The notes under the pieces are model-generated. The model did not search any database. It saw only the letters and a program-made list of their open reading frames with translations, and had not been told where the DNA came from. From NCBI RefSeq assembly GCF_006704265.1, contig NZ_VIKA01000002.1, positions 1-64,000 of the forward strand: a stretch of 64,000 nucleotides of DNA, in the 5' to 3' direction. The stretch comes from Elioraea sp. Yellowstone. Lineage in GTDB: Bacteria; Pseudomonadota; Alphaproteobacteria; Acetobacterales; Acetobacteraceae. Below are positions 1 through 64,000 of this stretch, piece by piece (position 1 is the first letter of the stretch; each line of letters starts with the position of its first letter). A program made the position numbers and the translations under genes.

Positions 1-107
1 ACCGCACCCGTGCTCTCCAACCCGTCGCAGCTCATCCACCTTGACCCGCAGGGGGCATCCACACATGACGGACGTGACCGGACCCTGATCGGTATGCGTC
101 CGCCCTG

Positions 108-319
108 GCGTTCCCCGCGCACGCGGGGATGAACCGGTGCGACGGCGACCTACTACCTCGATCGGGCCGCGTTCCCCGCGCACGCGGGGATGAACCGCGG
201 TCTTCCTCAGACATGGCTCCCCTCGCGGCGCGTTCCCCGCGCACGGGGGGATGAACCGACCCAGGCGCCGCTGAATCTGGTCGGCCAGATGCGTTCCTCG
301 CGCACGCAGGGATGAACGG
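108..319 (+). CRISPR. Subtype I-E CRISPR array, 4 repeats and 3 spacers
   Basis: Four 29-base repeats lie at 108-136, 169-197, 230-258 and 291-319, separated by three 32-base spacers (137-168, 198-229, 259-290). This strict 61-base period is typical of subtype I-E. Copies 1 and 2 are identical, copy 3 has one change and copy 4 has three, so copy 4 is the degenerate trailer-end repeat. Each repeat has arms CCCCGCG and CGCGGGG and ends near GATGAACCG, which resembles the I-E crRNA 5-prime handle, so transcription should run left to right. No cas gene is in the window. Bases 1-107, where a leader would sit, show no gene or repeat that I recognise. Confidence 0.95.
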
Positions 320-583
320 AAGATAGTCTTCGGCGAGGTTGCGACCGTCCGGCAGGTCGGTGACGAGCAGATCCTCGAACGCCGCGCCCCAGACCGTGGT
401 GGCGGCGTACTCGCCCAGCACGTCCGCGATGTCTGCCGGGTCGATGCCGGCTGCGGCGCACGCCTTGGCAGTGTGACGGTCCAGGCAGCGCGCCATCGGC
501 TCGCGCCATTCTTCGCGCCGCGTCCAGGCGATCAAGCCGTCGAGGTTGCGGGGGGCTACCACGCCGTCGTCCCTGCCGAGGAA
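320..583 (-). pseudogene. Truncated conserved hypothetical protein abutting the CRISPR array
   Basis: The minus strand encodes a protein-like stretch with segments REEWREPMARCLDRH, AAGIDPADIADVLGEY and DLPDGRNLAEDYL. From memory this resembles an alphaproteobacterial family of about 400 residues in which DYL is followed by a longer conserved domain; I could not search to confirm. The frame stays open past base 320, but everything beyond is translated CRISPR repeat and spacer. The last native-looking codon (Leu, 320-322) touches the final base of the fourth repeat (319). The N-terminal start is also unclear, because the frame upstream of 583 does not look protein-like. It is probably a gene remnant cut by the array or by a rearrangement. 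Confidence 0.5.
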
Positions 584-1113
584 CCCGACGGCAAAGGTGC
601 CCGTGCTGCGGCGTGATCGGCAAGGGCGATGCGGCACCTTGGGGATGATCCCGACGGCTTCGCGTGCGAGGTCAATTGGAGGGGCGATCGGAATGCGAAC
701 TTCCGTGTCGAAGCCACAACGCAATCCGCTGCCAGATCAACGAGTTAAGCTTGTAGACTAAATCGGCCCAGTATCAAGGTCCGGAGAGAAGCCGCCCTCT
801 GGAGAGCAAAAACGGCCCTCGTTCCGGGGGCGTAGTATCAAGGCCGGCGCGCAAGGGCGCAGGAAACCTGCGGCCTTCGGCGGCGGTGACCGGTCGGGAG
901 AAGGGTTGCATACGCGGCGACTGGAGCAGCAGTGGGAACCCAGAATAGGAAAGTCTCTGGGCGGCGTGCGACAGATATTGATCGCCGCGGCGGTCGGGCA
1001 GACCTCCAGTGGTCGGAGGTTGAAGACCCCGTGCGTGCAACCACCGCCTGGTGGACGTGAGTGCGTACGCCAACCAACTGCCAGTCAACACTGATGCCGG
1101 CAGCCGCTTGGCG
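584..1113. other. Intergenic stretch with a short direct repeat
   Basis: About 530 bases without a convincing gene. A short direct repeat, AGTATCAAGG followed by TCCGG or CCGG, occurs at 770 and 834. Reading frames that cross this stretch have no recognisable protein character. I see no RNA gene or clear terminator. Confidence 0.4.
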
Positions 1114-1132
1114 TATCCCTACCATGGGGATA
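1114..1132. promoter_or_regulatory. Inverted repeat, candidate operator of the metal-sensor gene
   Basis: TATCCC (1114-1119) and GGGATA (1127-1132) form a perfect 6-bp inverted repeat around the 7 bases TACCATG, ending 11 bases before the start codon of the RcnR/CsoR-type regulator. Operators of this family are G-tract-containing inverted repeats close to or over their own promoters, so autoregulation is a reasonable inference. Its position could also affect ribosome access. Confidence 0.5.
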
Positions 1133-1143
1133 GCATCAAATGC

Positions 1144-1416
1144 ATGGACGGCAGGATCCACACCTCCCAGCCCGCAGTGGTGAAGCGCCTGAGGCGTGTC
1201 GAGGGACATCTGCGCAGCGTGCTCGCCATGATCGAGAGCGGGCGGCCATGTCTTGACATCGCGCAGCAGCTCCACGCGGTCGAGCGCGCGGTGGCGGAAG
1301 CGAAGCGCACGTTGATCCGCGACCATCTCGACCACTGCCTCGACACGACCGGCAACACCGCGGCCGAGCGCCGGGCGTCGATCGCCGAGGTCAAGGCGAT
1401 CGCGCGCTACCTATAG
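1144..1416 (+). CDS. RcnR/FrmR/CsoR-family metal-sensing repressor
   Basis: A 90-residue all-helical repressor of the DUF156 family. These tetramers bind DNA in the apo form and release it when Ni, Co, Cu or an aldehyde binds. Visible features are the N-terminal histidine in RIHTSQ, the helix VVKRLRRVEGHLRSVL, the conserved cysteine in RPCLDIAQQL, and HLDHCLD near residue 65. Cys with nearby His residues fits an RcnR/FrmR-like site better than classic Cu(I) CsoR. I chose ATG 1144 because the family starts just before this histidine; a longer frame from 1051 would add unrelated sequence. The exporter gene 26 bases downstream is the likely target. Confidence 0.85.
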   Translation: MDGRIHTSQPAVVKRLRRVEGHLRSVLAMIESGRPCLDIAQQLHAVERAVAEAKRTLIRDHLDHCLDTTGNTAAERRASIAEVKAIARYL

Positions 1417-1442
1417 CCGCGGACGGGATCGGGACCGATCTC

Positions 1443-2771
1443 ATGTTCAGCCCTCTCGCTGATCGCACCTACCGCCATCTGTTCGCGGCGCAGCTGCTGT
1501 CGCTGCTCGGCACCGGGCTGCTGACCGTTGCCCTCGGCCTGCTGGCCTTCGATCTTGCCGGTGCCCAAGCCGGTGCAGTGCTGGGGACGGCTCTGGCGAT
1601 CAAGATGGTCGCGTATGTCGGGATCGCGCCGGTGGCGGGCGCCTTCGTGCACCTGCTGCCGCGGCGGACGCTGCTTGTGCTGCTAGACCTGGTGCGCGCT
1701 GCCATCGCACTGGCCCTGCCCTGGGTCAGTGAAGTCTGGCAGATCTACCTGCTGATCGGCTTGCTGCAGTCCTGTTCGGCGGCGTTCACGCCGACCTTCC
1801 AGGCAACCATCCCCGACGTGCTCGCGGACGAGGGCGAGTACACCAAGGCGTTGTCGCTCTCGCGCATCGCCTACGACATGGAAGCGCTGACCAGCCCGGT
1901 GCTTGCAGCCGCGCTGCTCTCGGTGATCGGCTACCACTGGCTGTTCGCGGGCACCGTGCTGGGTTTCGCTGCCTCGGCCGCGCTGGTGGTCTCGGTTCTG
2001 CTGCCGTCGCCGCAGCCGCCAGCCCGCGAGGAAGGCCCGTGGGGCCGCACCACGCGCGGCGCGCGCATCTACCTGGCCACGCCGCGTCTGCGGGGGCTGC
2101 TGGCGCTGAACCTTTCCGTCGCCGCGGCCGGTGCGATGGTGATCGTCAACACCGTGGTGCTGGTGCGCGGCACGCTCGGGCTCGGCGATGCGTATCTGGC
2201 CTGGACGCTCGCGGCGTACGGCTTCGGCTCGATGATCGCCGCCCTTTCGGTGCCGCGCCTGCTGGAGCGGATCGCGGACCGCGCGGTGATGCTGGCCGGG
2301 GCCGCACTGCTGGCGGGCGGGATGGCGTTCGGCCCCACCGCGGCCGCAGCCTGGATCACCCTGCTGCCACTCTGGGCGCTGCTGGGCTTCGGCAACGGGC
2401 TGGTGCTGACGCCGACCGGGCGGCTGCTGCGCCGATCGGCCGAGGCAGGCGACCGGCCGGCGCTGTTCGCCGCGCAGTTCGCGCTGAGTCATGCGTGCTG
2501 GCTGCTGACCTATCCGCTCGCGGGGCGGCTTGGCGCGATTGCGGGCACGGATCTGACCTTCCTGGTGCTGGCCGTGCTCGCCGCCCTCGGCGCGGGGCTC
2601 GCTTGGTCCCTCTGGCCGGCCGGCGACGAGGCACCACGCGAACACGTGCACCTCGATCTGCCGGCGGATCATCCGCATCTGGCAGGCGCGGAACCGCTGC
2701 CGTCTGGCGGCTTCCGCCACACGCATCCGCCGCTTGCCGACGGGCTGCACCGCTCGGTCTCGGCCGCCTGA
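1443..2771 (+). CDS. MFS efflux transporter with histidine-rich C-terminus (probable Ni/Co exporter)
   Basis: A 442-residue inner-membrane protein with about 12 hydrophobic helices and an MFS fold (start MFSPLADRTYRHLFAAQL). After the last helix, from about residue 398, comes a cytoplasmic tail with several His residues (segments EHVHLDLPADHPH and FRHTHPP). The NreB/NrsD nickel and cobalt exporters share this combination of MFS core and His-rich tail. The gene lies 26 bases after the RcnR/CsoR-type regulator, in the same direction. The regulator family and the tail together make divalent-metal efflux the best guess, with nickel or cobalt more likely than copper. Substrate is inferred. It converges with the cupredoxin gene 9 bases on. 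Confidence 0.8.
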   Translation: MFSPLADRTYRHLFAAQLLSLLGTGLLTVALGLLAFDLAGAQAGAVLGTALAIKMVAYVGIAPVAGAFVHLLPRRTLLVLLDLVRAAIALALPWVSEVWQIYLLIGLLQSCSAAFTPTFQATIPDVLADEGEYTKALSLSRIAYDMEALTSPVLAAALLSVIGYHWLFAGTVLGFAASAALVVSVLLPSPQPPAREEGPWGRTTRGARIYLATPRLRGLLALNLSVAAAGAMVIVNTVVLVRGTLGLGDAYLAWTLAAYGFGSMIAALSVPRLLERIADRAVMLAGAALLAGGMAFGPTAAAAWITLLPLWALLGFGNGLVLTPTGRLLRRSAEAGDRPALFAAQFALSHACWLLTYPLAGRLGAIAGTDLTFLVLAVLAALGAGLAWSLWPAGDEAPREHVHLDLPADHPHLAGAEPLPSGGFRHTHPPLADGLHRSVSAA

Positions 2772-2780
2772 CCGGCGCTG

Positions 2781-3269
2781 TTACTCGATGGCGATCTCGC
2801 CGGTCATGCCGTGCGCGGCATGGGTGCGTCGGTCTGCCGCCAGGATGCCGCAGCGCAGATCGGTGATGCGCCCGGTGGCGACGGGAACGAACCACCACTC
2901 GGCGGCGTGGCCGGGATAGACTTCGATCTCGCGGATCGCGCCCTTGACCTCGGCCAGCGTCACCGTCCGCCCGTCCGGCTGGCGCTGGGTGACCTGGACC
3001 TTTCGGGTGAAGACGCGGGCGGCGAACTCGTCGGAGGTGAAGTAGTGTGGATCCAGACTGACATTTCGCAGGATCAGGCGATACAGCTTTCCCGTTTCGA
3101 AGCGCATGCGGTTCGGCACGAAGGCGTGGGTTCCGTCGGCTCGGCCGAGCTCGACGACGATGTCGATCGGGGGCTGGTTCGCAAGGTCACCGACGGCTTG
3201 TGCTGACGCTGTCGTCAAGAGCAGGGCGCCAGCAATTGTGGCGGCGAACCATTGGCGGCGTGCAGGCAT
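2781..3269 (-). CDS. Secreted cupredoxin-like protein
   Basis: A 162-residue protein with an N-terminal signal peptide (MPARRQWFAATIAGALLLTT, cleavage near SAQA). The body has cupredoxin-like strands with possible copper ligands: His in LDPHYF, Cys in DLRCGI, and His and Met in HAAHGMTG near the C-terminus. The Cys-to-His spacing is longer than in plastocyanin, so a classical type 1 site is not certain. It is last in a minus-strand group with the multicopper oxidase and ZIP transporter, with a 69-base gap to the ZIP gene. A periplasmic metal carrier or electron-transfer partner for the oxidase is a plausible role. Confidence 0.7.
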   Translation of the reverse strand: MPARRQWFAATIAGALLLTTASAQAVGDLANQPPIDIVVELGRADGTHAFVPNRMRFETGKLYRLILRNVSLDPHYFTSDEFAARVFTRKVQVTQRQPDGRTVTLAEVKGAIREIEVYPGHAAEWWFVPVATGRITDLRCGILAADRRTHAAHGMTGEIAIE

Positions 3270-3338
3270 GGTCGATCTCCTCCCGTGGTGCTGCGTGCGG
3301 ATGCGAATCAGACCCGTTCTGCACCTCCGGGCGCGGCC

Positions 3339-4541
3339 TCAGACGAACAGCGCGGTCAGGTACATCACCGCGAGGCCAGCGCCGATGCCGCCGAGACTGC
3401 TCGGTGCGGTCAGCGCGCTTGGCCCGTCGCGGCGCGCGATCAGGGCCAACACCTCAAGGATCACCTGGAGGATTGCGCCGGCGCCGATGCCCAGGCAGAT
3501 CGCGACCCAGAACGGGCTGACCGCCTGCGCGCCGATCCACACCCCGGGCACGGCCGGCAGGCCGGCGAGCGCTGCGAGGCCGACGAAGGTGAGCGGGCGC
3601 GGCCGGCGGCCGACCAGCGGCGCGGCGATGCCGAAGCCTTCACTCACGTTGTGGATGGTGAAGCCGATCACCAGGAAAGTCGCGAGCGCGGCCTCGCCGG
3701 CGGCGATCGCCGCCCCGACCGCGAGCCCCTCGCCGAGATTGTGCAAGCCGATGCCGAGGGCGATGAACGCCGCCAGCGCCGCGCCCTCCGGCGCGCGGCC
3801 GCCGCGGCGGCCGATCATCGTCAGTGCGCCGGCGGAGATCAGCATGGTCACCCAAACCGCGGCCTGCGCGCGCAGCCGGTCGAGCGTGCCACCCGCCTGC
3901 TCGAGCCCCTCGCCCAGCGTGTCGAGGAACAGGTAGCCGAGCAGGCCCACCGTGACCGCGAGCACGAAGCGCAGGCCGGCGGCGCTCAGCGCGGCGAGGC
4001 CCGGATAGGCGAGCAGCCCGGTCGCCACCGGCGCGACACCGAGCAGCAGCCCGACCGTGGCCAACAACCAGAGCGTCGGCACGTCCCAGCGCGGGGTCGC
4101 GCGCGCCACCTCGATTGCATGCTCGAAGGTCACGCCGGTCGAGGTCACGAGGACGATCTGGTGCGCCTCGCCGTCCACCCATGGATACGGGATGGTGATG
4201 CGCGCGGTGCCCAGGCGGTCGACCGGGCCGGGCGGATCGATCGTGAAGCTGCGATACGCGCCGTCCACCTGCACCTGGGCGATCCGGACAGGCTGCGAAC
4301 CGTCGGCCCGGACCGAGAGGGTGATGAGTCCAGGATCAAGCCGGGTCCGCTCGACCGTGACCTGCTCGACCGGCGGCGCACCTTCGGTCAGCCGTTCGAG
4401 CGGCCGGCCGAGGATGAGCAGCGCCAGGATCGCCGCGAGCACGACCAGCGGCAGCGTGAGCCAGCCGGCCGTGCGCCAGGGCGCGGGACGCGTCGCCGGA
4501 AGTGCTGCCGATGCGACGGCAGGACCAGCGTCGGGCGCCAT
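3339..4541 (-). CDS. ZIP-family metal transporter with extra N-terminal periplasmic domain
   Basis: A 400-residue membrane protein. The C-terminal half is a ZIP transporter with the signature motifs HNLGEG (near residue 267) and HNVSEG (near residue 297), which form the binuclear metal site. Before this core, one transmembrane helix (about 27-47) is followed by a soluble domain of about 100 residues, which is unusual for bacterial ZIPs. The ATG at 4541 overlaps the stop of the upstream oxidase gene; a GTG at 4544 is an alternative. ZIPs import Zn, Fe or Mn into the cytoplasm. The DtxR/MntR-like regulator across the divergent promoter suggests Mn or Fe, but that is inference. Confidence 0.85.
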   Translation of the reverse strand: MAPDAGPAVASAALPATRPAPWRTAGWLTLPLVVLAAILALLILGRPLERLTEGAPPVEQVTVERTRLDPGLITLSVRADGSQPVRIAQVQVDGAYRSFTIDPPGPVDRLGTARITIPYPWVDGEAHQIVLVTSTGVTFEHAIEVARATPRWDVPTLWLLATVGLLLGVAPVATGLLAYPGLAALSAAGLRFVLAVTVGLLGYLFLDTLGEGLEQAGGTLDRLRAQAAVWVTMLISAGALTMIGRRGGRAPEGAALAAFIALGIGLHNLGEGLAVGAAIAAGEAALATFLVIGFTIHNVSEGFGIAAPLVGRRPRPLTFVGLAALAGLPAVPGVWIGAQAVSPFWVAICLGIGAGAILQVILEVLALIARRDGPSALTAPSSLGGIGAGLAVMYLTALFV

Positions 4542-5638
4542 CACACCACCTCGAAGTGGCTCATCCAGCCGAGCTCGGCGAACTCCGACTGGTGGGCATG
4601 GAACATGTAGATTCCGGGCTCGTGCTCCGACCAGTCGATCTCAAGGATGCCGCGCTGGCCCTGGCACTGCATGATCGTGTCGACCGTGCGCAGCGTGGGC
4701 GTCAGCGTCGTGCCATGATCGTAGTAGTCGAAGAAATTGCCGTGCAGGTGGAACGAGTTGATCGGGTCGAACTCGGTGATGTTGATCAGGTAGATGCGCA
4801 GCCTGCGCTGCCGCTCCACGCGGATCGGCCTCTGCTGGTAGGCGAATGCGACGGTGTTGACGGCGTAGACCTCGTTCTCCTCGTCGAAGTTCGTGTCGAA
4901 GCCGTTCATGCAGAGCATGATCTCCTGCCAGGCGGCGTTGCGTGCCGAGCCGAGCAGGCGGGACTCCGCTGCCCCGCGCGCCTCCGGATGGCGCGCGGGG
5001 TCGGGATCGACGATGAAGGCGCCATACATGCCCTTGTGGATGTGCCGCTTCAGCGGCAGGGCGTGACAGTGATAGAGGTGACAGCCGAACGGCTTCGCCT
5101 CGAACTCGTAGACGAAACGTTCTCCCGGCTGCGCCAGGCCGGCATAGGGCACGCCATCCATCCGCCAGGAATGGATGCCATGGAAGTGCATCGTGTGCGG
5201 ATGCGCGCTGCCGTTCTGGAAGATGATGCGCAGCTTCTCACCTTCGGTGCAGCGCAGCGTCGGGCCGGGGATGCGGCCGTCGAAGGTCCAGGCCGGGAAC
5301 ATGACCTCCGGCGCAATCTCGACCTCGGTGTCCACCGCCGTGACCACCCACTCGCGCACGCGCGTGCCGTCGGGGTCGGTCACCACAGTGCCGACGTCCC
5401 AGTCGGTCAGGATCGCATGTGGATCGAAGCCGTTGCGCGCGTGATCGACGACGCCGACGACGATGTTGTCGCCCGCCATGCCCGACACGCCGTGCGGACC
5501 GCCATGGCCGGACGCGGGGGCCGCATGGTTCGCGCCGATCGCCGAGCGGATCGCGAACCCGGCCCCCGCCGGCGCCGCCACCGCTCCCGCCGCCGCTCCT
5601 GCGCTGAGCAGCAACCGTCGCTTTGGGACCGTCAGCAT
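4541..5638 (-). CDS. Two-domain multicopper oxidase, Tat-exported
   Basis: A 365-residue oxidase starting MLTVPKRRLLLSAG, a twin-arginine-like signal. ATG 5638 is preferred over the upstream frame start because GGAGGACAGG sits just ahead of it. Copper motifs: HTMHFHG (about 148-154), then HCH followed by a His and Met in HIHKGM (about 190-204), and in the second domain HLHG and HAHQSEFAELGWM. The second domain has His-Ala-His where a type 1 site would have Cys, so the type 1 copper appears to lie in the N-terminal domain. This is the layout of type C two-domain oxidases. The substrate is unknown; it could oxidise Cu(I), Mn(II) or Fe(II). The gene is translationally coupled to the ZIP gene. 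Confidence 0.88.
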   Translation of the reverse strand: MLTVPKRRLLLSAGAAAGAVAAPAGAGFAIRSAIGANHAAPASGHGGPHGVSGMAGDNIVVGVVDHARNGFDPHAILTDWDVGTVVTDPDGTRVREWVVTAVDTEVEIAPEVMFPAWTFDGRIPGPTLRCTEGEKLRIIFQNGSAHPHTMHFHGIHSWRMDGVPYAGLAQPGERFVYEFEAKPFGCHLYHCHALPLKRHIHKGMYGAFIVDPDPARHPEARGAAESRLLGSARNAAWQEIMLCMNGFDTNFDEENEVYAVNTVAFAYQQRPIRVERQRRLRIYLINITEFDPINSFHLHGNFFDYYDHGTTLTPTLRTVDTIMQCQGQRGILEIDWSEHEPGIYMFHAHQSEFAELGWMSHFEVV

Positions 5639-5700
5639 CGCCTGTCCTCCGCCGGCCGTTCTGTCCGCCAGGCTCTTCAGTCTGGCCAACGCTTTATAAT

Positions 5701-5714
5701 TTAGTACCAACTAA
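5701..5714. promoter_or_regulatory. TTAGT-N4-ACTAA palindrome, candidate DtxR/MntR operator
   Basis: TTAGTACCAACTAA is a palindrome with 5-bp arms around 4 bases, in an unusually AT-rich patch (TTTATAAT directly before it). It lies between the divergent oxidase and mntR-like genes. DtxR-family repressors bind TTAG-type palindromes, and the adjacent gene encodes such a protein, so one site could control both directions. I have not tested this against a matrix. Confidence 0.65.
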
Positions 5715-5722
5715 GTTACACG

Positions 5723-6223
5723 ATGCTCGTTAGGATGCAAGTCGCGCCAGAACCAGCATCGGGGACGATCGTGGCCGCCGCCGTCCGCAAGCGCAGTCTC
5801 CCTCCCGCCGACGACCAGGCGGCGCGCTTCGTCCGCCAGCGCGAGGCGGACCGCACCTCTGTGGCGGAGGACTATGTCGAGCTGATCGCGGATCTGCTGC
5901 GCGAGGACGGCGAGGCGCGCGCCGTCGATCTGGCGCGGCGGATGGGCGTGTCGCAGGCGACCGTCACCGCCACGGTCGGACGGCTGCAGCGCGACGGGCT
6001 GGTGGACACCAAGCCCTATCGCGGCCTGTTCCTGACGCCGAAGGGCCAGGCGCTCGCTGAGGCTGCGCGCCGCCGCCACGACCTGGTCGTACGGTTCCTG
6101 CTCGCAATCGGCCTCGACCCGGAGACGGCCGAGGCGGATGCCGAGGGCATCGAGCACCATGCGAGCGAGAAGGCGCTCGCGGCGTTCGCGCGCTTTCTCG
6201 CCGAGCGGGAGGAGGGCCGGTGA
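5723..6223 (+). CDS. mntR: DtxR/MntR-family metal-dependent regulator
   Basis: A protein of up to 166 residues. It has an N-terminal winged helix (EARAVDLARRMGVSQATVT, recognition helix included) and a dimerisation and metal-binding half containing HDLVVRFLLAIGLD and EGIEHHASEKAL. The latter fits the MntR pattern of His, Glu and His ligands. Start choice is uncertain: ATG 5723 has no Shine-Dalgarno and lies 8 bases from the operator, whereas GTG 5771 follows GGGGA. With bound Mn(II) or Fe(II) it probably represses the divergent oxidase-ZIP-cupredoxin group and itself. Its stop overlaps the GTG of the next gene. Confidence 0.8.
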   Translation: MLVRMQVAPEPASGTIVAAAVRKRSLPPADDQAARFVRQREADRTSVAEDYVELIADLLREDGEARAVDLARRMGVSQATVTATVGRLQRDGLVDTKPYRGLFLTPKGQALAEAARRRHDLVVRFLLAIGLDPETAEADAEGIEHHASEKALAAFARFLAEREEGR

Positions 6224-6675
6224 GTGGCGGCATGCTGTCGATCGGCGGACTCGCCCGCGCGACCGGGGTGAAGCCGACGACCATCCGCTGGTACGAAGCG
6301 GAGGGACTGCTGCCGCCGCCGGCGCGCACGGAGGGTGGGCATGGTGCCTATGGCCGCGCTCATCTCGACCGGCTGGGGTTCATCCGCCACGCGCGCGAGC
6401 TCGGCTTCGGCCTGCCGGCGATCCGGGACCTGCTTGGGCTGGCGGACCGGCCGGATGCGGACTGCGCCGCTGTGCACGCGATCACCATGACGCAGATCGA
6501 CGAGATCGACGGCCGCCTGCGCGGGCTGCATGCGCTGCGCGAAGAGCTCAGCCGGATGGCGGAGCGCCGCCGGGGCGGGACGGTCGGCGACTGCCGTGTC
6601 ATCGAGACGCTCGCCGACTTCGCGCACGGCCACTGCCAGGACTCCAGGCACGGCAGGCACCCCGGCGACGGCTGA
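6220..6675 (+). CDS. MerR-family heavy-metal-responsive regulator
   Basis: A 151-residue MerR protein. The N-terminal winged helix is SIGGLARATGVKPTTIRWYE, followed by the usual hinge and a dimerisation helix. Cysteines at ADCAAVH, GDCRV and GHC resemble the CadR/PbrR/ZntR metal pocket rather than the Cys-x7-Cys loop of CueR. The GTG at 6220 overlaps the mntR stop as GTGA; ATG 6232 is an alternative. The target promoter is not evident. Coupling with mntR implies a shared metal response. It converges with cueR, 3 bases apart. Confidence 0.8.
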   Translation: MSGGMLSIGGLARATGVKPTTIRWYEAEGLLPPPARTEGGHGAYGRAHLDRLGFIRHARELGFGLPAIRDLLGLADRPDADCAAVHAITMTQIDEIDGRLRGLHALREELSRMAERRRGGTVGDCRVIETLADFAHGHCQDSRHGRHPGDG

Positions 6676-6678
6676 CGA

Positions 6679-7167
6679 TCAGACGCCGCCGGGCGCACCC
6701 GCAGGTCTGGTCCTTCGATCGGCCGCGCGTCTCGGGACGGCTCCCAAGCGCGCAGGGCCGGCTGCTCGGGGCGCTGGCGCAGTGGCCAGATCGACAAGGA
6801 TCGGGCAGTGGGGACGGTCATCGCCATGGCAGTGGGCGGCCAGGTGGGACAGCGTCGCCACCATCGCTTCCAGCTCGTCGATCTTGTGCTTCAGCGCCGC
6901 GACATGGCCGAGCGCGAGGCGCTTGACGTCGGCGCTGCGACGCGAGCGGTGGCGCCAGAGCGCGAGCAGCTCGGCGATGCCCTCCATCGTGAAGCCGAGG
7001 TCGCGCGCGCGCCCGATGAAGCGCAGCGTGTGCACGTCCATCTCTGTGTAGTGCCGGTACCCGGCGTCCGACCGGGACGCCTTTGCGATCAGCCCGGTCG
7101 CTTCGTAGTAACGGATCATCTTCGCCGAGACGCCCGACGCCTTCGCTGCTTCGCCGATAGTCATCAT
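6679..7167 (-). CDS. cueR: CueR, Cu(I)-responsive MerR-family activator
   Basis: A 162-residue regulator. It has a MerR winged helix (TIGEAAKASGVSAKMIRYYE), a dimerisation helix, and the CueR metal loop with Cys-x7-Cys in AHCHGDDRPHCPIL, which coordinates Cu(I) linearly. The last 35 or so residues (after ILVDLA) are a proline- and arginine-rich tail longer than in E. coli CueR. A strong ribosome site AAAGGAGG precedes the start, and the second codon is also ATG. It lies 18 bases downstream of copA in one unit. CueR-type dyads precede copA and copZ, as expected for its targets. Confidence 0.92.
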   Translation of the reverse strand: MMTIGEAAKASGVSAKMIRYYEATGLIAKASRSDAGYRHYTEMDVHTLRFIGRARDLGFTMEGIAELLALWRHRSRRSADVKRLALGHVAALKHKIDELEAMVATLSHLAAHCHGDDRPHCPILVDLATAPAPRAAGPARLGAVPRRAADRRTRPAGAPGGV

Positions 7168-7185
7168 CCGATCCTCCTTTCTTGA

Positions 7186-9744
7186 TCACGTCGCGCCCAG
7201 GGCGCGACGGCTCCGCGCAACCGCGTCCGTCTGCTCTGACACTCGGCCGGGCGTCCCAGCCCGCGCCGAGGCGAGCCGGACACGACGCAGGCGCAGTGCA
7301 TTCGCGAGCACGAAGACGCTGGAGAGCGCCATCGCGGCTGCGGCCAGCACCGGCGAGAGCAGCATGCCGTTGATGGGATAGAGCAGGCCGGCGGCCACCG
7401 GGATCAGTGCGGTGTTGTAGGCGAAGGCCCAGAACAGGTTCTGCCGAATGTTGCGGATGGTCGCGCGCGACAGTGCCACCGCCTTCGGCACGCCGGCGAG
7501 ATCGCCCGACATCAGGACCACGTCCGCAGCCTCGATCGCGATGTCGGTGCCGGTGCCGATGGCGATGCCGACATCCGCCTCGGCAAGCGCCGGCGCGTCG
7601 TTGATGCCGTCGCCGACGAAGGCGGCGCGGCCGTGGCGCGCCTTGAGTTGCCGCAGCGCCTCCACCTTGCCGTCGGGCAGCACCTCGGCGACCACCTCGT
7701 CGATGCCGACCGTGCGCGCGATCGCCTGCGCGGTGCGCGCATTGTCACCGGTGATCATCGCGATCTTCAGGCCGAGCGCATGCAACGCGGCGATCGCTGC
7801 GGGCGTCGTGTCCTTGATGGGATCGGCGACGGCAAGGATCGCGGCCAGCCGGCCGTCGATCGCGGCGTAGAGCGGCGTCTTGCCCTGATCGGCGAGCCGC
7901 GCGGCATCCGCGGCGAAGGCTGAGAGGTCGACGCCCAGGCGGGTCATGAACCGGTCCGCGCCCACCTCGACGTCTCTCCCGCCGACTATGGCCCGCGCAC
8001 CAAAGCCCGGAACTGCCTCGAACGAAGTGGTCTCGGCGAGATCGACCGTCTCGGCCGCCGCGGCCGCCACGATCGCGCGCGCGATCGGGTGCTCCGACTT
8101 CGCCTCCACCGCGGCCACCGCGCTCAGCACCTCCGCCCGCTCGAATCCAGCAGCGGTGGTCAGGTCGGTCAGTTCCGGATGGCCCTTGGTGAGGGTGCCG
8201 GTCTTGTCCAGCGCGATGACCCGCACGTCCTTCAGGAGCTGCAGCGCCTCGCCGCGGCGGAACAGGATGCCGAGCTCGGCCGCCCGTCCGGTGCCGACCA
8301 TGATCGAGGTCGGGGTGGCGAGCCCCATCGCGCAAGGGCAGGCGATGATCAGCACCGCCACCGCGTTCACCAGCGCGAAGGTCATCGCGGGGTCCGGCCC
8401 GAACGCCAGCCAGACGAGGAAGGTCGCCAGGGCGACCACCATCACCGCCGGCACGAACCACAGCGTCACCCGGTCGACCAGCGCCTGGATCGGCAGCTTC
8501 GATCCCTGCGCCTGTTCGACCATGCGGATGATCTGCGCGAGCAGCGTGTCGCCGCCGACCTTGGTCGCGCGGAACGCGAAGGCGCCGGTCTGGTTCACGG
8601 TCCCGCCCACCACCGCCGCGCCGGCCTGCTTCTCGACCGGCATCGGCTCGCCGGTGATCATCGACTCGTCGACGAAGCTCGCGCCCTCGATCACCTCGCC
8701 ATCGACCGGAAGGCGCTCGCCGGGCCGGACCTCGACGATGTCGTCGGGACGCACGGCGGCCGCCGGGACCTCCTGAACGACGCCGTCGCGGCGCACGCGC
8801 GCGGTGCGCGGCTGCAGCCCAACCAGGCGGCGGATCGCCTCCGAGGTTCGCCCCTTCGTGCGCGCTTCCAGGAAGCGCCCGAGCAGGATCAGGGTGACGA
8901 TCACCGCCGCGGCCTCGAAATAGACGTTCACCGTGCCCGGCGGGAGGAACTGCGGCGCAAACGTCGCGACCACCGAATAAGTGTAGGCCGCGCCGGTGCC
9001 GACGGCGACCAGCGAGTTCATGTCCGGCGCGCCGCGCAGCAGGGCGGGGAAGCCCACGCGGTAGAAGCGCAGGCCGGGGCCGAACAGGACCAGCGTGGCG
9101 AGCACGAACTGGACGAGCCAGTTCCCGTGCAGGCCGATCGTGTCCACCACCAGGTGGTGGATGGCGGGAACGAGGTGCCGGCCCATCTCGAGCACCACCA
9201 CGGGCAGCGTCAGGACGCCGGCCATCACGACCGCGCGCCGCAGACCGGCCAGCTCCGCCGCGCGCCGCTCGGCCTCCGCGTCCGACGACGCGGCGTCCGC
9301 CGCGACCGGGGCGGCGTCGTAGCCGGCCGCCTCGACCGCGCGGATCAGCGCGCCGACCGCCACCGCGCCGCGCGGCACGGACACCGAGGCCCGCTCGGTG
9401 GCGAGGTTGACACTCGCCTCGATCACGCTCGGCACGCTCCGGAGCGCGCGCTCGACACGGCCGACGCAGGAAGCACAGGTCATGCCACCGATCGTGATCT
9501 CGACCGTCTCGCGCGGCACGCCATAGCCGGCCGCATCGATCGCGGCGACGAGAGCCGCCGGATCGGGGGCGCCGGCGAAGGACACCTCCGCGCGCTCGGT
9601 CGCCAGGTTCACGCTGGCCTCGGCCACGCCCGGCACCGCCTTCAGCGCCCGCTCGACCCGGCCGACGCAGGAGGCGCAGGTCATGCCCTCGATGGCGAGA
9701 CTGACCGTCTCCGTGGCGGCGGGCCTCTGAGGAACGGCGTTCAT
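7186..9744 (-). CDS. copA: CopA, Cu(I)-exporting P1B-type ATPase
   Basis: An 852-residue ATPase that pumps cytoplasmic Cu(I) to the periplasm. In order it has two heavy-metal-associated domains, each with GMTCASC (the first at residues 20-26), paired transmembrane helices, the TGEP phosphatase motif, the membrane metal site CPC in ACPCAMGLA, the phosphorylation motif DKTGTLT, and the hinge [10 protein letters not shown]. Together these mark the CopA/P1B-1 subgroup. I chose ATG 9744, with GGAGA a few bases upstream, because a frame extending to 9810 would run through its own CueR-type promoter. It is cotranscribed with cueR and divergent from copZ. Confidence 0.96.
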
Positions 9745-9788
9745 CGCTGTCTCCGTGCGGTCATGGACAACCGAGGCCACAGATGAGG

Positions 9789-9810
9789 CTTCCCATCGTT
9801 GGAAGGTCAA
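9789..9810 (-). promoter_or_regulatory. CueR-type promoter of copA
   Basis: On the minus strand TTGACC (9810-9805) is a -35 element overlapping the dyad CTTCC-N7-GGAAG (9789-9805), with a -10-like TCATCT about 18-19 bases further on. This long spacer with an internal dyad is the signature of MerR/CueR-activated promoters. It lies about 45 bases ahead of the copA start. Confidence 0.88.
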
Positions 9811-9837
9811 GCGCCGATTTCGGTCCGCGCCGAGGGC

Positions 9838-9868
9838 TTGACCTTGCCACTATGGCAAGCCCCACATC
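9838..9868 (+). promoter_or_regulatory. CueR-type promoter of copZ
   Basis: TTGACC (9838-9843) overlaps the perfect 6-bp inverted repeat CTTGCC-N5-GGCAAG (9843-9859), and a weak -10 (CACATC) follows at about 19-base spacing. The layout mirrors the copA promoter on the other strand 28 bases away, so two CueR-type sites sit back to back. Confidence 0.82.
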
Positions 9869-9902
9869 GCTCCTGACACGCGTTCCAGACGGGAGAGCCC
9901 CG

Positions 9903-10103
9903 ATGATCTTCTCTGTCAACAACATGACCTGCGGCGGCTGCGTCCGCTCGATCACCAAGGCGATCCAGGCGGCCGATCCGAAGGCCTCCGTCTCCGCCGA
10001 TCTCGAGACGCGCCACGTCGCGGTCGAGACCTCGCTCCGCACCGACGAGATCCAGGCCCTGCTCGCCAAGGCCGGCTACGAGGCGCGACCTCTGGCCGGA
10101 TAG
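9903..10103 (+). CDS. copZ: CopZ-like copper chaperone
   Basis: A 66-residue single heavy-metal-associated domain with MTCGGC in the first loop and the usual ferredoxin-like length. It carries Cu(I) in the cytoplasm and hands it to CopA. ATG 9903 follows GGGAG and matches the family start; an upstream in-frame extension to 9783 would cross the promoter. It diverges from copA and has its own CueR-type dyad. Confidence 0.93.
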   Translation: MIFSVNNMTCGGCVRSITKAIQAADPKASVSADLETRHVAVETSLRTDEIQALLAKAGYEARPLAG

Positions 10104-10164
10104 GCGAACGGCGTCCTGCCGGTCTGGGCGGCGGGAGCTCCGGCCCGCTCGGTCGGCCGCCGCA

Positions 10165-10181
10165 GCAATACTTTGTCACGA
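10165..10181 (+). promoter_or_regulatory. Shared motif copy 1 (GCAAYACTTTGTCATGA type), upstream of phaA
   Basis: The sequence AGCAATACTTTGTCACGA matches the consensus GCAAYACTTTGTCATGA with a C for T after GTCA. It is plus-oriented, about 240 bases ahead of phaA, and is one of five copies in the island. The core TTTGTCAT resembles the half-site of CusR/CopR response-regulator boxes. Confidence 0.5.
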
Positions 10182-10410
10182 GCGGGACACTGGGCCGTCG
10201 TGTGCGGGTGGTAGACAGCCCGCCGTTGTTGGCGTCGGGGCTGTTCGTCATGCCTCGCCGCGCTACCGGTCGGCCATGGTCTGCCAGTGGAGCCTGCGAT
10301 CCCGCGGCAGAGAGATCGTGATTCCGCTCGAGGCAGCAGCATCCGCTCCGGCGCAATGTGACCTCGACGCTCCGTTCTCCGAGTAGGGCTCGCGATATGA
10401 AGGAACTCTC

Positions 10411-11598
10411 ATGAGCACGTCGAATGTCGTTCTTTGTGCCCCGACGCGCACCGCGATCGGCACCTATGGGGGCACCCTCAAGGACGTCCCCGCAGCCGAT
10501 CTCGGCGCGACCGTGATTCGCGCCTGCCTCGAGCGCAGCCGACTGAACGGCGGCGACATCGGCACGATCGTCATGGGCCAGGTTGTGCAGGCCGGAGCCA
10601 AGATGAACCCGGCACGTCAGGCGGCGATCAAAGCTGCGATCCCGGTCGAGGTACCGGCGATGACGGTCAACCGCGTGTGCGGTTCGGGTGCGCAGGCCAT
10701 CGCGACAGCGGCGCAGGAGGTGATGCTCGGTCTCGTCCAGAGTGCGGTGGCCGGCGGCATGGAGAACATGGACCAGGCGCCGTACCTGCTGTCGGGCGGG
10801 CGCTGGGGCTATCGCATGGGTGACACGCAGATCTATGACAGCATGCTGCGTGATGGTCTCAACGACGCTTTCTCGGATCAGCACTCCGGCTCGGTGACCG
10901 AGGATCTCGTCGCCAAGTTCCAGATCAGCCGTGAGGCTCAGGACCGTTGGGCGTACCGATCGCAGAAGCGGTTCGGCGCAGCGCAGGCGGCCGGGAAGTT
11001 CGAGTCCGAGATCGCGCCGGTCGAGGTGCCGAGCCGTAAAGGTCCGCTCCTCTTCTCCAGGGACGAACACAACCGCCCGGACACCACCCCGGAATCGCTC
11101 GCCAAGCTGACACCTGCCTTCCGCAAGGACGGGACGATCACGGCGGGCAACGCGCCAGGGCTGAACTCGGGCGCGGCCGCAATGATCGTCGCTGATGCGG
11201 CTTGGGCCGAGAAGCGTGGCCTCGAACCGATGGCACGGCTGGTCGCCTACGGCATCGGTGCGGTGGAGCCCGGCCTGTTCGGGCTTGGGCCGCTGCCGGC
11301 GGTCCGACAGGCCTTGGAGCGCGCCGACTGGACGCTGGGCACGGTCGAACGCTTCGAGATCAACGAGGCGTTCGCCGCGATCGTGCTGGCGATCATCCAG
11401 GAGCTTGGCCTGCCCGAGGACATCGTCAACGTCGAGGGAGGTGCCATCGCGCATGGGCATCCGATCGGCGCGACGGGTGCGGTCCTGACGACCCGCCTGC
11501 TGCATGCGATGCACCGCGACAACATCCACCGTGGCCTTGTCACACTCTGCATCGGCGGCGGCCAGGGCGTGGCTCTCGCCCTGGAAGCCCTCCGCTGA
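10411..11598 (+). CDS. phaA: Acetyl-CoA acetyltransferase (thiolase)
   Basis: A 395-residue biosynthetic-type thiolase that condenses two acetyl-CoA to acetoacetyl-CoA. Visible active-site residues are Cys90 in RVCGSG, His350 in AHGHPIG and Cys380 in TLCIGGGQG; length is normal for the family. ATG 10411 follows AAGGAACTCTC. The next gene encodes a DUF3141 protein with a PHA-synthase-like nucleophile motif, so a role in polyhydroxybutyrate or acetoacetyl-CoA metabolism is likely. Its place inside a copper island is unusual, and a copy of the shared TTTGTCA motif lies upstream. Other acetoacetyl-CoA pathways remain possible. Confidence 0.92.
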   Translation: MSTSNVVLCAPTRTAIGTYGGTLKDVPAADLGATVIRACLERSRLNGGDIGTIVMGQVVQAGAKMNPARQAAIKAAIPVEVPAMTVNRVCGSGAQAIATAAQEVMLGLVQSAVAGGMENMDQAPYLLSGGRWGYRMGDTQIYDSMLRDGLNDAFSDQHSGSVTEDLVAKFQISREAQDRWAYRSQKRFGAAQAAGKFESEIAPVEVPSRKGPLLFSRDEHNRPDTTPESLAKLTPAFRKDGTITAGNAPGLNSGAAAMIVADAAWAEKRGLEPMARLVAYGIGAVEPGLFGLGPLPAVRQALERADWTLGTVERFEINEAFAAIVLAIIQELGLPEDIVNVEGGAIAHGHPIGATGAVLTTRLLHAMHRDNIHRGLVTLCIGGGQGVALALEALR

Positions 11599-11663
11599 CA
11601 GGCCATGCAGGCGACAGGGGCGACGAGGCACAAGGCAGAGCCACTAGCGGAGACATACCCATC

Positions 11664-13394
11664 ATGAGGACGACTGAGGTGGGCGCAGCTCGCGCCGTTC
11701 AGAAGCGGGCGTCGAAGGCGGCGGACGACACGGCGCTCGGGCAACCCGGATCCATCACGCTCCAAGACTTCGTCGCTTATCAGCGAGACGTCCTCGAGCG
11801 GACGGTTCTCTTCTGGGACGCGTTGCGCCAGCGAGCGAACAACATGATCGAGCATGAGCGAGCCGGTCTGCCGCCGCTCCTGGACTTCAAGTACGAGATA
11901 CTGATGGATGGCCGGCAGTTCGATCGTCCCGCCAACTACGCGCTGCTCAAGATCACGGAGAGTGCCAAGGTTCACGCTGACGAGTGCGTCGACCCCGCCA
12001 AGCCGCCGGTCATCATCGTCGATCCGCGTGCCGGTCATGGTCCCGGCATCGGCGGCTTCAAGCGCGAATCCGAGGTGGGCATGGCGCTCGGTGAAGGCCA
12101 TCCGGTCTACTTCGTGATCTTCTTTCCAGAGCCTGCGCCGGCGCAGACGCTGGCCGACGTGCTGCACGCGCTCCGACGTTTCGTCGAGGAGGTTGCGCGG
12201 CGCCATCCCGGCAAGCCGCCTGTTCTCTATGGCAACTGCCAAGCCGGCTGGGCTGTCACCCTCGTCTCGGCCGATTGCGAAGGCCTGGTCGGGCCTGCCG
12301 TGCTCAACGGCTCGCCCCTCTCCTACTGGGCCGGCGCGTCGGGCGTGAACCCCATGCGCCTGACGGGCGGCCTGTTGGGCGGCGCCTGGCTTGCCCATCT
12401 GGTGTCGGACCTCGGCGACGGCCGGTTCGACGGTGCATGGCTGGCCCAGAACTTCGAGCATCTCAAGCCGGAGAAGGCGATCTGGGAGAAGTACGCTCAC
12501 CTCTTCGCGAACATCGACTCCGAGCGCGAGCGCTTCCTCGAGTTCGAGCGCTGGTGGAACGGGTTCTACTTCCTGAGCCGCGAGGAGATCCTGGCCATCG
12601 TCGAGAACCTGTTCATCGGCAACAAGCTGGAGCAGGGCCGACTCCGGATCTGCGACGGCTGCTGGGCGGATCTGCGACGTATCAGGAATCCTCTCGTCAT
12701 CTTCGCGTCTTACGGCGACAACATCACGCCGCCGCACCAAGCGCTCGGCTGGATCCCGGTCGTCTACCAGGACACCTACGATCTCAAGCGGGCCGGGCAG
12801 CGCATCGTCTATCTGACCAACCCGCATGTCGGACATCTCGGCATCTTCGTCTCCGCGAGCGTGGCTCGCCTCGAGCACCGCGCGATCCTCGAGAACCTTG
12901 AGGAGATCGAAGCGCTGGCCCCGGGCCTGTACGAGATGAAGATCGATAACCCGTCGGGCGATCCGGACTGCCACAAGCCATCCTACAGCGTCCGCTTCGA
13001 GCCGCGGAGGGTTGAAGATCTCGAGACAGATCCGCCACGCATGGCGTTCGAGCGGGTGCGACAGGTGTCCGAGTTCAGCGAAGCCCTCTATCGGACATTC
13101 ATCAGCCCGTGGGTGCAGGCGCTTGCCAACCCGTGGACCGCGGAGACCTTGAAGTGGCTGCACCCGATGCGCAGCAGCCGCTATCTGCTGTCCGAGGCGT
13201 TCAATCCGTGGATGCGCACTGTTGCCGCGCTCGCCGAGATCATCACGAATGGCAGGCAGCCGCTGCCGCAGGACCATCCCCTCCTGGTGCGTGAGCGTGC
13301 CGCCATGGGAGACGTCACTCGCGCTCTCGAGAAGGTTCGAGAAGGTCGCGATACCGTCTACGAGGGGACGTTCAGGCTCCTGTACGGCCCTTGA
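11664..13394 (+). CDS. DUF3141 alpha/beta-hydrolase-like protein (PHA synthase-like)
   Basis: A 576-residue protein of the DUF3141 family, often annotated as poly-3-hydroxyalkanoate synthetase-like. The nucleophile elbow is YGNCQAGWA, with Cys near 192 in a G-x-C-x-G box as in PhaC. A probable acid follows in ASYGDNITPPH and a histidine in HVGHLG, which would complete a Cys-Asp-His triad. No signal peptide or membrane helix is visible. ATG 11664 is chosen with GGAGA upstream; the same frame runs further back inside phaA, which is not meaningful. It lies 65 bases after phaA in one likely operon. Substrate and true reaction are unproven for this family. Confidence 0.8.
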   Translation: MRTTEVGAARAVQKRASKAADDTALGQPGSITLQDFVAYQRDVLERTVLFWDALRQRANNMIEHERAGLPPLLDFKYEILMDGRQFDRPANYALLKITESAKVHADECVDPAKPPVIIVDPRAGHGPGIGGFKRESEVGMALGEGHPVYFVIFFPEPAPAQTLADVLHALRRFVEEVARRHPGKPPVLYGNCQAGWAVTLVSADCEGLVGPAVLNGSPLSYWAGASGVNPMRLTGGLLGGAWLAHLVSDLGDGRFDGAWLAQNFEHLKPEKAIWEKYAHLFANIDSERERFLEFERWWNGFYFLSREEILAIVENLFIGNKLEQGRLRICDGCWADLRRIRNPLVIFASYGDNITPPHQALGWIPVVYQDTYDLKRAGQRIVYLTNPHVGHLGIFVSASVARLEHRAILENLEEIEALAPGLYEMKIDNPSGDPDCHKPSYSVRFEPRRVEDLETDPPRMAFERVRQVSEFSEALYRTFISPWVQALANPWTAETLKWLHPMRSSRYLLSEAFNPWMRTVAALAEIITNGRQPLPQDHPLLVRERAAMGDVTRALEKVREGRDTVYEGTFRLLYGP

Positions 13395-13847
13395 GAGTGC
13401 CTGACATGGGTCCGTCCGGTGGCTCAGGCGAGGGCGACATGGATGGCTGCACGCGTGCCCCACGCGTGGAATAGTTGATGATTCGGTCTGGGGCGCCAGT
13501 CCGGACATCGACAACACGCGCTCGGCCGGCGGCGTTTAGGTGGACCGGGCGATGAAACTGAACGAGACACTCGGCGTGGCCAGAAGGCCAAGTGCACAGT
13601 CGCCTACACGGTCCGGCGGCTCGACATCCAGCGGCGGGATGGCCGACCCGAGCCTCGCCCGATGCGTTGTCGATGGTGCGATCGCATTATGGCCTGCAAC
13701 AATTTGTCATGCAGGAGACACGGCGCCGTCGCATCCGGTTGGTAGTTGCCGAAAGGGATCGGCCCGAGGGATGCTTGCCATGTTTCGCTGTACGGCCAAC
13801 CGGCCTGTCATTGCACGCACAACGGCGCTCACTTCGTGCCCGGTGCC
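13395..13847. other. Intergenic region upstream of the two-component system
   Basis: About 450 bases with no convincing gene. It contains the shared TTTGTCAT motif at 13696-13712, listed separately. No RNA gene or strong terminator is evident. Confidence 0.5.
13696..13712 (+). promoter_or_regulatory. Shared motif copy 2, upstream of the response regulator
   Basis: GCAACAATTTGTCATGC at 13696-13712 closely matches the consensus GCAAYACTTTGTCATGA. It lies about 140 bases ahead of the response-regulator start, which would allow autoregulation. Confidence 0.55.
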
Positions 13848-14609
13848 ATGAGCACGGCATCGGACATCGACGCGCGGCGGGACCTTGCGGCGGAGGCGCA
13901 CATCCTCGTGGTCGAGGATGACGGCGAGATGCGCGCGCTGATCGCCCGCTTCCTGCGCCAGAACGGCTACCGCGTCACCGCCGTGCGCGACGGCCGCGAG
14001 ATGTGGGAGACGCTGGCCGGCGCGCCGGTCGACCTGGTGCTGCTCGACATCATGCTGCCCGGGCAGTCGGGGCTCGATCTCTGCCGTGCGCTCCGGGCCA
14101 AGAGCGGCGTGCCGGTGATCATGGTGACCGCGCGCGGCGAGGAGACCGATCGCGTGCTCGGCCTCGAGCTCGGCGCCGACGACTACATCCCCAAGCCGTT
14201 CGGGCGTGCCGAGCTGCTCGCGCGGGTGCGTGCTTTGCTGCGGCGGGCCCGCGGCGAAACGGGCACACCGCAGGCCGGAGCGAGCGGTGTGTTCCTGTGC
14301 TTCGCCGGCTGGACGCTCGACACGCGACGGCGCGAGCTGATCGCGCCGGACGGCACCAGCATCGACCTCTCTGGCGGCGAGTACGACCTGCTGCTGGCGT
14401 TCTGCGAGCATCCGCAGCGCGTGCTGTCGCGCGACCAGCTGCTCGACCTCGCGCGCAGCCGCAGCGCGATCGGCATCGACCGCTCGGTCGACGTGATGGT
14501 CAGCCGGCTGCGTCGCAAGATCGAGCCGACCGACGACAGCCCGGCCATGATCAAGACCATCCGCGGCGCGGGCTACATGTTCGTGCCCGCGGTGACCCGG
14601 AGCCGATGA
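13848..14609 (+). CDS. OmpR-family response regulator (CopR/CusR-like candidate)
   Basis: A 253-residue regulator. The receiver domain has acidic residues EDD (about 23-25), the phosphoacceptor Asp67 in VLLDIMLPG and the conserved Lys in PKPFG (about 118). The C-terminal winged helix includes YDLLLAFCEHPQRVLSRDQL and ends GAGYMFVP. ATG 13848 (MSTASD) is preferred to an upstream frame start, which would add non-homologous sequence. Its stop overlaps the kinase start as ATGA. Genomic context, copper genes on both sides with DUF411 in the same operon, points to copper or a related metal. It is the best local candidate to bind the shared TTTGTCAT motif. Confidence 0.88.
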   Translation: MSTASDIDARRDLAAEAHILVVEDDGEMRALIARFLRQNGYRVTAVRDGREMWETLAGAPVDLVLLDIMLPGQSGLDLCRALRAKSGVPVIMVTARGEETDRVLGLELGADDYIPKPFGRAELLARVRALLRRARGETGTPQAGASGVFLCFAGWTLDTRRRELIAPDGTSIDLSGGEYDLLLAFCEHPQRVLSRDQLLDLARSRSAIGIDRSVDVMVSRLRRKIEPTDDSPAMIKTIRGAGYMFVPAVTRSR

Positions 14610-15994
14610 TCCGGCGCGTCGCGACGCGGCTGTGGCCCGACACGCTGGCCGCGCGGGTCGTGCTGGTGCTGCTTGCTGGCCTCACGCTGTTTCATCTGGG
14701 CAGTCTCTGGTTGCACCAGGCGGACACCGAGACGGCGCTCGCTGCGACGCAGGAGGCGTTGCTCAGCGAGCAGATCGCCGGCGCGTCGCGCGCCATCATG
14801 AGCGTGCCGGTCGATCGGCGCGCTGAGCTCGCGCGTGCGCTCTCGACGCCGAATCTCGATCTCCGCTGGGCCGCGGAACGGGCCTTGCCGATCGCCGCCC
14901 CTGCCGATCGTCGCATCGCGGGGTTCGCGGCGCGGCTGCAGGCGGTTCTCGCGGGCGGGCAGGGCGTGCAGGTGAGCCTCGGCCCCGCTTCCGGCGACGA
15001 GGTGCGGCGCGTGTTCGGACCGGGCCGCAGCGACGCGATCGCAGGCGCGATCGCGCTCGCGGACGGATCGTGGCTGAACCTGCGGGTCGTGCGGGGCGCC
15101 TCGGCGGGCGCATCGCAGCATGCCTCCCTGCTCTCCACCACCGCCATGGCCGGGGGCATCCTGATCGTCGGTTTGCTGGTGGTGCGCACCCTCAACCGCC
15201 CGCTGCGCCAGTTGGCCGAGGCGGCGAACCGGATCGCTACCCCCGCCGCGCCGCCTGCCGTCCTTCCCGAGGAGGGACCGCGCGAGGTGCGGAGCGCTGT
15301 CCAGGCGTTCAACCGGATGCAGGCGCGCATCGACCGGCTGATCACTGACCGCACCCAGGCGCTCGCCGCGGTGAGCCACGACCTGCGCACGCCGATCGCG
15401 CGGCTCAGGCTGCGCGCGGGTTTCCTCGAGGACGCCGAGACGCAGCACGCGATCGATGCCGATCTCGACGAGATGGAGGCGATGATCGACGCCACGCTCG
15501 CCTATCTGCGCGGGGAGACCGAGAGCGAGCCGCGCCGCCCGGCCGATCTCGCGGCGATCCTGGAGACGCTGTGCGACGCTGCCGCCGATGCCGGTCATTC
15601 GGTGCGGTGGACCGGCCCCCGGCAGGCGCGCCTGGTCTGCCGGCCGATTGCGCTCAAGCGCGCCTTCGCCAATCTGATCGACAACGCGGTGAAGTATGGT
15701 GGGGGTGCTCGTGTCTCGCTGGACGCGGATGCTGCGGCGATGACCGTGCGCGTGGAGGATGACGGGCCGGGGATCCCGGAGGAGGCGCTGGAGGCCGTGT
15801 TCGAGCCGTTCCGGCGGCTGGAGGACTCGCGCAACCGGGGCACCGGCGGGTCCGGCCTCGGATTGACGATCGCGCGCCAGGTGGCGGAGGCGCATGGCGG
15901 GACGCTGGTGCTGGAGAACCGCGCGGGCGGCGGGCTTGCCGCCACGGTTCGCCTGCCGCGCAGTTCGCCGGCAGGGGATCCGGTCCCGTGCTGA
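14606..15994 (+). CDS. Sensor histidine kinase
   Basis: A 462-residue inner-membrane kinase. It has a first transmembrane helix (about 15-35), a periplasmic sensor of about 130 residues, a second helix (about 180-195), a HAMP linker, the H box AAVSHDLRTP with His258, and an ATPase domain with the N box (NLIDNAVKYGG), DDGPGIP and GSGLGLTIA. The sensor region has no obvious Met- or His-rich copper patch. It is translationally coupled to the response regulator, and DUF411 follows 16 bases later. It probably phosphorylates the partner regulator in response to periplasmic metal or envelope stress. Confidence 0.9.
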   Translation: MIRRVATRLWPDTLAARVVLVLLAGLTLFHLGSLWLHQADTETALAATQEALLSEQIAGASRAIMSVPVDRRAELARALSTPNLDLRWAAERALPIAAPADRRIAGFAARLQAVLAGGQGVQVSLGPASGDEVRRVFGPGRSDAIAGAIALADGSWLNLRVVRGASAGASQHASLLSTTAMAGGILIVGLLVVRTLNRPLRQLAEAANRIATPAAPPAVLPEEGPREVRSAVQAFNRMQARIDRLITDRTQALAAVSHDLRTPIARLRLRAGFLEDAETQHAIDADLDEMEAMIDATLAYLRGETESEPRRPADLAAILETLCDAAADAGHSVRWTGPRQARLVCRPIALKRAFANLIDNAVKYGGGARVSLDADAAAMTVRVEDDGPGIPEEALEAVFEPFRRLEDSRNRGTGGSGLGLTIARQVAEAHGGTLVLENRAGGGLAATVRLPRSSPAGDPVPC

Positions 15995-16010
15995 GAAGGA
16001 GGTCCATCCG

Positions 16011-16499
16011 ATGACGATGAGTCTTGGCAGGCGGCACGTCCTGGCCGGGCTGGCGGGCGCACCGCTGGCCGCGGCCGGACCGGCGGCATGGGCGCAGGGC
16101 GGCCTGCCGCTGCTCACGGTCTGGCGCGACCCGAACTGCGGCTGCTGCGGCGGTTGGCTGGCGCATATGCGCACGGCCGGCTTCCCGGTGCAGGACAACG
16201 TCGTGCCCTCGCCCGCGCCGGCGCGACGGATGCTCGGCATTCCGGCCGATCTCCTGTCCTGCCATGCGGCGCAGGTGGGCGGCTTCGCGCTCGAGGGACA
16301 CGTGCCGGCGGCGGCGGTGAAGCGACTGCTGGCGGAGCGGCCCGCCGGCGTGCGCGGCCTCGCCGTGCCAGGGATGCCGCTTGGCTCGCCCGGCATGGAG
16401 GTGCCGGGGCAGGCACCCGACACCTACGACGTGATCGCCTTCGATGCCGGCCAGGGCCGGTCGATCTTCATGCGCTTCCGCGGCGGCGAGCCGATCTGA
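16011..16499 (+). CDS. DUF411 secreted metal-binding protein
   Basis: A 162-residue protein with a Tat-like signal (LGRRHVLAGLAGAPLAAAG). It has the DUF411 signature DPNCGCCGGW with cysteines near 43, 45 and 46, and later LSCHAAQVGGFALEGHVPA. DUF411 proteins bind copper and occur in CopG-like periplasmic copper systems. A perfect AAGGAGG lies 8 bases before ATG 16011. It is the third gene of the two-component operon. A periplasmic Cu chaperone or storage role is likely. Confidence 0.85.
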   Translation: MTMSLGRRHVLAGLAGAPLAAAGPAAWAQGGLPLLTVWRDPNCGCCGGWLAHMRTAGFPVQDNVVPSPAPARRMLGIPADLLSCHAAQVGGFALEGHVPAAAVKRLLAERPAGVRGLAVPGMPLGSPGMEVPGQAPDTYDVIAFDAGQGRSIFMRFRGGEPI

Positions 16500-16563
16500 C
16501 GCAACGGCATGGAGCGGGTTCCGGATGCGAACCCGCTCCCGCCTCTCGATTGGGCAGTGCCGT

Positions 16564-17421
16564 TCACAACCCGCGCATGGACATTCCGCGCAGGTGCTCG
16601 CTCGTCAGCTCATCGGCGATGCGCTTCTGCTCGTCCGAGAGTGTACCGTAGAGCGACCCCATGGCCGCGGCGACCGCACGCGTCGCTTCGAGCCGTGCCG
16701 CCAGCAGTGCCGCCCGGCGCTCGAGCTGCGCCGGTGCCGCCGCGGGCTGCGCCGCCGCCTGCATCGCCTGGGCATAGGCCTGCCGGAGCCGGTCGGCGGC
16801 GGCCCGGGCGGCATCAGAGAAGGCGCTCCACTGCGGCGTCTGCGCGTCGGTGATGCGGAGTGCTGCGCGGACATAGGCGAGGTGCGCGTCGATGCGGTCG
16901 AAGTGCCGGAGGGCGTCCGCGCCCAAGGGGTCGCCCCACCGCCCCATCTGGCCCATCATGCCGGGCCCGCCCATCATCATGCCGGGCCCACCCATCATGC
17001 CGGGAGCGCCGGGAGGACCCATCCCCATGCCCCGACGGCGGCCGCCACGCCCATCCTCGTCCTCGACGTCCACGCGGATGCCGGGCCCGACGTTGATGAT
17101 GACGTTCATCGGCGCACTGCCCGCGCCGTGGCGCATCATCATCATGCGCCGGCGCTCGCCCTCGTCGGGTCCGCCCATCATGCCGGGTCCGCCCATCATG
17201 CCAGGCCCACCCATCATGCCAGGCCCGCCCATCGTTCCGGGCATCGCCTGAGGCGGCGTGGCGGGCGACGGCGCCGCCTGCGCCGTCTGCACGCTGCCCG
17301 GATGGTGCGCGCTGTGCTCCTCGTCCGTCGTTGCAGCCTGCGCCATCGCCGCGGTGCCGACCAGGGTCGCGAAGGCAATCACGGTGAGCGAAGGGCCGGC
17401 CGTCCGTATGGTGCGTGTCAT
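16564..17421 (-). CDS. Met-rich Spy/CpxP-like periplasmic protein
   Basis: A 285-residue secreted protein (signal MTRTIRTAGPSLTVIAFATL, cleavage near AMAQA). The middle has repeated MMGGPG units in two clusters and an acidic-basic linker. The C-terminal 120 residues form LTXXQ-type helices (AALRITDAQTPQWSAF and TLSDEQKRIADELTSEHL) like Spy and CpxP. Methionine clusters can bind Cu(I). ATG 17421 is chosen for the signal peptide and the upstream purine-rich AAAGGGAAAG. It follows the YVTN-propeller gene by 40 bases on the same strand, so the two are probably cotranscribed. A copper-scavenging envelope chaperone is the best guess. Confidence 0.78.
   Translation of the reverse strand: MTRTIRTAGPSLTVIAFATLVGTAAMAQAATTDEEHSAHHPGSVQTAQAAPSPATPPQAMPGTMGGPGMMGGPGMMGGPGMMGGPDEGERRRMMMMRHGAGSAPMNVIINVGPGIRVDVEDEDGRGGRRRGMGMGPPGAPGMMGGPGMMMGGPGMMGQMGRWGDPLGADALRHFDRIDAHLAYVRAALRITDAQTPQWSAFSDAARAAADRLRQAYAQAMQAAAQPAAAPAQLERRAALLAARLEATRAVAAAMGSLYGTLSDEQKRIADELTSEHLRGMSMRGL
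17173..17244. repeat. 18-bp tandem repeats encoding MMGGPG
   Basis: Four 18-base units start at 17173, 17191, 17209 and 17227; the first three are nearly identical (GCCCATCATGCCRGGYCC) and the fourth has decayed. They encode the Met-Met-Gly-Gly-Pro-Gly repeats of the Spy-like protein. A second related cluster lies at about 16951-17010. Copy number could vary between strains. Confidence 0.85.
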
Positions 17422-17461
17422 GGTCTTTCCCTTTCGTGCGAGGTGAAGTGGCCCGATTTGG

Positions 17462-18499
17462 TCAGGCCGGGATCCAGGTGATGCCGTTCGGCGCACGGCC
17501 GACCGCAAAGCGGCGCAGCACGGTTTGCGTCCCGACATCGATCTCGGCGACGGTGTCGTCGAACATGTTGGTGACGAAGGCGCGGCTGCCGTCGGCGCAC
17601 ACCACCACGCCGTGCGCGCCGCGGCCGGTCTCGATCGTGGCCGCGACACGCCCCGCCGCGACATCGATCACCGAGGCGCTGGTGCCCGGTGCGGCGCGCG
17701 TCCCCTCGTTGGCGACAAAGACGAACCGCCCGTCGGGCGTCGCGAAGACCTGCACCGGCCCCGGTCCGACGGGAATCCGCCGCACCACCTGGCGCGTCGC
17801 CGTGTCGATCTCGGCCACGGCATCCGCGCCGCGCAGCGAGACGAAGACGCGGCTGCCGTCGGGCAGGAAGCCGACCTGCACCGGCGAGGGTCCGGCCGCG
17901 ATCCGGGCGACCACCTGTGCGCGTGCGACGTCCACCACCGATACGCTGCCGTCCTTCACGTTCGCCACCCAGGCCTCGCGCCCGTCCGGACTGAGGCGCA
18001 GCCCGTGCGGGTAGCCGCCGACCGGAACCGTCGCGCGGATCCGTTCTTCGCCGAGATCGACCACCAGCAGCGCATCCGCCCCGGCGTCGGTGATGAAGGC
18101 GCGCCGCGCGGCGGCGTCGGCGACGACATGGGCGGGATGGCGCCCGGCCGGGAGCGCGGCCGTCACGCGCGGGGCGCCGCCCGGCACGGGTTCCAGCAGG
18201 ATCAGGCGGCCCGGATCGCCGGCGTGGCGGCCGCTGCGATGCCCGGCCTCGTCCGCGCCGACGGCGAGCAGCAGCCGGCCGCCCGCGGCCGCATCGACAT
18301 TGTGCGGCGCGACCGGCATGCGGACCGACGAGACGCGCCCGCTGGCCAGGTCGATCGCGCTGATGCTCGCGTCGCGCTCGTTGGCGGTGAACACCGTGCC
18401 GGTGCCCGGCGCGGCGCGGGCACCGGCGGGCAGCAGCGGCATGACGGCCGCTCCGCCGGCAAGCGCGGCGGCGAGGGTGCGGCGTGTGAGGACGGACAT
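17462..18499 (-). CDS. YVTN/YncE-like beta-propeller protein, exported
   Basis: A 345-residue protein with a signal (MSVLTRRTLAAALAGGAAVM). Several repeats of about 40-45 residues follow, with the pattern seen in SVVDVARAQVVARI and AEIDTATRQVVRRI, a seven-bladed YVTN propeller. Related proteins are periplasmic and sometimes sit in metal or surface operons; no catalytic residues can be assigned. ATG 18499 (MSVL) with GGGAG upstream is preferred to ATG 18514. A minus-oriented copy of the shared TTTGTCAT motif lies about 70 bases upstream, which links it and the Spy-like gene to the copper regulon. Confidence 0.8.
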   Translation of the reverse strand: MSVLTRRTLAAALAGGAAVMPLLPAGARAAPGTGTVFTANERDASISAIDLASGRVSSVRMPVAPHNVDAAAGGRLLLAVGADEAGHRSGRHAGDPGRLILLEPVPGGAPRVTAALPAGRHPAHVVADAAARRAFITDAGADALLVVDLGEERIRATVPVGGYPHGLRLSPDGREAWVANVKDGSVSVVDVARAQVVARIAAGPSPVQVGFLPDGSRVFVSLRGADAVAEIDTATRQVVRRIPVGPGPVQVFATPDGRFVFVANEGTRAAPGTSASVIDVAAGRVAATIETGRGAHGVVVCADGSRAFVTNMFDDTVAEIDVGTQTVLRRFAVGRAPNGITWIPA

Positions 18500-18906
18500 A
18501 GTCGGAACTCCCATTGCAAGAGACGTGGCGAGCCTTGCGTGCGGGGATGTCGTCCGGATTGCGCAATCATGACAAAGGATGACAGCACCCGCTCCAGGAA
18601 CAGGCTGACAGACCGCGAGAGTCCGTGCAGGCGCGGCTCAGCGGGCGTCTTGCGGTGACAGCGCGGCCGCACCCGGTCAGCCCGAACGTCGCGAAGACTG
18701 CCCCGCTCCCATGGTTGTGATGCCCGAGGCCGCGTGGACTCTCAGCCCGGAGAGCTGATGAGGTCATCGTGCCGGCTCATATCGACGTCGTTGGCTTGGC
18801 GCGTTGTGAGGCCGACCGATGCGAGCGGAAGTGTGCCCGGCCAGGGCAGCGGCGCTCGGTTGCGTCCACCCATGCGTTGAGCGAATCGCGGACGGATGAC
18901 GCGTGC
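18500..18906. other. Divergent intergenic region between propeller and DCC genes
   Basis: About 400 bases with no credible coding sequence. Its one notable element is the minus-strand TTTGTCAT motif (18567-18583). No RNA gene is visible. Confidence 0.5.
18567..18583 (-). promoter_or_regulatory. Shared motif copy 3, upstream of the propeller/Spy-like unit
   Basis: Read on the minus strand the sequence is GTCATCCTTTGTCATGA. It matches the consensus exactly in the right half (CTTTGTCATGA) and poorly in the left half. It lies about 70 bases from ATG 18499. Confidence 0.5.
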
Positions 18907-19371
18907 ATGACGGTGAACCCGACCCCTCACTCTCGCGATGGTTCCGAGCCTGAGGCCGTCAGCGCCACCGCCGACGGGGTGCTTCTTGTCTACGATCCGC
19001 AATGCCCGGTCTGCGATGCGTACTGCCGGCTGGTGCGGGTTCGGCCGTCGGCAGGTACGCTGCGTCTGATCGATGCGCGCGCGTCGACGGCGATCATGGA
19101 CGAGATCACGGCGGCCGGGCTCGACATCGACCAGGGCATGGTGGTCAAGGCGGGCGGGCGCCTCTACTACGGCAGCGAGGCGATCAACGTCCTTGCGCAG
19201 CGAAGTGATCGGTCGCGCATTTTCAGCAAGCTGAACTACTACGTGTTCGGATCAGGCAGGGTCGCGCGGGCGATCTATCCGACACTGCGGGCGTGCCGGA
19301 ACGTCCTCTTGAAACTGCTCGGCCGTACCCGGATCAACAACCTACGCATACCCGGAAGCGACCGCTTCTGA
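18907..19371 (+). CDS. DCC-family (DUF393) thiol-disulfide oxidoreductase-like protein
   Basis: A 154-residue protein with the family signature DPQCPVCDAYC (about 31-41, a D-x-x-C-x-x-C motif), followed by the typical SEAINVLAQRS region and a C-terminal membrane-proximal helix (YYVFGSGRVARAIYPTL). No signal peptide is seen. The reaction of this family is not established; a thioredoxin-like redox role is suggested by CxxC. It stands alone between the propeller gene and the DUF305 gene, in the same direction as the latter. Confidence 0.75.
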   Translation: MTVNPTPHSRDGSEPEAVSATADGVLLVYDPQCPVCDAYCRLVRVRPSAGTLRLIDARASTAIMDEITAAGLDIDQGMVVKAGGRLYYGSEAINVLAQRSDRSRIFSKLNYYVFGSGRVARAIYPTLRACRNVLLKLLGRTRINNLRIPGSDRF

Positions 19372-19413
19372 CGGCCGCACTGGCCGGCGGGACGGCCGGT
19401 CTGACTGATCGCT

Positions 19414-19430
19414 GCAACACTTTGTCATGA
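19414..19430 (+). promoter_or_regulatory. Shared motif copy 4, upstream of the DUF305 gene
   Basis: GCAACACTTTGTCATGA is an exact match to the consensus. It lies about 70-80 bases before the DUF305 start, the same spacing as copies 3 and 5. Confidence 0.6.
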
Positions 19431-19495
19431 ATCGCTGACGCGGCGGACACATGTCCGGGCCACCTTCCGCATACGCTGGATGGAAGGAGTCCCAC

Positions 19496-19945
19496 ATGCG
19501 CCGTTCGATCGTCGTTGTTGCCCTGCTTGCCGCCACTATTGGTGGTGGTGCCGGCTATGTCCTAGCGCAGAGTATGCCTCCCGGCCATCGCATGCCGGGC
19601 GGGCAGATGATGCAGGGGCAGATGCCCATGCAGCACGGGCAGATGCCGATGATGCAGGGCATGCAGCCGCGCGGGCCCGGTGCGGCCGCGCCGTCTTCGC
19701 AGGCGTTCGCGCAGGCCATGGACAAGATGCACCGCGACATGGCGATCGAGTACAGCGGCAACGCCGATCGCGACTTTGTCGCCGGCATGATCCCGCATCA
19801 TCAGGGTGCGATCGACATGGCACGAGTCGTCCTTGAGCACGGCACGGACGAGGAAGTGCGCAAGCTGGCGCGGGAGATCATCTCCGCGCAGGAGAACGAG
19901 ATCGCGCAGATGCGCGCGATGCTGCAGCGTCTACCAGCGCGCTGA
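19496..19945 (+). CDS. DUF305 copper-binding-type periplasmic protein
   Basis: A 149-residue protein with an N-terminal signal or anchor ([20 protein letters not shown]). A Met/His/Gln-rich segment follows ([13 protein letters not shown]), then a DUF305 domain with the diagnostic [13 protein letters not shown] and the helix [21 protein letters not shown]305 members such as CopM bind Cu(I) and Cu(II) through Met and His. AAGGAGT sits 5 bases before ATG 19496, fixing the start. It appears monocistronic, with a hairpin 44 bases downstream and motif copy 4 upstream. Confidence 0.88.
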
Positions 19946-19989
19946 ACGTCCCAGCGTGTGGTCGGTGACGACTGGCTAGAGTGGCAGCA

Positions 19990-20019
19990 CGGTAGCCGGC
20001 CGTCACCGACCGGCTACCG
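19990..20019 (+). terminator. Strong hairpin after the DUF305 gene
   Basis: CGGTAGCCGG (19990-19999) and CCGGCTACCG (20010-20019) form a perfect 10-bp stem with a 10-base loop. There is no T-tract after it, so it may be a rho-independent-like terminator of a high-GC genome or an mRNA-stabilising hairpin. Confidence 0.6.
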
Positions 20020-20118
20020 AAGCCGCGCCGGCGCGACGGGAAAGATGGCGCTCGTGGGTGCCGGTCGTTGTGTGGAAGGTATGGTTATTTGCTGATGGGC
20101 AAGGAAGGCACGGAGCTG

Positions 20119-20367
20119 ATGCGCCACCCTGGAGCGCGGCCGTCGGAGCCAAAGTTCTGGTCGTCGCGGACCGACGCGGTCTTCACGATCTTCGCGGCCG
20201 TCGCCGCGACCTATCTGCTGTTCGAGCACTGGTCGCACGTTGTGCGCTGGCTTCCCCTCGGCCTGCTGGTGCTGTGCCCATTGCTGCATCTGTTCATGCA
20301 CGGCAGCCATGGCAGCCATGGCAGCCACGGGGGTCATGATCGTGCCCGTCGAGATGAACAACCGTGA
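20119..20367 (+). CDS. DUF2933 small membrane protein
   Basis: An 82-residue protein with two hydrophobic segments (TIFAAVAATYLLFEHW and WLPLGLLVLCPLLHLFMH) and a His-Gly-rich tail (HGSHGSHGSHGGHD). This is the DUF2933 pattern found in copper-resistance clusters. ATG 20119 is chosen for the AAGGAAGG upstream; ATG 20095 and TTG 20068 are alternatives. Its stop overlaps the GTG of the next gene (GTGA). It probably sits in the inner membrane and binds metal through the tail. Confidence 0.8.
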   Translation: MRHPGARPSEPKFWSSRTDAVFTIFAAVAATYLLFEHWSHVVRWLPLGLLVLCPLLHLFMHGSHGSHGSHGGHDRARRDEQP

Positions 20368-21023
20368 CCACCACAGACGGATACGGGCTGTGGCTGTTCG
20401 CGGCCGCCAACGCCGCGTTGTTCATCGCGTTCGCCTTCAGCTTCGCGCGTCCGCTGACAGGTCGGGACTGGCGCAGCTTCGGTGCCTTCTCGGCGTTCAT
20501 CGTCGCCCTGTTCGCCGAGATGTACGGGTTCCCGCTGACGATCTTCCTGCTGTCGGGCTGGCTGCAGACGCGCTGGCCCTCGGTCGACTGGTTCAGCCAT
20601 GACGCCGGTCACCTGTCGGAAATGCTGCTCGGCCTCGGCGTCGACCCCCATTTCGGGCCGTTCCACATTGCCAGCACCGTCCTGATCCTCGGCGGCTTCT
20701 GGCTGGTGGCGGCCGCCTGGCCGGTGCTGTGGCGGGCGGTGCGGACGGGAACGCTCGCGACCACCGGCCCGTATGCCCGGCTGCGGCATCCGCAGTATCT
20801 TGGCTTCATCCTGATCATGACGGGGTTCCTGCTGCAATGGCCCACCCTCGTCACGCTCGTGATGTATCCCGTTCTGGTCGTCATGTACGTGGTGCTCGCC
20901 GTCCGCGAGGACAGGGAGGCCGCAGCCCGCTTCGGTGATGCGCATACGCGGTGGCGCGCCGAGGTGCCGGGGTGGTTCCCTCGCCTGCGCCGTCCGTCGA
21001 TCCAGCACGCCACCCGGCTATAG
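20364..21023 (+). CDS. Isoprenylcysteine carboxylmethyltransferase-like membrane protein
   Basis: A 219-residue protein with about five hydrophobic helices. Near the C-terminus it has the ICMT/phospholipid methyltransferase-like motif GPYARLRHPQYLGFILIM, plus REDREAAARFG. Bacterial members are poorly characterised but often occur in metal-resistance operons next to DUF2933 and a P-type ATPase, as here. It starts with GTG 20364, which overlaps the previous stop. It may methylate a lipid or membrane substrate; the substrate is unknown. Confidence 0.8.
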   Translation: MTTTDGYGLWLFAAANAALFIAFAFSFARPLTGRDWRSFGAFSAFIVALFAEMYGFPLTIFLLSGWLQTRWPSVDWFSHDAGHLSEMLLGLGVDPHFGPFHIASTVLILGGFWLVAAAWPVLWRAVRTGTLATTGPYARLRHPQYLGFILIMTGFLLQWPTLVTLVMYPVLVVMYVVLAVREDREAAARFGDAHTRWRAEVPGWFPRLRRPSIQHATRL

Positions 21024-21095
21024 CGGCACGCGCGCCGGCCGCACCGGCCCGGCATGACGACAGGTCAACTGATCAGGCTCCGGAGAACACATCGC

Positions 21096-23234
21096 ATGTC
21101 ACCCGCTGACGATCATCACACCCATCACGGTCATCATCGCCACCACGCCGGGTCTGAGCGTCCGGCGACGGGGAATCGGGACGGCGCCACGGCGCAAATC
21201 GGCCATGCCGCCCACGGCGAGGAGGGCCACGACCACGCGGCGATGGTGGCCGACTTCCGCCGCCGCTTCTGGATCTGCCTGCCCGCCACGATCGTCGTGG
21301 TGCTGCTCTCGCACCACATCCAGTCGCTGTTCGGTGTCCCTGGCATCATCGCCTTCCCCGGCGATCGCGCGATCGAGACGATCGTCGCGAGCTTCGTCTT
21401 CTTCTACGGCGGCTGGCCGTTCCTGACCGGCCTTCAAGGTGAGGTGACGCGCGGCAAGCCCGGCATGATGACGCTGGTCAGCCTCGCCATCGTCTCGGCC
21501 TATCTCTACTCGCTCGCGGTCGTCGCGGGCCTCTCCGGCGAGGTGTTCTTCTGGGAGACCGCCACCCTCATCCTCGTCATGCTGCTCGGCCACTGGCTCG
21601 AGGCGCGCTCGGTGATGGGCGCCTCGGGTGCCCTGCAGGCGCTGGTGCGGCTGATGCCCGCGACCGCGACGCGGCTCGGCGCGGACGGGCGGCAGGAGGA
21701 GGTGCCGGTCGCGGAACTCCATGCCGGCGACCGGGTACTCGTGCGCCCGGGCGCGAAGGTGCCGGTCGACGGGCACGTGATCGAGGGCGAGTCCGCGGTG
21801 GACGAATCGATGCTCACGGGCGAGTCCCGCCCGGTGGGCAAGCGCCCCGGCGACCGCGTCGTCGGCGGTGCCGTGAACGGCGAGGGCGCGCTCACCGTCG
21901 AGATCGACCGCACCGGGGGCGAGACCTATCTGGCGCAGGTGATCGCGCTGGTCGAGCGCGCGCAGGCCAGCCGGTCGCGCACGCAGGACCTGGCGAACCG
22001 CGCCGCCGGGCTGCTCACCTGGGTCGCCATCATCGTCGGCGGCGGCACCCTCGGTGTGTGGCTCGCGCTCGGCGCGCCGCTCGCCTTCGCGCTCGAGCGC
22101 ATGGTCACCGTGATGGTGATCTCGTGTCCGCATGCACTCGGCCTCGCGGTGCCGCTGGTGGTGGCGGTCAGCACGGAGCTCACCGCGCGCAATGGCCTGT
22201 TGATCCGCGATCGCGCTGCGTTCGAGCGCGCGCGCAACCTTCAGGCGGTGGTGTTCGACAAGACCGGCACGCTGACCGAGGGCGCGTTCGGTGTCGCCGC
22301 GGTGGTGCCGCTGGTGCCCGACCGGAGCGAGGCGGAGATCCTGCGCCTGGCTGCGGGGCTCGAGAGCGCATCGGAGCACCCGATCGCCAAGGGCATCCTG
22401 CGCGGCGCGGCAGAGCGCGGTATCGATCCGCCGCGCGCGGACGGGTTCCGCAACCTGCCCGGCGAAGGTGCGCGCGCGACCGTGGACGGTCGCGAGGTCG
22501 CCGTGGTCAGCCCGGGCACACTGCGCCGCGCCGGCCGCGAGCCAGATGACCCGCGGTTGGTCGAACAGAATGCGGCGGGCCGCACGCTCGTGTTCGTGTT
22601 GGAGTCCGACCGGGTGATCGGCGCGATCGCGCTCGCCGACGTGGTGCGCGCCGAGAGCCGCGAGGCGGTGCGCCAGCTCAAGGCGCAGGGCCTGCGCGTG
22701 ATGATGCTCACCGGCGACACCCGCGCGGTCGCCGAGCAGGTCGGGCGCGAACTCGGGCTGGACGAGGTGCGCGCCGAGGTGCTGCCGCATCAGAAGGCGG
22801 AGACCGTCGCCGACATCCAGCGAAGCGGGCTCTCCGTAGCGATGGTGGGTGACGGCGTGAACGATGCACCCGCGCTCGCGCAGTCCGATCTCGGCATCGC
22901 GATCGGCGCCGGCACGGATGTGGCAGCCGAAGCGGCGGATGTGGTGCTTGTGCGCAACGACCCGCGCGACGTCGTCGCAATCATAGCGCTCGCGCGCGCG
23001 ACCTACGCCAAGATGGGCCAAAACCTAATCTGGGGTGCCGGCTACAACGTGGTGGCGATCCCGCTCGCCGCCGGCGTCGGGATGCCCTGGGGTGTGCTGC
23101 TCGGCCCCGCGCTCGGCGCGGCGCTGATGTCGCTCTCGACCGTCATCGTCGCCCTGAACGCGCGCCTGCTCGGCCGCCAGGGCGAGCATCGCCTCGCCGA
23201 GCTGCGCCGGAGCCTTGCAGCGACGCAGGACTGA
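21096..23234 (+). CDS. copB: CopB-type copper P1B ATPase (CPH motif)
   Basis: A 712-residue ATPase with a cytoplasmic histidine-rich N-terminus ([13 protein letters not shown]) instead of a CxxC domain. It has TGES, the membrane metal site CPH in [16 protein letters not shown] and [10 protein letters not shown]. The CPH motif and His-rich N-terminus mark the CopB/P1B-3 group, associated with Cu(II) or Cu(I) export. ATG 21096 follows GGAGA; ATG 21054 is an upstream alternative. It is third in the operon and ends 2 bases before the PBP2 gene, so the two are probably translated together. Confidence 0.93.
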
Positions 23235-23236
23235 GC

Positions 23237-25138
23237 ATGGCGGGATTCAAACGCGAGCAGAGCCGCCGCGCCGTCTTCAAACGGCGGATGCTCCTGGTCG
23301 GTGCCGGGCAGGTTGCGCTGATGGGCGCGCTTGCCGGCCGGCTTTACCAGATCCAGACGATCGAGGGTGACCGCTATGCCGCGCTGGCGGAGGAGAATCG
23401 TGTCAGCGTACGCCTGCTTCCGCCGCCGCGTGGCCGGCTGCTCGACCGCTTCGGCAAGCCGCTGGCGACCAACCGGCAGAACTGGCGCGCCCTGCTGATC
23501 GCGGAGCGGACCGACGATGTCGCCGCAACCCTGGCCAATCTCTCGCTGATCGTCCCCTTGACCGAAGTGGAGCGGGCCAGGATCGAGCGCGAGCTGCACC
23601 GCCGACGGCGCTTCGTCCCCGTGGTGGTGCGCGAGTCGCTGACCTGGGAGGAGATGGCGCGCATCGAGGTCAACGCGCCGGACCTGCCGGGCATCACGAC
23701 GGATGTCGGACAGAGCCGGGTCTATCCGGGCGGCGAGGCCTTCGCGCATGTCATCGGCTACGTCGCCGCACCGGCGCAGGCGGATCTCGACGGTGACCCG
23801 ATGCTCGAACTGCCGGGCATCCGCGTTGGTCGGTCGGGCCTCGAGCGCGAGCACGACCAGGTGCTGCGCGGACGTGCCGGAACTGCGCAGCTGGAGGTGA
23901 ACGTAGTCGGGCGTGTGATCCGGGAGCTGTCCCGCGAGGAGGGGACGCCCGGCCAGGATGTGACGACCACCCTGGATGCCGGACTGCAGCGGTTGGCAGC
24001 CGAGCGCATTGCGGACCAGACGGCGGCGGCGGTGGTGCTGGATGTGAAGAACGGCGAGGTCCTGGCGATGGCCTCGGCGCCGAGCTTCGATCCGAACCTG
24101 TTCGACGGCGGGATCTCCGCGGCGCAGTGGCGGGCCTGGACCACCGCGCATGGCGCGCCACTGATCAACAAGGCCGTTGCCGGTCTCTACTCGCCGGGGT
24201 CGACCTTCAAGATGGTGGTTGCGCTGGCCGCGCTGGAGGCGCGTGCGGTGACGCCGGGCGAGCGGATCGTCTGTTCCGGCGTGATGCAGCTTGGCAATGC
24301 GCGGTTCCACTGCTGGAAGCGCGGTGGCCACGGCCCCGTGGAGCTGCACGAAGCGATCAAGCAGTCCTGCGACGTCTACTTCTATGAGGTGGCGCGGCGC
24401 ACCGGCATCGACGCGATCGCCGCGATGGCCAACCGCTTCGGCCTCGGCGTCGCCCCGGAGATCGAGCTTGCAGGCGCCAAATCCGGCCTGATGCCGACGC
24501 GCGCCTGGAAGCAGGCGAAGGTCGGAGCGCCGTGGCAGCCGGGCGAAACACTGGTGCACGGCATCGGCCAGGGCTTCATCCAGACCACGCCGCTGCAGCT
24601 CGCGGTGATGACGGCGCGGCTGGTGAACGGCGGCCGGGCCGTCAAGCCCCATCTGACGCGCGCCATTGACGGAAGGCTGCTGCGCGGCACCCAACCCGAG
24701 GACTGGCCGCTGATCGGCATCCCCGAGGCGCATCTGCAGCTGATGCGGCAGGCCATGGCGGCGGTGGTGAACGAGCGCGGCGGCACCGCGTTCACAAGCC
24801 GACTGCCGGCGGAGGTCGGCGCGGAGATGGGCGGCAAGACTGGTACGACTCAGGTGCGCCGCATCACCCTGGCCGAGCGCGAGCGGGGGCTGCGTCGCGC
24901 CGAGGACCTTCCCTACGAGTGGCGTGACCATGCACTGTTCGTCGGCTTCGCGCCGGTCGCGCAACCGGCTTATGCCTGCGCGGTGATCGTCGAGCACGGC
25001 GGCGGCGGCTCGGCGGTCGCGGCGCCGATCGCGCGCGACATCATGGCCGAGGCCCTATCGCGCGATCCGGCGCGGCGCACGACACCGCCGGAGCCTTCGT
25101 ACCACACCGTCGCCGCGCGCCAGGAGAGCCGGCGATGA
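23237..25138 (+). CDS. mrdA: Penicillin-binding protein 2-like transpeptidase inside the copper operon
   Basis: A 633-residue class B PBP with one N-terminal membrane helix (about 17-35), the pedestal domain and the transpeptidase domain. Catalytic motifs are intact: STFK (Ser about 322), SCD in KQSCDVYFY, and KTGT (Lys about 534). Housekeeping mrdA normally sits with mreBCD and rodA, but here the gene lies 2 bases after copB and overlaps the next membrane protein. It is therefore probably an accessory paralogue. Copper is reported to inhibit L,D-transpeptidases, so a copper-induced D,D-transpeptidase could preserve cross-linking; this is inference. Confidence 0.88.
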   Translation: MAGFKREQSRRAVFKRRMLLVGAGQVALMGALAGRLYQIQTIEGDRYAALAEENRVSVRLLPPPRGRLLDRFGKPLATNRQNWRALLIAERTDDVAATLANLSLIVPLTEVERARIERELHRRRRFVPVVVRESLTWEEMARIEVNAPDLPGITTDVGQSRVYPGGEAFAHVIGYVAAPAQADLDGDPMLELPGIRVGRSGLEREHDQVLRGRAGTAQLEVNVVGRVIRELSREEGTPGQDVTTTLDAGLQRLAAERIADQTAAAVVLDVKNGEVLAMASAPSFDPNLFDGGISAAQWRAWTTAHGAPLINKAVAGLYSPGSTFKMVVALAALEARAVTPGERIVCSGVMQLGNARFHCWKRGGHGPVELHEAIKQSCDVYFYEVARRTGIDAIAAMANRFGLGVAPEIELAGAKSGLMPTRAWKQAKVGAPWQPGETLVHGIGQGFIQTTPLQLAVMTARLVNGGRAVKPHLTRAIDGRLLRGTQPEDWPLIGIPEAHLQLMRQAMAAVVNERGGTAFTSRLPAEVGAEMGGKTGTTQVRRITLAERERGLRRAEDLPYEWRDHALFVGFAPVAQPAYACAVIVEHGGGGSAVAAPIARDIMAEALSRDPARRTTPPEPSYHTVAARQESRR

Positions 25139-25635
25139 CTGGTCGCGGAGGAGGGCATGCGGGGGAAGTCCGGCACGGCTGGCTCCCGGCGTTGCGCCTC
25201 TATGTCGTGGTGCTGGCCCCGCTGATGCTGGTCTGGGAGACGGCGCAGATGCCGCTCTACACGCTCTGGCAAACCGGAACGGTCGGCGAGATCACCTATG
25301 CCATCGTGCACTGCACGCTGGGCGACGCGCTGATCGGGCTGGCGGCGCTCACATGGGCGCTGGTGCTGGTCGGATCGCCGGAGTGGCCGCGCGCCCGCTT
25401 CAGGAGTGTTGCTACGGCGACCCTGGCGATCGGCCTTGGCTACCTCGTCTACAGCGAATGGGTGAACATCGAGCTGCGCGGCAGTTGGGCATACACCGAC
25501 GCCATGCCGCGCCTGCCACCGTTCCGGACCGGCCTTGCACCCCTGCTCCAATGGCTGGCGGTTCCTCCGATCGCACTTTGGGCAGCGCGGCGAGCGTGCT
25601 TCCGGCGGGACCGGGTCGCGGAGACTGTCCGGTAA
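25135..25635 (+). CDS. Unknown four-helix membrane protein coupled to PBP2
   Basis: A 166-residue protein whose ATG overlaps the PBP2 stop (ATGA). Four hydrophobic segments are visible, near 19-37, 61-83, 96-111 and 132-152. Distinctive residues include WETAQMPLYTLW and HCTLGDALIG in the second helix region, where His and Cys are adjacent, and YSEWVN. I do not recognise a characterised family, although it resembles conserved hypotheticals seen in copper clusters. Coupling to PBP2 and CopB suggests a membrane partner or metal-linked envelope function. Confidence 0.65.
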   Translation: MTGRGGGHAGEVRHGWLPALRLYVVVLAPLMLVWETAQMPLYTLWQTGTVGEITYAIVHCTLGDALIGLAALTWALVLVGSPEWPRARFRSVATATLAIGLGYLVYSEWVNIELRGSWAYTDAMPRLPPFRTGLAPLLQWLAVPPIALWAARRACFRRDRVAETVR

Positions 25636-25659
25636 GCGGCACCGTAGCGTCCGCGCCGC

Positions 25660-25676
25660 GACACACTTTGTCGTAA
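25660..25676 (+). promoter_or_regulatory. Shared motif copy 5, upstream of the second multicopper oxidase
   Basis: GACACACTTTGTCGTAA matches the consensus GCAAYACTTTGTCATGA at the core TTTGTC and in most flanking positions. It lies about 70-80 bases before the oxidase start, the same spacing as copies 3 and 4. Confidence 0.5.
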
Positions 25677-25743
25677 ACGCGCAATGTGCAAGCCAAGGTC
25701 GGAGGCCATTCTTCGCGTCAGGTAGCAAGCGAAGGCAGTGGCG

Positions 25744-27162
25744 ATGGACCCGACGATCTCCCGACGCGCGTTCCTTTCCGGTGCCACCGCGTTGGCAGCG
25801 ATCCCGTCCCTCGACAGCCGAAGCGCCTGGGCCGAGCAACCGCCCGTTCGCCTGCGCGCCACGACCCGGACGCTTGACGTAAACGGGCGTGCCGCAACCG
25901 TGCTGGGGCTGCTGCGTGACGATGGTCGCCATGGCATCGAGCTCCGGCCCAATGAGCGGTTTCGTGTGCGGCTGGTGAATGCGCTCGACGAGCCGACCAT
26001 CATCCATTGGCACGGCCAGATCCCTCCGGTCGCGCAGGACGGCGTTCCCGATGCGCCCCTGCCAATGCTGGTCCCCGACGAGGCGCGCGACTTCGACTAT
26101 GTCCCGCGGCCAGGCACCTACTGGATGCACGCGCACGTGCCCCCGCAAGAGATGCGCCTTCTGGCCGCACCGCTGATCGTGCGCACCGAGGAGGATCTGC
26201 GTGCCGATCGGCAGGAGGTCGTGATCATGCTGCACGACTTCTCGTTCACGCCGCTCGCCGAGCATCTCGCGCGGCTGAACCGGCTCGAGGGTCATGGCCC
26301 GGCGAACCCCCACGCCGGCATGCAGGGTATGGGCGGCATGGCCGGGATGGCGATGGACCTCAACGACATCGACTTCGACGCCTATCTCGCCAACGACCGA
26401 ACGCTCAGCGATCCGGAGGTCGTCCGGGTAGAGCCGGGGGCACGCGTGCTGCTCCGCATCATCAACGGTGCCGGCGCGACGGTATTCTGGATCGACACGG
26501 GCCGCCTGCGCGGCGCTCTGGTCGCAGTGGACGGTGACGCGATTCAGACCGCAGTCGGTAGCAGGGTTGGCCTCGCCATGGGCCAGCGCGCCGACATCGT
26601 CGTCGAGATCCCGCGCGACGGCGGAGCGTTCCCGATCCTGGCGCTGCGGGAAGGCGCGCGTGAGCGGGCCGGTATCATTCTCGCCACCGCCGGCGCACCG
26701 ATCCGCCGGATCGCGTCGCTTTCCGAACGGGCGACGGAGGCATTCGACGCGACCCAGGAGATGCGGCTCCAGGCCGCGCGCCAGCCGCCGCGACGCCGGC
26801 CGGACGTGACACACCGGGTCACCCTGGACGGAACGATGTCTCCTTATGTGTGGTCGATCGACGGCCGCCCGTGGGGCCGCCATCGACCGATCCCGATGCG
26901 CAGCGGCCAGCGGGTGGAACTCGTGATGGAGAACCGCTCCATGATGGCGCATCCGATGCATCTGCACGGCCATGTCTTCCAGGTGGTGCAGGTCGGTGAC
27001 CATCGCTTCTCGGGCGCCGTGCGCGATACCGTGCACGTCCCGCCGATGACCCGTATTGCCATCACCTTCGACGCGGGTGAGGTCGCACACTGGATGTTCC
27101 ACTGCCACCACATGCCGCATCTCGCCACCGGCATGATGACGGAGGTCGTGGTGGAGGGTTGA
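25744..27162 (+). CDS. Multicopper oxidase (CopA/laccase-type), Tat-exported
   Basis: A 472-residue oxidase with a twin-arginine signal (TISRRAFLSGATALAAIP). Copper motifs in order are HWHG, HAH in [17 protein letters not shown] and HCHHMPHLATGMM, so all type 1, 2 and 3 ligands are present. A short Met-rich patch (GMQGMGGMAGMAM) near 205 could bind Cu(I), as in CueO and PcoA. ATG 25744 with AAGG upstream is preferred; GTG 25738 is an alternative. It is probably transcribed alone from the motif-bearing promoter and converges with the YtkA-like gene. Confidence 0.92.
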   Translation: MDPTISRRAFLSGATALAAIPSLDSRSAWAEQPPVRLRATTRTLDVNGRAATVLGLLRDDGRHGIELRPNERFRVRLVNALDEPTIIHWHGQIPPVAQDGVPDAPLPMLVPDEARDFDYVPRPGTYWMHAHVPPQEMRLLAAPLIVRTEEDLRADRQEVVIMLHDFSFTPLAEHLARLNRLEGHGPANPHAGMQGMGGMAGMAMDLNDIDFDAYLANDRTLSDPEVVRVEPGARVLLRIINGAGATVFWIDTGRLRGALVAVDGDAIQTAVGSRVGLAMGQRADIVVEIPRDGGAFPILALREGARERAGIILATAGAPIRRIASLSERATEAFDATQEMRLQAARQPPRRRPDVTHRVTLDGTMSPYVWSIDGRPWGRHRPIPMRSGQRVELVMENRSMMAHPMHLHGHVFQVVQVGDHRFSGAVRDTVHVPPMTRIAITFDAGEVAHWMFHCHHMPHLATGMMTEVVVEG

Positions 27163-27302
27163 CCTTCACCGCGCCAGGACGACACGGAAGCGCGTTCCTG
27201 TCGCGGCGACGCCGTCAAGAACGAGCCGGCGGCAGCGATCGGTGCTGTCGGCTGGTGCCGTTGGTCAGCTCACGACTGCCACGGCCCTCAGGCGTGACAC
27301 AG

Positions 27303-27761
27303 TCATCGGCTGAAGTCGACAGCAATCTCGGCTCTGGCGTCACCGACGACGATGCCGAGACGCCATCGTCCCTCCATGGCCAGCATCCCCGCCGCTCGAA
27401 ATAGGCCGGGTGACGTTGGCTCGGCGCGGGAGACGACGATGCCCATGTCGTGATCCACCATCGCCGTCTGGATCAAAGGGGGTGGCGTGATCGCCGCTGG
27501 CTGACCAGTCTGATCGGTGAAGCGCAAGGTAAGCTGGTACTCGCCGGTCTCGGCCAGCGCGATCTCCCCGTCGAGACGCCACAGACCCAATTGCTCCCTG
27601 ATGATCACGGGGCGTGCGGAGGTTGGCCGTGGTGTCACGCCATCCGAGCGGCTTGCCACCGAAGGTCGCTCCCGCGGTCCCATGATGCCGCCCGCGACCA
27701 ATACACCGACGATCGCGAGGAAGACGATCAGTATCCCGACCCCGACCCAGCGTGCGGCCAT
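27303..27761 (-). CDS. Membrane-anchored YtkA-like protein
   Basis: A 152-residue protein with an N-terminal membrane helix (WVGVGILIVFLAIVGVLVAG) and a beta-rich extracytoplasmic domain (QLTLRFTDQTGQ, VDHDMGIVV, GRWRLGIVV). The pattern resembles YtkA-like or FixH-like domains found in copper-handling operons, but the match is weak. It is last in a minus-strand group after the cytochrome, with a 60-base gap. A role in copper delivery or storage on the periplasmic side is inferred only from context. Confidence 0.55.
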   Translation of the reverse strand: MAARWVGVGILIVFLAIVGVLVAGGIMGPRERPSVASRSDGVTPRPTSARPVIIREQLGLWRLDGEIALAETGEYQLTLRFTDQTGQPAAITPPPLIQTAMVDHDMGIVVSRAEPTSPGLFRAAGMLAMEGRWRLGIVVGDARAEIAVDFSR

Positions 27762-27821
27762 CGCGATCTCCCAGACTGTCGAGCGATGCGGCGCAGCGTT
27801 CCATCACCGATGGCTGGCGGC

Positions 27822-28313
27822 TCATCGGGCCGCATTCCCGCGTTCCGCTCTGGTTCGCAGCTCCTGGTACTGACGCTCGCGCTCCGGCCACGTGCCCTTG
27901 ATGAAGGTCAGTACAGCGCGGATCTCGTCATCGGACAGGACGTTCTCGAAGCCCGGCATGTCGCTCTTGTATCCATCGACGATCGCGGCTGGCCCAAGCT
28001 TGGTAATCCGGAATAGCACTTCGTCGCCATGGTGCCAGGTGTGGCCGGATGCATCATGTGGAGGTGCAGGTAGGCGCCCGTCCGGCTTTCGCTGCTGCCA
28101 GCTTGGCTGTCCTTCCAGTCGAGCACCGTGGCAGGCTGCACAGAACTCCGCATAGAGGCGCACACCATCCATGGTTTGTGAGGCAGCCGTCGCACCATCA
28201 GTCCGCGAACCTGCCTCATCGCCCGCGGAGGAGAGTACGAGGTAGCCTCCAATCAGGACCGCGGGCGCGAGGCCGACCACGACGGCAAGCGTGATGTGAG
28301 AGGCTGGTTTCAT
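27822..28313 (-). CDS. Class I c-type cytochrome
   Basis: A 163-residue protein with an N-terminal signal or anchor ([20 protein letters not shown]) and one heme-binding CAACH motif (about 58-62). A likely axial Met lies in SDMPGF, followed by the C-terminal helix [16 protein letters not shown]. This is a monoheme periplasmic or membrane-tethered cytochrome. Between an oxidase and a YtkA-like protein, it probably shuttles electrons for the oxidase or another metal redox step. Confidence 0.87.
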
Positions 28314-28389
28314 CGCCGGGAATGGGAATCGCGTGATGCCATTGACGAGCCCACGGAAATGTCCGATATCGCAATGATCGGCAGCGCGC

Positions 28390-29859
28390 TCATGACACGC
28401 GGAGTGTCGCCATCATCCCGGCGGCCTGATGCTCCAGGATGTGGCAGTGGAACATCCAGTTTCCTGGGTTGTCCGCAACGAAAGCGATATCGGCGCTGCT
28501 CCAGGAAGGCACCAAGACCGTATCCTGCCACTCACGGCGCGGTGTCGCTCGGCCGTTCCGTGCGATGACGCGGAACGCGAGGCCGTGCAGGTGCATCGGG
28601 TGCGGCCACGCCGTGTCGTTGCGGATCGTCAGCACATAGGACGCAAGGCGACGCAACACTGCCAAAGGTTCGTGCGCATGCCGGTCTTGGGGGACTGCAA
28701 TGCCGTTGATCGACCAGGCTATGCCACGGCGGAACAGCTCGCGAGCGTCGAACCGCTGCCCGTCGACCATCGCATGCGTCATGCGACCCATCATCCCGCC
28801 ACCGAGCATCACCTCATGATGTTCCGCAGTAAGGAGATCAGGCTCCGAGAGCGGGTTGGGCGGCAGGGGCCGCGGAGGCGTTTCCCACGTGCGATCGCGC
28901 CGTGGAGAAGATGCGTAGGTGAGATCGAGAAGCCGATACGCGGCGCGCTCGTAGTAGGTGTCGAGAACACGGGTCTGGGAACCGGGGTCGCCATTCAAGT
29001 CCAAGACGAGGTCGATGCGCATTCCGGGACCAAGCACGATGCGGCCTCCTTCGGGACTGTGAGGCTCCGTTGGGTGCCCGTCGATCGCAACGACGACCGG
29101 CTCGTGATCCTCGAACACGAGACCGAAGATCCGCGCGTTCGCGACGTTGATGAGCCGAAGCCGCAGGCGTTCACCTGAGTGGACCTCAAAGCTCTCAGTA
29201 ACCCGGCCGTTCACGGTGACCGTGTTGCCGATGCGGCCGCTGTGGGTGAGATCGCGCAAGCTGCCGAAATCGGCGCTGACCGACGCATCGGACATCAGGC
29301 GCCAATCGTCGAGCACCCATGTCACATCGCGATTGCACGGCAACGCATCTGGATCGTCCTCTTCGACGATCAGGGCTCCGTATAGCCCACGGCCGACCTG
29401 CTCTGCACTTCGAGCATGCGGGTGGTACCAGAAGGTACCAGCGTCCGGCACATCGAACTCGTAGAGGAAGGTTCCGCCGGGTGGCACAGGGGGCTGAGTG
29501 AGATGCGGCACGCCGTCCATGGCGTTCGGCACGCGCACCCCATGCCAGTGGATCGTCGTCTCCTGGGGCAGCTGATTCTCGAATTCGACGCGCAGCCTTG
29601 ACGCCTGGCGAACCCGGATTTCTGGCCCCGGCACGCTGTCGCCATAGGTCCAAACGTCGGTGGCCGGATGGCTTGCCCCAACCAGCGCAACGCGGCTCGG
29701 GTGGGCCTTTAGTCGGATTGTCGCATCAGCCCGGGCGGAGCCCTGTGCACGGGCGGCAGTGGACAACCCGGCGGCGACAAACGAGCTGACAGACGCCGCA
29801 TGTAGGAATGCTCGGCGTCCAAGGCCTGAGAAGAACGGGGTGGGTGCCATTGGTGCCAT
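28390..29859 (-). CDS. Three-domain multicopper oxidase (CueO-like), Tat-exported
   Basis: A 489-residue oxidase with a twin-arginine signal ([20 protein letters not shown]). Motifs are HWHGVR, HPHARS, HPMHLHG and [13 protein letters not shown], a complete set for types 1, 2 and 3 copper. Length and motif order match three-domain CueO/CopA-type oxidases, which oxidise Cu(I) to Cu(II) in the periplasm. The Met-rich insert is limited ([15 protein letters not shown]). ATG 29859 or 29850 may start it. It is 76 bases from the cytochrome gene and follows the small secreted protein on the same strand. Confidence 0.92.
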
Positions 29860-29935
29860 CCACAGTGGCCATCCATGACCGGTAGCGATGCCAGCCCGAG
29901 GTCACACACGGAGCCGCGCCACCGGCGCCTGGTCG

Positions 29936-30301
29936 TCAATCGATGGCAGATGGTCGCGGCGGCGGCGGATCGGGCGAGCTGGCCAAACCGTGGAGGAGGG
30001 CCACGATGAAAGGATGGGTTGGGGCCGGCCGAGGCGGGCCCAGGCTTATGAATGGCACAAATGGTAGCATGACGTGCACTGGCGCGCAGATCGCCTTGCA
30101 CGTCGCTATGCCATCCGTTGATCGATCGGTCTGGTCGTCACGATGCTCGTGGCCTTGAGGACTGTGCGCTAGCAACGCGACAATACCGTTGGGCTGCCCC
30201 CCGTCGTTGGTCAGTGGCGCTGCGTGGGCAGGTTGGGGCTCGGCACTGACCGCGAGGGCTAGTGCTGCGAGAATCATCAACAGGCGCCGCACTCGCGACA
30301 T
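29936..30301 (-). CDS. Small secreted protein heading the oxidase-cytochrome operon
   Basis: A 121-residue protein with a signal peptide (MSRVRRLLMILAALALAVSA). The mature part has a His-containing stretch (SPQGHEHRDD), a Cys pair in ATCKAICAPVH and a proline-rich C-terminus (SSPDPPPPRPSA). It resembles small uncharacterised secreted proteins seen next to copper genes, but I cannot name the family. The Cys and His residues could bind copper. It is probably the first gene of the minus-strand operon through 27303. Confidence 0.55.
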   Translation of the reverse strand: MSRVRRLLMILAALALAVSAEPQPAHAAPLTNDGGQPNGIVALLAHSPQGHEHRDDQTDRSTDGIATCKAICAPVHVMLPFVPFISLGPPRPAPTHPFIVALLHGLASSPDPPPPRPSAID

Positions 30302-30448
30302 ATGGCAAGGCTAGATTCAGTCCGTGCCGACGTCCATGCCGGACACGGGCTTCTGATCTCCGTAGGCCGTGGCTATGGAGTGGTGCTGCTGACTGAGGCG
30401 CCCCAGGAGATGCGATCGGAAAGCTGTGCTGCCCAGGACGTGCGAAAT

Positions 30449-30521
30449 GCCCCGCCGGCGCGTCCCGGATCGGGCTCCCAGCGCGCTCGCGCGCTGGGGT
30501 CCCGGAGACCGCCGGCGGGGC
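30449..30521. repeat. Large nested inverted repeat at the prophage edge
   Basis: Outer arms GCCCCGCCGGCG (30449-30460) and CGCCGGCGGGGC (30510-30521) enclose a second hairpin at 30472-30503 (palindrome family copy A). Together they can form a long cruciform or RNA stem just downstream of the tail-spike gene. It could terminate late transcription or mark the prophage edge. Confidence 0.7.
30472..30503. repeat. Palindromic element, copy A
   Basis: GGGCT-CCCAGCGCGC, a 2-base loop, then GCGCGCTGGG-GTCCC. One arm starts GGGCT and the other, read in reverse complement, GGGAC. The same asymmetry occurs in copies D and F. Confidence 0.75.
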
Positions 30522-30556
30522 CATTGATGTGAACGGGCGGCGTCGCCGCCAGCGGA

Positions 30557-32386
30557 TCAGACGAGCCTTGGCTTGACCACCTGTCCGAACAGCGTGCCGG
30601 CACCGAGATCGACGGTGGCGCCGCTGCGGTTCCAGGCGACGGCGGTGACGGTGTCTGAGGCGCCGATGGTGCCGAGGAAGACGACGGCGGTGCTGGCGAC
30701 AGAGAAGCCGACCTGCACGGCGTCACCAGGCACCGCGCCAGCAACGGCGATATTGGTCTGGTGCGATGCCCCGGCGGCGAGGCTGGGTGGATCATAGGCG
30801 GCGGAGAACGGGATCTCGCGGCGCCCCCAGCCGTGCGTGGGCCCTGCGAGCACGGCGGGCGCGGCCTCCGGCAGGCCGTAGAGGCGCAGCGTCTCGAGCT
30901 CGATCTGTCCGTCGAAGCCGACGATGCCGATCTGGGCGAACGCGATCGCCGCACCGATCACGCGCACCGACTGGCGCCGGTTGAGCGAGGCATCCGCCAT
31001 GCCGGCACTGGCGATCCACGCCTTCGCTGCCGCGTTCCAGCTCATGGTCGCGCCGGAGGCGAGCACGTTGGCGCTCGCGTCGGTGAGCAGGGTGTTGGCG
31101 GCATCGAAGCAGCGGACGAACAGCCGCCCGCCATCGGCACCACCGACCAGCCAGTGCGCGAGGGCGAACTCCCTGGCCTGGGAGGCATCGACGACGAAGA
31201 CGAGGCCGCGGTTGGCATTGAGCAGCAGCCCGCTCGCGGTCGGCGTGAGGCCGCTGAGCCCGGCGAAGGAGACGCCCGCCAGGGTCGTGGCCGCGGTGGT
31301 GCCGGTCGAGACCACCGCGAGGCCTTCGACGCCGATATCGGTCGCACTCTCACGGTACGCGGCGCTGCGCAGGCTCGGCACCGCGGCGAGCAGCCGGACG
31401 TGGCGCGTCGCGGCGGCGCGGTAGCGCGTCACCACCGCGTTGCCCGCCCGCGTCGCCGTCGCGGCGTAGTCGATGCCGACGCCGTAGCCCTGGCTCGCCC
31501 AGGCGACGTCGTAGAGGCACTCGGTCGCGCCGGCGGTGTGCCGGGCGACCAGCGGCGAGCAGGCCTCCATGCGCACGCTGCGGGCGATCACGGCCGAACC
31601 GGAGGTCTCGTTCAGGAACGGGATCGCGACGTTGGCCCCGCTCTGGGCGAGCTCGAAGTTCGGTCCCTCGAAGACGTGGTGGTTGTGGTTGATGTAGGCG
31701 CCGGGCTCGGCGGAGAGCCGCACGCCGAAGCGGTCGCTCGCCGTGTTCACGCCCGAGGAGACTGCGAAATGCCCGCCGAGGTAGCGGATCGCGTTGTTCC
31801 AGGCGGTGTCGGTGGCACAGCGGATATCGAGGCCGATGTGGTTGTCCACCAGGCGGCCGAGATGCAGCGTGCTGTCCTCGCAGCCGCGCCCGTCGCCGAG
31901 GGAGCGCACGCCGATGGTGAAGCCCTGCGCCCGCCGCACCTCGATCCAGGAGGCGTCGAAGTTGCGCAGCAGGATGCCGATATCGGCCTCGGAGGACCAG
32001 TCGGACTGGACGGCACGGATCACGTCGAGCCCGGTCCAGAGCTTCTCGCCGTTGCGCGTCGCCCCGCCATCGCCGAGCGTGAGCACGGTGGCCGGCGCGG
32101 CGCCGGTGTAGCGCAGCGCGCCGTGCATGATCAGCCCGCGCGCGGCGCCACCGAGCCCCACCCCAGACGCGACGTTCCAGATGCCCTTGGGGATCAGGGC
32201 GATCTTGCCATCTGCGGCGGCGCGGTCGAAGCAGGCCTGCACGGCGGCGGTGTCGTCGGCCACGCCGTCGCCGATGCCGCCGAAGTCTGAAGGCGTGGGG
32301 TGCTCGCGGTCGCGCAGGTATTTTCCGAGTTCGGTCTTGGAGATGTGCTGGTCGAGCACGAGGATGTCGTCGATGCGCGCGGGCAT
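30557..32386 (-). CDS. Phage tail spike/fibre with pectate-lyase-like beta-helix
   Basis: A 609-residue protein. The N-terminal 30 residues probably attach to the tail. Then comes DFGGIGDGVADDTAAVQACF, the classic entry to right-handed beta-helix spikes, followed by many short repeats rich in N, G and V, and a C-terminal beta-rich domain. Such proteins recognise, and sometimes cleave, surface polysaccharide. It is the last late gene, immediately after the tail-tip protein. Catalytic residues cannot be assigned from sequence alone. Confidence 0.8.
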   Translation of the reverse strand: MPARIDDILVLDQHISKTELGKYLRDREHPTPSDFGGIGDGVADDTAAVQACFDRAAADGKIALIPKGIWNVASGVGLGGAARGLIMHGALRYTGAAPATVLTLGDGGATRNGEKLWTGLDVIRAVQSDWSSEADIGILLRNFDASWIEVRRAQGFTIGVRSLGDGRGCEDSTLHLGRLVDNHIGLDIRCATDTAWNNAIRYLGGHFAVSSGVNTASDRFGVRLSAEPGAYINHNHHVFEGPNFELAQSGANVAIPFLNETSGSAVIARSVRMEACSPLVARHTAGATECLYDVAWASQGYGVGIDYAATATRAGNAVVTRYRAAATRHVRLLAAVPSLRSAAYRESATDIGVEGLAVVSTGTTAATTLAGVSFAGLSGLTPTASGLLLNANRGLVFVVDASQAREFALAHWLVGGADGGRLFVRCFDAANTLLTDASANVLASGATMSWNAAAKAWIASAGMADASLNRRQSVRVIGAAIAFAQIGIVGFDGQIELETLRLYGLPEAAPAVLAGPTHGWGRREIPFSAAYDPPSLAAGASHQTNIAVAGAVPGDAVQVGFSVASTAVVFLGTIGASDTVTAVAWNRSGATVDLGAGTLFGQVVKPRLV

Positions 32387-32395
32387 GGCGTCTCC

Positions 32396-34372
32396 TCAGA
32401 GAGCTGTTGCAGTGATCGGGCCGGCGAAGCCCGAGACGTTGCCCTCGGCGGAGACCGAGCGGAGCCAGTACCAGCGCTCGTCGCCGGTCCCGAGGCCGGT
32501 GCGATCGAAGGGCAGCGCGGTCGGCTCGTCCGGCAGCTTCGTTGCCGCGGCGAGGTCGGCGGCCGCCGCCTCGAACACCTGGAGCTTCACAGCATCGGCC
32601 GGGAAGCCACCGTCGATGCGGATGCCGCCCGCAATCCCATCCGCAGACGGCGACGCGACGAGCGCCGGGGTCCCGGCCGTGCGCCAGGCGGAGACCGCAC
32701 CGCTGGTCGAGCGCGCCCGCACGCGGAACGCGGTCGGCACGCTCGTCGGCACGGTCGCGCTCGTGGCGGTCAGCCCGGACGCAAAACCCTGCCAGAGCAC
32801 GTTGCCCTGCGGCTGCGTCTCGAGTTCGTAGCCCGCGAGATACGCCGAGCCGACGGCTGCCCAGGAGACGCCGAGCGCGGCGAATGCCACGCCCTGCGGC
32901 GTTGCGACGATGATGGACGCCGGCGCCGCGATCACGCCCGGGTTCGGCAGCACGACGCTCGGGCTGTCGCCGGCCTCCCGCTCGTCCGTGCTGGCATTCC
33001 AGTCCCAGACGGACGGATCCTCCTCGGCGAGCGCCAGGTCCACCCCGCCCTCGGGCGCGAGCGACCAGCCGGTCACGCGGGCGGGAAACGACGGCATCCG
33101 GTCGAGCGCCACCGTCACGCCGTCCCAGAGGCGCAGGCGCAGCGCCGAGAGCTTCGCCGGGAACGCCACCGAGCGCTGGCGGCGGTTGCGCTCGAGCTCG
33201 ATCTTCATCAGCCGCTGCACGGTGCTGACCGAGGTGGTGAGCGGGAACTCGAGGTCGCGGTAGATCGCCTCGCCGCCGTCCTCCGCGACGTAGTTGGACG
33301 CCAGCAGCGGCGGCGCGTCCGTGGGCTGCCAGTTCTTCGCCGGATCGACATGGACCGCGCGCACGCCGTTGAAGAGATCCCGCCGCGGCCGCGCGCTGGC
33401 GATCGTGACGTCGCCGCGCAAATCGTCCCCATGCAGCGTGGCCGCGGGCAGCGCGGGCGCGCCGGCATGGATGAAGAACCGTCCGCCCGAGACCACCAGG
33501 ACGCCGGCCATCGCCGCGACCAGCTTGCGGGTGATCTCGATCTTGCCCTCGGCGAGCGAGAGCGTGCCGTTCACGGTGTAGCGCCGCTCATGCACGCCCG
33601 CGCGCGTGCCGACCAGCTCGTCGCAGACGTTCGCCGCGGCGATCAGCGATGGCAGGTCGATGTCGTGCCACGAAGCCTTCCACCCGAACGGAGCGGTCAG
33701 GTACCAGGCGAGGCAGAGCGCGGCGTTGTCCGTCCAACCCGTGGCGCCGGTCCGTGGATCGAGGATGGTGTCCGCACCGTCGACGATCGCGCTGACGTTG
33801 GGCGGGCCGGACGGGAAGGCAGCGTTCTTCAGCTTCAGCCGCACCGCGAGATAGGCGCGCCCGCGGCCGCGATGATCTGCGGTCCATTTGCCCGGGATCT
33901 CGGCGAGCAGGTTCGCATCCGCTGCCTGGTCCGGATCGCCGAGATGCCGGTCGATCCGCACCAGCCCGGCGAAGCTCGCGTCGGTCTCGGGCTTGTCGCC
34001 GAGATACGCGGTGCCGATCGCGCGCACCCGGTGCGCGGCCAGCACCACGACCATGTGGAAGAAGCCGAACGCGCGGCCCTCGTCGTCGGTGGCGGAGTGC
34101 AGGAACACGATGGGTCCGGAGACCTTGGCGCGGCCGAGCACGATGCGGTGCTCGGTGATCGGCTGGCGCAGCGACTGGGTGCGCCCGGCACCGGGGGCCG
34201 AGAAGTTGAGCGCGGCCAGCTTCGGCTTCGGCGCCGGCAGCACCGAGCGGCCGATCGCGCTGACCACGATCGCGGTGCCGGCAGCGGCGAGCGCGCCGAT
34301 GATGCCGCCGCCCACCGCGGCCGAGACGGCGCCGGCCGCCACCACGGCGATGATCGGCACGGCCGCGGGCAC
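32396..34372 (-). CDS. Phage tail-tip (J-like) host-specificity protein
   Basis: A 658-residue protein. It has an N-terminal hydrophobic, glycine-rich region (IIAVVAAGAVSAAVGGGIIG) and a central domain typical of tip attachment proteins (ADANLLAEIPGKWTAD, AALCLAWYLTAPFG). A fibronectin-like C-terminal region follows (FRVRARSTSGAVSAWRTAG, YWLRSVSAEGNVSGF). The GTG at 34372 immediately follows the stop of the previous gene and is the likely start; the frame upstream of it does not look protein-like. It forms the baseplate hub of a siphovirus tail and contacts the host. Confidence 0.82.
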   Translation of the reverse strand: MPAAVPIIAVVAAGAVSAAVGGGIIGALAAAGTAIVVSAIGRSVLPAPKPKLAALNFSAPGAGRTQSLRQPITEHRIVLGRAKVSGPIVFLHSATDDEGRAFGFFHMVVVLAAHRVRAIGTAYLGDKPETDASFAGLVRIDRHLGDPDQAADANLLAEIPGKWTADHRGRGRAYLAVRLKLKNAAFPSGPPNVSAIVDGADTILDPRTGATGWTDNAALCLAWYLTAPFGWKASWHDIDLPSLIAAANVCDELVGTRAGVHERRYTVNGTLSLAEGKIEITRKLVAAMAGVLVVSGGRFFIHAGAPALPAATLHGDDLRGDVTIASARPRRDLFNGVRAVHVDPAKNWQPTDAPPLLASNYVAEDGGEAIYRDLEFPLTTSVSTVQRLMKIELERNRRQRSVAFPAKLSALRLRLWDGVTVALDRMPSFPARVTGWSLAPEGGVDLALAEEDPSVWDWNASTDEREAGDSPSVVLPNPGVIAAPASIIVATPQGVAFAALGVSWAAVGSAYLAGYELETQPQGNVLWQGFASGLTATSATVPTSVPTAFRVRARSTSGAVSAWRTAGTPALVASPSADGIAGGIRIDGGFPADAVKLQVFEAAAADLAAATKLPDEPTALPFDRTGLGTGDERWYWLRSVSAEGNVSGFAGPITATAL

Positions 34373-34722
34373 TATCCGATTCTCCAGGCAATCGCGCAGG
34401 TGGTGATCGGCTCGCGCACCAGGCCGCGCGGGCCGACGAAGGCGACGCGCCCGGCATCGACCACGACGCCGAGACGCGCGGGCTCGCCCGCCAGGGCGAT
34501 ATCGCCCGCGCGCGCGAACAGCGGCGCGATGCGCGGGAAGCCGGCGCTGTCGGCAGACGCTTCCAGCACCGGCAACACACGGAACGACGGCCGCGCGCCC
34601 GTCACCGCCTCGACCGCGGCGAGCGCAAAGGCCGCGCAGGTCCAGCGCGGCGGATCGAACGGACGCGCCTCCGAACCCGACAGCAGCGCCGCCAGCCGCG
34701 TCGCCCAGCAGGGATGACGCAT
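34372..34722 (-). CDS. Phage tail assembly protein, DUF6950-like
   Basis: A 116-residue protein with segments PRWTCAAFALAAVEAVTGARP and ARAGDIALAGEPARLGVVVDAG. The Cys near 29 and the later hydrophobic strands recall a shrunken NlpC/P60-like fold, as in DUF6950 and lambda K-region proteins. No complete catalytic triad is evident. It lies between the minor tail gene and the tip gene, where lambda has K and I. Confidence 0.6.
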   Translation of the reverse strand: MRHPCWATRLAALLSGSEARPFDPPRWTCAAFALAAVEAVTGARPSFRVLPVLEASADSAGFPRIAPLFARAGDIALAGEPARLGVVVDAGRVAFVGPRGLVREPITTCAIAWRIG

Positions 34723-35279
34723 CACGTGCTGGGGAGACGGATCTCCGCCTCCTGCAGGGCGGGGACGAACTCGAAGAAGCGGTCGCCCGGGAACTCGGCC
34801 TGGTGGTCGGCATCGGTGTAGCGGCGCACCTCGGCGCGCTCGAGATCCACCAGCCGGCTCTCGCAGGCGAGCGAGACGCGCGGCTCGGCGCCGTCCACCA
34901 CCTCGATGGTGTCCATCAGGCCCGCCCAGAGCGGGAACGGCTCCGCGGCCAGGGCACCGTGCGCGTCGAGCAGCGCGCCCCAGAGCCGCGCCGGGCGCAG
35001 CCGGTAGCCCTGCTCGGCGAGCGCGATGTCGACGACGTCCTGTGGCACCGGCGAGAGCACCAGCGTGACGCGCACCGCGCGCAGCTCCGCCGTCTCCTCG
35101 ATCTCGCTCACCGCGCCCAGCGTGCCCACGCCGTCGAAGCTCATGCCGGCCCAGCTGAGGGGGCCAAGGCCGGACCAGACGCGGAACGGACCGGAGGTGA
35201 AGTCCAGCTCGCACAGGATGACGGGCGCGGCCTCGGGTGCTGCCGCAGACGCGGCCGTCTGCGGTGAGAGACGAGTCAC
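34722..35279 (-). CDS. Phage minor tail protein
   Basis: A 185-residue protein with strands VILCELDFTSGPFRVWSG and PFPLWAGLMDTIEVVDG, ending RYTDADHQAEFPGDRFFEFV. This pattern recurs in small minor-tail proteins of GTA-like and lambda-like tails of alphaproteobacteria. Its ATG overlaps the stop of the gene upstream (35276-35279). No enzyme motif is seen. Confidence 0.65.
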   Translation of the reverse strand: MTRLSPQTAASAAAPEAAPVILCELDFTSGPFRVWSGLGPLSWAGMSFDGVGTLGAVSEIEETAELRAVRVTLVLSPVPQDVVDIALAEQGYRLRPARLWGALLDAHGALAAEPFPLWAGLMDTIEVVDGAEPRVSLACESRLVDLERAEVRRYTDADHQAEFPGDRFFEFVPALQEAEIRLPST

Positions 35280-35965
35280 GGCAGCGCCTCCTCGAGACGG
35301 ATGGTGATCGCGGTGAAGCGGCCGGGCCGCGTCGGGTTCGCGGCCTCGTCGTCGGAGACCAGCCGCATCGGCACCGTGGGTCGCGTCAGCACGAGCGCGG
35401 TGTCCGCAGGCAGGTCCGCGCGCAGCGGCGGCGCGAGCGGGATCGTCGCCGTGCCGGTGCCGGACGCCACGGCCGTCTCGGTCGCCATGTAGAGCCGCCC
35501 CGCCAGGCCGAGATGATCGCCGGCGGCGAGCGCGACCGCGTCCGGATACCAGCCCTCGGTCTCGATCGTGAGCGCGCCGCGCAGCGCGCCGACAGCGAGC
35601 GATGGATTGCCCGAACCGACGATCAGCCCGGTGCCGTCGGTGAACAGCGTCTGGTCGTCGAAGCTGTACGGGCCGGGCGGCACGTCGCCCTGGATGCGCG
35701 GATCGCCGCTGCGGAACTCGCGGCGCCAGTCCCAGATCCGCACCGTGTTGACCGAGCCGGCGAGCGCGGCGAGCAGCCCTTCCAGCACGCCCGCGCGCAC
35801 GCGGTCGAGCGGGTCGAAGGTCGCCTCCGCCACCCAGCGCGCGCCCTCGCGCCGCAGCGCCTGGGTCGTGCGCGTGAGCGGCGAGACGAAGCGCAGCGTG
35901 TTGTGCTGGAGGTAGAACACCAGCCGCGAGGGGCGCAGCAGCTCCGGCCAGGTGTACTCGGTCAT
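35276..35965 (-). CDS. Phage minor (distal) tail protein
   Basis: A 229-residue protein starting MTEYTWPELLRPSRLVFYLQ, rich in beta strands, with NTVRIWDWRREFRSGDPR and TIETEGWYPDAVALAAGDH. ATG 35965 overlaps the tape-measure stop (ATGA). Position directly after the tape measure fits a distal tail or lambda M/L-type protein; function is inferred from order. Confidence 0.65.
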   Translation of the reverse strand: MTEYTWPELLRPSRLVFYLQHNTLRFVSPLTRTTQALRREGARWVAEATFDPLDRVRAGVLEGLLAALAGSVNTVRIWDWRREFRSGDPRIQGDVPPGPYSFDDQTLFTDGTGLIVGSGNPSLAVGALRGALTIETEGWYPDAVALAAGDHLGLAGRLYMATETAVASGTGTATIPLAPPLRADLPADTALVLTRPTVPMRLVSDDEAANPTRPGRFTAITIRLEEALP

Positions 35966-38109
35966 GCGCGAACCGTGTCGTAGGCAGCGCCGCCGCGGCG
36001 GATCGCGTCCAGGGTGAGCGCCGAGGCCTGGCGCGCGATCTGCCCGGCCATCAGGCGCAGCCGCGCCTCGACGCCAGCGTCCGCACCGCGCGCATCGATC
36101 GCGACCGAGGTGTTGATCACCACCCCACCCGGTGCCGTGCCGTTCGGCAGCACCACACCGCTCTGCCGCGGCACGAACCATTCCGGCCCGCGCTCGCCGA
36201 CGATGTAGGGCCGCCCCGCCACCACCGGCCCGCCCTCGGCGCGGAACAATCCACCGATGCCGGAGAACAGGCTGCTGAAGGAGAACCCCTCGAACACGCT
36301 GCCGATCAGGCTGCTGAGCGCGCCGCCGAGCGGCTCGGTGATGGTCCGCCGGGCGATGATGCGCGCGACGTCCTGGGCGAGGCCTTGCAGCACGCCCGAG
36401 AGCCGCTCGCCGCGCACGATCGCGTCCTCGAACGCGCTGCTGAACGCGAAGCCGAGCTCGCGCGCGGCCTCGCGCGCGTCCCTGGTGCGGTCCTCTGCTT
36501 CGCTCAGCGCCTTGAGCGCCGCCTCGGCCTCGCGCTGGATCGCTGTGTTGAACTGCTCCTGCGTCACCCCTTCCGGCAGGCCGCTGCGCTCGGCGCGTTC
36601 CGCCAGCCGGCCGAGCTCCTCCAGCCGGCGCTGGTACGCCTCGTAGGCGGTCTCGGTGCTGCGGATCAGTCGCTCGACCTCGCGCGTGACCGCCTGGCGT
36701 TCGCGCTCGGCCTCGGTGTTCTCCCGCACCGCCCGCGTCACCGCCCGCTCGCGCGGCTCGAGGCGCGCCAGGGCCGCGTCCCGCTCACGCACCGCCAACG
36801 CCGCCAGCCGGTCGCGCTCGGCCGCGTCGATCGCACCGGCACTGAGCGCCTCGTTGAGGGTGCGCACGCGCTCGCCATACTGCTGCTCGATGCGTGCGCG
36901 CCGGTCGACGTCCTGCGCCAGCTCGGCGATCTCGCGCGCGGCCCGCTCGCGCCGGGACTGCAAAGCGCGTTCCTCGGCGCGCTCGCGCTCCTCGATCCCC
37001 CGGAGCGCCGCGTCGCGCTCGGCCAGCTCGATCTCCGCGAGCAGGCCGATGTACTGCTGGCGCAGCTCGGCGAGGCGCTGCTGCGGCCCCACGCCCGTCT
37101 GGCCCATCGCGGTCGCCACTGCGCCACGCTGGATCGTGCCGCGCCGCGCCGGGGGAAGGAACTCGCCCGCCTCCAGCCGCGCGATCTCGCCCGCCAGCGC
37201 CTGCGCCTGGCGCCGCCGGTCCTCCAGCACCTCGGACGGCGAGAGCAGCCCGACCCCGCCGCGCACCCGGTCGAGCGCCTGCGCCGCGCCCGAGATGCCC
37301 CGCGCCAGCGCCGAGGTCAGCCCGACCGCCTGGTCGAGCTGGGCGAGGAAGTTCCCCGCTGCCGCCTCGAGCTGGCCGAACGCCCGGCCGAGCGTCAGCG
37401 GCGCGCGCTCGAACTCCGCATTGAGCCGCTCGCTCGCGCGCAGGAGTGCGGGGAAGATGCGCTCGGCGGTGAGCTGGCCTTCCGATCCCAGCTCGCGCAG
37501 CTGCCCGACCGAGACGCCGAGCTCCGCCGCCAGCGCCTCCGCGAGCAGCGGCATCGCCTCCAGCACCGCGCGCAGTTCGTCGCCCTGCAGCCGGCCCGAG
37601 GCCAGCGCCTGCGCGAGCTGCAAGGTCGCACTGCCGATCTCCTGCGCCGAGGACCCGCCGACGATCGCCGCGCGCTGCAACCCGCCGACGAGCTGCGCCA
37701 CCTGGTCGCTGGTTGCGCCGATCGCCCGCGCCGCGATCGCGAAGCGCTGGAACGCGTCCACGCTCTCGGTGACCGCCACGCCGGTCTGCAAGGCGTTGCG
37801 GTAGAGCGTCTCGTAGAGGTCGCGGGCGCGCTCGATGCTGCCCGTGGCCTGCGTGAGCCGCCCGAGCGAGGCGGTATAGGCGTCGCCGGCCGAGACCAGC
37901 GAGCGCACCGCCTGGCCGAGCGCGAGCGCCCCCGCAGCACGGCGGGCGAAGTCCAGCAGGTCGAGCGCGCGCGAGGCACCCTGGGCGCTGTCGCGGATCC
38001 GGCCCAGGGACTCGTCGCCCGCGCGCCCGACGTCGCGCAGCTGCCGCTCGACGATCCCGCCGTCCACCAGCGACAGCCGGATCGACAGACGCCGCACCGC
38101 GTCAGTCAT
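35962..38109 (-). CDS. Phage tape measure protein
   Basis: A 715-residue protein. The N-terminal tape-measure domain includes YRNALQTGVAVTESVDAFQR and QRAAIVGGSSAQEIGSATL. A long helical, Arg/Glu/Ala-rich coiled-coil region follows (about 280-560), and the C-terminus is lambda-like with GGPVVAGRPYIVGERGPEWF. It sets tail length; from its size the tail would be roughly 100 nm, using the usual 0.15 nm per residue. It follows the G/GT chaperones as in lambda. Confidence 0.9.
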   Translation of the reverse strand: MTDAVRRLSIRLSLVDGGIVERQLRDVGRAGDESLGRIRDSAQGASRALDLLDFARRAAGALALGQAVRSLVSAGDAYTASLGRLTQATGSIERARDLYETLYRNALQTGVAVTESVDAFQRFAIAARAIGATSDQVAQLVGGLQRAAIVGGSSAQEIGSATLQLAQALASGRLQGDELRAVLEAMPLLAEALAAELGVSVGQLRELGSEGQLTAERIFPALLRASERLNAEFERAPLTLGRAFGQLEAAAGNFLAQLDQAVGLTSALARGISGAAQALDRVRGGVGLLSPSEVLEDRRRQAQALAGEIARLEAGEFLPPARRGTIQRGAVATAMGQTGVGPQQRLAELRQQYIGLLAEIELAERDAALRGIEERERAEERALQSRRERAAREIAELAQDVDRRARIEQQYGERVRTLNEALSAGAIDAAERDRLAALAVRERDAALARLEPRERAVTRAVRENTEAERERQAVTREVERLIRSTETAYEAYQRRLEELGRLAERAERSGLPEGVTQEQFNTAIQREAEAALKALSEAEDRTRDAREAARELGFAFSSAFEDAIVRGERLSGVLQGLAQDVARIIARRTITEPLGGALSSLIGSVFEGFSFSSLFSGIGGLFRAEGGPVVAGRPYIVGERGPEWFVPRQSGVVLPNGTAPGGVVINTSVAIDARGADAGVEARLRLMAGQIARQASALTLDAIRRGGAAYDTVRA

Positions 38110-38799
38110 GCGGGGTTCCCTTCCGCATCGTCGCGAAGCCCTCGTCCATGCCCTCGCGGATCATCCCGAGCAGGGTCACGGCGACCCGCGTGTCCGCGCC
38201 GAGGCTCTCGGCGATGCGCAGCGCGGCGGGGACGTCGAGATGAGGGCCAGCGAAGCCAGAGACGAGGCAGAGCATCGCCGCCTGCCAGCACGAAGCGCCC
38301 TCGATCGTCGTGGGCGCATGCTGCGCGTAGGGACAACGCGTGAAGCAGTCGCGCCCGGTCGCGTCACAGCCGCGGCAGTATTCAGGCCCGCCGCCGCAGT
38401 GCCAGGCGGCGCGAGCCTTCAGCCGTTTCCCTCCGTGTCCACCGGGTCGGACCGGTTCACGACGCGGTCCCAGAAGGCGAGGAGCATGTCGTCGCGGTCC
38501 AGCAGCGCATCGAGGGCTTCCGGCGTGACCGCGAGCGGCGCACCGTCTGGGTCGCCCACGCCCTCCCACGCCAGCACCGCGTGGCGCGCAAGGAGTCGGG
38601 AGAGGATAAGCAGGTACAGCGTCTTGAACGCCGGCGAGTCCTCCGGCGCGCCTGCCTCTGCCAGCGCCTGCTTGGCCTTGTCGAGCGCCGCGCCCTCGGC
38701 CGCCGCCCGCACGATCCGATCGATCGGCCGCACGCGCAGCCGCACGCCCGAAGGCAGGTCAAGCCAGACCGGCTCGCAGGGAAGGTCGAGGGTGAGCAT
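38102..38799 (-). CDS. Tail chaperone GT fusion made by a -1 frameshift
   Basis: After codon 125 of the G gene, the slippery heptamer GGGAAAC (38431-38425) allows a -1 shift. The shifted frame, without its own convincing start, runs about 107 codons to the stop at 38102. The T-like part begins RLKARAAWHCGGG and has a Cys-rich cluster (EYCRGCDATGRDCFTRC) followed by helices. In lambda the same arrangement (slippery GGGAAAG) makes gpG and gpGT, which assemble the tail tube around the tape measure. The fusion would be about 232 residues. The stop lies just inside the tape-measure start. Confidence 0.75.
38419..38799 (-). CDS. Phage tail assembly chaperone G
   Basis: A 126-residue protein starting MLTLDLPCEPVWLDLPSG, typical of lambda-G-like chaperones of alphaproteobacterial phages, ending VDTEGNG. 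I prefer ATG 38799, with GGAGGG upstream, to ATG 38817. It lies between the tail tube (separated by the toxin-antitoxin pair) and the tape measure. Confidence 0.78.
   Translation of the reverse strand: MLTLDLPCEPVWLDLPSGVRLRVRPIDRIVRAAAEGAALDKAKQALAEAGAPEDSPAFKTLYLLILSRLLARHAVLAWEGVGDPDGAPLAVTPEALDALLDRDDMLLAFWDRVVNRSDPVDTEGNG
38425..38431 (-). promoter_or_regulatory. Programmed -1 frameshift slippery site GGGAAAC
   Basis: On the minus strand the zero frame reads GAG GGA AAC GGC TGA, so the heptamer is G-GGA-AAC, an X-XXY-YYZ site two codons before the G stop. A -1 slip enters the downstream frame exactly. No pseudoknot was analysed. Confidence 0.8.
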
Positions 38800-38824
38800 G
38801 GAAAGTCGGCCCTCCATGGGTTAT

Positions 38825-38848
38825 GTATCTTGCGGAAACCAAGGATAC
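38825..38848. promoter_or_regulatory. Inverted repeat, candidate Phd operator
   Basis: GTATCTTG (38825-38832) and CAAGGATAC (38840-38848) pair with a single-base bulge across 7 bases. The repeat lies between the divergent tail chaperone and antitoxin genes, 6 bases before the antitoxin ATG. Phd-type antitoxins bind such palindromes to autoregulate. Confidence 0.6.
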
Positions 38849-38854
38849 CCACCG

Positions 38855-39121
38855 ATGCCCGAGCCCATGCTCAAGGTCCCGGCGGCCGAGGCGCAGCGGA
38901 ACTTCGGCCTCTATCAGGACAAGGCCCTGACCCAGCCTGTGGCGGTCACCCGCAATGGCCGGCCACGTGTCGTGATGATCTCGGTCGAGGAGTACGAGCG
39001 GCTGAAGCGGCGCGACCGGCAGGTCTACCGGACCGAGGACGCCCCACAGGAACTGGTCGACGCGATCCTCACTGCAAGGCCGCCCAGGGGGAGCAAGCGG
39101 TTTGACGACGAGATCCGCTAG
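38855..39121 (+). CDS. Phd/YefM-family antitoxin
   Basis: An 88-residue protein with the Phd/YefM fold: KVPAAEAQRNFGLYQDKA, then VAVTRNGRPRVVMISVEEYERLKR. The acidic, flexible C-terminus neutralises the toxin. It is the only plus-strand gene group in the prophage and overlaps the toxin frame by about 20 bases, which indicates coupled translation. It should bind the 38825-38848 repeat and its toxin. Confidence 0.88.
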   Translation: MPEPMLKVPAAEAQRNFGLYQDKALTQPVAVTRNGRPRVVMISVEEYERLKRRDRQVYRTEDAPQELVDAILTARPPRGSKRFDDEIR

Positions 39122-39551
39122 GTTGGCACTGCCGGCCGTCGGCGACGTCATCCGTTACGCCTACCTCTGGAGTCACGAGCAGGAGTCCGGCCGCGAGGAG
39201 GCCTCGAAGGATCGGCCCGCGGCCGTCGTGGCGCTGGTGCGCGTCGCCGATGATCACCACGAGGTTGCGGTCATTCCGATCACCTCCTCCGCGCCGGATG
39301 ATCCACGCGCGGCGGTCGAAATCCCGCCAGCGACACGAGCCCGGCTCGGGTTGCAGGAGGAGGCCTGTTGGGTCGTCGTCTCTGAATTCAATGTGTTCGC
39401 GTGGCCGGGGCCGGACCTGCGTCCCGTCACACCGGGGAGCAGCTCGGTCGTCTATGGCGCGCTGCCGCCCAAGCTGATGGCCCGCATCCGTGAGGCCTTC
39501 GCCGCGTGGCGGAAGGAGCGTCCACAACGGACGATCCGCCGAACCGAATGA
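39102..39551 (+). CDS. Putative type II toxin (PemK/MazF-like plasmid-maintenance family)
   Basis: A protein of about 149 residues. It has AVGDVIRYAYLWSHEQESG near the N-terminus and SKDRPAAVVALVRV, EVAVIPITSSAPDD and FNVFAWPGPDLRP, a beta-barrel pattern close to PemK/MazF-like growth inhibitors that pair with Phd antitoxins. The start is uncertain: TTG 39102 inside the antitoxin gene is used, and a TTG at 39123 is an alternative. If it is of this family it would cleave RNA. It is convergent with the tail tube gene, 3 bases apart. Confidence 0.72.
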   Translation: MTTRSARLALPAVGDVIRYAYLWSHEQESGREEASKDRPAAVVALVRVADDHHEVAVIPITSSAPDDPRAAVEIPPATRARLGLQEEACWVVVSEFNVFAWPGPDLRPVTPGSSSVVYGALPPKLMARIREAFAAWRKERPQRTIRRTE

Positions 39552-39554
39552 TCG

Positions 39555-40505
39555 TCACCCGTAGCTCTCGACGCCGTTCCTCAGCGTGACCGTCATCATG
39601 CGCCCGGCGGTGGCATTGTAGGCGGCGCGGAGGTCGAAGGTCGCCTGCACTCCTACCGGTCCCTGGATCGGCGTCTTGGCGAGCGAGAGATAGGCCTCGT
39701 GCAGGGTGACGGTAAGCCGGCGCGTGTCGCTGATGCGGTACTCGAACTCGAGCTCGATCGCGGCAGTGCCGGTGGCGTCGTCGAGCAGCAGCGTGTCGGC
39801 GAAGCGGTTGGTGACCTGGCCGGTGGCGCGCGCGAGGCCGGGATCGGCACCCTCGATCCTGAGGTCGTTTCGGATCGTGCGCACGACCTCGATGCCGTTG
39901 GCGAAGGTGAGCGAACCGCCGGTGATCTGCGCCAGTGCCGCACCGTTGCGCTTGATCGCACCCTGCGCCTTGTTGAACGCGGTGTAGGCACGCGTGGTGG
40001 GTGTACCTGCCGACGAGGAGCCAGAGCGTGTCGAGCCCTGGCCGATCAGGCCGAAGGTCGCGGTGGCGGCACCGGAGGGGGAGAAGTCGATCTCGAAGGT
40101 GTCCGCGCGCACGCCGGCGATCACGTCGAAGTTCGGCACGTCCGGATAGGCGAGTTCGATGCTGTTGGAGGGCAGCGATGCCACGCCACTGCCGAACACG
40201 TGCAGGAAATCAGGAGTGACGCCAGTCGTCGTGGGCGGCCCAAGGAGCAACCGCAGCCAGTCGCCGATGAACTCGAGGTCCACGGGCACCACGGCCTGGC
40301 CCTGCACGGTGACGATGTCGCGGAACGGCGGGGCGACGTCGCGGTTGGGGGCGAGGCCGATCACGTCGGCATCGATAAAGGGCTGCTCGGCGCCGAGGTC
40401 GCAGGAGACGAACGGCATGAGCCGCCAGTCGCCGGAGGGCGGCGCGCCGTACGCCGCCTCGACGGCCATGTGCAGCTTGCTGTTCGCGCCGATGGCACGC
40501 GGCAT
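39555..40505 (-). CDS. Phage major tail tube protein
   Basis: A 316-residue protein starting MPRAIGANSKLHMAVEAAYG, with repeated beta segments (VVPVDLEFIGDWLRLLLG, NSIELAYPDVPNFDVIAGV, ELEFEYRISDTRRLTVTL). It matches the tail-tube-like proteins of siphoviruses that have a T/S/G-rich linker (TRSGSSSAGTPTTRAY). It lies between the tail completion protein and the G/GT chaperones, the expected place for lambda V. Confidence 0.8.
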   Translation of the reverse strand: MPRAIGANSKLHMAVEAAYGAPPSGDWRLMPFVSCDLGAEQPFIDADVIGLAPNRDVAPPFRDIVTVQGQAVVPVDLEFIGDWLRLLLGPPTTTGVTPDFLHVFGSGVASLPSNSIELAYPDVPNFDVIAGVRADTFEIDFSPSGAATATFGLIGQGSTRSGSSSAGTPTTRAYTAFNKAQGAIKRNGAALAQITGGSLTFANGIEVVRTIRNDLRIEGADPGLARATGQVTNRFADTLLLDDATGTAAIELEFEYRISDTRRLTVTLHEAYLSLAKTPIQGPVGVQATFDLRAAYNATAGRMMTVTLRNGVESYG

Positions 40506-40520
40506 AGGAACCTCCGATGG

Positions 40521-40973
40521 TCAGGAGAGCGGCGTCTCGCCGGTGGTGAACCAGAGCGAGACGGGGATGGAGGCAGCGCGCACGGCAGCGGCCCCTTCGA
40601 ACTCGAGGTCATCGAAGGAGGGGCTCTCGGGCTGCGCCCACTCGACCGCGCCGCCGAGCGTGCGATCCGCGGCGATCGCATCGGCGACGTCCACGAGCAG
40701 CGCGTCGAGCAATGCGGCGCGCGCCTCGGGCGATGCTCCAGGCGCTGCGACCACGATCTCGGCGACGTGACGCACCTGCCAGCGCAGCGGTGAGAGGATC
40801 GCGGTCTCCTCGACCGTCTCGCCGTCCTGGATCATCACCAGCCCGCCGGGGGCGATGCGCTGCGGCACGGTCTCGCCCCGCAGCACCTGCGGTGCAGGCG
40901 ACCGCGACGCGAGTGCGGTCGAGATGGCGGCGTGCAGCGCGGCGACCGCCGCCTCGCGGCTGCTCACAGCCAT
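40521..40973 (-). CDS. Phage tail terminator/completion protein (lambda U-like)
   Basis: A 150-residue protein with an N-terminal helix (SSREAAVAALHAAISTAL) and a beta sheet (RWQVRHVAEIVVAAPG) typical of lambda-U/Z-like tail completion proteins. Its start overlaps the preceding small gene. It follows DUF6441 and precedes the tail tube, as in many temperate phages. Confidence 0.7.
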   Translation of the reverse strand: MAVSSREAAVAALHAAISTALASRSPAPQVLRGETVPQRIAPGGLVMIQDGETVEETAILSPLRWQVRHVAEIVVAAPGASPEARAALLDALLVDVADAIAADRTLGGAVEWAQPESPSFDDLEFEGAAAVRAASIPVSLWFTTGETPLS

Positions 40974-41104
40974 CCAAGCACCTCGGCAGCCCAGCGTCCG
41001 AGCTCGTGGAACACCGCGAGGGCGACGAAGGCGACGAGCCAGCTCAGCGCAACGCCGCCAGCGAGAACCGCGAGGCAGACACGCGGCGAGAACCGGTCCG
41101 TCAT
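40964..41104 (-). CDS. Small single-helix membrane protein
   Basis: A 46-residue protein, MTDRFSPRVCLAVLAGGVAL and on, with one strongly hydrophobic helix (about 10-33). The start overlaps DUF6441 and the end overlaps the tail terminator. It could be holin-like or a phage membrane accessory, but it is very short. Confidence 0.5.
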   Translation of the reverse strand: MTDRFSPRVCLAVLAGGVALSWLVAFVALAVFHELGRWAAEVLGWL

Positions 41105-41820
41105 GGCGCGATCACCTCCCACTCCCGCACGATCGCCGCCGGCAGGCGCGCGAGCGCCCGCTCGGCGGCACCGCGCACGTCGAGCCGCCTGGTGAGCTGC
41201 ACCTGGGGCACGAGCAGGAACATCGGTACGAAGCCCTGGCGCAGCAGCTCGGCCTGCCACGCGGCAGCGCCACGGCGCCGGGCGGTGGCGACCGCAGCGA
41301 GCCCGCCGGCGATCAGCGGTGCGCGGCGGCGGCCAATACGCTCGCCACGCCGGACCGGCAGGCACCAGACGAAGCCCCGGCGGGAGCGGAACGGAAGCAG
41401 GAAGGCCTGCCGGCTCGCCACCATCTGCTGCGGCGTGACGCGCAGGCCACCACTGGCTCGGCCCCGCCGACCACCCACGGCGTTGAAGCCGGTCGGGATC
41501 GCCAAGAACCGGCCGCCACGGGCACGGATCAGCGCGCCGTGCTCGAAGGCATGGATGATATGGATGATGGTGGGCACCTTGCTCCAGACCAGGCCGGCCG
41601 CGTTCAGGCTCTCGCCGGTCTCGGGGAACACGCGCGAGCGCCAGGCATTGGCGATGCCGCGGCCGCGAGTACCGAAGGCGGAGACCACCTGTTCGCGCAG
41701 CTCGCGTTTCAGCCGATCGGTCTCACTGCGCACACCGCGCGTGACGGCACGCTCGCCCGCGCGGACCTCTGCCGCGAGGATCGTGGCCAGGCTGCCCGCG
41801 ACCGCGGCAGCGAGCCGCAT
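41101..41820 (-). CDS. DUF6441 phage protein
   Basis: A 239-residue protein with an N-terminal helix then GVRSETDRLKRELREQVVSA, LNAAGLVWSKVPTIIHIIHA and FVWCLPVRRGERIGRRRAPL. From memory this matches DUF6441, found between lysis or head genes and tail genes of alphaproteobacterial siphoviruses, where it may act in the neck. ATG 41820 overlaps the upstream stop. Function is unproven. Confidence 0.65.
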   Translation of the reverse strand: MRLAAAVAGSLATILAAEVRAGERAVTRGVRSETDRLKRELREQVVSAFGTRGRGIANAWRSRVFPETGESLNAAGLVWSKVPTIIHIIHAFEHGALIRARGGRFLAIPTGFNAVGGRRGRASGGLRVTPQQMVASRQAFLLPFRSRRGFVWCLPVRRGERIGRRRAPLIAGGLAAVATARRRGAAAWQAELLRQGFVPMFLLVPQVQLTRRLDVRGAAERALARLPAAIVREWEVIAP

Positions 41821-42053
41821 CAGCGAGGACCGCGCAGCGCGCTGGAGAGATCCCGCACTGCGTCACGGACGTCGTGCATGGCCTGCAGGGTCTCGCGCTG
41901 CAGGGCGATGATCTGCGCGTCCTTCTGCGTGAGCCGCTCCTCCATGCGGTAGTGCCAGCGCAGCAGCAGGCCGATGAAGAAGAAGCAGACCAGGACGATG
42001 ACCGGGCTGCTCTCAACCAGCCGGCTGAGCAGCGCGATGTTGGTCTCGGTCAT
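41820..42053 (-). CDS. Small membrane protein, holin-like
   Basis: A 77-residue protein with one transmembrane helix (SSPVIVLVCFFFIGLLL, about 16-32) and a charged, coiled-coil-like tail (EERLTQKDAQIIALQRETLQ). It sits directly after the spanin pair, so a holin or holin-regulator role is likely but unproven. ATG 42053 overlaps the upstream stop; ATG 42062 is an alternative. Confidence 0.55.
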   Translation of the reverse strand: MTETNIALLSRLVESSPVIVLVCFFFIGLLLRWHYRMEERLTQKDAQIIALQRETLQAMHDVRDAVRDLSSALRGPR

Positions 42054-42271
42054 GTCCCGCATGTTCCGCGGATGCGTGCGCGCAACTCGCCGTAGTCCTC
42101 GATCATGCGCGCGAGCACAGAGTCAGGGGGCAGTGCGGCAAGCTCGTCGGCGGCACGCTGCTGCATCGCCGGGGAGTACGGCACGAGCGCGGGGCAGATG
42201 GGCCCGTCAGAACCGGCCGTCGCGCAGCCGGCGAGCAGCACCGTCGCCGCGATAGCGAGCCGCTTCCGCAT
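42050..42271 (-). CDS. Rz1-like outer-membrane spanin lipoprotein
   Basis: A 73-residue protein with a lipoprotein signal (MRKRLAIAATVLLAGC), acylated at Cys15. The mature part is LVPYSPAMQQRAADELAALP and a C-terminal helix with two Cys, similar to Rz1-type proteins that bridge to an inner-membrane spanin. It starts inside the preceding gene in another frame (overlap 42207-42271), which is the classic Rz/Rz1 layout. Confidence 0.75.
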   Translation of the reverse strand: MRKRLAIAATVLLAGCATAGSDGPICPALVPYSPAMQQRAADELAALPPDSVLARMIEDYGELRARIRGTCGT

Positions 42272-42431
42272 CGGCCTTCTCCCTGGCTTCCGCCTCGCGC
42301 CTCAGCGCAGCACGTTCGGCGTCGCGCGCGGCGTCACGCCGGCCCTTCAGGTAGATCGTGCCCACGGCGGCGACGGCCGCCGCGAGCGCCGAGAACTCAC
42401 GCCAGAACCGGCCGAGCAGCGCCCAGATCAC
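42207..42431 (-). CDS. Rz-like inner-membrane spanin
   Basis: A 74-residue protein starting at GTG 42431, overlapping the lysin stop. It has one N-terminal membrane helix (EFSALAAAVAAVGTIYL) followed by a long charged helix (GRRDAARDAERAALRREAEA), as expected for an i-spanin. Its 3-prime end overlaps the Rz1-like gene. Together they would fuse inner and outer membrane at lysis. Confidence 0.68.
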   Translation of the reverse strand: MIWALLGRFWREFSALAAAVAAVGTIYLKGRRDAARDAERAALRREAEAREKADAEAARYRGDGAARRLRDGRF

Positions 42432-43087
42432 AGGGCGATCCGCCGTTGCCGGCGCCAGCGCTGCCAGAGGAACCAGGCAGCGACGGCAGCGACCGCGCAC
42501 GCCACGGTCCAGGGGCCGAGCGCGCGCAGGATGGCGGCGATACCCTCCGCGTGCGGCGCGATGGCCGCCGCGGCCTCGAGCACCGCCGTGGTGCCGAGCG
42601 CGGCAGCCGCTGTGCCAGCCGCCGCCTTCGCCGTGCCGCTGTGCGCGAGGCCCGGCTGCACCAGCCCGGCCATGCGTAGCCCCTCGGTGAGGGTGGCGTC
42701 GTCATAGGGCTGGCCGCCGAGCTCGACGCTGATGATCGCCTCGACCAGCGCCCGCATGGTCGCCGGGTCGTGCACGTCGATCACCGCGTCGCGCCCCACC
42801 CCCATCCGGCGCGCCACCGCGGTGACGTAGGCGTCCGTCGGGTTCTCATGGCCCGGCGCGTAGCGGCCGATGATCGCGCGCACCGTGCGGAGTCCGTGCC
42901 GGTCCTGGTAGGCCTGCAGCAGCACCGCCAGCGCGCGGATGCCGTGCTCGTGCGAGACGAAGCGGCAGAACCGGCCATCGCTCGGTGGATCATCGAGCCC
43001 GAGCCATTTGTTCGCCGGGCTGTGCTCGATGTTGCCGGGATTGCGGTTGCGGAAGCCGCGGCTCTTGCGCGGATCGGGTCGGCTCAT
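42428..43087 (-). CDS. Phage peptidoglycan hydrolase-like protein with C-terminal membrane helix
   Basis: A 219-residue protein. The N-terminal part (SRGFRNRNPGNIEHS, FVSHEHGIRALAVLLQAYQD, VRAIIGRYAPGHENPTDAYV) matches structural lytic enzymes of the P5/endolysin-like type. The C-terminal third is hydrophobic with one strong helix (ALGPWTVACAVAAVAAWFLW) and a basic tail, so the enzyme may be membrane-tethered (signal-arrest or fused pinholin-like). It overlaps genes on both sides. It is the likely lysin of the cassette. Confidence 0.65.
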   Translation of the reverse strand: MSRPDPRKSRGFRNRNPGNIEHSPANKWLGLDDPPSDGRFCRFVSHEHGIRALAVLLQAYQDRHGLRTVRAIIGRYAPGHENPTDAYVTAVARRMGVGRDAVIDVHDPATMRALVEAIISVELGGQPYDDATLTEGLRMAGLVQPGLAHSGTAKAAAGTAAAALGTTAVLEAAAAIAPHAEGIAAILRALGPWTVACAVAAVAAWFLWQRWRRQRRIAL

Positions 43088-43398
43088 GGCTCTCTCCGGC
43101 AGTACACGCGCCACGCCACGCCGATCGCATCGCGCTCGGCGTGGGTGACGACGAGGGTGTCGGGACCAAGGGCGAAGCTGTCGCCCGCGGCGAGGTCGGG
43201 GAGGTCCGCCACCGCGACCGTCAGCACGTCGGTGGCCTGGACCACGGCGGTGTCGAAGGCGGTCGCCACCCGGTCGGGCAACGACCGCACCACGCGCACG
43301 GCGACGGCTGGGCCTGCGCCGCCCTGGCGCCACTCCGCATCCACCCCAACATGCGGGTCGGCGAGGATGTCGCCGAGCGCCGCAGCAAAGACGCCCAC
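43084..43398 (-). CDS. Phage head-tail attachment protein
   Basis: A 104-residue protein beginning at GTG 43398 (VGVFAAALGDILADPH), with VRVVRSLPDRVATAFDTAVV and LVVTHAERDAIGVAWRVY. Small beta-rich proteins of this kind follow the capsid gene and close the head (lambda FII-like). The assignment rests on position and general pattern. Confidence 0.6.
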   Translation of the reverse strand: MGVFAAALGDILADPHVGVDAEWRQGGAGPAVAVRVVRSLPDRVATAFDTAVVQATDVLTVAVADLPDLAAGDSFALGPDTLVVTHAERDAIGVAWRVYCRREP

Positions 43399-43399
43399 C

Positions 43400-44422
43400 T
43401 CAGTTCGAGGAGAAGATTCGCACCGCCAGGCGCGGGCGCTTGTTGATCGGCAGGATCGAGGCCTCGGTCTTGACGTCGATCCCGGAGCCGTCGCGCCGCG
43501 GCAGCTGGCGCGCATAGATCGGCAGCCCGACCGTGTTCACGGTCTCGATCAGGTTCGCCGGCGCGCCGTAGGTGACGAAGGTGTCGAGCGTGCCGAGCGG
43601 GAACGCGATCCCCTCGCCCGCCGGCACCAGCTTCTCGGTGCCGCCGGTCGAGAGCGTCACCGTCGCGTTGTACTCCTCGAACACCACGCCGGAGAACGGG
43701 AAGCGCCGGCGCGTATCCTCGCGCAGCGGCTGCGCGCCCGTCGAGGCGTAGTACTTGTACGCCTCCTCGACCTTGGCGTGGCCGATCAGCTTGTCGAAGA
43801 ACTCCGGGCTGACCAGCGCGTGCACGCCGGTCATGGTCTCGCCCTTCAGCTCCTCCTCGACCAGCCGCAGCAGGGTCCGCACCTTGGCCTGCACGCTGGT
43901 CGTCGCGGTGCCGAGCAGGAAGTCCACTGCGAGCTGGGTCAGGCCGAACTCGGTGAAGTAGTTGTAGAGCGTCACCCCGGCGCCGTCCTTGACGATGCCG
44001 CGCAGCGCGTTGACCTCCATGTACTCGCGCGTCTGCGCGTGCTTCACCCGCATGCGGGTGAGCTTGCGCTCCATCACGGTGGCGAGCGGATCGGCCGCAT
44101 CGGCCACACCGAAGCCGCGCACGCCCTGGATGTCCTGGGGGGTGATGACGTCGTCGTGCGGGATCCAGGGCACGGTGAAGGAGCGCATCGAGCGGAGGTC
44201 GCGGTTGGCGACCGTGGCCGGCCCGCCGAGCGGCACGGTGGGGAGCAGGTTCAGCACGCCCTCGGCCTGCTCGATGATCACCGAGCGCTGGGTGACGCCG
44301 TCGAAGCGGAACAGGCCCATCTGCCCGAGGCGGGTGTAGACGTTGGGCAGGATGTTGATGGCCTGGGTCATCTCGGCGAGCGAGTAGCCGCCGGCGTCGA
44401 ACGGATTGATGATGGCGACCAT
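43400..44422 (-). CDS. Major capsid protein (lambda gpE family)
   Basis: A 340-residue protein with the family pattern INPFDAGGYSLAEMTQAINI, FRFDGVTQRSVIIEQAEGVL, VPWIPHDDVITPQDIQGVRG and GETMTGVHALVSPEFFDKLI. Length is near that of lambda E. It is preceded by the decoration protein gene and followed by the attachment gene. Confidence 0.92.
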   Translation of the reverse strand: MVAIINPFDAGGYSLAEMTQAINILPNVYTRLGQMGLFRFDGVTQRSVIIEQAEGVLNLLPTVPLGGPATVANRDLRSMRSFTVPWIPHDDVITPQDIQGVRGFGVADAADPLATVMERKLTRMRVKHAQTREYMEVNALRGIVKDGAGVTLYNYFTEFGLTQLAVDFLLGTATTSVQAKVRTLLRLVEEELKGETMTGVHALVSPEFFDKLIGHAKVEEAYKYYASTGAQPLREDTRRRFPFSGVVFEEYNATVTLSTGGTEKLVPAGEGIAFPLGTLDTFVTYGAPANLIETVNTVGLPIYARQLPRRDGSGIDVKTEASILPINKRPRLAVRIFSSN

Positions 44423-44496
44423 CGGTCGGCCTCCTGTGTGGGAAACAGATGCGGCGCCACGAGGGCGCCGCCGGGGGTCAGGCAGTGGGGGACGGA

Positions 44497-44886
44497 CTAC
44501 GCGGTGTCGCGCGGGACGACGCCGGCGGCGCTGAGCTCGGCGTGCTTGGCGGCGATCTCGGCGGGCTGGTCCACCGAGGCGTCGAACACCAGGGCACCCT
44601 TCGAGACGATCGCCGGGCCACGCGCGACCACCAGGCCGCTGCGGTCGCCGGCCGTGGCATCCACCGCCTCGATCAGCACCGCGACCGCGCTCTCGGCCCC
44701 TTCATCGCCGGTCACCGTGGCGGCGGGCGAGAAGCGGTAGATGCCGGAGGCGGTGATCCTGCCGAGCACGGCACCGAGCGGATAGTTGGTGCCGCCCTTC
44801 AGGGTCACGACCTCGCGGGTGTAGTTGCCGTTGAGCTCGTACTTCAGCAGGTCGCCGAGCGTCGGATCCTTGGTCAGAACGGGCAT
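44497..44886 (-). CDS. Head decoration protein (lambda D-like)
   Basis: A 129-residue protein, MPVLTKDPTLGDLLKYELNG then YTREVVTLKGGTNYPLGAVL, typical of D-like trimers that stabilise the capsid. ATG 44886 begins the family-like sequence. It lies between protease and capsid as in lambda. Confidence 0.88.
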   Translation of the reverse strand: MPVLTKDPTLGDLLKYELNGNYTREVVTLKGGTNYPLGAVLGRITASGIYRFSPAATVTGDEGAESAVAVLIEAVDATAGDRSGLVVARGPAIVSKGALVFDASVDQPAEIAAKHAELSAAGVVPRDTA

Positions 44887-44902
44887 GGGTTGGGTCTCCT
44901 GA

Positions 44903-46135
44903 TCAGCTGCGTGCTGCGGCGGCGCGCTCGCGCGCACGCCGGACGATCGGGCTTTCGTCGGCACTGCCCGGCTTGGGTGCGGCGGCGATCACCGCGCTCG
45001 CCTCGGCACGCGAGGCGAGCGTGTCGAGCACGGAGCGGCGCAGCACGTGGGCGGCGACGCCGCGTCGGATCGCATCTGCTGCATCGACCGTGACGCCGAG
45101 CCGCGCCGCCTGCGCCGCCACCTCGGCGATCTCCGCCGCCGCGGCACGCGCGGCGTCGTCCGGCGGTGCCGGCGCAGGCTCGGGCGGTGCAGCCTCATGC
45201 ACCTCCTGCTGCGGCTCGTCCTGGGTCTCCGGAACGGGCGCGTCGTCGGGTTCGACCGGGTGCGTCATCGTCACTCTCCTGGCAGGGGTCTGGGTGGTGG
45301 CTCCACGCCGAGGGGCGGGTGCAGCAAGGGCGGTGGTCATGTCGGCAAGCACGGTCTCGATGGTGCCGACGCGGTCGGCGAGGCCGAGCGCGATCCCCGC
45401 GCGGCCGCGATAGATCGCCGCCTCGGTGGCGCGCACGGCCTCGGGTGTGAGGTTCCGGTTGCGCGCGACCAGGCTGACGAGCTCGCCGTACAGCGCATCG
45501 ACGTCCGCCTGGATTGCCATGCGTGCCGGATCCGAGAGCGGCTCGTGCGGGTTCCCGTCCAGCTTGCGCGCGCCGGCGTGGATGAACGTCCAGGCGAACC
45601 CCGCCTTGGCATCGGCGCCGCTCTGATCGATGTGCGCGGCGACCACACCGATCGAGCCGACCTCGCCGGTCCGGGTGACGTAGATCCGCTCCGCCGCACT
45701 GGCGATCGCGTAGGCCGCCGAGGTCGCGCTCTCGCTCGCCACGGCCCAGAGCGGCTTGCCCACGGAGCCGCGCAGCGACGTGAGACGGTCGGCGAGATCG
45801 AACATGCCGGCGACCTCGCCGCCCGGGGAGTCGATCTCCATCACCACGCCGCGCACGGACGGATCGGCCAGCGCGGCCTCGACCGCCTCACCGATCTCGC
45901 CATAGACGGAGGCGCCGAACAGCTCGGTCAGCCAGTCGCCACGCGCGACCAGCGGACCCAGCACCGGTACCACGGCGATGCCGGCATCGCTGACGGCGTA
46001 GCCGCGACCGCGCGTCGCAATCTCCCCGGGAGGAGCAAGCGCCACACGGCCGGCGACCAGCAGTGTCTCGAGTGCGCGCGGCGCGATCGCCAGCGGCCGG
46101 CTCGCGAGCCGGAGCAGTGCAGCCTCAACGGTCAT
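44903..46135 (-). CDS. S49-family prohead protease (lambda C-like)
   Basis: A 410-residue protein with an SppA/ClpP-like fold: VVMEIDSPGGEVAGMFDLAD, the nucleophile region SESATSAAYAIASAAERIYV, and Lys in HAGARKLDGNPHEPLS as the likely general base. The C-terminal 130 residues are acidic and proline-rich (PEPAPAPPDDAARAAAAEIA) and could act as an assembly scaffold, as lambda C/Nu3 does. An internal start for a separate scaffold is possible (MTHPVEPDD near 45269). Confidence 0.87.
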   Translation of the reverse strand: MTVEAALLRLASRPLAIAPRALETLLVAGRVALAPPGEIATRGRGYAVSDAGIAVVPVLGPLVARGDWLTELFGASVYGEIGEAVEAALADPSVRGVVMEIDSPGGEVAGMFDLADRLTSLRGSVGKPLWAVASESATSAAYAIASAAERIYVTRTGEVGSIGVVAAHIDQSGADAKAGFAWTFIHAGARKLDGNPHEPLSDPARMAIQADVDALYGELVSLVARNRNLTPEAVRATEAAIYRGRAGIALGLADRVGTIETVLADMTTALAAPAPRRGATTQTPARRVTMTHPVEPDDAPVPETQDEPQQEVHEAAPPEPAPAPPDDAARAAAAEIAEVAAQAARLGVTVDAADAIRRGVAAHVLRRSVLDTLASRAEASAVIAAAPKPGSADESPIVRRARERAAAARS

Positions 46136-46144
46136 GCTGGATCC

Positions 46145-47611
46145 TCAGGCCGGCGGGGCGGTCGTTTCGTCTTCCGCAGGCGCCGGAGCCTCGCTCGGGG
46201 CGCTCGGCGCGGTTCCGAACACCAGCCTGAGGCGCTGCTCGCGGGCACGATCGGCGGCGATCTCGGCATCGACCTGCTCGGCGTCGTAGCCACGCTCGGC
46301 GAGCGCCTGGGTGCGGCTCTTCAGCCCGGCGATGATCTGCTCGATCTCCGCCCGCGCGTCCTTCAACGGGTCCACCCAGTCCCAGCGCGGCGGCAGCCAG
46401 GCACAGGCGACGTACTCCCGGCGCCGCGCCTCGTAGCCGGGCAGATCGAGCGCGCCCGAGACCACGGCTACGTCCATCCAGCGCGCCCAGACGCGCCGGC
46501 AGACCTGCCACACCATCACCGCGTGCTGGTACGCCTCGATGCGCCGGCGGAACTCGAGCAAGGCGAGCCGCGAGTTCGAGTAGTTCGCCTTCAGCATGTC
46601 GTTGGAGAGATAGGCGTAGGGGATGCCCAAGGCCGCCGAGACCTGAAGCAGCGTGCGGTACTGGAACGGCTCGTAGGTCTGGCCGACGTCGGCCGGTGCC
46701 GAGGTCTGGATCTCCTCGCCGGGCTCCAGCATCACCACCTGGCCCGGCTGCAGGTCCATGGTGCGCTCGCCATCGGCACCGTCGCTCTCGGCGACGTCGA
46801 ACGGCTCGGCCGGTGCGGGGGTGGTGATGAACAGCGCGTGCATCGCCGCGACCTTCTTTCGGTCGAGCTCGGCGTCGTCGTACTGGTCGAGCAGGAACAG
46901 CTTCACGATCCCCGGCGCGAAGCGGGAGATGCCGCGCAGCTGGCCGGCATCGACCGGGTCGATCACGTGGATCACCTCCGAGGCCGGCACGCGCACGGTC
47001 TCGCCGGCTAGCCCGGGATCGGTGACGTCGCCGGGGTGGCGGCGCAGGAAGTGATAGGCGACGCGCCTTCCGATGCGGTCGAACTCGATCCCCTGGCGGA
47101 TCGTGTTGCCATTGGCCGCCCGTTCATTCCGATGCAGCGGCAGCATCTCCGAGGGCAGCATCTGGATCTGTAGCGGCACCACGAGCCCGTCCTCGGGGCG
47201 GCGCGGGCGGAAGCGCAGGAACACCTCGCCGGCGATGAACACCTCGCGCGCGGCGCGGCGCTGCTGGCCGTAGAAGTCGGTGAAGCCCTCGGCGTCGCTC
47301 TCGTCGGTCCAGTCCAGCCAGATGCGCTGCACCGCGGCCTTCAGGGCAGAGTCGCCGATCAGGGACGACGGCTTGATGCCGTTGCCCACCACGTTGCCGG
47401 CCCAGGACTCGATGGCGTTGCTGGCATAGCCGTTGTTGCGCACCAGCCAGCGGGCGCGCGCGGTGATGTCCGGGCCGGCGGCGGCGATCAGGGTGTTGAG
47501 ATGCGCGCGGCTGGGCTGGAAGTGGCGCAGCCGGCGGCTCGCCTCGCCGGCCTCGAAGCCACCGAGCAGCGCGCCGACGCGCCGGCGCCAGCGGGAGAGC
47601 GTGCCGAGCAC
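46145..47611 (-). CDS. Phage portal protein (lambda gpB family)
   Basis: A 488-residue protein with WLVRNNGYASNAIESWAGNV, VFIAGEVFLRFRPRRPEDGL, VPASEVIHVIDPVDAGQLRG and YLSNDMLKANYSNSRLALLE, all typical of lambda-type portals. Twelve copies form the DNA entry channel. The C-terminus is Ala/Pro-rich. It lies between gpW and protease. Confidence 0.93.
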   Translation of the reverse strand: MLGTLSRWRRRVGALLGGFEAGEASRRLRHFQPSRAHLNTLIAAAGPDITARARWLVRNNGYASNAIESWAGNVVGNGIKPSSLIGDSALKAAVQRIWLDWTDESDAEGFTDFYGQQRRAAREVFIAGEVFLRFRPRRPEDGLVVPLQIQMLPSEMLPLHRNERAANGNTIRQGIEFDRIGRRVAYHFLRRHPGDVTDPGLAGETVRVPASEVIHVIDPVDAGQLRGISRFAPGIVKLFLLDQYDDAELDRKKVAAMHALFITTPAPAEPFDVAESDGADGERTMDLQPGQVVMLEPGEEIQTSAPADVGQTYEPFQYRTLLQVSAALGIPYAYLSNDMLKANYSNSRLALLEFRRRIEAYQHAVMVWQVCRRVWARWMDVAVVSGALDLPGYEARRREYVACAWLPPRWDWVDPLKDARAEIEQIIAGLKSRTQALAERGYDAEQVDAEIAADRAREQRLRLVFGTAPSAPSEAPAPAEDETTAPPA

Positions 47612-47617
47612 GGTGAC

Positions 47618-47830
47618 TCAGAGCCCCTTGCTCGCGGCGGTGCGGACGATGCGGCGCCGCGCGCCCGCGGAGGTGTCGGCGATGCGGCGTTCCAGGTCGG
47701 CGATCGCCGCCGCCATCTCGGCGTCGGTCGCGTAGGTGATGCGCCGTCCGTCGATATCGACCGTGCGCACGCCGCGCCAGCGCGCTTCCAGCAGCGCATC
47801 GCGCCGCACCGTCATCTGCTCCAACGTCAT
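47618..47830 (-). CDS. gpW-like head-tail connector
   Basis: A 70-residue protein, MTLEQMTVRRDALLEARWRG then RRITYATDAEMAAAIADLER, the helix-hairpin-helix pattern of gpW. ATG 47830 is used; a TTG at 47842 inside the terminase stop is less likely. Position between terminase and portal matches lambda W. Confidence 0.87.
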   Translation of the reverse strand: MTLEQMTVRRDALLEARWRGVRTVDIDGRRITYATDAEMAAAIADLERRIADTSAGARRRIVRTAASKGL

Positions 47831-47838
47831 CGGCGACC

Positions 47839-49821
47839 TCAACGAAGGTAGGACGGCGTGAAGACACGGCGGCCGCGCGACGCACGACGGCGGAGCATGC
47901 CGGCAGAGGGCGGCACGGGATCGGCGGCATCCGTCTGTTCCGGTACCGGTGCAACTGGCCCATCCTCGGTTCCGTCAGCCGCCACCTGCGCCTCGAGGTC
48001 ACGCCACGTCGCCTCGGTCCAGCGATCCGCCCCGGCGATCCACGCCGCGGCACGCGCATACACGCGGCAGTCCAGGACCTCGTTGCGCTCCCTCAGCTTC
48101 TGCCACTCCAGCCGGGCGAAGCCGCGCTTGGTGCGCACGCTCACCAGCTGCTCCGCCACCAGCTGCTTCACCCACTCCGCTTCCATGCCGCGCGGCAGGT
48201 GGACGTAGCCGGCGGGGTACACTGTGCCGGCCGCGAGCTCCTCGTCGGTGGGCCGGCTCAGCCGCAGGAAGCGATAGGTCTCGCTCTTGAACGTGGCGAC
48301 GGCGACGGTCCAGAGCCGCGCACCGCGGCGCAGCTTGCGCCCACCCTCGGTCACATCGACGTAGCTCGGCCCGACGATCGGCGCGGCACGGTTGAACCCG
48401 TCCACGCCCTTCACCGGCACGACCTGGGCATGCCCGGCTCGGCGCGCCCAGGCATACACCGCCGGCGCCTCGTAGCCGGTGTCGATCGCGAGCTTCGCCA
48501 GCCCGAGCCGCGCGCCACTGGCGTGCGGCCAAGTGCGGCCGAGCAGTGCGGTCAGGCTCGCCCACGTGCCGGCGTGACGGGACCCCATCGAACTCTGTTC
48601 GATGGGAGCCCGATCGGGCCCGCCGTCGATGATGACGTGGTCGACGAACCAACTCTCGAGGCCACGGCCCCAGGCCCAGATCGAGACCTCGATGCGGTCG
48701 CGCTGCACGTCGGCGCCGGCCGTGAGGAACAGCGCGCCCGCCGGCACGATGCCGATCGGCCAGTCCTCGCGGCGCTCATAGAGGCGCTGCCAGTCCGGCG
48801 CGTCGCCGCTCTCCTGCCAGGTCTCGCCGAGCACCGTGTTCTTGAACGTCTTCAGATCCTCGGGCTTGCCCTGCGCGGCCTCCCAATCGCGCGCGATCTG
48901 CTCCCACGACAGCCACCCCACCGGCGAGTAGAGCGCCGAGATATGGAAGCCTACCGTGTGCGGATCCTCCGCGACCGCGGTCGGGCGCCACTCCCCGCCG
49001 GCGAGCATCGCCGTCTTGTGGTGCTCCTCGATCGCGCCGTCACACGACTCGCAGCGGTACGCCACCGACCGCGGATTGCCCTTCTCCCACCGCAGCCGCT
49101 CGAACGTCAGGACCTGCATCGTCCCGCACTGCGGGCACGGCACGAAGAAGCGGCGCTGGTCGGAGGCGAGGTACTCGCGCTCGATGCGCGACAGCCCGGT
49201 GATGGTCGGCGTCGAGACCAGGAAGGTCTTGCGGCGCCAGCCGAAGGTGCGGGCGCGGGCCTCGGCGAGCGCGATCGGATCGCCCTCGCCCTCGACGTCG
49301 CCCGGATAGGCGTCGATCTCGTCGAGGAACAGGAACCGCGCCGTCATCGAGCGCAGGCCCACGGCGCTGTTCGCCCCCGTCATCACCAGGATGCCGCCGG
49401 GGAACTCCTTCGAGAGCAGCGTGTTGCCGCTGTCGCGGGCGCGCGCCGGGGCGACGCGCTCGCGCAGCACCGGCGTCTCCTCGATCAGCGGGTCGATGCG
49501 CTGGCGCGAGAACCGCTTCGCCAGCTCGACCGTCGGCTGCACCGCCAGCACCGGCGCCGGCACGTGGTGCAGGATGTAGCCCAGCCAGTTGTTTCCCCCC
49601 TCCGTGCCGCCGGTCTGCGCCCCTTTCATGAACACCACCCGCCGGGCGGGATGCACCGCCGAGAGCGCGTCCATGATCGCGCGCAGATACGGCGTGCGGC
49701 TGGTACGCCAGGGACCCGGTTCCGAGGAGGCGCGGCTGCCGAGGATGCGGTGCCGCTCGGCCCACTCCGAGACCGTGAGCTGCGGCGGCGGGCGCAGCAT
49801 CGCGCCCATGCGCCGCCGCAC
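47839..49821 (-). CDS. Terminase large subunit (lambda gpA family) with a palindrome insert
   Basis: A 660-residue packaging ATPase-nuclease. Walker-A-like GAQTGGTEGG, Walker B FLFLDEIDAYP and the zinc-finger-like CPQCG and CESC are visible, as are later nuclease-domain segments. In the middle, the coding sequence includes palindrome copy F (48579-48611, 33 bp, in frame), encoding about 11 residues around SSMGSRHAG between IIDGGPDRA and TWASLTALLGRTW. The frame stays open, so the protein is probably functional. Start is ATG 49821; the gene is close to the small subunit. Confidence 0.92.
   Translation of the reverse strand: MRRRMGAMLRPPPQLTVSEWAERHRILGSRASSEPGPWRTSRTPYLRAIMDALSAVHPARRVVFMKGAQTGGTEGGNNWLGYILHHVPAPVLAVQPTVELAKRFSRQRIDPLIEETPVLRERVAPARARDSGNTLLSKEFPGGILVMTGANSAVGLRSMTARFLFLDEIDAYPGDVEGEGDPIALAEARARTFGWRRKTFLVSTPTITGLSRIEREYLASDQRRFFVPCPQCGTMQVLTFERLRWEKGNPRSVAYRCESCDGAIEEHHKTAMLAGGEWRPTAVAEDPHTVGFHISALYSPVGWLSWEQIARDWEAAQGKPEDLKTFKNTVLGETWQESGDAPDWQRLYERREDWPIGIVPAGALFLTAGADVQRDRIEVSIWAWGRGLESWFVDHVIIDGGPDRAPIEQSSMGSRHAGTWASLTALLGRTWPHASGARLGLAKLAIDTGYEAPAVYAWARRAGHAQVVPVKGVDGFNRAAPIVGPSYVDVTEGGRKLRRGARLWTVAVATFKSETYRFLRLSRPTDEELAAGTVYPAGYVHLPRGMEAEWVKQLVAEQLVSVRTKRGFARLEWQKLRERNEVLDCRVYARAAAWIAGADRWTEATWRDLEAQVAADGTEDGPVAPVPEQTDAADPVPPSAGMLRRRASRGRRVFTPSYLR
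48579..48611. repeat. Palindromic element, copy F, inside the terminase gene
   Basis: GGGAC-CCCATCGAA, a 5-base loop, TTCGATGGG-AGCCC. Both arms show the GGGAC/GGGCT asymmetry of copies A and D. It is 33 bp, a multiple of three, so it leaves the terminase frame intact. Confidence 0.75.
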
Positions 49822-49825
49822 ATGC

Positions 49826-50341
49826 TCACGCGTCCGGCTGCCGATCTCCGCCGAGACCTGGGGGGTCGAAGCGATCGGCGGCCTCCGTCAGCAACTCGGT
49901 GATGTGCTGCTGCAGGATGGTCTGCAGCAGGTGCGGATCGACGCCGAGCTCGGCGGCGATCACGCCGGCGACGCGCGCGGGCCAGTTCAGCAGCGCGTCG
50001 CGCATCGCCCCGGCGACCTCGTCGATCGTCGCATCCGCCTCGGCGACGTCCACCAGCCGGCGCTTGCTCTCGTCCAGCGCGAGCCGCTGTGCCTCGACCT
50101 TGAGCGCGAGCTGCGCGACCTTCAGCCGCGCGAACGGCGTGCCGTCGGCGGACGCGCTGCCGCCCAGCGGCGAGCGGCTCGGGTCCGCGGTCTCGACCAG
50201 GCGGCGGCGGGTCTTGTCGATGTCCCACTGCCCGTCCGGCTCGCGGGCGATACGCCCGGCACTCGCGGCCTTGCGCAGCGCCGTCTCGGTGATGCCGATG
50301 CGGCGCGCCGCCTCACGCGTCGACGGAGTCAGCTCTGGCAT
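49826..50341 (-). CDS. Terminase small subunit-like DNA-binding protein
   Basis: A 171-residue protein with an N-terminal winged-helix or HTH region (TPSTREAARRIGITETALRK) and a C-terminal helical part (RLKVAQLALKVEAQRLALDE) typical of Nu1-like small terminases. ATG 50341 begins the family-like sequence. It ends 4 bases before the large subunit starts. It probably recognises the packaging site. Confidence 0.8.
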   Translation of the reverse strand: MPELTPSTREAARRIGITETALRKAASAGRIAREPDGQWDIDKTRRRLVETADPSRSPLGGSASADGTPFARLKVAQLALKVEAQRLALDESKRRLVDVAEADATIDEVAGAMRDALLNWPARVAGVIAAELGVDPHLLQTILQQHITELLTEAADRFDPPGLGGDRQPDA

Positions 50342-50359
50342 GGCGGCGACTCGGGCTCC

Positions 50360-50390
50360 GGGCGCCCATCGCGGCCTGCCGCGATCCTCC
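50360..50390. repeat. Palindromic element, copy E, degenerate
   Basis: GGGCG-CCCATCGCGGC, a 2-base loop, GCCGCGAT, then the right arm breaks down. It lies 19 bases upstream of the small terminase start. Confidence 0.5.
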
Positions 50391-50502
50391 GCCGCGCGCG
50401 GTGATGGACGAGGATGCTGCTGGCGAGAGTCGAGAGGCGGATGGGACGATGCGCCGATCACACCGCCGCCCGCGATCTGCGAGCGGCGGTGCGGTCAGAC
50501 GA

Positions 50503-50724
50503 TCAGGACGGGCGGCCGCCGAGAGAAATATGGATCGCGCGCTGGATCACGTCCTCGTCGGTCTCGCCGGGCAGGCGCATCGCCTGGATGCGGTCCCAGG
50601 TGTCCTGTTCGATCGGCACCAGCCAGGTGCCGTCGGCCTGTCGCTGCCCGGTGGAACGGAACGTGCCGATGGTGATGCTCGCGATGGTCTTGTACGTCGC
50701 GTCGCTCATGCGGATCAGTGGCAT
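50503..50724 (-). CDS. Small phage protein of unknown function
   Basis: A 73-residue protein, MPLIRMSDATYKTIASITIG, ending LPGETDEDVIQRAIHISLGG. No known domain is evident; the size and the second half suggest a small DNA-binding or regulatory protein of the ribbon-helix-helix type. It is preceded by the 53-bp leader block at 50745-50797, which is shared with the 52290-52571 gene. Confidence 0.55.
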   Translation of the reverse strand: MPLIRMSDATYKTIASITIGTFRSTGQRQADGTWLVPIEQDTWDRIQAMRLPGETDEDVIQRAIHISLGGRPS

Positions 50725-50744
50725 TGGGGCCTCCATCACGGCGA

Positions 50745-50797
50745 GGGCCATTCCCCGCCGTGACGGACCATTCGCGCTGGTGCGCCGCGCAGCCAAG
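50745..50797 (-). repeat. Shared leader block, copy 1
   Basis: About 53 bp nearly identical to 52591-52645. The core GTGACGGACCATTCGCGCTGG is identical in both. Each copy ends about 20 bases upstream of a start codon on the minus strand, so it may be a duplicated promoter or regulatory leader. Confidence 0.7.
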
Positions 50798-50882
50798 TTG
50801 AGTACGTGATCATAACATTGCGTTCTCGCCGAACGCAGCACCGCCGCCCGCGGTGCGCGAGCGGCGGCGTGGGAGTCGGAGA

Positions 50883-51122
50883 TCAGGCCTCGCCGGGTTC
50901 CCAGCGCGCGAGCGCGCTGGGGTCCCGCGGCGGCGTGAAGGTGAACTCCGCCTGGCCGACGCGATTGCCGTCGCTGTCGTGCAGCGGGCGCGGCCACGCG
51001 CCGGCGAAGCCGAGCCGGTCCATCTCGTCGGCCAGCCGGCGCAGGATGCGCGCGATCTCCGCGGTCGGGCTCGCCATGAAGGCCGCGCCGTCGGTGCGGA
51101 TACGCAGGAGGAACTCGCTCAT
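50883..51122 (-). CDS. Small phage protein carrying a palindrome-encoded C-terminus
   Basis: A 79-residue protein (SEFLLRIRTDGAAFMASPTA, then AEIARILRRLADEMDRLGF). No function is recognised. Its last codons lie in palindrome copy B and read DPSALARWEPGEA. ATG 51122 is preferred to an upstream extension. Confidence 0.55.
   Translation of the reverse strand: MSEFLLRIRTDGAAFMASPTAEIARILRRLADEMDRLGFAGAWPRPLHDSDGNRVGQAEFTFTPPRDPSALARWEPGEA
50894..50925. repeat. Palindromic element, copy B
   Basis: GGGTT-CCCAGCGCGC, a 2-base loop, GCGCGCTGGG-GTCCC. It overlaps the 3-prime end of the 50883-51122 gene and matches copy A except in the loop and one arm base. Confidence 0.75.
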
Positions 51123-51130
51123 CGTCCGCC

Positions 51131-51970
51131 TCACCCCGCGACCCGATAGACGGAGTAGGACCCCTTCGCGCCCTCCTTGTTGGGGCCGACCTGGCGCACC
51201 CGCTCCAGCACCTCGACGGTGATGCCCTTGCGCTTCAGCCCGGCGAGGAAACCGCGCACGGTGTGCGACTGCCAGCCGGTGGCGTCGATGATCTGGGCGA
51301 TCGTCGCGCCCTCGGGCCGGCGCAGCAGGGCCAGCACCGCCTCCTGCTTCGTGCCCGCGCCCGCCGTGCGCGGCGCGGTGGGCTCGCGACGGGTGCGCGT
51401 GGTCCCGGCGAGGGCGACACGCAGCGCCTCCATCGGCCCTTCCAGGGCGGCGACGATATCCGTCTCGCGGTTCCCCTCGTCGTCCCAGGCGTCGAGCACC
51501 GCCTGGGCGGCGGCACGCAGGCCGCCCCGCGTTGGCGCCATCGTGGCCGCGGGGGGCGCCTCGGACTCCGTCCCAGCGGTGGTCGCCCCCGCCGCGTCCT
51601 CCGCGCCCGTGGGCGCCGTGTCGGCCTCGTCGGGCGGGTTGTTGTCCGGGCCCTCGATCAGGAACGGATCGACGCCCGCGCGCACGTCCTTCGGCACGTC
51701 CTCGCCGTAGGGCGAGTCATCATCGACGCCGATCGCGGCGAGCCCGGACGGCGTGATCGCGTATTCGGTCATGCCGAGCTCCGTCTTCACGTGCAGCACG
51801 TCCGGATCGCGCGAGACGCCGGTCAGTTCGGCGAGCAGACCGCGCTTCACCAGCGCGGCACACACCTTCTGCAGCGACGCGCCGGGCAGCCGCTTGTGCT
51901 TCGTCACCAACTTGTCCGGGCGCGCGGCGGCGGCGTTCAGGACCAGGAGGTGGGTATCGGAGAGTGCCAT
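51131..51970 (-). CDS. DUF3489 phage regulatory-type protein
   Basis: A 279-residue protein. The N-terminal winged-helix-like part is SDTHLLVLNAAAARPDKLVT. A variable acidic, Ala-rich middle follows, and the C-terminal DUF3489 HTH has KQEAVLALLRRPEGATIAQI and DATGWQSHTVRGFLAGLKRK. It probably binds DNA. Its ribosome site lies in a hairpin (51975-52027). Confidence 0.78.
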   Translation of the reverse strand: MALSDTHLLVLNAAAARPDKLVTKHKRLPGASLQKVCAALVKRGLLAELTGVSRDPDVLHVKTELGMTEYAITPSGLAAIGVDDDSPYGEDVPKDVRAGVDPFLIEGPDNNPPDEADTAPTGAEDAAGATTAGTESEAPPAATMAPTRGGLRAAAQAVLDAWDDEGNRETDIVAALEGPMEALRVALAGTTRTRREPTAPRTAGAGTKQEAVLALLRRPEGATIAQIIDATGWQSHTVRGFLAGLKRKGITVEVLERVRQVGPNKEGAKGSYSVYRVAG

Positions 51971-51974
51971 CGTT

Positions 51975-52027
51975 CGGGGCTCCTGTGTCGGGGCGGCCCC
52001 ATGCCGCCCCTACCGCCCCGAGCCCCG
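51975..52027 (-). promoter_or_regulatory. Nested hairpin covering the ribosome site of the DUF3489 gene
   Basis: Outer arms CGGGGCTC (51975-51982) and GAGCCCCG (52020-52027) and inner arms GGGGCGG (51990-51996) and CCGCCCC (52004-52010) can form a long stem. On the minus strand the AGGAG ribosome site of the downstream gene begins in the loop and runs into the arm, so translation could be hairpin-controlled. Confidence 0.55.
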
Positions 52028-52068
52028 CGGACCAGCGGCCCGTCGGGGCGGTGCGGGCGGGACCCGCG

Positions 52069-52293
52069 TCAGGTCAGGCGGCGGTGCTTGCCGGCGCGGA
52101 TCTCCGCGATCCGTCGCTCCGCATCCGCGGCCGCCTCGGCGGCAGTGGCGAAGGCCCGGTCGCCGTCCTCGTAGCGGCTGGGGATGTGCGCGGCGGGGCC
52201 GTGGTCGACCTCCTGGTCGATCCCCCACACCCAGCCGTCCCGCGCCGGCTGCAACTCGATGCTGTAGCGCACCGTCGTCGTCTCCCTGCTCAC
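52069..52293 (-). CDS. Small phage protein of unknown function
   Basis: A 74-residue protein starting at GTG 52293, which overlaps the stop upstream (GTGA). The sequence YSIELQPARDGWVWGIDQEV followed by a helix (AFATAAEAAADAERRIAEIR) suggests a small alpha/beta fold. No family is recognised. Confidence 0.5.
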   Translation of the reverse strand: MSRETTTVRYSIELQPARDGWVWGIDQEVDHGPAAHIPSRYEDGDRAFATAAEAAADAERRIAEIRAGKHRRLT

Positions 52294-52571
52294 TGCGCGT
52301 ACTCGCCGCGGCGGTGACGGGTCCCCATCGCGGCTTGCCGCGATGGGATCCCGTAGGCGTCGGTGATCTGGCGGAGGCGGGTGTTCCAGTCCTTCAGCAT
52401 CTCGGCGTGCTCCCAGACCACCGCCTCGGGGTCGGCGCCGAAGTGGTCCGCACTCATCGCCTGCAACTCCGCCACCAGGGCGTCGAACTCCGCCTTCGCC
52501 GCCATGAAGGCCTCCAGGCTCTTCTGCTGGTTGGCGGCTTCGCGGGCTTCCTGCTTCTCGGTCCGGGCCAT
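52290..52571 (-). CDS. Small phage protein with coiled-coil and palindrome-encoded tail
   Basis: A 93-residue protein, MARTEKQEAREAANQQKSLE then AAKAEFDALVAELQAMSADH, a charged helical region followed by WEHAEMLKDWNTRLRQITDA. The C-terminus (GIPSRQAAMGTRHR) is encoded by palindrome copy C. ATG 52571 is chosen; the frame further upstream covers the shared leader block. Confidence 0.55.
   Translation of the reverse strand: MARTEKQEAREAANQQKSLEAFMAAKAEFDALVAELQAMSADHFGADPEAVVWEHAEMLKDWNTRLRQITDAYGIPSRQAAMGTRHRRGEYAQ
52319..52352. repeat. Palindromic element, copy C
   Basis: GGGTC-CCCATCGCGGC, a 2-base loop, GCCGCGATGGG-ATCCC. It encodes part of the C-terminus of the 52290-52571 protein. Confidence 0.75.
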
Positions 52572-52590
52572 CGCGATCTCCGTCTGGCGG

Positions 52591-52645
52591 GGGCCATTCC
52601 CCCGCGCGTGACGGACCATTCGCGCTGGCGCGCACACGAGCCAAG
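52591..52645 (-). repeat. Shared leader block, copy 2
   Basis: Nearly identical to 50745-50797, with the core GTGACGGACCATTCGCGCTGG. It lies about 20 bases upstream of the 52571 start. Confidence 0.7.
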
Positions 52646-52674
52646 CGGAAGGCACGATCCGATGATTGCGATGA

Positions 52675-53259
52675 TCAGGCCGCGTCGATCACATCATGAT
52701 CCGCGCCGCGCGCGGCCGCGAGCTCCTGCATCACGGCGAGCGCACGTTGGAACGAGGCGCCCTCGAACTCCCGCTCGCCCTTGCCGCCAGGGCCGTAGCG
52801 ACCGCCGGGAATGCGGAGCGTGATCAATTGCGAGGGAAGCTCTGCCTTCGCAAAGTAGCCGATGAGCCTCCGGTCCAACGCGACCAACGCATAGATGTCG
52901 AACTCATCATGGCGATACACGCGCGCTGCACCACGACCCGCCCGCCTGACGTTGAAAAAGTACGCGGGATTGGCGCGCATGCTCGGCTGAGGATGCCGCG
53001 GGTGAAGCGTCGCCTTCACCTGAACGCGGATCACGCGATCGCCGATATCGACGGCCAGATCGTAGGCCATGCCTTGAGCGGTGGGAAACGCTCGCCAGCC
53101 GCCGAGCAAGAGATCAGCGCAGACGAGATGCTCTGCAGCACGTCCAAGCTCAAGTTCATGGCTGACCTGCCGCACGGAGCCGGCGTGCTGTGGAACCCGC
53201 GGCGGCACCGCGAGCGGGAGTGCGCTCTGATCGAACAAGAGACCGAGCTCGCGCGTCAC
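52675..53259 (-). CDS. PD-(D/E)XK-like nuclease coupled to a DNA methyltransferase
   Basis: A 194-residue protein starting at GTG 53259, overlapping the methyltransferase stop (GTGA). HELELGRAAEHLVCADLLLG and AYDLAVDIGDRVIRVQVKAT resemble the D...Q-x-K variant of PD-(D/E)XK enzymes seen in group I intron homing endonucleases of the I-Ssp6803I type. It may be a homing or restriction-like nuclease paired with the methylases, or a phage DNA-processing enzyme. I could not confirm the family by search. Confidence 0.65.
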   Translation of the reverse strand: MTRELGLLFDQSALPLAVPPRVPQHAGSVRQVSHELELGRAAEHLVCADLLLGGWRAFPTAQGMAYDLAVDIGDRVIRVQVKATLHPRHPQPSMRANPAYFFNVRRAGRGAARVYRHDEFDIYALVALDRRLIGYFAKAELPSQLITLRIPGGRYGPGGKGEREFEGASFQRALAVMQELAAARGADHDVIDAA

Positions 53260-54527
53260 GCGGCCACATCCCGCCGACGCACCGTCGCGATGTCTTCGAA
53301 TGTGCGGTCTTCCCCCGCCAGCACGGCAGCCTCGCCCGTGGCCTCCTGCCAGCGCTGCACCGCGACGTCGCAGTAGCCGGGGTCGATGTCCATCGCGAAG
53401 CAGGTCCGCCCGATCGTCTCGGCAGCGATGATGGTGCTGCCGCTGCCACAGAACGGCTCGTACACCGCGTCCCCAGGCCGGCTGTTGTTCAGCATCGGCC
53501 GGCGCATGCACTCGACCGGCTTCTGCGTGCCGTGCACGGTGGCGAGATCCTCGGCGCCGTTGCCGATCGACCACAGCGTGGTCTGGTCGCGCGCGCCCTG
53601 CCAGTGACCGGTCGCGCCCTTGCGCACCGCGTAGAGGCACGGCTCATGCTGCCAATGGTAGTCGCCGCGACCGAGCACCAGCCGCGGCTTGGCCCAGACG
53701 ATCTGGCTGCGCACTGCGAAGCCGGCCGCCTCGAGGCTCTCGATCACGGTGCGCGCGTGCACGCCCGCGTGCCACACATACGCAACGTCGCCGGGGAACA
53801 GCGCCCAGGCCTCACGCCAGTCGGCGCGGTGGTCGTTGGCGACACGGCCGGTGCGCAGCGTCGCCGAAACGCCCGCCTCGTTGCGCCAGGACGGGTTGTA
53901 GTCCACCCCGTAGGGCGGGTCCGTGACCATCAGGTGCGGCTGCACGCCGACCAGCAGGCGGTCGACGTCGGCGGGATTGGTGGCGTCGCCGCAGAGCAGT
54001 CGATGCCGCCCGAGCAACCAGAGATCGCCGGGACGCGTCACCGGCTCGGTCGGCGGCTCGGGCGCCGGCGCATCGAGGTCGTTCTGCGCGAGGTCGTTGC
54101 CGATCCCGGCGTCCAGGCTGGCGAGCAGCCGGTCGAGCTCCATGCCGGAGAAGCCGAGCACGTCGAGATCGACCGCCGCCTCGTCGCGGATGCGCGCGAT
54201 CTCGGCGGCGAGCAGGGCCTCGTCCCAGCCGGAGTTGAGCGCGATCTGGTTGTCGGCGAGGCGGAGCGCGCGCGCCTGCGCGGGCGAGAGGTGGCCGAGC
54301 CGCAGCGCCGGCACGGTGGCGAGGCCAAGCCGGCGTGCCGCCATCACCCGGCCATGGCCGGCGATCAGCACGCCCTCGGCATCGACCAGCACCGGATTGA
54401 CGAAGCCGAACTCGGCGATCGAGGCGGCGATCTGCGCCACCTGCGCCGCCGAATGCGTGCGCGCGTTCTCGGCGTAGGGCAGCACCCGGTCGAGCGGGAT
54501 GCTCTCGACCTGGAGGCTAGGCCGCAT
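53256..54527 (-). CDS. ParB-domain DNA adenine/cytosine-N methyltransferase 2
   Basis: A 423-residue fusion. Residues 1-100 are a ParB/sulfiredoxin-type domain (SIAEFGFVNPVLVDAEGVLI and AGHGRVMAARRLGLATVP). Then comes a beta-class amino-methyltransferase with the catalytic motif DPPYG and the SAM motif FCGSGST near the C-terminus. It could methylate adenine N6 or cytosine N4; specificity is unknown. It overlaps its paralogue upstream by 11 bases and the nuclease downstream. Confidence 0.85.
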   Translation of the reverse strand: MRPSLQVESIPLDRVLPYAENARTHSAAQVAQIAASIAEFGFVNPVLVDAEGVLIAGHGRVMAARRLGLATVPALRLGHLSPAQARALRLADNQIALNSGWDEALLAAEIARIRDEAAVDLDVLGFSGMELDRLLASLDAGIGNDLAQNDLDAPAPEPPTEPVTRPGDLWLLGRHRLLCGDATNPADVDRLLVGVQPHLMVTDPPYGVDYNPSWRNEAGVSATLRTGRVANDHRADWREAWALFPGDVAYVWHAGVHARTVIESLEAAGFAVRSQIVWAKPRLVLGRGDYHWQHEPCLYAVRKGATGHWQGARDQTTLWSIGNGAEDLATVHGTQKPVECMRRPMLNNSRPGDAVYEPFCGSGSTIIAAETIGRTCFAMDIDPGYCDVAVQRWQEATGEAAVLAGEDRTFEDIATVRRRDVAA

Positions 54528-55983
54528 CGGCGAGGGTCTCGGCGCGCTCAGCCGCCACGGCGTCGTACTCGCGGCCGTCGCCCGCGAGCGTGACCGGCAG
54601 ATCGGGATGCAGCATGCGCCAGCGCGCGATCGCGAGATCGACGTACTCGGGCGCGAGCTCGATCGCGCGCACGCGACGCCCGGTGCGCTGCCCGGCCAGG
54701 ACCGTCGTGCCCGAGCCGGCGAACGGCTCGAACACCACCTCGCCCGCGTCGGTGTAGGCGCGCATCAGGAACTCCGGCAGCGCGACCGGGAACACCGCAG
54801 GGTGCTCGGTCTCGATCCCCCGCGCCTTGTGCCGGGTGATCCGCAGCACGCTGTCGGGGACGCGGAACGGCTGGATCGGCCGCCCCTCATGGGTGCAGCC
54901 GCTCATCGTCCCGTCGGCCCGCCGCAGCCCGGTCATGTGCAGCGGATCGCCCGCCCACTTGCAGGGCACGATCTTGTTCGCCTGCCGCGCCGTGCGGTTG
55001 AGGTGGAACACCAGCTCGAAGGCCGGTGCGAGCCGGCCGTTCCAGTCGCCCGGCAGGCCCGGCCCCTGGTCCCAGGCGTAGAGCGCGAAGCGGCGCCAGC
55101 CCTGGGCGCGCATCCACTCGAGCCAGCCACGCCAGTACGGCACCCACTCGCCATCGCGATGGATCAGGCCGAGGTTCACCAGCACCTGGGCGTCATCCGC
55201 CATGGCGGTTGGCAGGTGGCGGAACACGCCCTGCATCAGGGCGTCCCAATCGGAGACCCCACCGATGGTGTACTCGCGCTGGCTGCCATAGGGCGGCGAG
55301 GTGAACAGCAGCGCTGCCCGGTCGTCGGCTATCACGCGCGCCACGCTCGCCGCGTCCGTGCTGTCGCCGCACAGCAGCCGATGCTCGCCGAGCAGCCAGA
55401 GATCGCCCGACCGCGTCACGGATTGACGTGGCGCCTCCGGCTCGGCGTCCGCCGGGTCGTCCTCCTCGGTCCCCGCTGCGCCGTCGTCACCCTCCCGGAC
55501 CGCGGGCGCCGACAGGGCCCCGGGCGCGTCGCCGTCGGTCACGGCCTCGCCAGCCGCCGCGAGGATGTCGTCGAGCTCCGCGGCCGAGAAGCCGAGCGCA
55601 GCGAGGTCGAGGTCCGGCGCCGCCTGCACTGCGGCCAGCGCCTCGCGCAGCAACGCCTGGTCCCAGGTCGCGTTCTCGGCGATGCGATTGTCCGCGAGCC
55701 GCAGCGCCTCCTTCTGCGCCGCCGAGAGATGCTTGAGCACGATCACCGGCACCCGCGCGATGCCGAGCGCGAGCGCCGCTTCGAGGCGGCCATGCCCCGC
55801 GATCAGCGTGCCGTGCTCGTCCACCAGCAGCGGGTTGGTGAAGCCGAAGGCCAGCATGCTGGCCTTGATCTGCTCGATCTGCGCCGCGCTGTGCACCCGC
55901 GCATTGCCGGGATGCGCGCGCAGTTCCGCCACCGGGCGCAGCACGATCTTCGCTGCCATCCAGGGGAGCTGCATCGGCACCAT
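54517..55983 (-). CDS. ParB-domain DNA adenine/cytosine-N methyltransferase 1
   Basis: A 488-residue fusion with the same architecture: a ParB-like domain (FGFTNPLLVDEHGTLIAGHG, RLADNRIAENATWDQALLRE), an acidic linker (about 155-190), TSPPYG as the catalytic motif and FAGSGTT for SAM. It is paralogous to the next gene but carries TSPPYG rather than DPPYG, so target base or site may differ. ATG 55983 or 55974 may start it. A cluster of TGCGAAC repeats lies directly upstream. Confidence 0.85.
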   Translation of the reverse strand: MVPMQLPWMAAKIVLRPVAELRAHPGNARVHSAAQIEQIKASMLAFGFTNPLLVDEHGTLIAGHGRLEAALALGIARVPVIVLKHLSAAQKEALRLADNRIAENATWDQALLREALAAVQAAPDLDLAALGFSAAELDDILAAAGEAVTDGDAPGALSAPAVREGDDGAAGTEEDDPADAEPEAPRQSVTRSGDLWLLGEHRLLCGDSTDAASVARVIADDRAALLFTSPPYGSQREYTIGGVSDWDALMQGVFRHLPTAMADDAQVLVNLGLIHRDGEWVPYWRGWLEWMRAQGWRRFALYAWDQGPGLPGDWNGRLAPAFELVFHLNRTARQANKIVPCKWAGDPLHMTGLRRADGTMSGCTHEGRPIQPFRVPDSVLRITRHKARGIETEHPAVFPVALPEFLMRAYTDAGEVVFEPFAGSGTTVLAGQRTGRRVRAIELAPEYVDLAIARWRMLHPDLPVTLAGDGREYDAVAAERAETLADAA

Positions 55984-55998
55984 CCAGGCTGTGAAGGA

Positions 55999-56105
55999 GT
56001 GCGAACCACGTGCGAACCATGGCGGCCGCAGGTGCGAACCATGCGGCCCATGGTTCGCAGCTAACCGATTGAGATCACGCGGAAAGAGTGCGAACTGCGA
56101 ACCAT
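55999..56105. repeat. Six-copy TGCGAAC cluster upstream of the methyltransferases
   Basis: TGCGAAC copies begin near 56000, 56011, 56033, 56089 and 56096, and one is inverted at 56051-56059 (TGGTTCGCA). Most extend to GTGCGAACCA. They fill the upstream region of the first methyltransferase gene and could be operator sites or replication iterons. Confidence 0.75.
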
Positions 56106-56447
56106 ATTTTCAGACTGGCGCTAGGCCCGTCCGGCGCGCCCGCCCCCGGCATAAGGAACGGTGCCAGAAGGAACCATGTTTTCTGCGGCTTACCGAGCCG
56201 TCCGTTGCGCTAGCGTCTCTCGCCGTTCGTTCCGTGCTCCGAAGTGTCCAGGGTTCCTGCGGCTTTCCGGGAGGGCGTCGTTTCCGCTCCAACACGCGGG
56301 ACTACGCTCACTCGAGTCCCGCACCCGATCCGTGCGCCCGCAGGCGCGACTTCACCGAGTAGCGACAGGGTACGAGATATGAGTTTCACTCGACAACACG
56401 ACATTCTTTCGCGCGAGCACGTTTCTCTTCGCTCGCGAAGGATGATC
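56106..56447. other. Gene-free region between repeat cluster and HU gene
   Basis: No protein-like frame is convincing here. Beyond the repeat cluster I see no further direct repeats, tRNA or known element. Confidence 0.45.
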
Positions 56448-56472
56448 GGGCGTCGCCACGCTGACGACGCCC
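56448..56472 (-). terminator. Hairpin downstream of HU
   Basis: GGGCGTCG (56448-56455) and CGACGCCC (56465-56472) form an 8-bp stem with a 9-base loop, about 10 bases past the HU stop on the minus strand. No T-tract follows. Confidence 0.55.
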
Positions 56473-56481
56473 GACGCGGAC

Positions 56482-56793
56482 TCAACCCTTCGCCGCCTTG
56501 CGCTTCGCCTTCTTCGCGCCAGCGAGCGCCGCCGCCTTCAGCGCAGGGCTCGCCTTGAACCGCACCGTCGCGCCCGCCTTCACCTGCACCTTCTCGCCCG
56601 TGCGCGGATTGCGCCGCGTGCCCTTGGGCGTCTCGCGCAATACGAACGCACCGAAGCCGGGGATGGTGAACCGGCCGCTCGTGACGATCTCGTCGGTGAT
56701 CGCGGTGATGATGGCATCGGCGAGGTGCCCGGCCGTGGCCTTCGGCATTTCAGCGGCCTCGATGATCACGTCCGTGAGGAACTGCTTCGACAT
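56482..56793 (-). CDS. HU-family DNA-binding protein
   Basis: A 103-residue protein with the HU core: TIPGFGAFVLRETPKGTRRN and RTGEKVQVKAGATVRFKASP. The DNA-bending arm residue pattern RNPRTGE is present. A Lys/Ala-rich tail (AGAKKAKRKAAKG) extends the C-terminus. A phage-encoded HU could compact DNA or aid replication and packaging. Confidence 0.9.
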   Translation of the reverse strand: MSKQFLTDVIIEAAEMPKATAGHLADAIITAITDEIVTSGRFTIPGFGAFVLRETPKGTRRNPRTGEKVQVKAGATVRFKASPALKAAALAGAKKAKRKAAKG

Positions 56794-56847
56794 AGTCTCG
56801 ATTCTCCGTTACGGGGGCGCGAGGCATAGCGGAGCGGAGTGGCTTTG

Positions 56848-57402
56848 TCAGCCAGCCAATCTCCGCTCGATCCGGCGCATCAGACCGTAATGCGCAGCGA
56901 GCACGGCCAGCGCCGCGACCAGCATGCCCTGCGCCTGCGAGGTGGGGACGGGCCTGCCGCCCCAGCCCTGGCGCATCGCCCACTCGCGCACGGAGGTCTC
57001 GCAGCCGACCACGTGCCAGATGCAGGAGCCGGCCGGGCTGCCGGCGCCACCGAGCGCCGCCAGGGCACGGCCGACGCGTTGACGTGCCGCTGCCTGGTGC
57101 TCGGTGACGCTGTCGCCCGTGCTGCCCGGCAGGCGGATCAGCGAGCGCGCCCGCAGCGGATCGAGCGCGGCCAGCCGGAACTGGGTGCGGAAGATGCAGC
57201 CGGCCTCGTGCATCTCCGGCGTGATGGTCGCGTTCGCCAGCATCTGGCCGAGCGTGTCGATGGCGCGCCGCACGGCCACCGGCGTGCCGGTCTCGGGATC
57301 GGCGATGCGCTGCGGCTCGCTCACCGCGCCGTGCTGCAGCCGCCACGTCGTCGGCTCGTCGAGACGCGCCGGGCGTGCGGCCTGCTTCCCCTTACGCGCC
57401 AT
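56848..57402 (-). CDS. Phage DUF6456-like protein (function unknown)
   Basis: A 184-residue protein with RRAIDTLGQMLANATITPEM, then AALGGAGSPAGSCIWHVVGC and a helix EWAMRQGWGGRP. The GSPAGSCIWHVV region recalls DUF6456-like proteins of alphaproteobacterial phages, but the family assignment is tentative. A role in replication or regulation is possible. Confidence 0.5.
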   Translation of the reverse strand: MARKGKQAARPARLDEPTTWRLQHGAVSEPQRIADPETGTPVAVRRAIDTLGQMLANATITPEMHEAGCIFRTQFRLAALDPLRARSLIRLPGSTGDSVTEHQAAARQRVGRALAALGGAGSPAGSCIWHVVGCETSVREWAMRQGWGGRPVPTSQAQGMLVAALAVLAAHYGLMRRIERRLAG

Positions 57403-57646
57403 GACGGCCTCCGCGCGGCCGGGACCCCATCGCGCTGGCGCGATGGGAGCCGGCGCCCCAGCGCTTCGTCGCCTCGTTGATCAGCGCCTGGCGCAGCCAG
57501 GGATCGGTGACGTCGTCGATCGCGAGCGAGACCACGCCCTGCTCGCGCCACACGCGGCGACGGAGCGCGTCGAGCTCCGCCGCAGTGGTGGGGCTCGTCG
57601 CGCGATGCAGGCACGAGCGCGGCGGCATGGGAGCACCGGGGAGCAT
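57392..57646 (-). CDS. Small phage protein, paralogue of the 58173-58571 gene, with palindrome tail
   Basis: An 84-residue protein with AELDALRRRVWREQGVVSL and DVTDPWLRQALINEATKRWG. It shares this core with the 58173-58571 gene, which indicates duplication. Its C-terminus (HRASAMGSRPRG) is encoded by palindrome copy D. ATG 57646 overlaps the resolvase stop by one base. Confidence 0.6.
   Translation of the reverse strand: MLPGAPMPPRSCLHRATSPTTAAELDALRRRVWREQGVVSLAIDDVTDPWLRQALINEATKRWGAGSHRASAMGSRPRGGRHGA
57421..57452. repeat. Palindromic element, copy D
   Basis: GGGAC-CCCATCGCGC, a 2-base loop, GCGCGATGGG-AGCC. It has the same GGGAC/GGGCT-type asymmetry as copies A and F. Confidence 0.75.
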
Positions 57647-58191
57647 CAGGCGTGCCCTCCGTGGCTCTCGGTGGCCCAGAGCAGCAGCGCGATCGCGTCC
57701 GCCTCATTGTCGTCGGCGGGAGCGAAGCCGCGCGCGCGGATCGCCGCGATCATTGCCGCCTTGTCGGCATTGCCCCTGCCGGTGGCGAAGCGCTTGATCG
57801 TGCCGACCGGGACGCCCTCGTAGGGCACACCGCGCTGCTCGCACCACGCGGTGAGGAGGCCGAGGAAACCGCCATAGATGTGCCCCGCGTCGGTTCCCGC
57901 ATGGGCTCGCACTTCCTCGAACACGACCCGCTGCAAGCCACGTGCGAGCCAGGCCATCTCGCCGAGCCAGCGGTGGAAGCGCAGGTAGCGCATGCCGCCA
58001 CCTTCGAACCGGCTCGGCTTGAAGGTCATGGTGCCGGAGGTGATGCCGCCGTCGCGGGAGCGCAGCGCCCAGCCGGTGGTGGTGCCGAGGTCGAGGGCGA
58101 GCACGGCGCGGTGTGCGAGGGCGACAGGCAGCGGGGCGATGATGCCGCCGCTTGCCAGGGGCGCGCGCGGAGTCAGAGTCGCGAGAGCCAT
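57646..58191 (-). CDS. RuvC-like Holliday junction resolvase
   Basis: A 181-residue protein with an RNase H-like fold. ALDLGTTTGWALRSRDGG provides the first acidic residue, VVFEEVRAHAGTDAG the second, and DDNEADAIALLL the C-terminal acid pair, the pattern of phage RuvC-type resolvases. It would resolve branched DNA before packaging. The N-terminus may be shorter than annotated. Confidence 0.82.
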   Translation of the reverse strand: MALATLTPRAPLASGGIIAPLPVALAHRAVLALDLGTTTGWALRSRDGGITSGTMTFKPSRFEGGGMRYLRFHRWLGEMAWLARGLQRVVFEEVRAHAGTDAGHIYGGFLGLLTAWCEQRGVPYEGVPVGTIKRFATGRGNADKAAMIAAIRARGFAPADDNEADAIALLLWATESHGGHA

Positions 58192-58571
58192 GATGGTCTC
58201 CGAGAGGGGATCGTCGTGGTGAGGGCGGCGACGGCGCGGTTCTTGGCGGAGCTCGCCGTCGCTGCCCGGCTGCTGGTGGGGTGTGGCGGATCGGGCGGAT
58301 CACGGACGCGCCCCCTACGCCCAGGGTGCGGTGCGCGCGCGCCGCTGAGGCGCGCACGCGCACCCGCCGTAGGAGGATGGCTGAGCCATCTCACTCCTCG
58401 CGCGCGCGCAACGAGTGAGGCAGTCCAACACGCCCTCCGGATGGCGTTGATCTGGGCCTCGTTGATGACCGCCTCGCGGAGCCAGGGGTCGGTGATGTCC
58501 TGGATTGGGAGCGAAGCCACGCCCTGCTCGTGCCAGGCGCGGCGGCGAAGGGCCTCCATCTCAGGGTTCAT
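58173..58571 (-). CDS. Paralogous small phage protein, C-terminus possibly degraded
   Basis: Starting at ATG 58571, MNPEMEALRRRAWHEQGVAS and DITDPWLREAVINEAQINAI match the duplicated core of the 57392-57646 gene. After about residue 45 the sequence becomes Arg/Pro-rich, crosses GC-rich hairpin DNA and no longer resembles the paralogue. The real protein may end early by frameshift, or the gene may be decaying. The annotated end at 58173 is only where the frame closes. Confidence 0.45.
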   Translation of the reverse strand: MNPEMEALRRRAWHEQGVASLPIQDITDPWLREAVINEAQINAIRRACWTASLVARARGVRWLSHPPTAGARARLSGARAPHPGRRGRVRDPPDPPHPTSSRAATASSAKNRAVAALTTTIPSRRPSWLSRL

Positions 58572-58633
58572 CGTGACGCTGCGCGTGTGCTGATGCAGGC
58601 ACGACCGCGGCTCGTGGGGGGAGCCAGGCCCAG

Positions 58634-59080
58634 TCATGCCGGCACCATCAGGACGTCGAACGACCCCGGCCTGCCCTTGCATGCCAGGATGGCTTCCGCG
58701 GTGGCCTCGTAAACCTCTACGCCGTGCGACCGTAGCCACGTGACCTTCCAATGCGGCGTCACGTTGGTCTTCACCACCTCCACCGCCGTCGTGACCTTCC
58801 CGCCCGCGATCAGCACCATGTCGCAGATGCAGATCAGCGCTCCCCACCGCTTGCGCAGCGTGGGGAGGGTGGGCTTCCGGCTGAACCCACAAGCGTCCCA
58901 GGCGGTCACGCCACCGCCACCCTCGGTGAACGGATACTCGACCACCACGCGGAAGGGCGCCGGCTCGCTTGCTTCGGCAGCGAAGGAGGTCAGCCACTTC
59001 GCCAAGCGGAGCTTTGCGCGGGTGTGCTCCGCGCTCTCGTTGATCTGCAGAGCACGGCGATGTCGACCGGGAGGTGCCAT
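58634..59080 (-). CDS. Phage protein of unknown function, nuclease-like segment
   Basis: A 148-residue protein with ESAEHTRAKLRLAKWLTSFA, a central WDACGFSRKPTLPTLRKRW and ICDMVLIAGGKVTTAVEVVK. The Asp and the Glu-x-x-Lys near 85-107 faintly resemble a CoiA- or PD-(D/E)XK-like core, but I am not confident. An AT-rich promoter-like patch precedes it. Confidence 0.5.
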   Translation of the reverse strand: MAPPGRHRRALQINESAEHTRAKLRLAKWLTSFAAEASEPAPFRVVVEYPFTEGGGGVTAWDACGFSRKPTLPTLRKRWGALICICDMVLIAGGKVTTAVEVVKTNVTPHWKVTWLRSHGVEVYEATAEAILACKGRPGSFDVLMVPA

Positions 59081-59117
59081 CTACGCAATCCCTCCGAGCG
59101 CGACAGAACCCCCGGCT

Positions 59118-59162
59118 ATCTCATTGATATATATATTATTGTTGTTTCTGTTATTATGTAGC
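59118..59162. promoter_or_regulatory. AT-rich island between primase and downstream gene
   Basis: About 45 bases with very high A+T (TGATATATATATTATTGTTG and TTCTGTTATTATGTAG) in otherwise strongly GC-rich DNA. On the minus strand it could provide a promoter for the 58634-59080 gene. Next to a primase it could also serve as a duplex-unwinding element. Confidence 0.5.
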
Positions 59163-59285
59163 GGGGTGTCCTGGCCTGCACCCGCGCACGCGTGGCAGCG
59201 GGTCTTTCCCCCGCGCCCGCGCACGAAAGCACAGAACCCACAAAAGCCTGATTTCAAGGACTTGGAGGTAGGGCGCGGCGTTTCG

Positions 59286-61688
59286 TTATTCATCGCTGCC
59301 GGCCTCCTCCCCTGCCGGGTCCTGGGACGCCTGGACCAGCACATAGCGGGGGCCCGGCGGACGGCCGACCCCGGTGTAGGGCGGCGGTGCTGTCTCCATG
59401 ACCACCCCGTTCGTCACCAGCGCGTCGATCACCTCGCCGAACTCGCGTGCGGTCAGCTTCAGCCCCTTGTGGAACAGGTCGCGCCGGCTGCACGGGCCGT
59501 GCTTGCTGATGATGTTGATGGCCTTGTTCAGCCGCTTCTCGAACTCGCTGTCGGCGAGGAAGCGTTGCGCGTCGCGGAGCACGGTCCTGGTGCAGTGCTC
59601 GGCCAGCGCCCAGCCCCAGGACAGCTCCGCCTCGGTGATCGCTGGATGCGCGGGGTTGCGGCTGATGGCGCAGATCAGCGCGAGCTTGCTGGCGTTCTCG
59701 CCGAGCCGGTTGACGATGGCGGCTTGCGGCGTGCCGGCCACCTTCGTTGCCCAGGCGTCCTCCTCGGCCAGCTTGCGGTCGTGCAAGACCTCGGCCGCGG
59801 CGGTCATCGGCACGGTGTAGGGCGCGGGCTCCTCGGTCGCCGTCATCGGCGCCACATGCACGTCTGGCAGGTTGCCTCGCGGCAGCGCATCGCCGTGCCC
59901 GCGCGCGATCGCTTTCAGCGCTTCGAGCAGTTCCGCCGGCGGCGTGATGATCCCTGCATCGCGGTTCCGCTCCGGCCGATCGGTGTCGGTGACGAACACC
60001 AGGAAGCGTGCGAGGGAGCCGTCCATCATCGCGCCGCCCTCAAGCGCCTTCCAGAATGTCGAGGGAGTGGTGGTGCCGAAGAAGCAGACGCAGGGCTGGT
60101 GGATGTCGACGCGGGGCGCGTCCTTCTTGTTGGCGTACTCCGTGCCGCGATAGATGCCCTTCGCCCGGCTGTAGAGCTTCATCAGTTCGGACCAGATGTC
60201 CGCTTTGTGCGCCGGGGCCCTGCCGCCCGTGACGGTGCCGAGGAACAGGCCGAACTCGTCGATCTGGAACAGCCGCGCCGGATGCTGCTCCAGGGCGGAG
60301 AGCATGCCGCGCCCCGAGGCGAGGTTCTCGCCGCCGAGGTAGTGATCCAGCTTCGCCAGATCGAAGCAGCGGCGGATCACCTCCGGCGCATGGTCCTTCC
60401 CGCCGCCGCTCTCGGCGACGGCCGCGACGTAGACGTTGGTGCGGAGGTCCGTGCGGGTGCGATACTTCCGTCCGGCCAGTGCCCCGACGGCACAGATGGC
60501 CGCGCCGAGGGCGAGGAAGGGCTGCGGCCGCAGCGCGGTCCTGCAGCACTCGTCGACGAGCATCTGCAAGACGCCGCCGGGCTGCATGATGTTGGCCGGA
60601 ACGGGCAGCGGCTTGGCCTGCTGCTTGGCGCGGCTTGCGTACAGCGAGGACAGGAACGGTGCTGCGGGATGGATCGCGTTCTCGTGCGGCGTCAGCTCTG
60701 CCCTGGCGAGCAGCGCGGCCGCCGGATGCGGCTGCGCCATCTGGCTGGCCACGCTGCCGTTGAGGATCATCGCTGGCTCCGGCACCCAGCCACGATCGAT
60801 CGCGAGCTGGTAGATCGTGCCCGCACCGACGCTGTGGGGCCGGAAGCCGGCCCAGCGGCGTTCCGGTGTGTCGGCGCGGCCGGACTGGCCGGATTTGCGT
60901 GATTGGCGCGACCAGTCGAGCCAGAGCTCGCGCCCGTCCTCGCCGAGCGCTGCCTTGATGGCGTTGCCGATGGTGATCCATTCGTTGCCGGGCAGGTCAT
61001 GGTTCGGCAGCCAGGCCAGCGCCGCGGCGATCGCCTCGCGTGTGCCCTTGGGATCGCCCGGGCCATTGCAGGGCCGGCTCGCAGCGTCCTGGGGCAGCAG
61101 AGATGCCGTTCTGGCCTCGGCCGGCACGAGCGCGCTGGCGGCATCCAGGAAAGCGTGGCAGGCGGCTTCGTCCACCGCCGGCAGCCGATCGCGCGGCACG
61201 TCCAGCAGGCTCGCCTCCGGCCAGGCATAGGGCTGGCCGGTGTCGGGGTGGATGGCGTGGGCGACGAACTGCTGGCCGCGCGCCAGGAGCTCGATCGGGT
61301 GGCGCTTGCGGCCGGCAAACGCGCTCTCGGCGCGATAGACCAGCAGCCGCTTCGGCGCGCGGCCGATGCGCCAGCACGGCGTCTCGCCGAGCATGGTGGT
61401 GGCAAGAGTGGTGAGCTCGATCGCCAACGCGGCATCGAGGACGTCGATGTCGATGCCGACCACCGAACCGGTGGCGATGCCGATGCCGCAGCCAGGCCAG
61501 CGCGACCAGATCTCGATCTCGGCGCTGGTGGTCGCGCGGTCGCAGTGCCGGGCCCAGCCAGGATAGGGCTGCCACGCGCCGCCGCGGAACCGGCCGGGCA
61601 CCTTGCTCGCCGGCATGATCGGGATCACCGGATAGCCGTTGTCGGCGAGGCGCGCGCCGTGCTCGGCCATGAAGCAGCGATCGGTCAT
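59286..61688 (-). CDS. Primase-polymerase with PriCT-2 and DUF3987-like ATPase domain
   Basis: An 800-residue replication protein. The N-terminal prim-pol (AEP) domain includes DNGYPVIPIMPASKVPGRF and IGIATGSVVGIDIDVLDAAL with acidic metal ligands. A PriCT-2-like segment follows (LAWLPNHDLPGNEWITIGNA). The C-terminal ATPase of the DUF3987 type has GGGKDHAPE as a Walker-A-like loop and QIDEFG as a Walker B. ATG 61688 overlaps the DUF6511 stop. It should prime and help unwind phage DNA. Confidence 0.85.
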   Translation of the reverse strand: MTDRCFMAEHGARLADNGYPVIPIMPASKVPGRFRGGAWQPYPGWARHCDRATTSAEIEIWSRWPGCGIGIATGSVVGIDIDVLDAALAIELTTLATTMLGETPCWRIGRAPKRLLVYRAESAFAGRKRHPIELLARGQQFVAHAIHPDTGQPYAWPEASLLDVPRDRLPAVDEAACHAFLDAASALVPAEARTASLLPQDAASRPCNGPGDPKGTREAIAAALAWLPNHDLPGNEWITIGNAIKAALGEDGRELWLDWSRQSRKSGQSGRADTPERRWAGFRPHSVGAGTIYQLAIDRGWVPEPAMILNGSVASQMAQPHPAAALLARAELTPHENAIHPAAPFLSSLYASRAKQQAKPLPVPANIMQPGGVLQMLVDECCRTALRPQPFLALGAAICAVGALAGRKYRTRTDLRTNVYVAAVAESGGGKDHAPEVIRRCFDLAKLDHYLGGENLASGRGMLSALEQHPARLFQIDEFGLFLGTVTGGRAPAHKADIWSELMKLYSRAKGIYRGTEYANKKDAPRVDIHQPCVCFFGTTTPSTFWKALEGGAMMDGSLARFLVFVTDTDRPERNRDAGIITPPAELLEALKAIARGHGDALPRGNLPDVHVAPMTATEEPAPYTVPMTAAAEVLHDRKLAEEDAWATKVAGTPQAAIVNRLGENASKLALICAISRNPAHPAITEAELSWGWALAEHCTRTVLRDAQRFLADSEFEKRLNKAINIISKHGPCSRRDLFHKGLKLTAREFGEVIDALVTNGVVMETAPPPYTGVGRPPGPRYVLVQASQDPAGEEAGSDE

Positions 61689-62038
61689 GGCAGGGCCTGC
61701 CCCCTGTGAGGCAGAGCCAGATGCCGCCCCTGCTCCAGACGCCGCGCAAGCTCGTCCTGGTAGGCCGTGACGATCACCTCGAGCAGCGTCAGCCACTCCG
61801 CCTCGGTGAGCCGCGCGAGATCGGTCTTGCCGATGCTCTCCAGGTACTCGCCGGCCAGCGGGCTGGCGGCGGCGATCGCAGCGATCTCGTGCTCGTCGGG
61901 GTCAACCATGCCCCAGCTCCGGCAGAGCGCGTTCATGCAGCGCATGGAGCAGGCCGGCAGGATCGTGGAGGGCAGCACCAGCGGGTCGAACCAGCCGAAG
62001 CCGCGCGCGGTTCTGAGCCGACACGCGCTGCATCTCAC
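61685..62038 (-). CDS. DUF6511-like phage protein
   Basis: A 117-residue protein starting at GTG 62038, with RCSACRLRTARGFGWFDPL, CSMRCMNALCRSW and MVDPDEHEIAAIAAASPLAG. The Cys pairs form a zinc-ribbon-like module as in DUF6511 proteins next to phage helicases. Start and stop overlap the neighbours (GTGA and ATGA), so helicase, this protein and primase are translationally coupled. Confidence 0.7.
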   Translation of the reverse strand: MRCSACRLRTARGFGWFDPLVLPSTILPACSMRCMNALCRSWGMVDPDEHEIAAIAAASPLAGEYLESIGKTDLARLTEAEWLTLLEVIVTAYQDELARRLEQGRHLALPHRGQALP

Positions 62039-64000
62039 CCGAACCTCGCCGCGGTGATCTCGGTGTATTGCCCGGTGGGGCGCACCTGGATGGCGACGGG
62101 CTGGCGCAGGGCGTTCGACGCCGCGAGCGCCTCGTCGACCGAGCACGGGACGGGCAGGTGCGGTGCGCGCCTCCGCCACCAACCGACCGCCTTCTCGCGC
62201 GGATAGCCGGTGTGCTGGAGGCAGACCCATTCGCTGTGTCGTGCCAGCCCGCATTCGTAGGTGACGCGCAGCGAGGGCGGCCTGCCGGGCTTCTCGTGGC
62301 GGGCGTAGCTGACGCCGGTGACGTCGCACCACGCCGCCTGGATCTGCGTCGAGAGCAGCGCGTCCGCCGCCGCCCGCGGTGCCACCTTCACCACCGGTGG
62401 CGGGAACTCGTGATCGCACGCGATGCAGCGCCGCACGCTGGCATGGTTGATGGTCTGGCATTCCGGGCAGACCTTGATCGGTGCCTCGCCGTCGCCGGCC
62501 GGCTCCTTCTTCCGCCCGTCCACCATGTCGATGGGGCCGTGCCGCGACGTGTTGCCGGCGAAGTCGAGAACGAGGCAGTCGTCCTTGCCCTCGGCGAGGC
62601 GGGTGCCCCGGCCGACCATCTGCACGTAGAGCCCGACGCTCTTCGTCGGCCGCAGCAGCGCGATCAGGTCGGTGCCCGGCGCATCGAAGCCGGTGGTCAG
62701 CACGTTGGCGTTGGTGACGCAGCGCAACCGCCCGGCCTTGAAGGCCGCGAGGATGCCGTCACGCTCCGGCGCTGGCGTGTCGCCGGTGACGGCCTCGCAG
62801 GAGATGCCGTGCTCGCGGATCGCGTCCCGCACGTGCCGCGCATGCGCGACCCCGGAGCAGAACACCAGCCACGATCCGCGGCCCTCGCCGTGCTGCACGA
62901 TCTCGGCGACGGCGGCGCGCGTAACCTCGTCGCGGTCCACTGCCGCCTCGAGGTCCTTGGCGATGAACTCCCCGCCGCGCGTGCCCACACCCGCGACGTC
63001 GAGCTGGGTCTCGGTCTGCTTCGGCACCACGGGACAGAGATAGCCCTGCTGGATCATGTCCAGCACGGGCACCTCGTAGGCGATGTCGGTGAACAAGCGA
63101 TCCTTGCCCTCATGCAGCAGGCCGCTGTCGAGCCGATACGGCGTGGCGGTGAAGCCGACGACCTTCAGCAGCCCGGCATTGATCTCGTTCAGCTGCGCGA
63201 GGAACGAGCGGTACATGCCGCTGTCGCTGCGTCCGAGCAGGTGCGCCTCGTCGATCAGCACCAGGTCGCAGCGCTGCACCTTGTAGGCGTGACGGTGGAT
63301 CGACTGGATGCCGGCGAACAGGATCTGCGCGTGGATGTCGCGGCGGGACAGGCCGGCCGAGTAGATGCCGGCCGGCGCCTCAGGCCAGGCGCGAATGAGG
63401 GCCTGGAAATTCTGGGAGATCAGTTCCCGCTGGTGGGTCAAGACCAGCACACGCGTATCGGCGTAGGCCGCGATCGCCTCGCGGATGAAGCCGGCGATGA
63501 CGACGCTCTTGCCGGTGTTATGGTGAACCGTGAAATCCGCGGTCAGGTAGAGATGATCGCCATCGAGGCTGAAGCCGAAGAAGTCATCCTCCGGCAGTGG
63601 CCGTAGATCGAATCCGGTGACCAGCGGGTTCTTCTTCTGGCGTCGCGGCGCAGCGCGTTTCCGTGCGACGCGGGTCGGGATCATGTCCGTGTCGCCGCTT
63701 ATGGTGACGCGCCAGTAGGTGCCGCCGGATCCATTCTGATCGAACTTGCGACATGGCTGGCATGATGCGGCCAGTCCAAGACTGCGCGCGACGAACGTCA
63801 CATCGCGGGCCAGCCTCTCCGACTTGCTGATGAAGTCGAAGCCGGTCCCGCCGAACAGATGCCCATCGGTGTCGAGAAGCCCCGCGAGGACACCGAGCCG
63901 GACATCCCTGCTGCCCAGCTTGTAGATGTCAGGGATGAACTTCTCGGCTGCGTTACGACCGGAGACGCCAAGCTGCCGCAGGATCGCAGTCACCCTGTTG
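62035..64000 (-). CDS. DEAH-box SF2 helicase interrupted by an intein, 5-prime end beyond window
   Basis: The frame is open to base 64000, so the true start is outside. The helicase half (62035-63516) begins TGKSVVIAGF, the end of a P-loop. It then shows DLVLIDEAHLL (DEAH), GFTATPYR, and QMVGRGTRL (motif VI), with a Cys zinc-finger-like CPECQTINHASVRRCIACDH later. Upstream of TGKS the protein is an intein (63517 onward): it ends ADFTVHHN, and the LAGLIDADG-type motif LAGLLDTDG lies at 63862-63888. Splicing would join the out-of-window N-extein to Thr-Gly-Lys-Ser and restore the ATP site. The helicase probably acts in phage replication. Confidence 0.88.
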   Translation of the reverse strand, partial: NRVTAILRQLGVSGRNAAEKFIPDIYKLGSRDVRLGVLAGLLDTDGHLFGGTGFDFISKSERLARDVTFVARSLGLAASCQPCRKFDQNGSGGTYWRVTISGDTDMIPTRVARKRAAPRRQKKNPLVTGFDLRPLPEDDFFGFSLDGDHLYLTADFTVHHNTGKSVVIAGFIREAIAAYADTRVLVLTHQRELISQNFQALIRAWPEAPAGIYSAGLSRRDIHAQILFAGIQSIHRHAYKVQRCDLVLIDEAHLLGRSDSGMYRSFLAQLNEINAGLLKVVGFTATPYRLDSGLLHEGKDRLFTDIAYEVPVLDMIQQGYLCPVVPKQTETQLDVAGVGTRGGEFIAKDLEAAVDRDEVTRAAVAEIVQHGEGRGSWLVFCSGVAHARHVRDAIREHGISCEAVTGDTPAPERDGILAAFKAGRLRCVTNANVLTTGFDAPGTDLIALLRPTKSVGLYVQMVGRGTRLAEGKDDCLVLDFAGNTSRHGPIDMVDGRKKEPAGDGEAPIKVCPECQTINHASVRRCIACDHEFPPPVVKVAPRAAADALLSTQIQAAWCDVTGVSYARHEKPGRPPSLRVTYECGLARHSEWVCLQHTGYPREKAVGWWRRRAPHLPVPCSVDEALAASNALRQPVAIQVRPTGQYTEITAARFG
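63517..64000 (-). other. Intein (C-terminal part, with LAGLIDADG homing-endonuclease domain)
   Basis: The last residue is Asn encoded at 63517-63519, in the C-terminal HHN splice motif, followed by the +1 Thr of the extein P-loop (TGKS). EDDFFGFSLDGDHLYLTADF just before it is the usual block F region. SRDVRLGVLAGLLDTDGHL is probably the second LAGLIDADG motif, and the first, with the N-terminal splice block, lies beyond the edge. It is the only intein I see in the window. Confidence 0.9.

Follow-up and report, generated by a model that had tools for sequence, protein, structure and literature searches.

A predicted PI-SceI-type intein in the Walker A loop of a prophage DEAH-box helicase, with marks of recent homing among its relatives

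Results

The helicase gene and its prophage setting

The window, the 64,000-nucleotide stretch of DNA analysed here (G000:C222:1-64000), ends within a helicase gene, and its minus strand reads from 62035 to 64000 as a single open frame, ...LAGLLDTDG...DHLYLTADFTVHHN^TGKS...LIDEAH... (here and below the caret marks an insertion point). Because the contig, of 94,909 bases in total, runs past the edge of the window, the missing part of the gene could be read there. The start codon of the frame is an ATG at contig position 64671, which overlaps the stop codon of an upstream Cas4-like exonuclease gene, and the complete open reading frame (contig C222 62035-64671, minus strand) encodes 878 amino acids: an N-extein of 34 residues, MSLSLRPYQRAAIDALYDYFGGNTGNPLVVMPTG, an intein of 351 residues, and a C-extein of 493 residues that opens TGKSVVIAGF... 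Of the 1053 intein bases, 484 fall within the window, as does the entire C-extein; in the comparisons with relatives, the window's own copy is locus L005 (contig 60000-79000). The features within the window are as follows.

59286 to 61667, minus strand: phage DNA primase of the same replication module (PHROG 3022, 2.6e-72)
62035 to 63516, minus strand: helicase C-extein, 493 amino acids plus stop (ResIII 9.9e-16, Helicase_C 6.7e-14; PHROG 16 DNA helicase, 5.8e-87)
63241 to 63252, minus strand: DEAH box, motif II (sequence reading; Pfam ResIII/DEAD)
63505 to 63516, minus strand: TGKS, the second half of Walker A, its Thr the predicted +1 splicing nucleophile (sequence and intein-free homologues)
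63517 to 64000, minus strand: C-terminal part of the intein, the remainder lying beyond the window (boundary exact from intein-free homologues)
63517 to 63525, minus strand: HHN, the intein C-terminus, block G (sequence; alignment of relatives)
63862 to 63888, minus strand: second LAGLIDADG motif, LAGLLDTDG, block E, with predicted catalytic Asp235 (aligned to PI-SceI Asp326; invariant in 15 relatives)

The exteins match the Pfam families ResIII and Helicase_C, and the C-extein carries in order the TGKS of Walker A, the DEAH motif II, the Helicase_C domain, and a C-terminal zinc-ribbon-like stretch. By these domains the host protein is an SF2 DEAH helicase of RadD-like type; it is classed as RadD-like rather than as RadD because the score against the RadD (YejH) equivalog NCBIfam NF053632, 272 bits for a query consisting of the C-extein and the in-window part of the intein, falls below the 720-bit cut-off. 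Its gene belongs to a tailed-prophage replication module, with neighbours encoding a Sak4-like annealing protein, a DUF669 SSB, the Cas4-like exonuclease, the primase, a RuvC-like resolvase, and ParB-methyltransferases; further prophage genes encode a terminase, portal, head protease, major head protein, minor tail protein, tape measure, and tail fibre. The first-pass annotation of this DNA had proposed that an intein splits the P-loop of a prophage DEAH-box helicase whose N-terminal part lies beyond the window, and both proposals are borne out by the full reading frame, its Pfam domains, and the phage genes around it. The identical 878-residue protein is encoded in a 45-kb IMG/VR viral record, and a literature search turned up nothing published on either the helicase or the prophage. 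Elsewhere in the prophage, two adjoining ParB-nuclease/DNA-methyltransferase fusion genes, both PHROG 498, occupy window positions 53256-55983.

Anatomy of the intein

The intein (contig 63517-64569) runs from C1 to N351 and separates PTG from TGKS of the Walker A loop. Both ends bear the features of a class 1 intein: Cys1, block A, and block B (N62-x-x-H65) at the N-terminus, and HHN^T, that is His-Asn followed by Thr+1, at the C-terminus. The N-terminal elements and the N-extein lie just past the window, where the earlier annotation had suggested that an extension to the right should be searched for them. It had also noted a LAGLIDADG domain upstream of HHN and TGKS, and the full sequence reveals two such motifs: LGALLGDG, with predicted catalytic aspartate D134, and the block E motif with D235. 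D134, like D235, is invariant in 15 relatives. Pfam detects Hom_end_hint (1.6e-19, from residue 1) and LAGLIDADG_3 (1.6e-7) in the intein, which contains seven cysteines, including Cys1 and a CxxC pair (C270, C273) that is retained in close relatives and missing from the more distant same-site relatives L102 and L103. The third-position GC content of the intein (79.5%) is below that of the helicase (92.5%).

Several comparisons relate this insert to PI-SceI. A phmmer search aligned the two at 5e-19, pairing D134 and D235 with D218 and D326, the catalytic residues of PI-SceI, and matching the HN ends. Block B of the intein reads N-x-x-H in place of the usual T-x-x-H, as it does in PI-SceI. An AlphaFold model of the intein (mean pLDDT 87.5, pTM 0.88) was submitted to Foldseek, and the eleven best PDB matches were PI-SceI structures (best E 7.9e-27, TMq 0.74-0.81), with Prp8 inteins ranked lower. 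On sequence and modelled fold, the insert is thus predicted to be a complete class 1 intein of PI-SceI type with a two-motif LAGLIDADG homing endonuclease.

Empty sites and insertion points

The comparison with intein-free homologues that the first-pass annotation had advised was made by a tblastn survey of the junction in 99 loci carrying the helicase, a count of loci rather than of independent phages, since some loci represent one contig entered twice. At the same codon, 69 of the 99 read through without an intein as PTG^TGKS or a close variant, 27 carry an intein, and 3 were left unassigned. The 69 uninterrupted loci make the boundaries of the intein exact, and the finding of 27 inteins at precisely the point where these loci are continuous argues that the insert is not there by chance. 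The DNA of empty sites also aligns with the flanks of the intein in the window.

Two of the three remaining loci, L046 (near 3663) and L078 (near 3998), are intein-free helicases that read PTA^GGKS instead of PTG^TGKS; the absence of Thr+1 and of some of the usual site could make them alleles that are naturally resistant to the intein. An intein-bearing helicase at L027:4001-4012 has a C-extein beginning TGMS, the Walker A lysine codon being ATG (Met), and represents either a sequencing error or a helicase that would be spliced and ATPase-dead. The intein occurs at 77% identity in a genome of the same family (G027), and matches in a scan of the genome collection came only from Crenalkalicoccus roseus (77%) and two Lentisphaeria/Victivallaceae MAGs; the G027 and C. 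roseus matches place the host near Acetobacteraceae/Roseomonadaceae. At L104 (G055:C1:303049-304026) an intein-like reading frame of 39% identity has no recognisable helicase directly around it. Two loci of the same genome were considered as further copies of the intein-bearing helicase and rejected. Contig C15 holds a 38%-identical, intein-free helicase, and C298:1-126 (L006:1-126) is a C-terminal fragment of a similar helicase at a contig end, 86% identical over 42 amino acids before unrelated sequence begins; this fragment is either a broken piece of a helicase or an assembly break at a repeat.

Relatives of the intein occupy two insertion points in the Walker A loop, three residues apart, each of which supplies Thr or Ser as the +1 nucleophile. 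The intein of the window shares the site G^[T/S]GK[S/T] with L109, L102/L103, L021, and E. coli phage PJ16. Most of the sampled phage relatives lie at the classic GK^T site, namely those of Klebsiella MEW1, Salmonella Ent1, Pantoea AH01, Pseudomonas Touem01, three Vibrio phages, E. coli Bas95, and L020, whereas the lineage of the window inserts three residues earlier. On a 106-kb viral contig, the relative at L020:3974-5035 interrupts PSGCGK^TTL of an ABC-type-like ATPase, and P-loops outside helicases may thus also be open to this lineage.

Mobility among relatives

On a quick tree of helicase C-exteins, the presence and absence of the intein requires 7 gains or losses, at least 4 of which are forced by well supported branches. 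In three pairs of relatives the inteins differ by 0.2-0.6% and the helicases by 7-10% of bases. L009 and L089 differ at 2 of 1053 intein bases versus 106 of 1435 downstream (Fisher p 1.7e-23), L009 and L013 at 6 of 1053 versus 98 downstream (p 1.7e-17), and L010 and L011 at 3 of 1053 versus 269 of 2814 (p 2.8e-34). Third codon positions show the same disparity between intein and helicase (2/351 vs 98/492 for L009/L089, 3/351 vs 87/492 for L009/L013, and 2/351 vs 94/492 for L010/L011), so that the near-identity of the inteins is not explained by purifying selection acting on the protein.

In L009/L089 and L009/L013 near-identity continues past the intein for about 105 bases on its upstream side, with one difference at -55 in L009/L013, and for 127-134 bases on its downstream side, before divergence returns; such edges would be expected after co-conversion at a homing break. 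For L010/L011 the corresponding limits are at most 28 bases upstream and at most 50 bases downstream. Within the same clade, pairs that lack the intein usually diverge more near the site (12.9%) than elsewhere (7.4%), with the exception of L086/L092. Near-identical inteins in diverged helicases thus appear to bear the mark of recent homing among these relatives, although ordinary phage recombination of short segments may account for individual pairs. For most scorable pairs, dN/dS in the endonuclease is about 0.05-0.26.

The intein of the window is identical to that of its nearest relative, L007, as is the flanking DNA (0 differences in 1.5 kb upstream). The pair L005/L007, which dS had suggested as a homing tract, was dropped as evidence since the identity continues through the upstream flank, and the transfer tracts described here are those between relatives of the window's own copy.

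Discussion

The insert is very probably a complete class 1, PI-SceI-type intein that splices out of the Walker A loop of the prophage helicase and homes into empty alleles. This reading is supported by the anatomy and boundaries of the insert, its conserved catalytic residues and fold similarity, its sporadic distribution, and the recent transfer tracts among its relatives; from these we infer splicing, DNA cutting by this copy, and inactivity of the precursor. The intein would be translated in frame with the helicase and fold as a HINT domain and an endonuclease. Splicing would proceed by an N-S shift at Cys1, transfer to Thr+1, and cyclisation of Asn351, and excision would rejoin PTGTGKS, restoring an active ATPase. 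During co-infection or superinfection the endonuclease would cut intein-free helicase alleles at the P-loop codons, and recombination would copy the intein into the cut allele. Because Walker A is split, and by analogy with P-loop RadA as cited in PMC6195587, the unspliced precursor can soundly be expected to lack ATP binding and ATPase activity.

The position of the insert within a nucleotide-binding loop also invites the proposal that it is a conditional switch, in which oxidation, metal, or temperature slows or blocks splicing and thereby holds the helicase and phage replication inactive. A P-loop helicase intein that splices conditionally, DnaBi1 of M. smegmatis, provides a precedent (PMC6195587), and the seven cysteines here include Cys1 and the CxxC pair kept in close relatives, an arguable candidate for such a sensor. 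The pair is absent, however, from L102 and L103 at the same site, and most close relatives are intein-free, which indicates that this type of phage does not need a switch. As homing explains the pattern and the data do not require coupling to splicing conditions, we regard a switch as decidedly improbable, and the link between phage replication and splicing conditions that the first-pass annotation had raised is not supported. It is likewise unlikely, if slightly less so, that the element is a relic, passively inherited with an inactive endonuclease, whether it still splices or the helicase has been lost. The endonuclease activity of this copy is a prediction, and the Met in place of the Walker lysine in L027 suggests that some copies may sit in damaged helicases; on the other hand, both catalytic aspartates are present and invariant, the frame has no stop, endonuclease dN/dS is low, and among relatives nearly the same intein is found in helicases that have diverged. 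A further alternative, that a free-standing homing endonuclease gene became fused to a helicase or was misassembled with one, is suggested solely by the draft state of the genome (358 contigs), and can be practically dismissed: the insert is in frame with codon-exact boundaries, the same arrangement recurs in 27 loci, including other samples and the independent 45-kb viral record, both the N and C parts of the HINT domain are present, and the recovered N-terminal half refutes it.

The simplest account of these observations is a selfish, splicing, and probably homing intein, and the recent homing tracts among relatives allow the insert to be explained as a selfish element without benefit to the phage. 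A broader proposal, that a single PI-SceI-like phage intein lineage colonised both G^[T/S]GK and GK^T, using the loop Thr or Ser as +1 at each, and that its G^[T/S]GK branch continues to home, with a possible redox response mediated by the conserved CxxC, is speculative and, taken as a whole, unlikely. Existing knowledge of inteins is unchanged by this example. Its value lies in a clean, intact, and probably mobile intein with natural empty sites, pairs of identical inteins in diverged exteins, and two insertion points in one loop, which make it well suited to studying how inteins home from phage to phage and to asking whether one lodged in a P-loop can ever serve as a switch.

Inteins in the P-loops of phage helicases have already been annotated, and the present one adds another of that kind. 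Recognisable relatives of some part of it occur in 407 phage records, and over at least 80% of its length in 226. Salmonella phage vB_SenS-Ent1 (Jerseyvirus) and Klebsiella phage MEW1 (Jedunavirus) carry inteins of the same family, with 39.6-43.5% identity over all 351 residues, likewise in the P-loop of a phage helicase; the Ent1 protein was deposited as a 'putative intein containing helicase precursor', and its intein is annotated with a LAGLIDADG homing endonuclease. Both are inserted at GK^T, in contrast to G^TGKS here. PI-SceI, the VMA1 intein of S. cerevisiae, shares the fold and layout (HINT domain and two-motif LAGLIDADG endonuclease, HN end, catalytic Asp pair) but is only about 22% identical, is about 100 residues longer (454 amino acids), uses Cys+1, and resides in a different host protein. 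The TerL1-a inteins of mycobacteriophages also lie in the Walker A loop of a phage protein, whose active site forms only on splicing; some have been shown to splice and to carry active homing endonucleases (Kelley et al. 2016, PMC5050341). They differ in their terminase host and in their insertion between Lys and Thr, and mycobacteriophage terminase inteins are only weakly similar in sequence to the intein described here. Finally, the redox-responsive DnaBi1 (PMC6195587) has in common with it the P-loop position in a helicase, but is a mini-intein without an endonuclease that follows a class 3 mechanism and whose +1 residue is the Mg-coordinating Ser.
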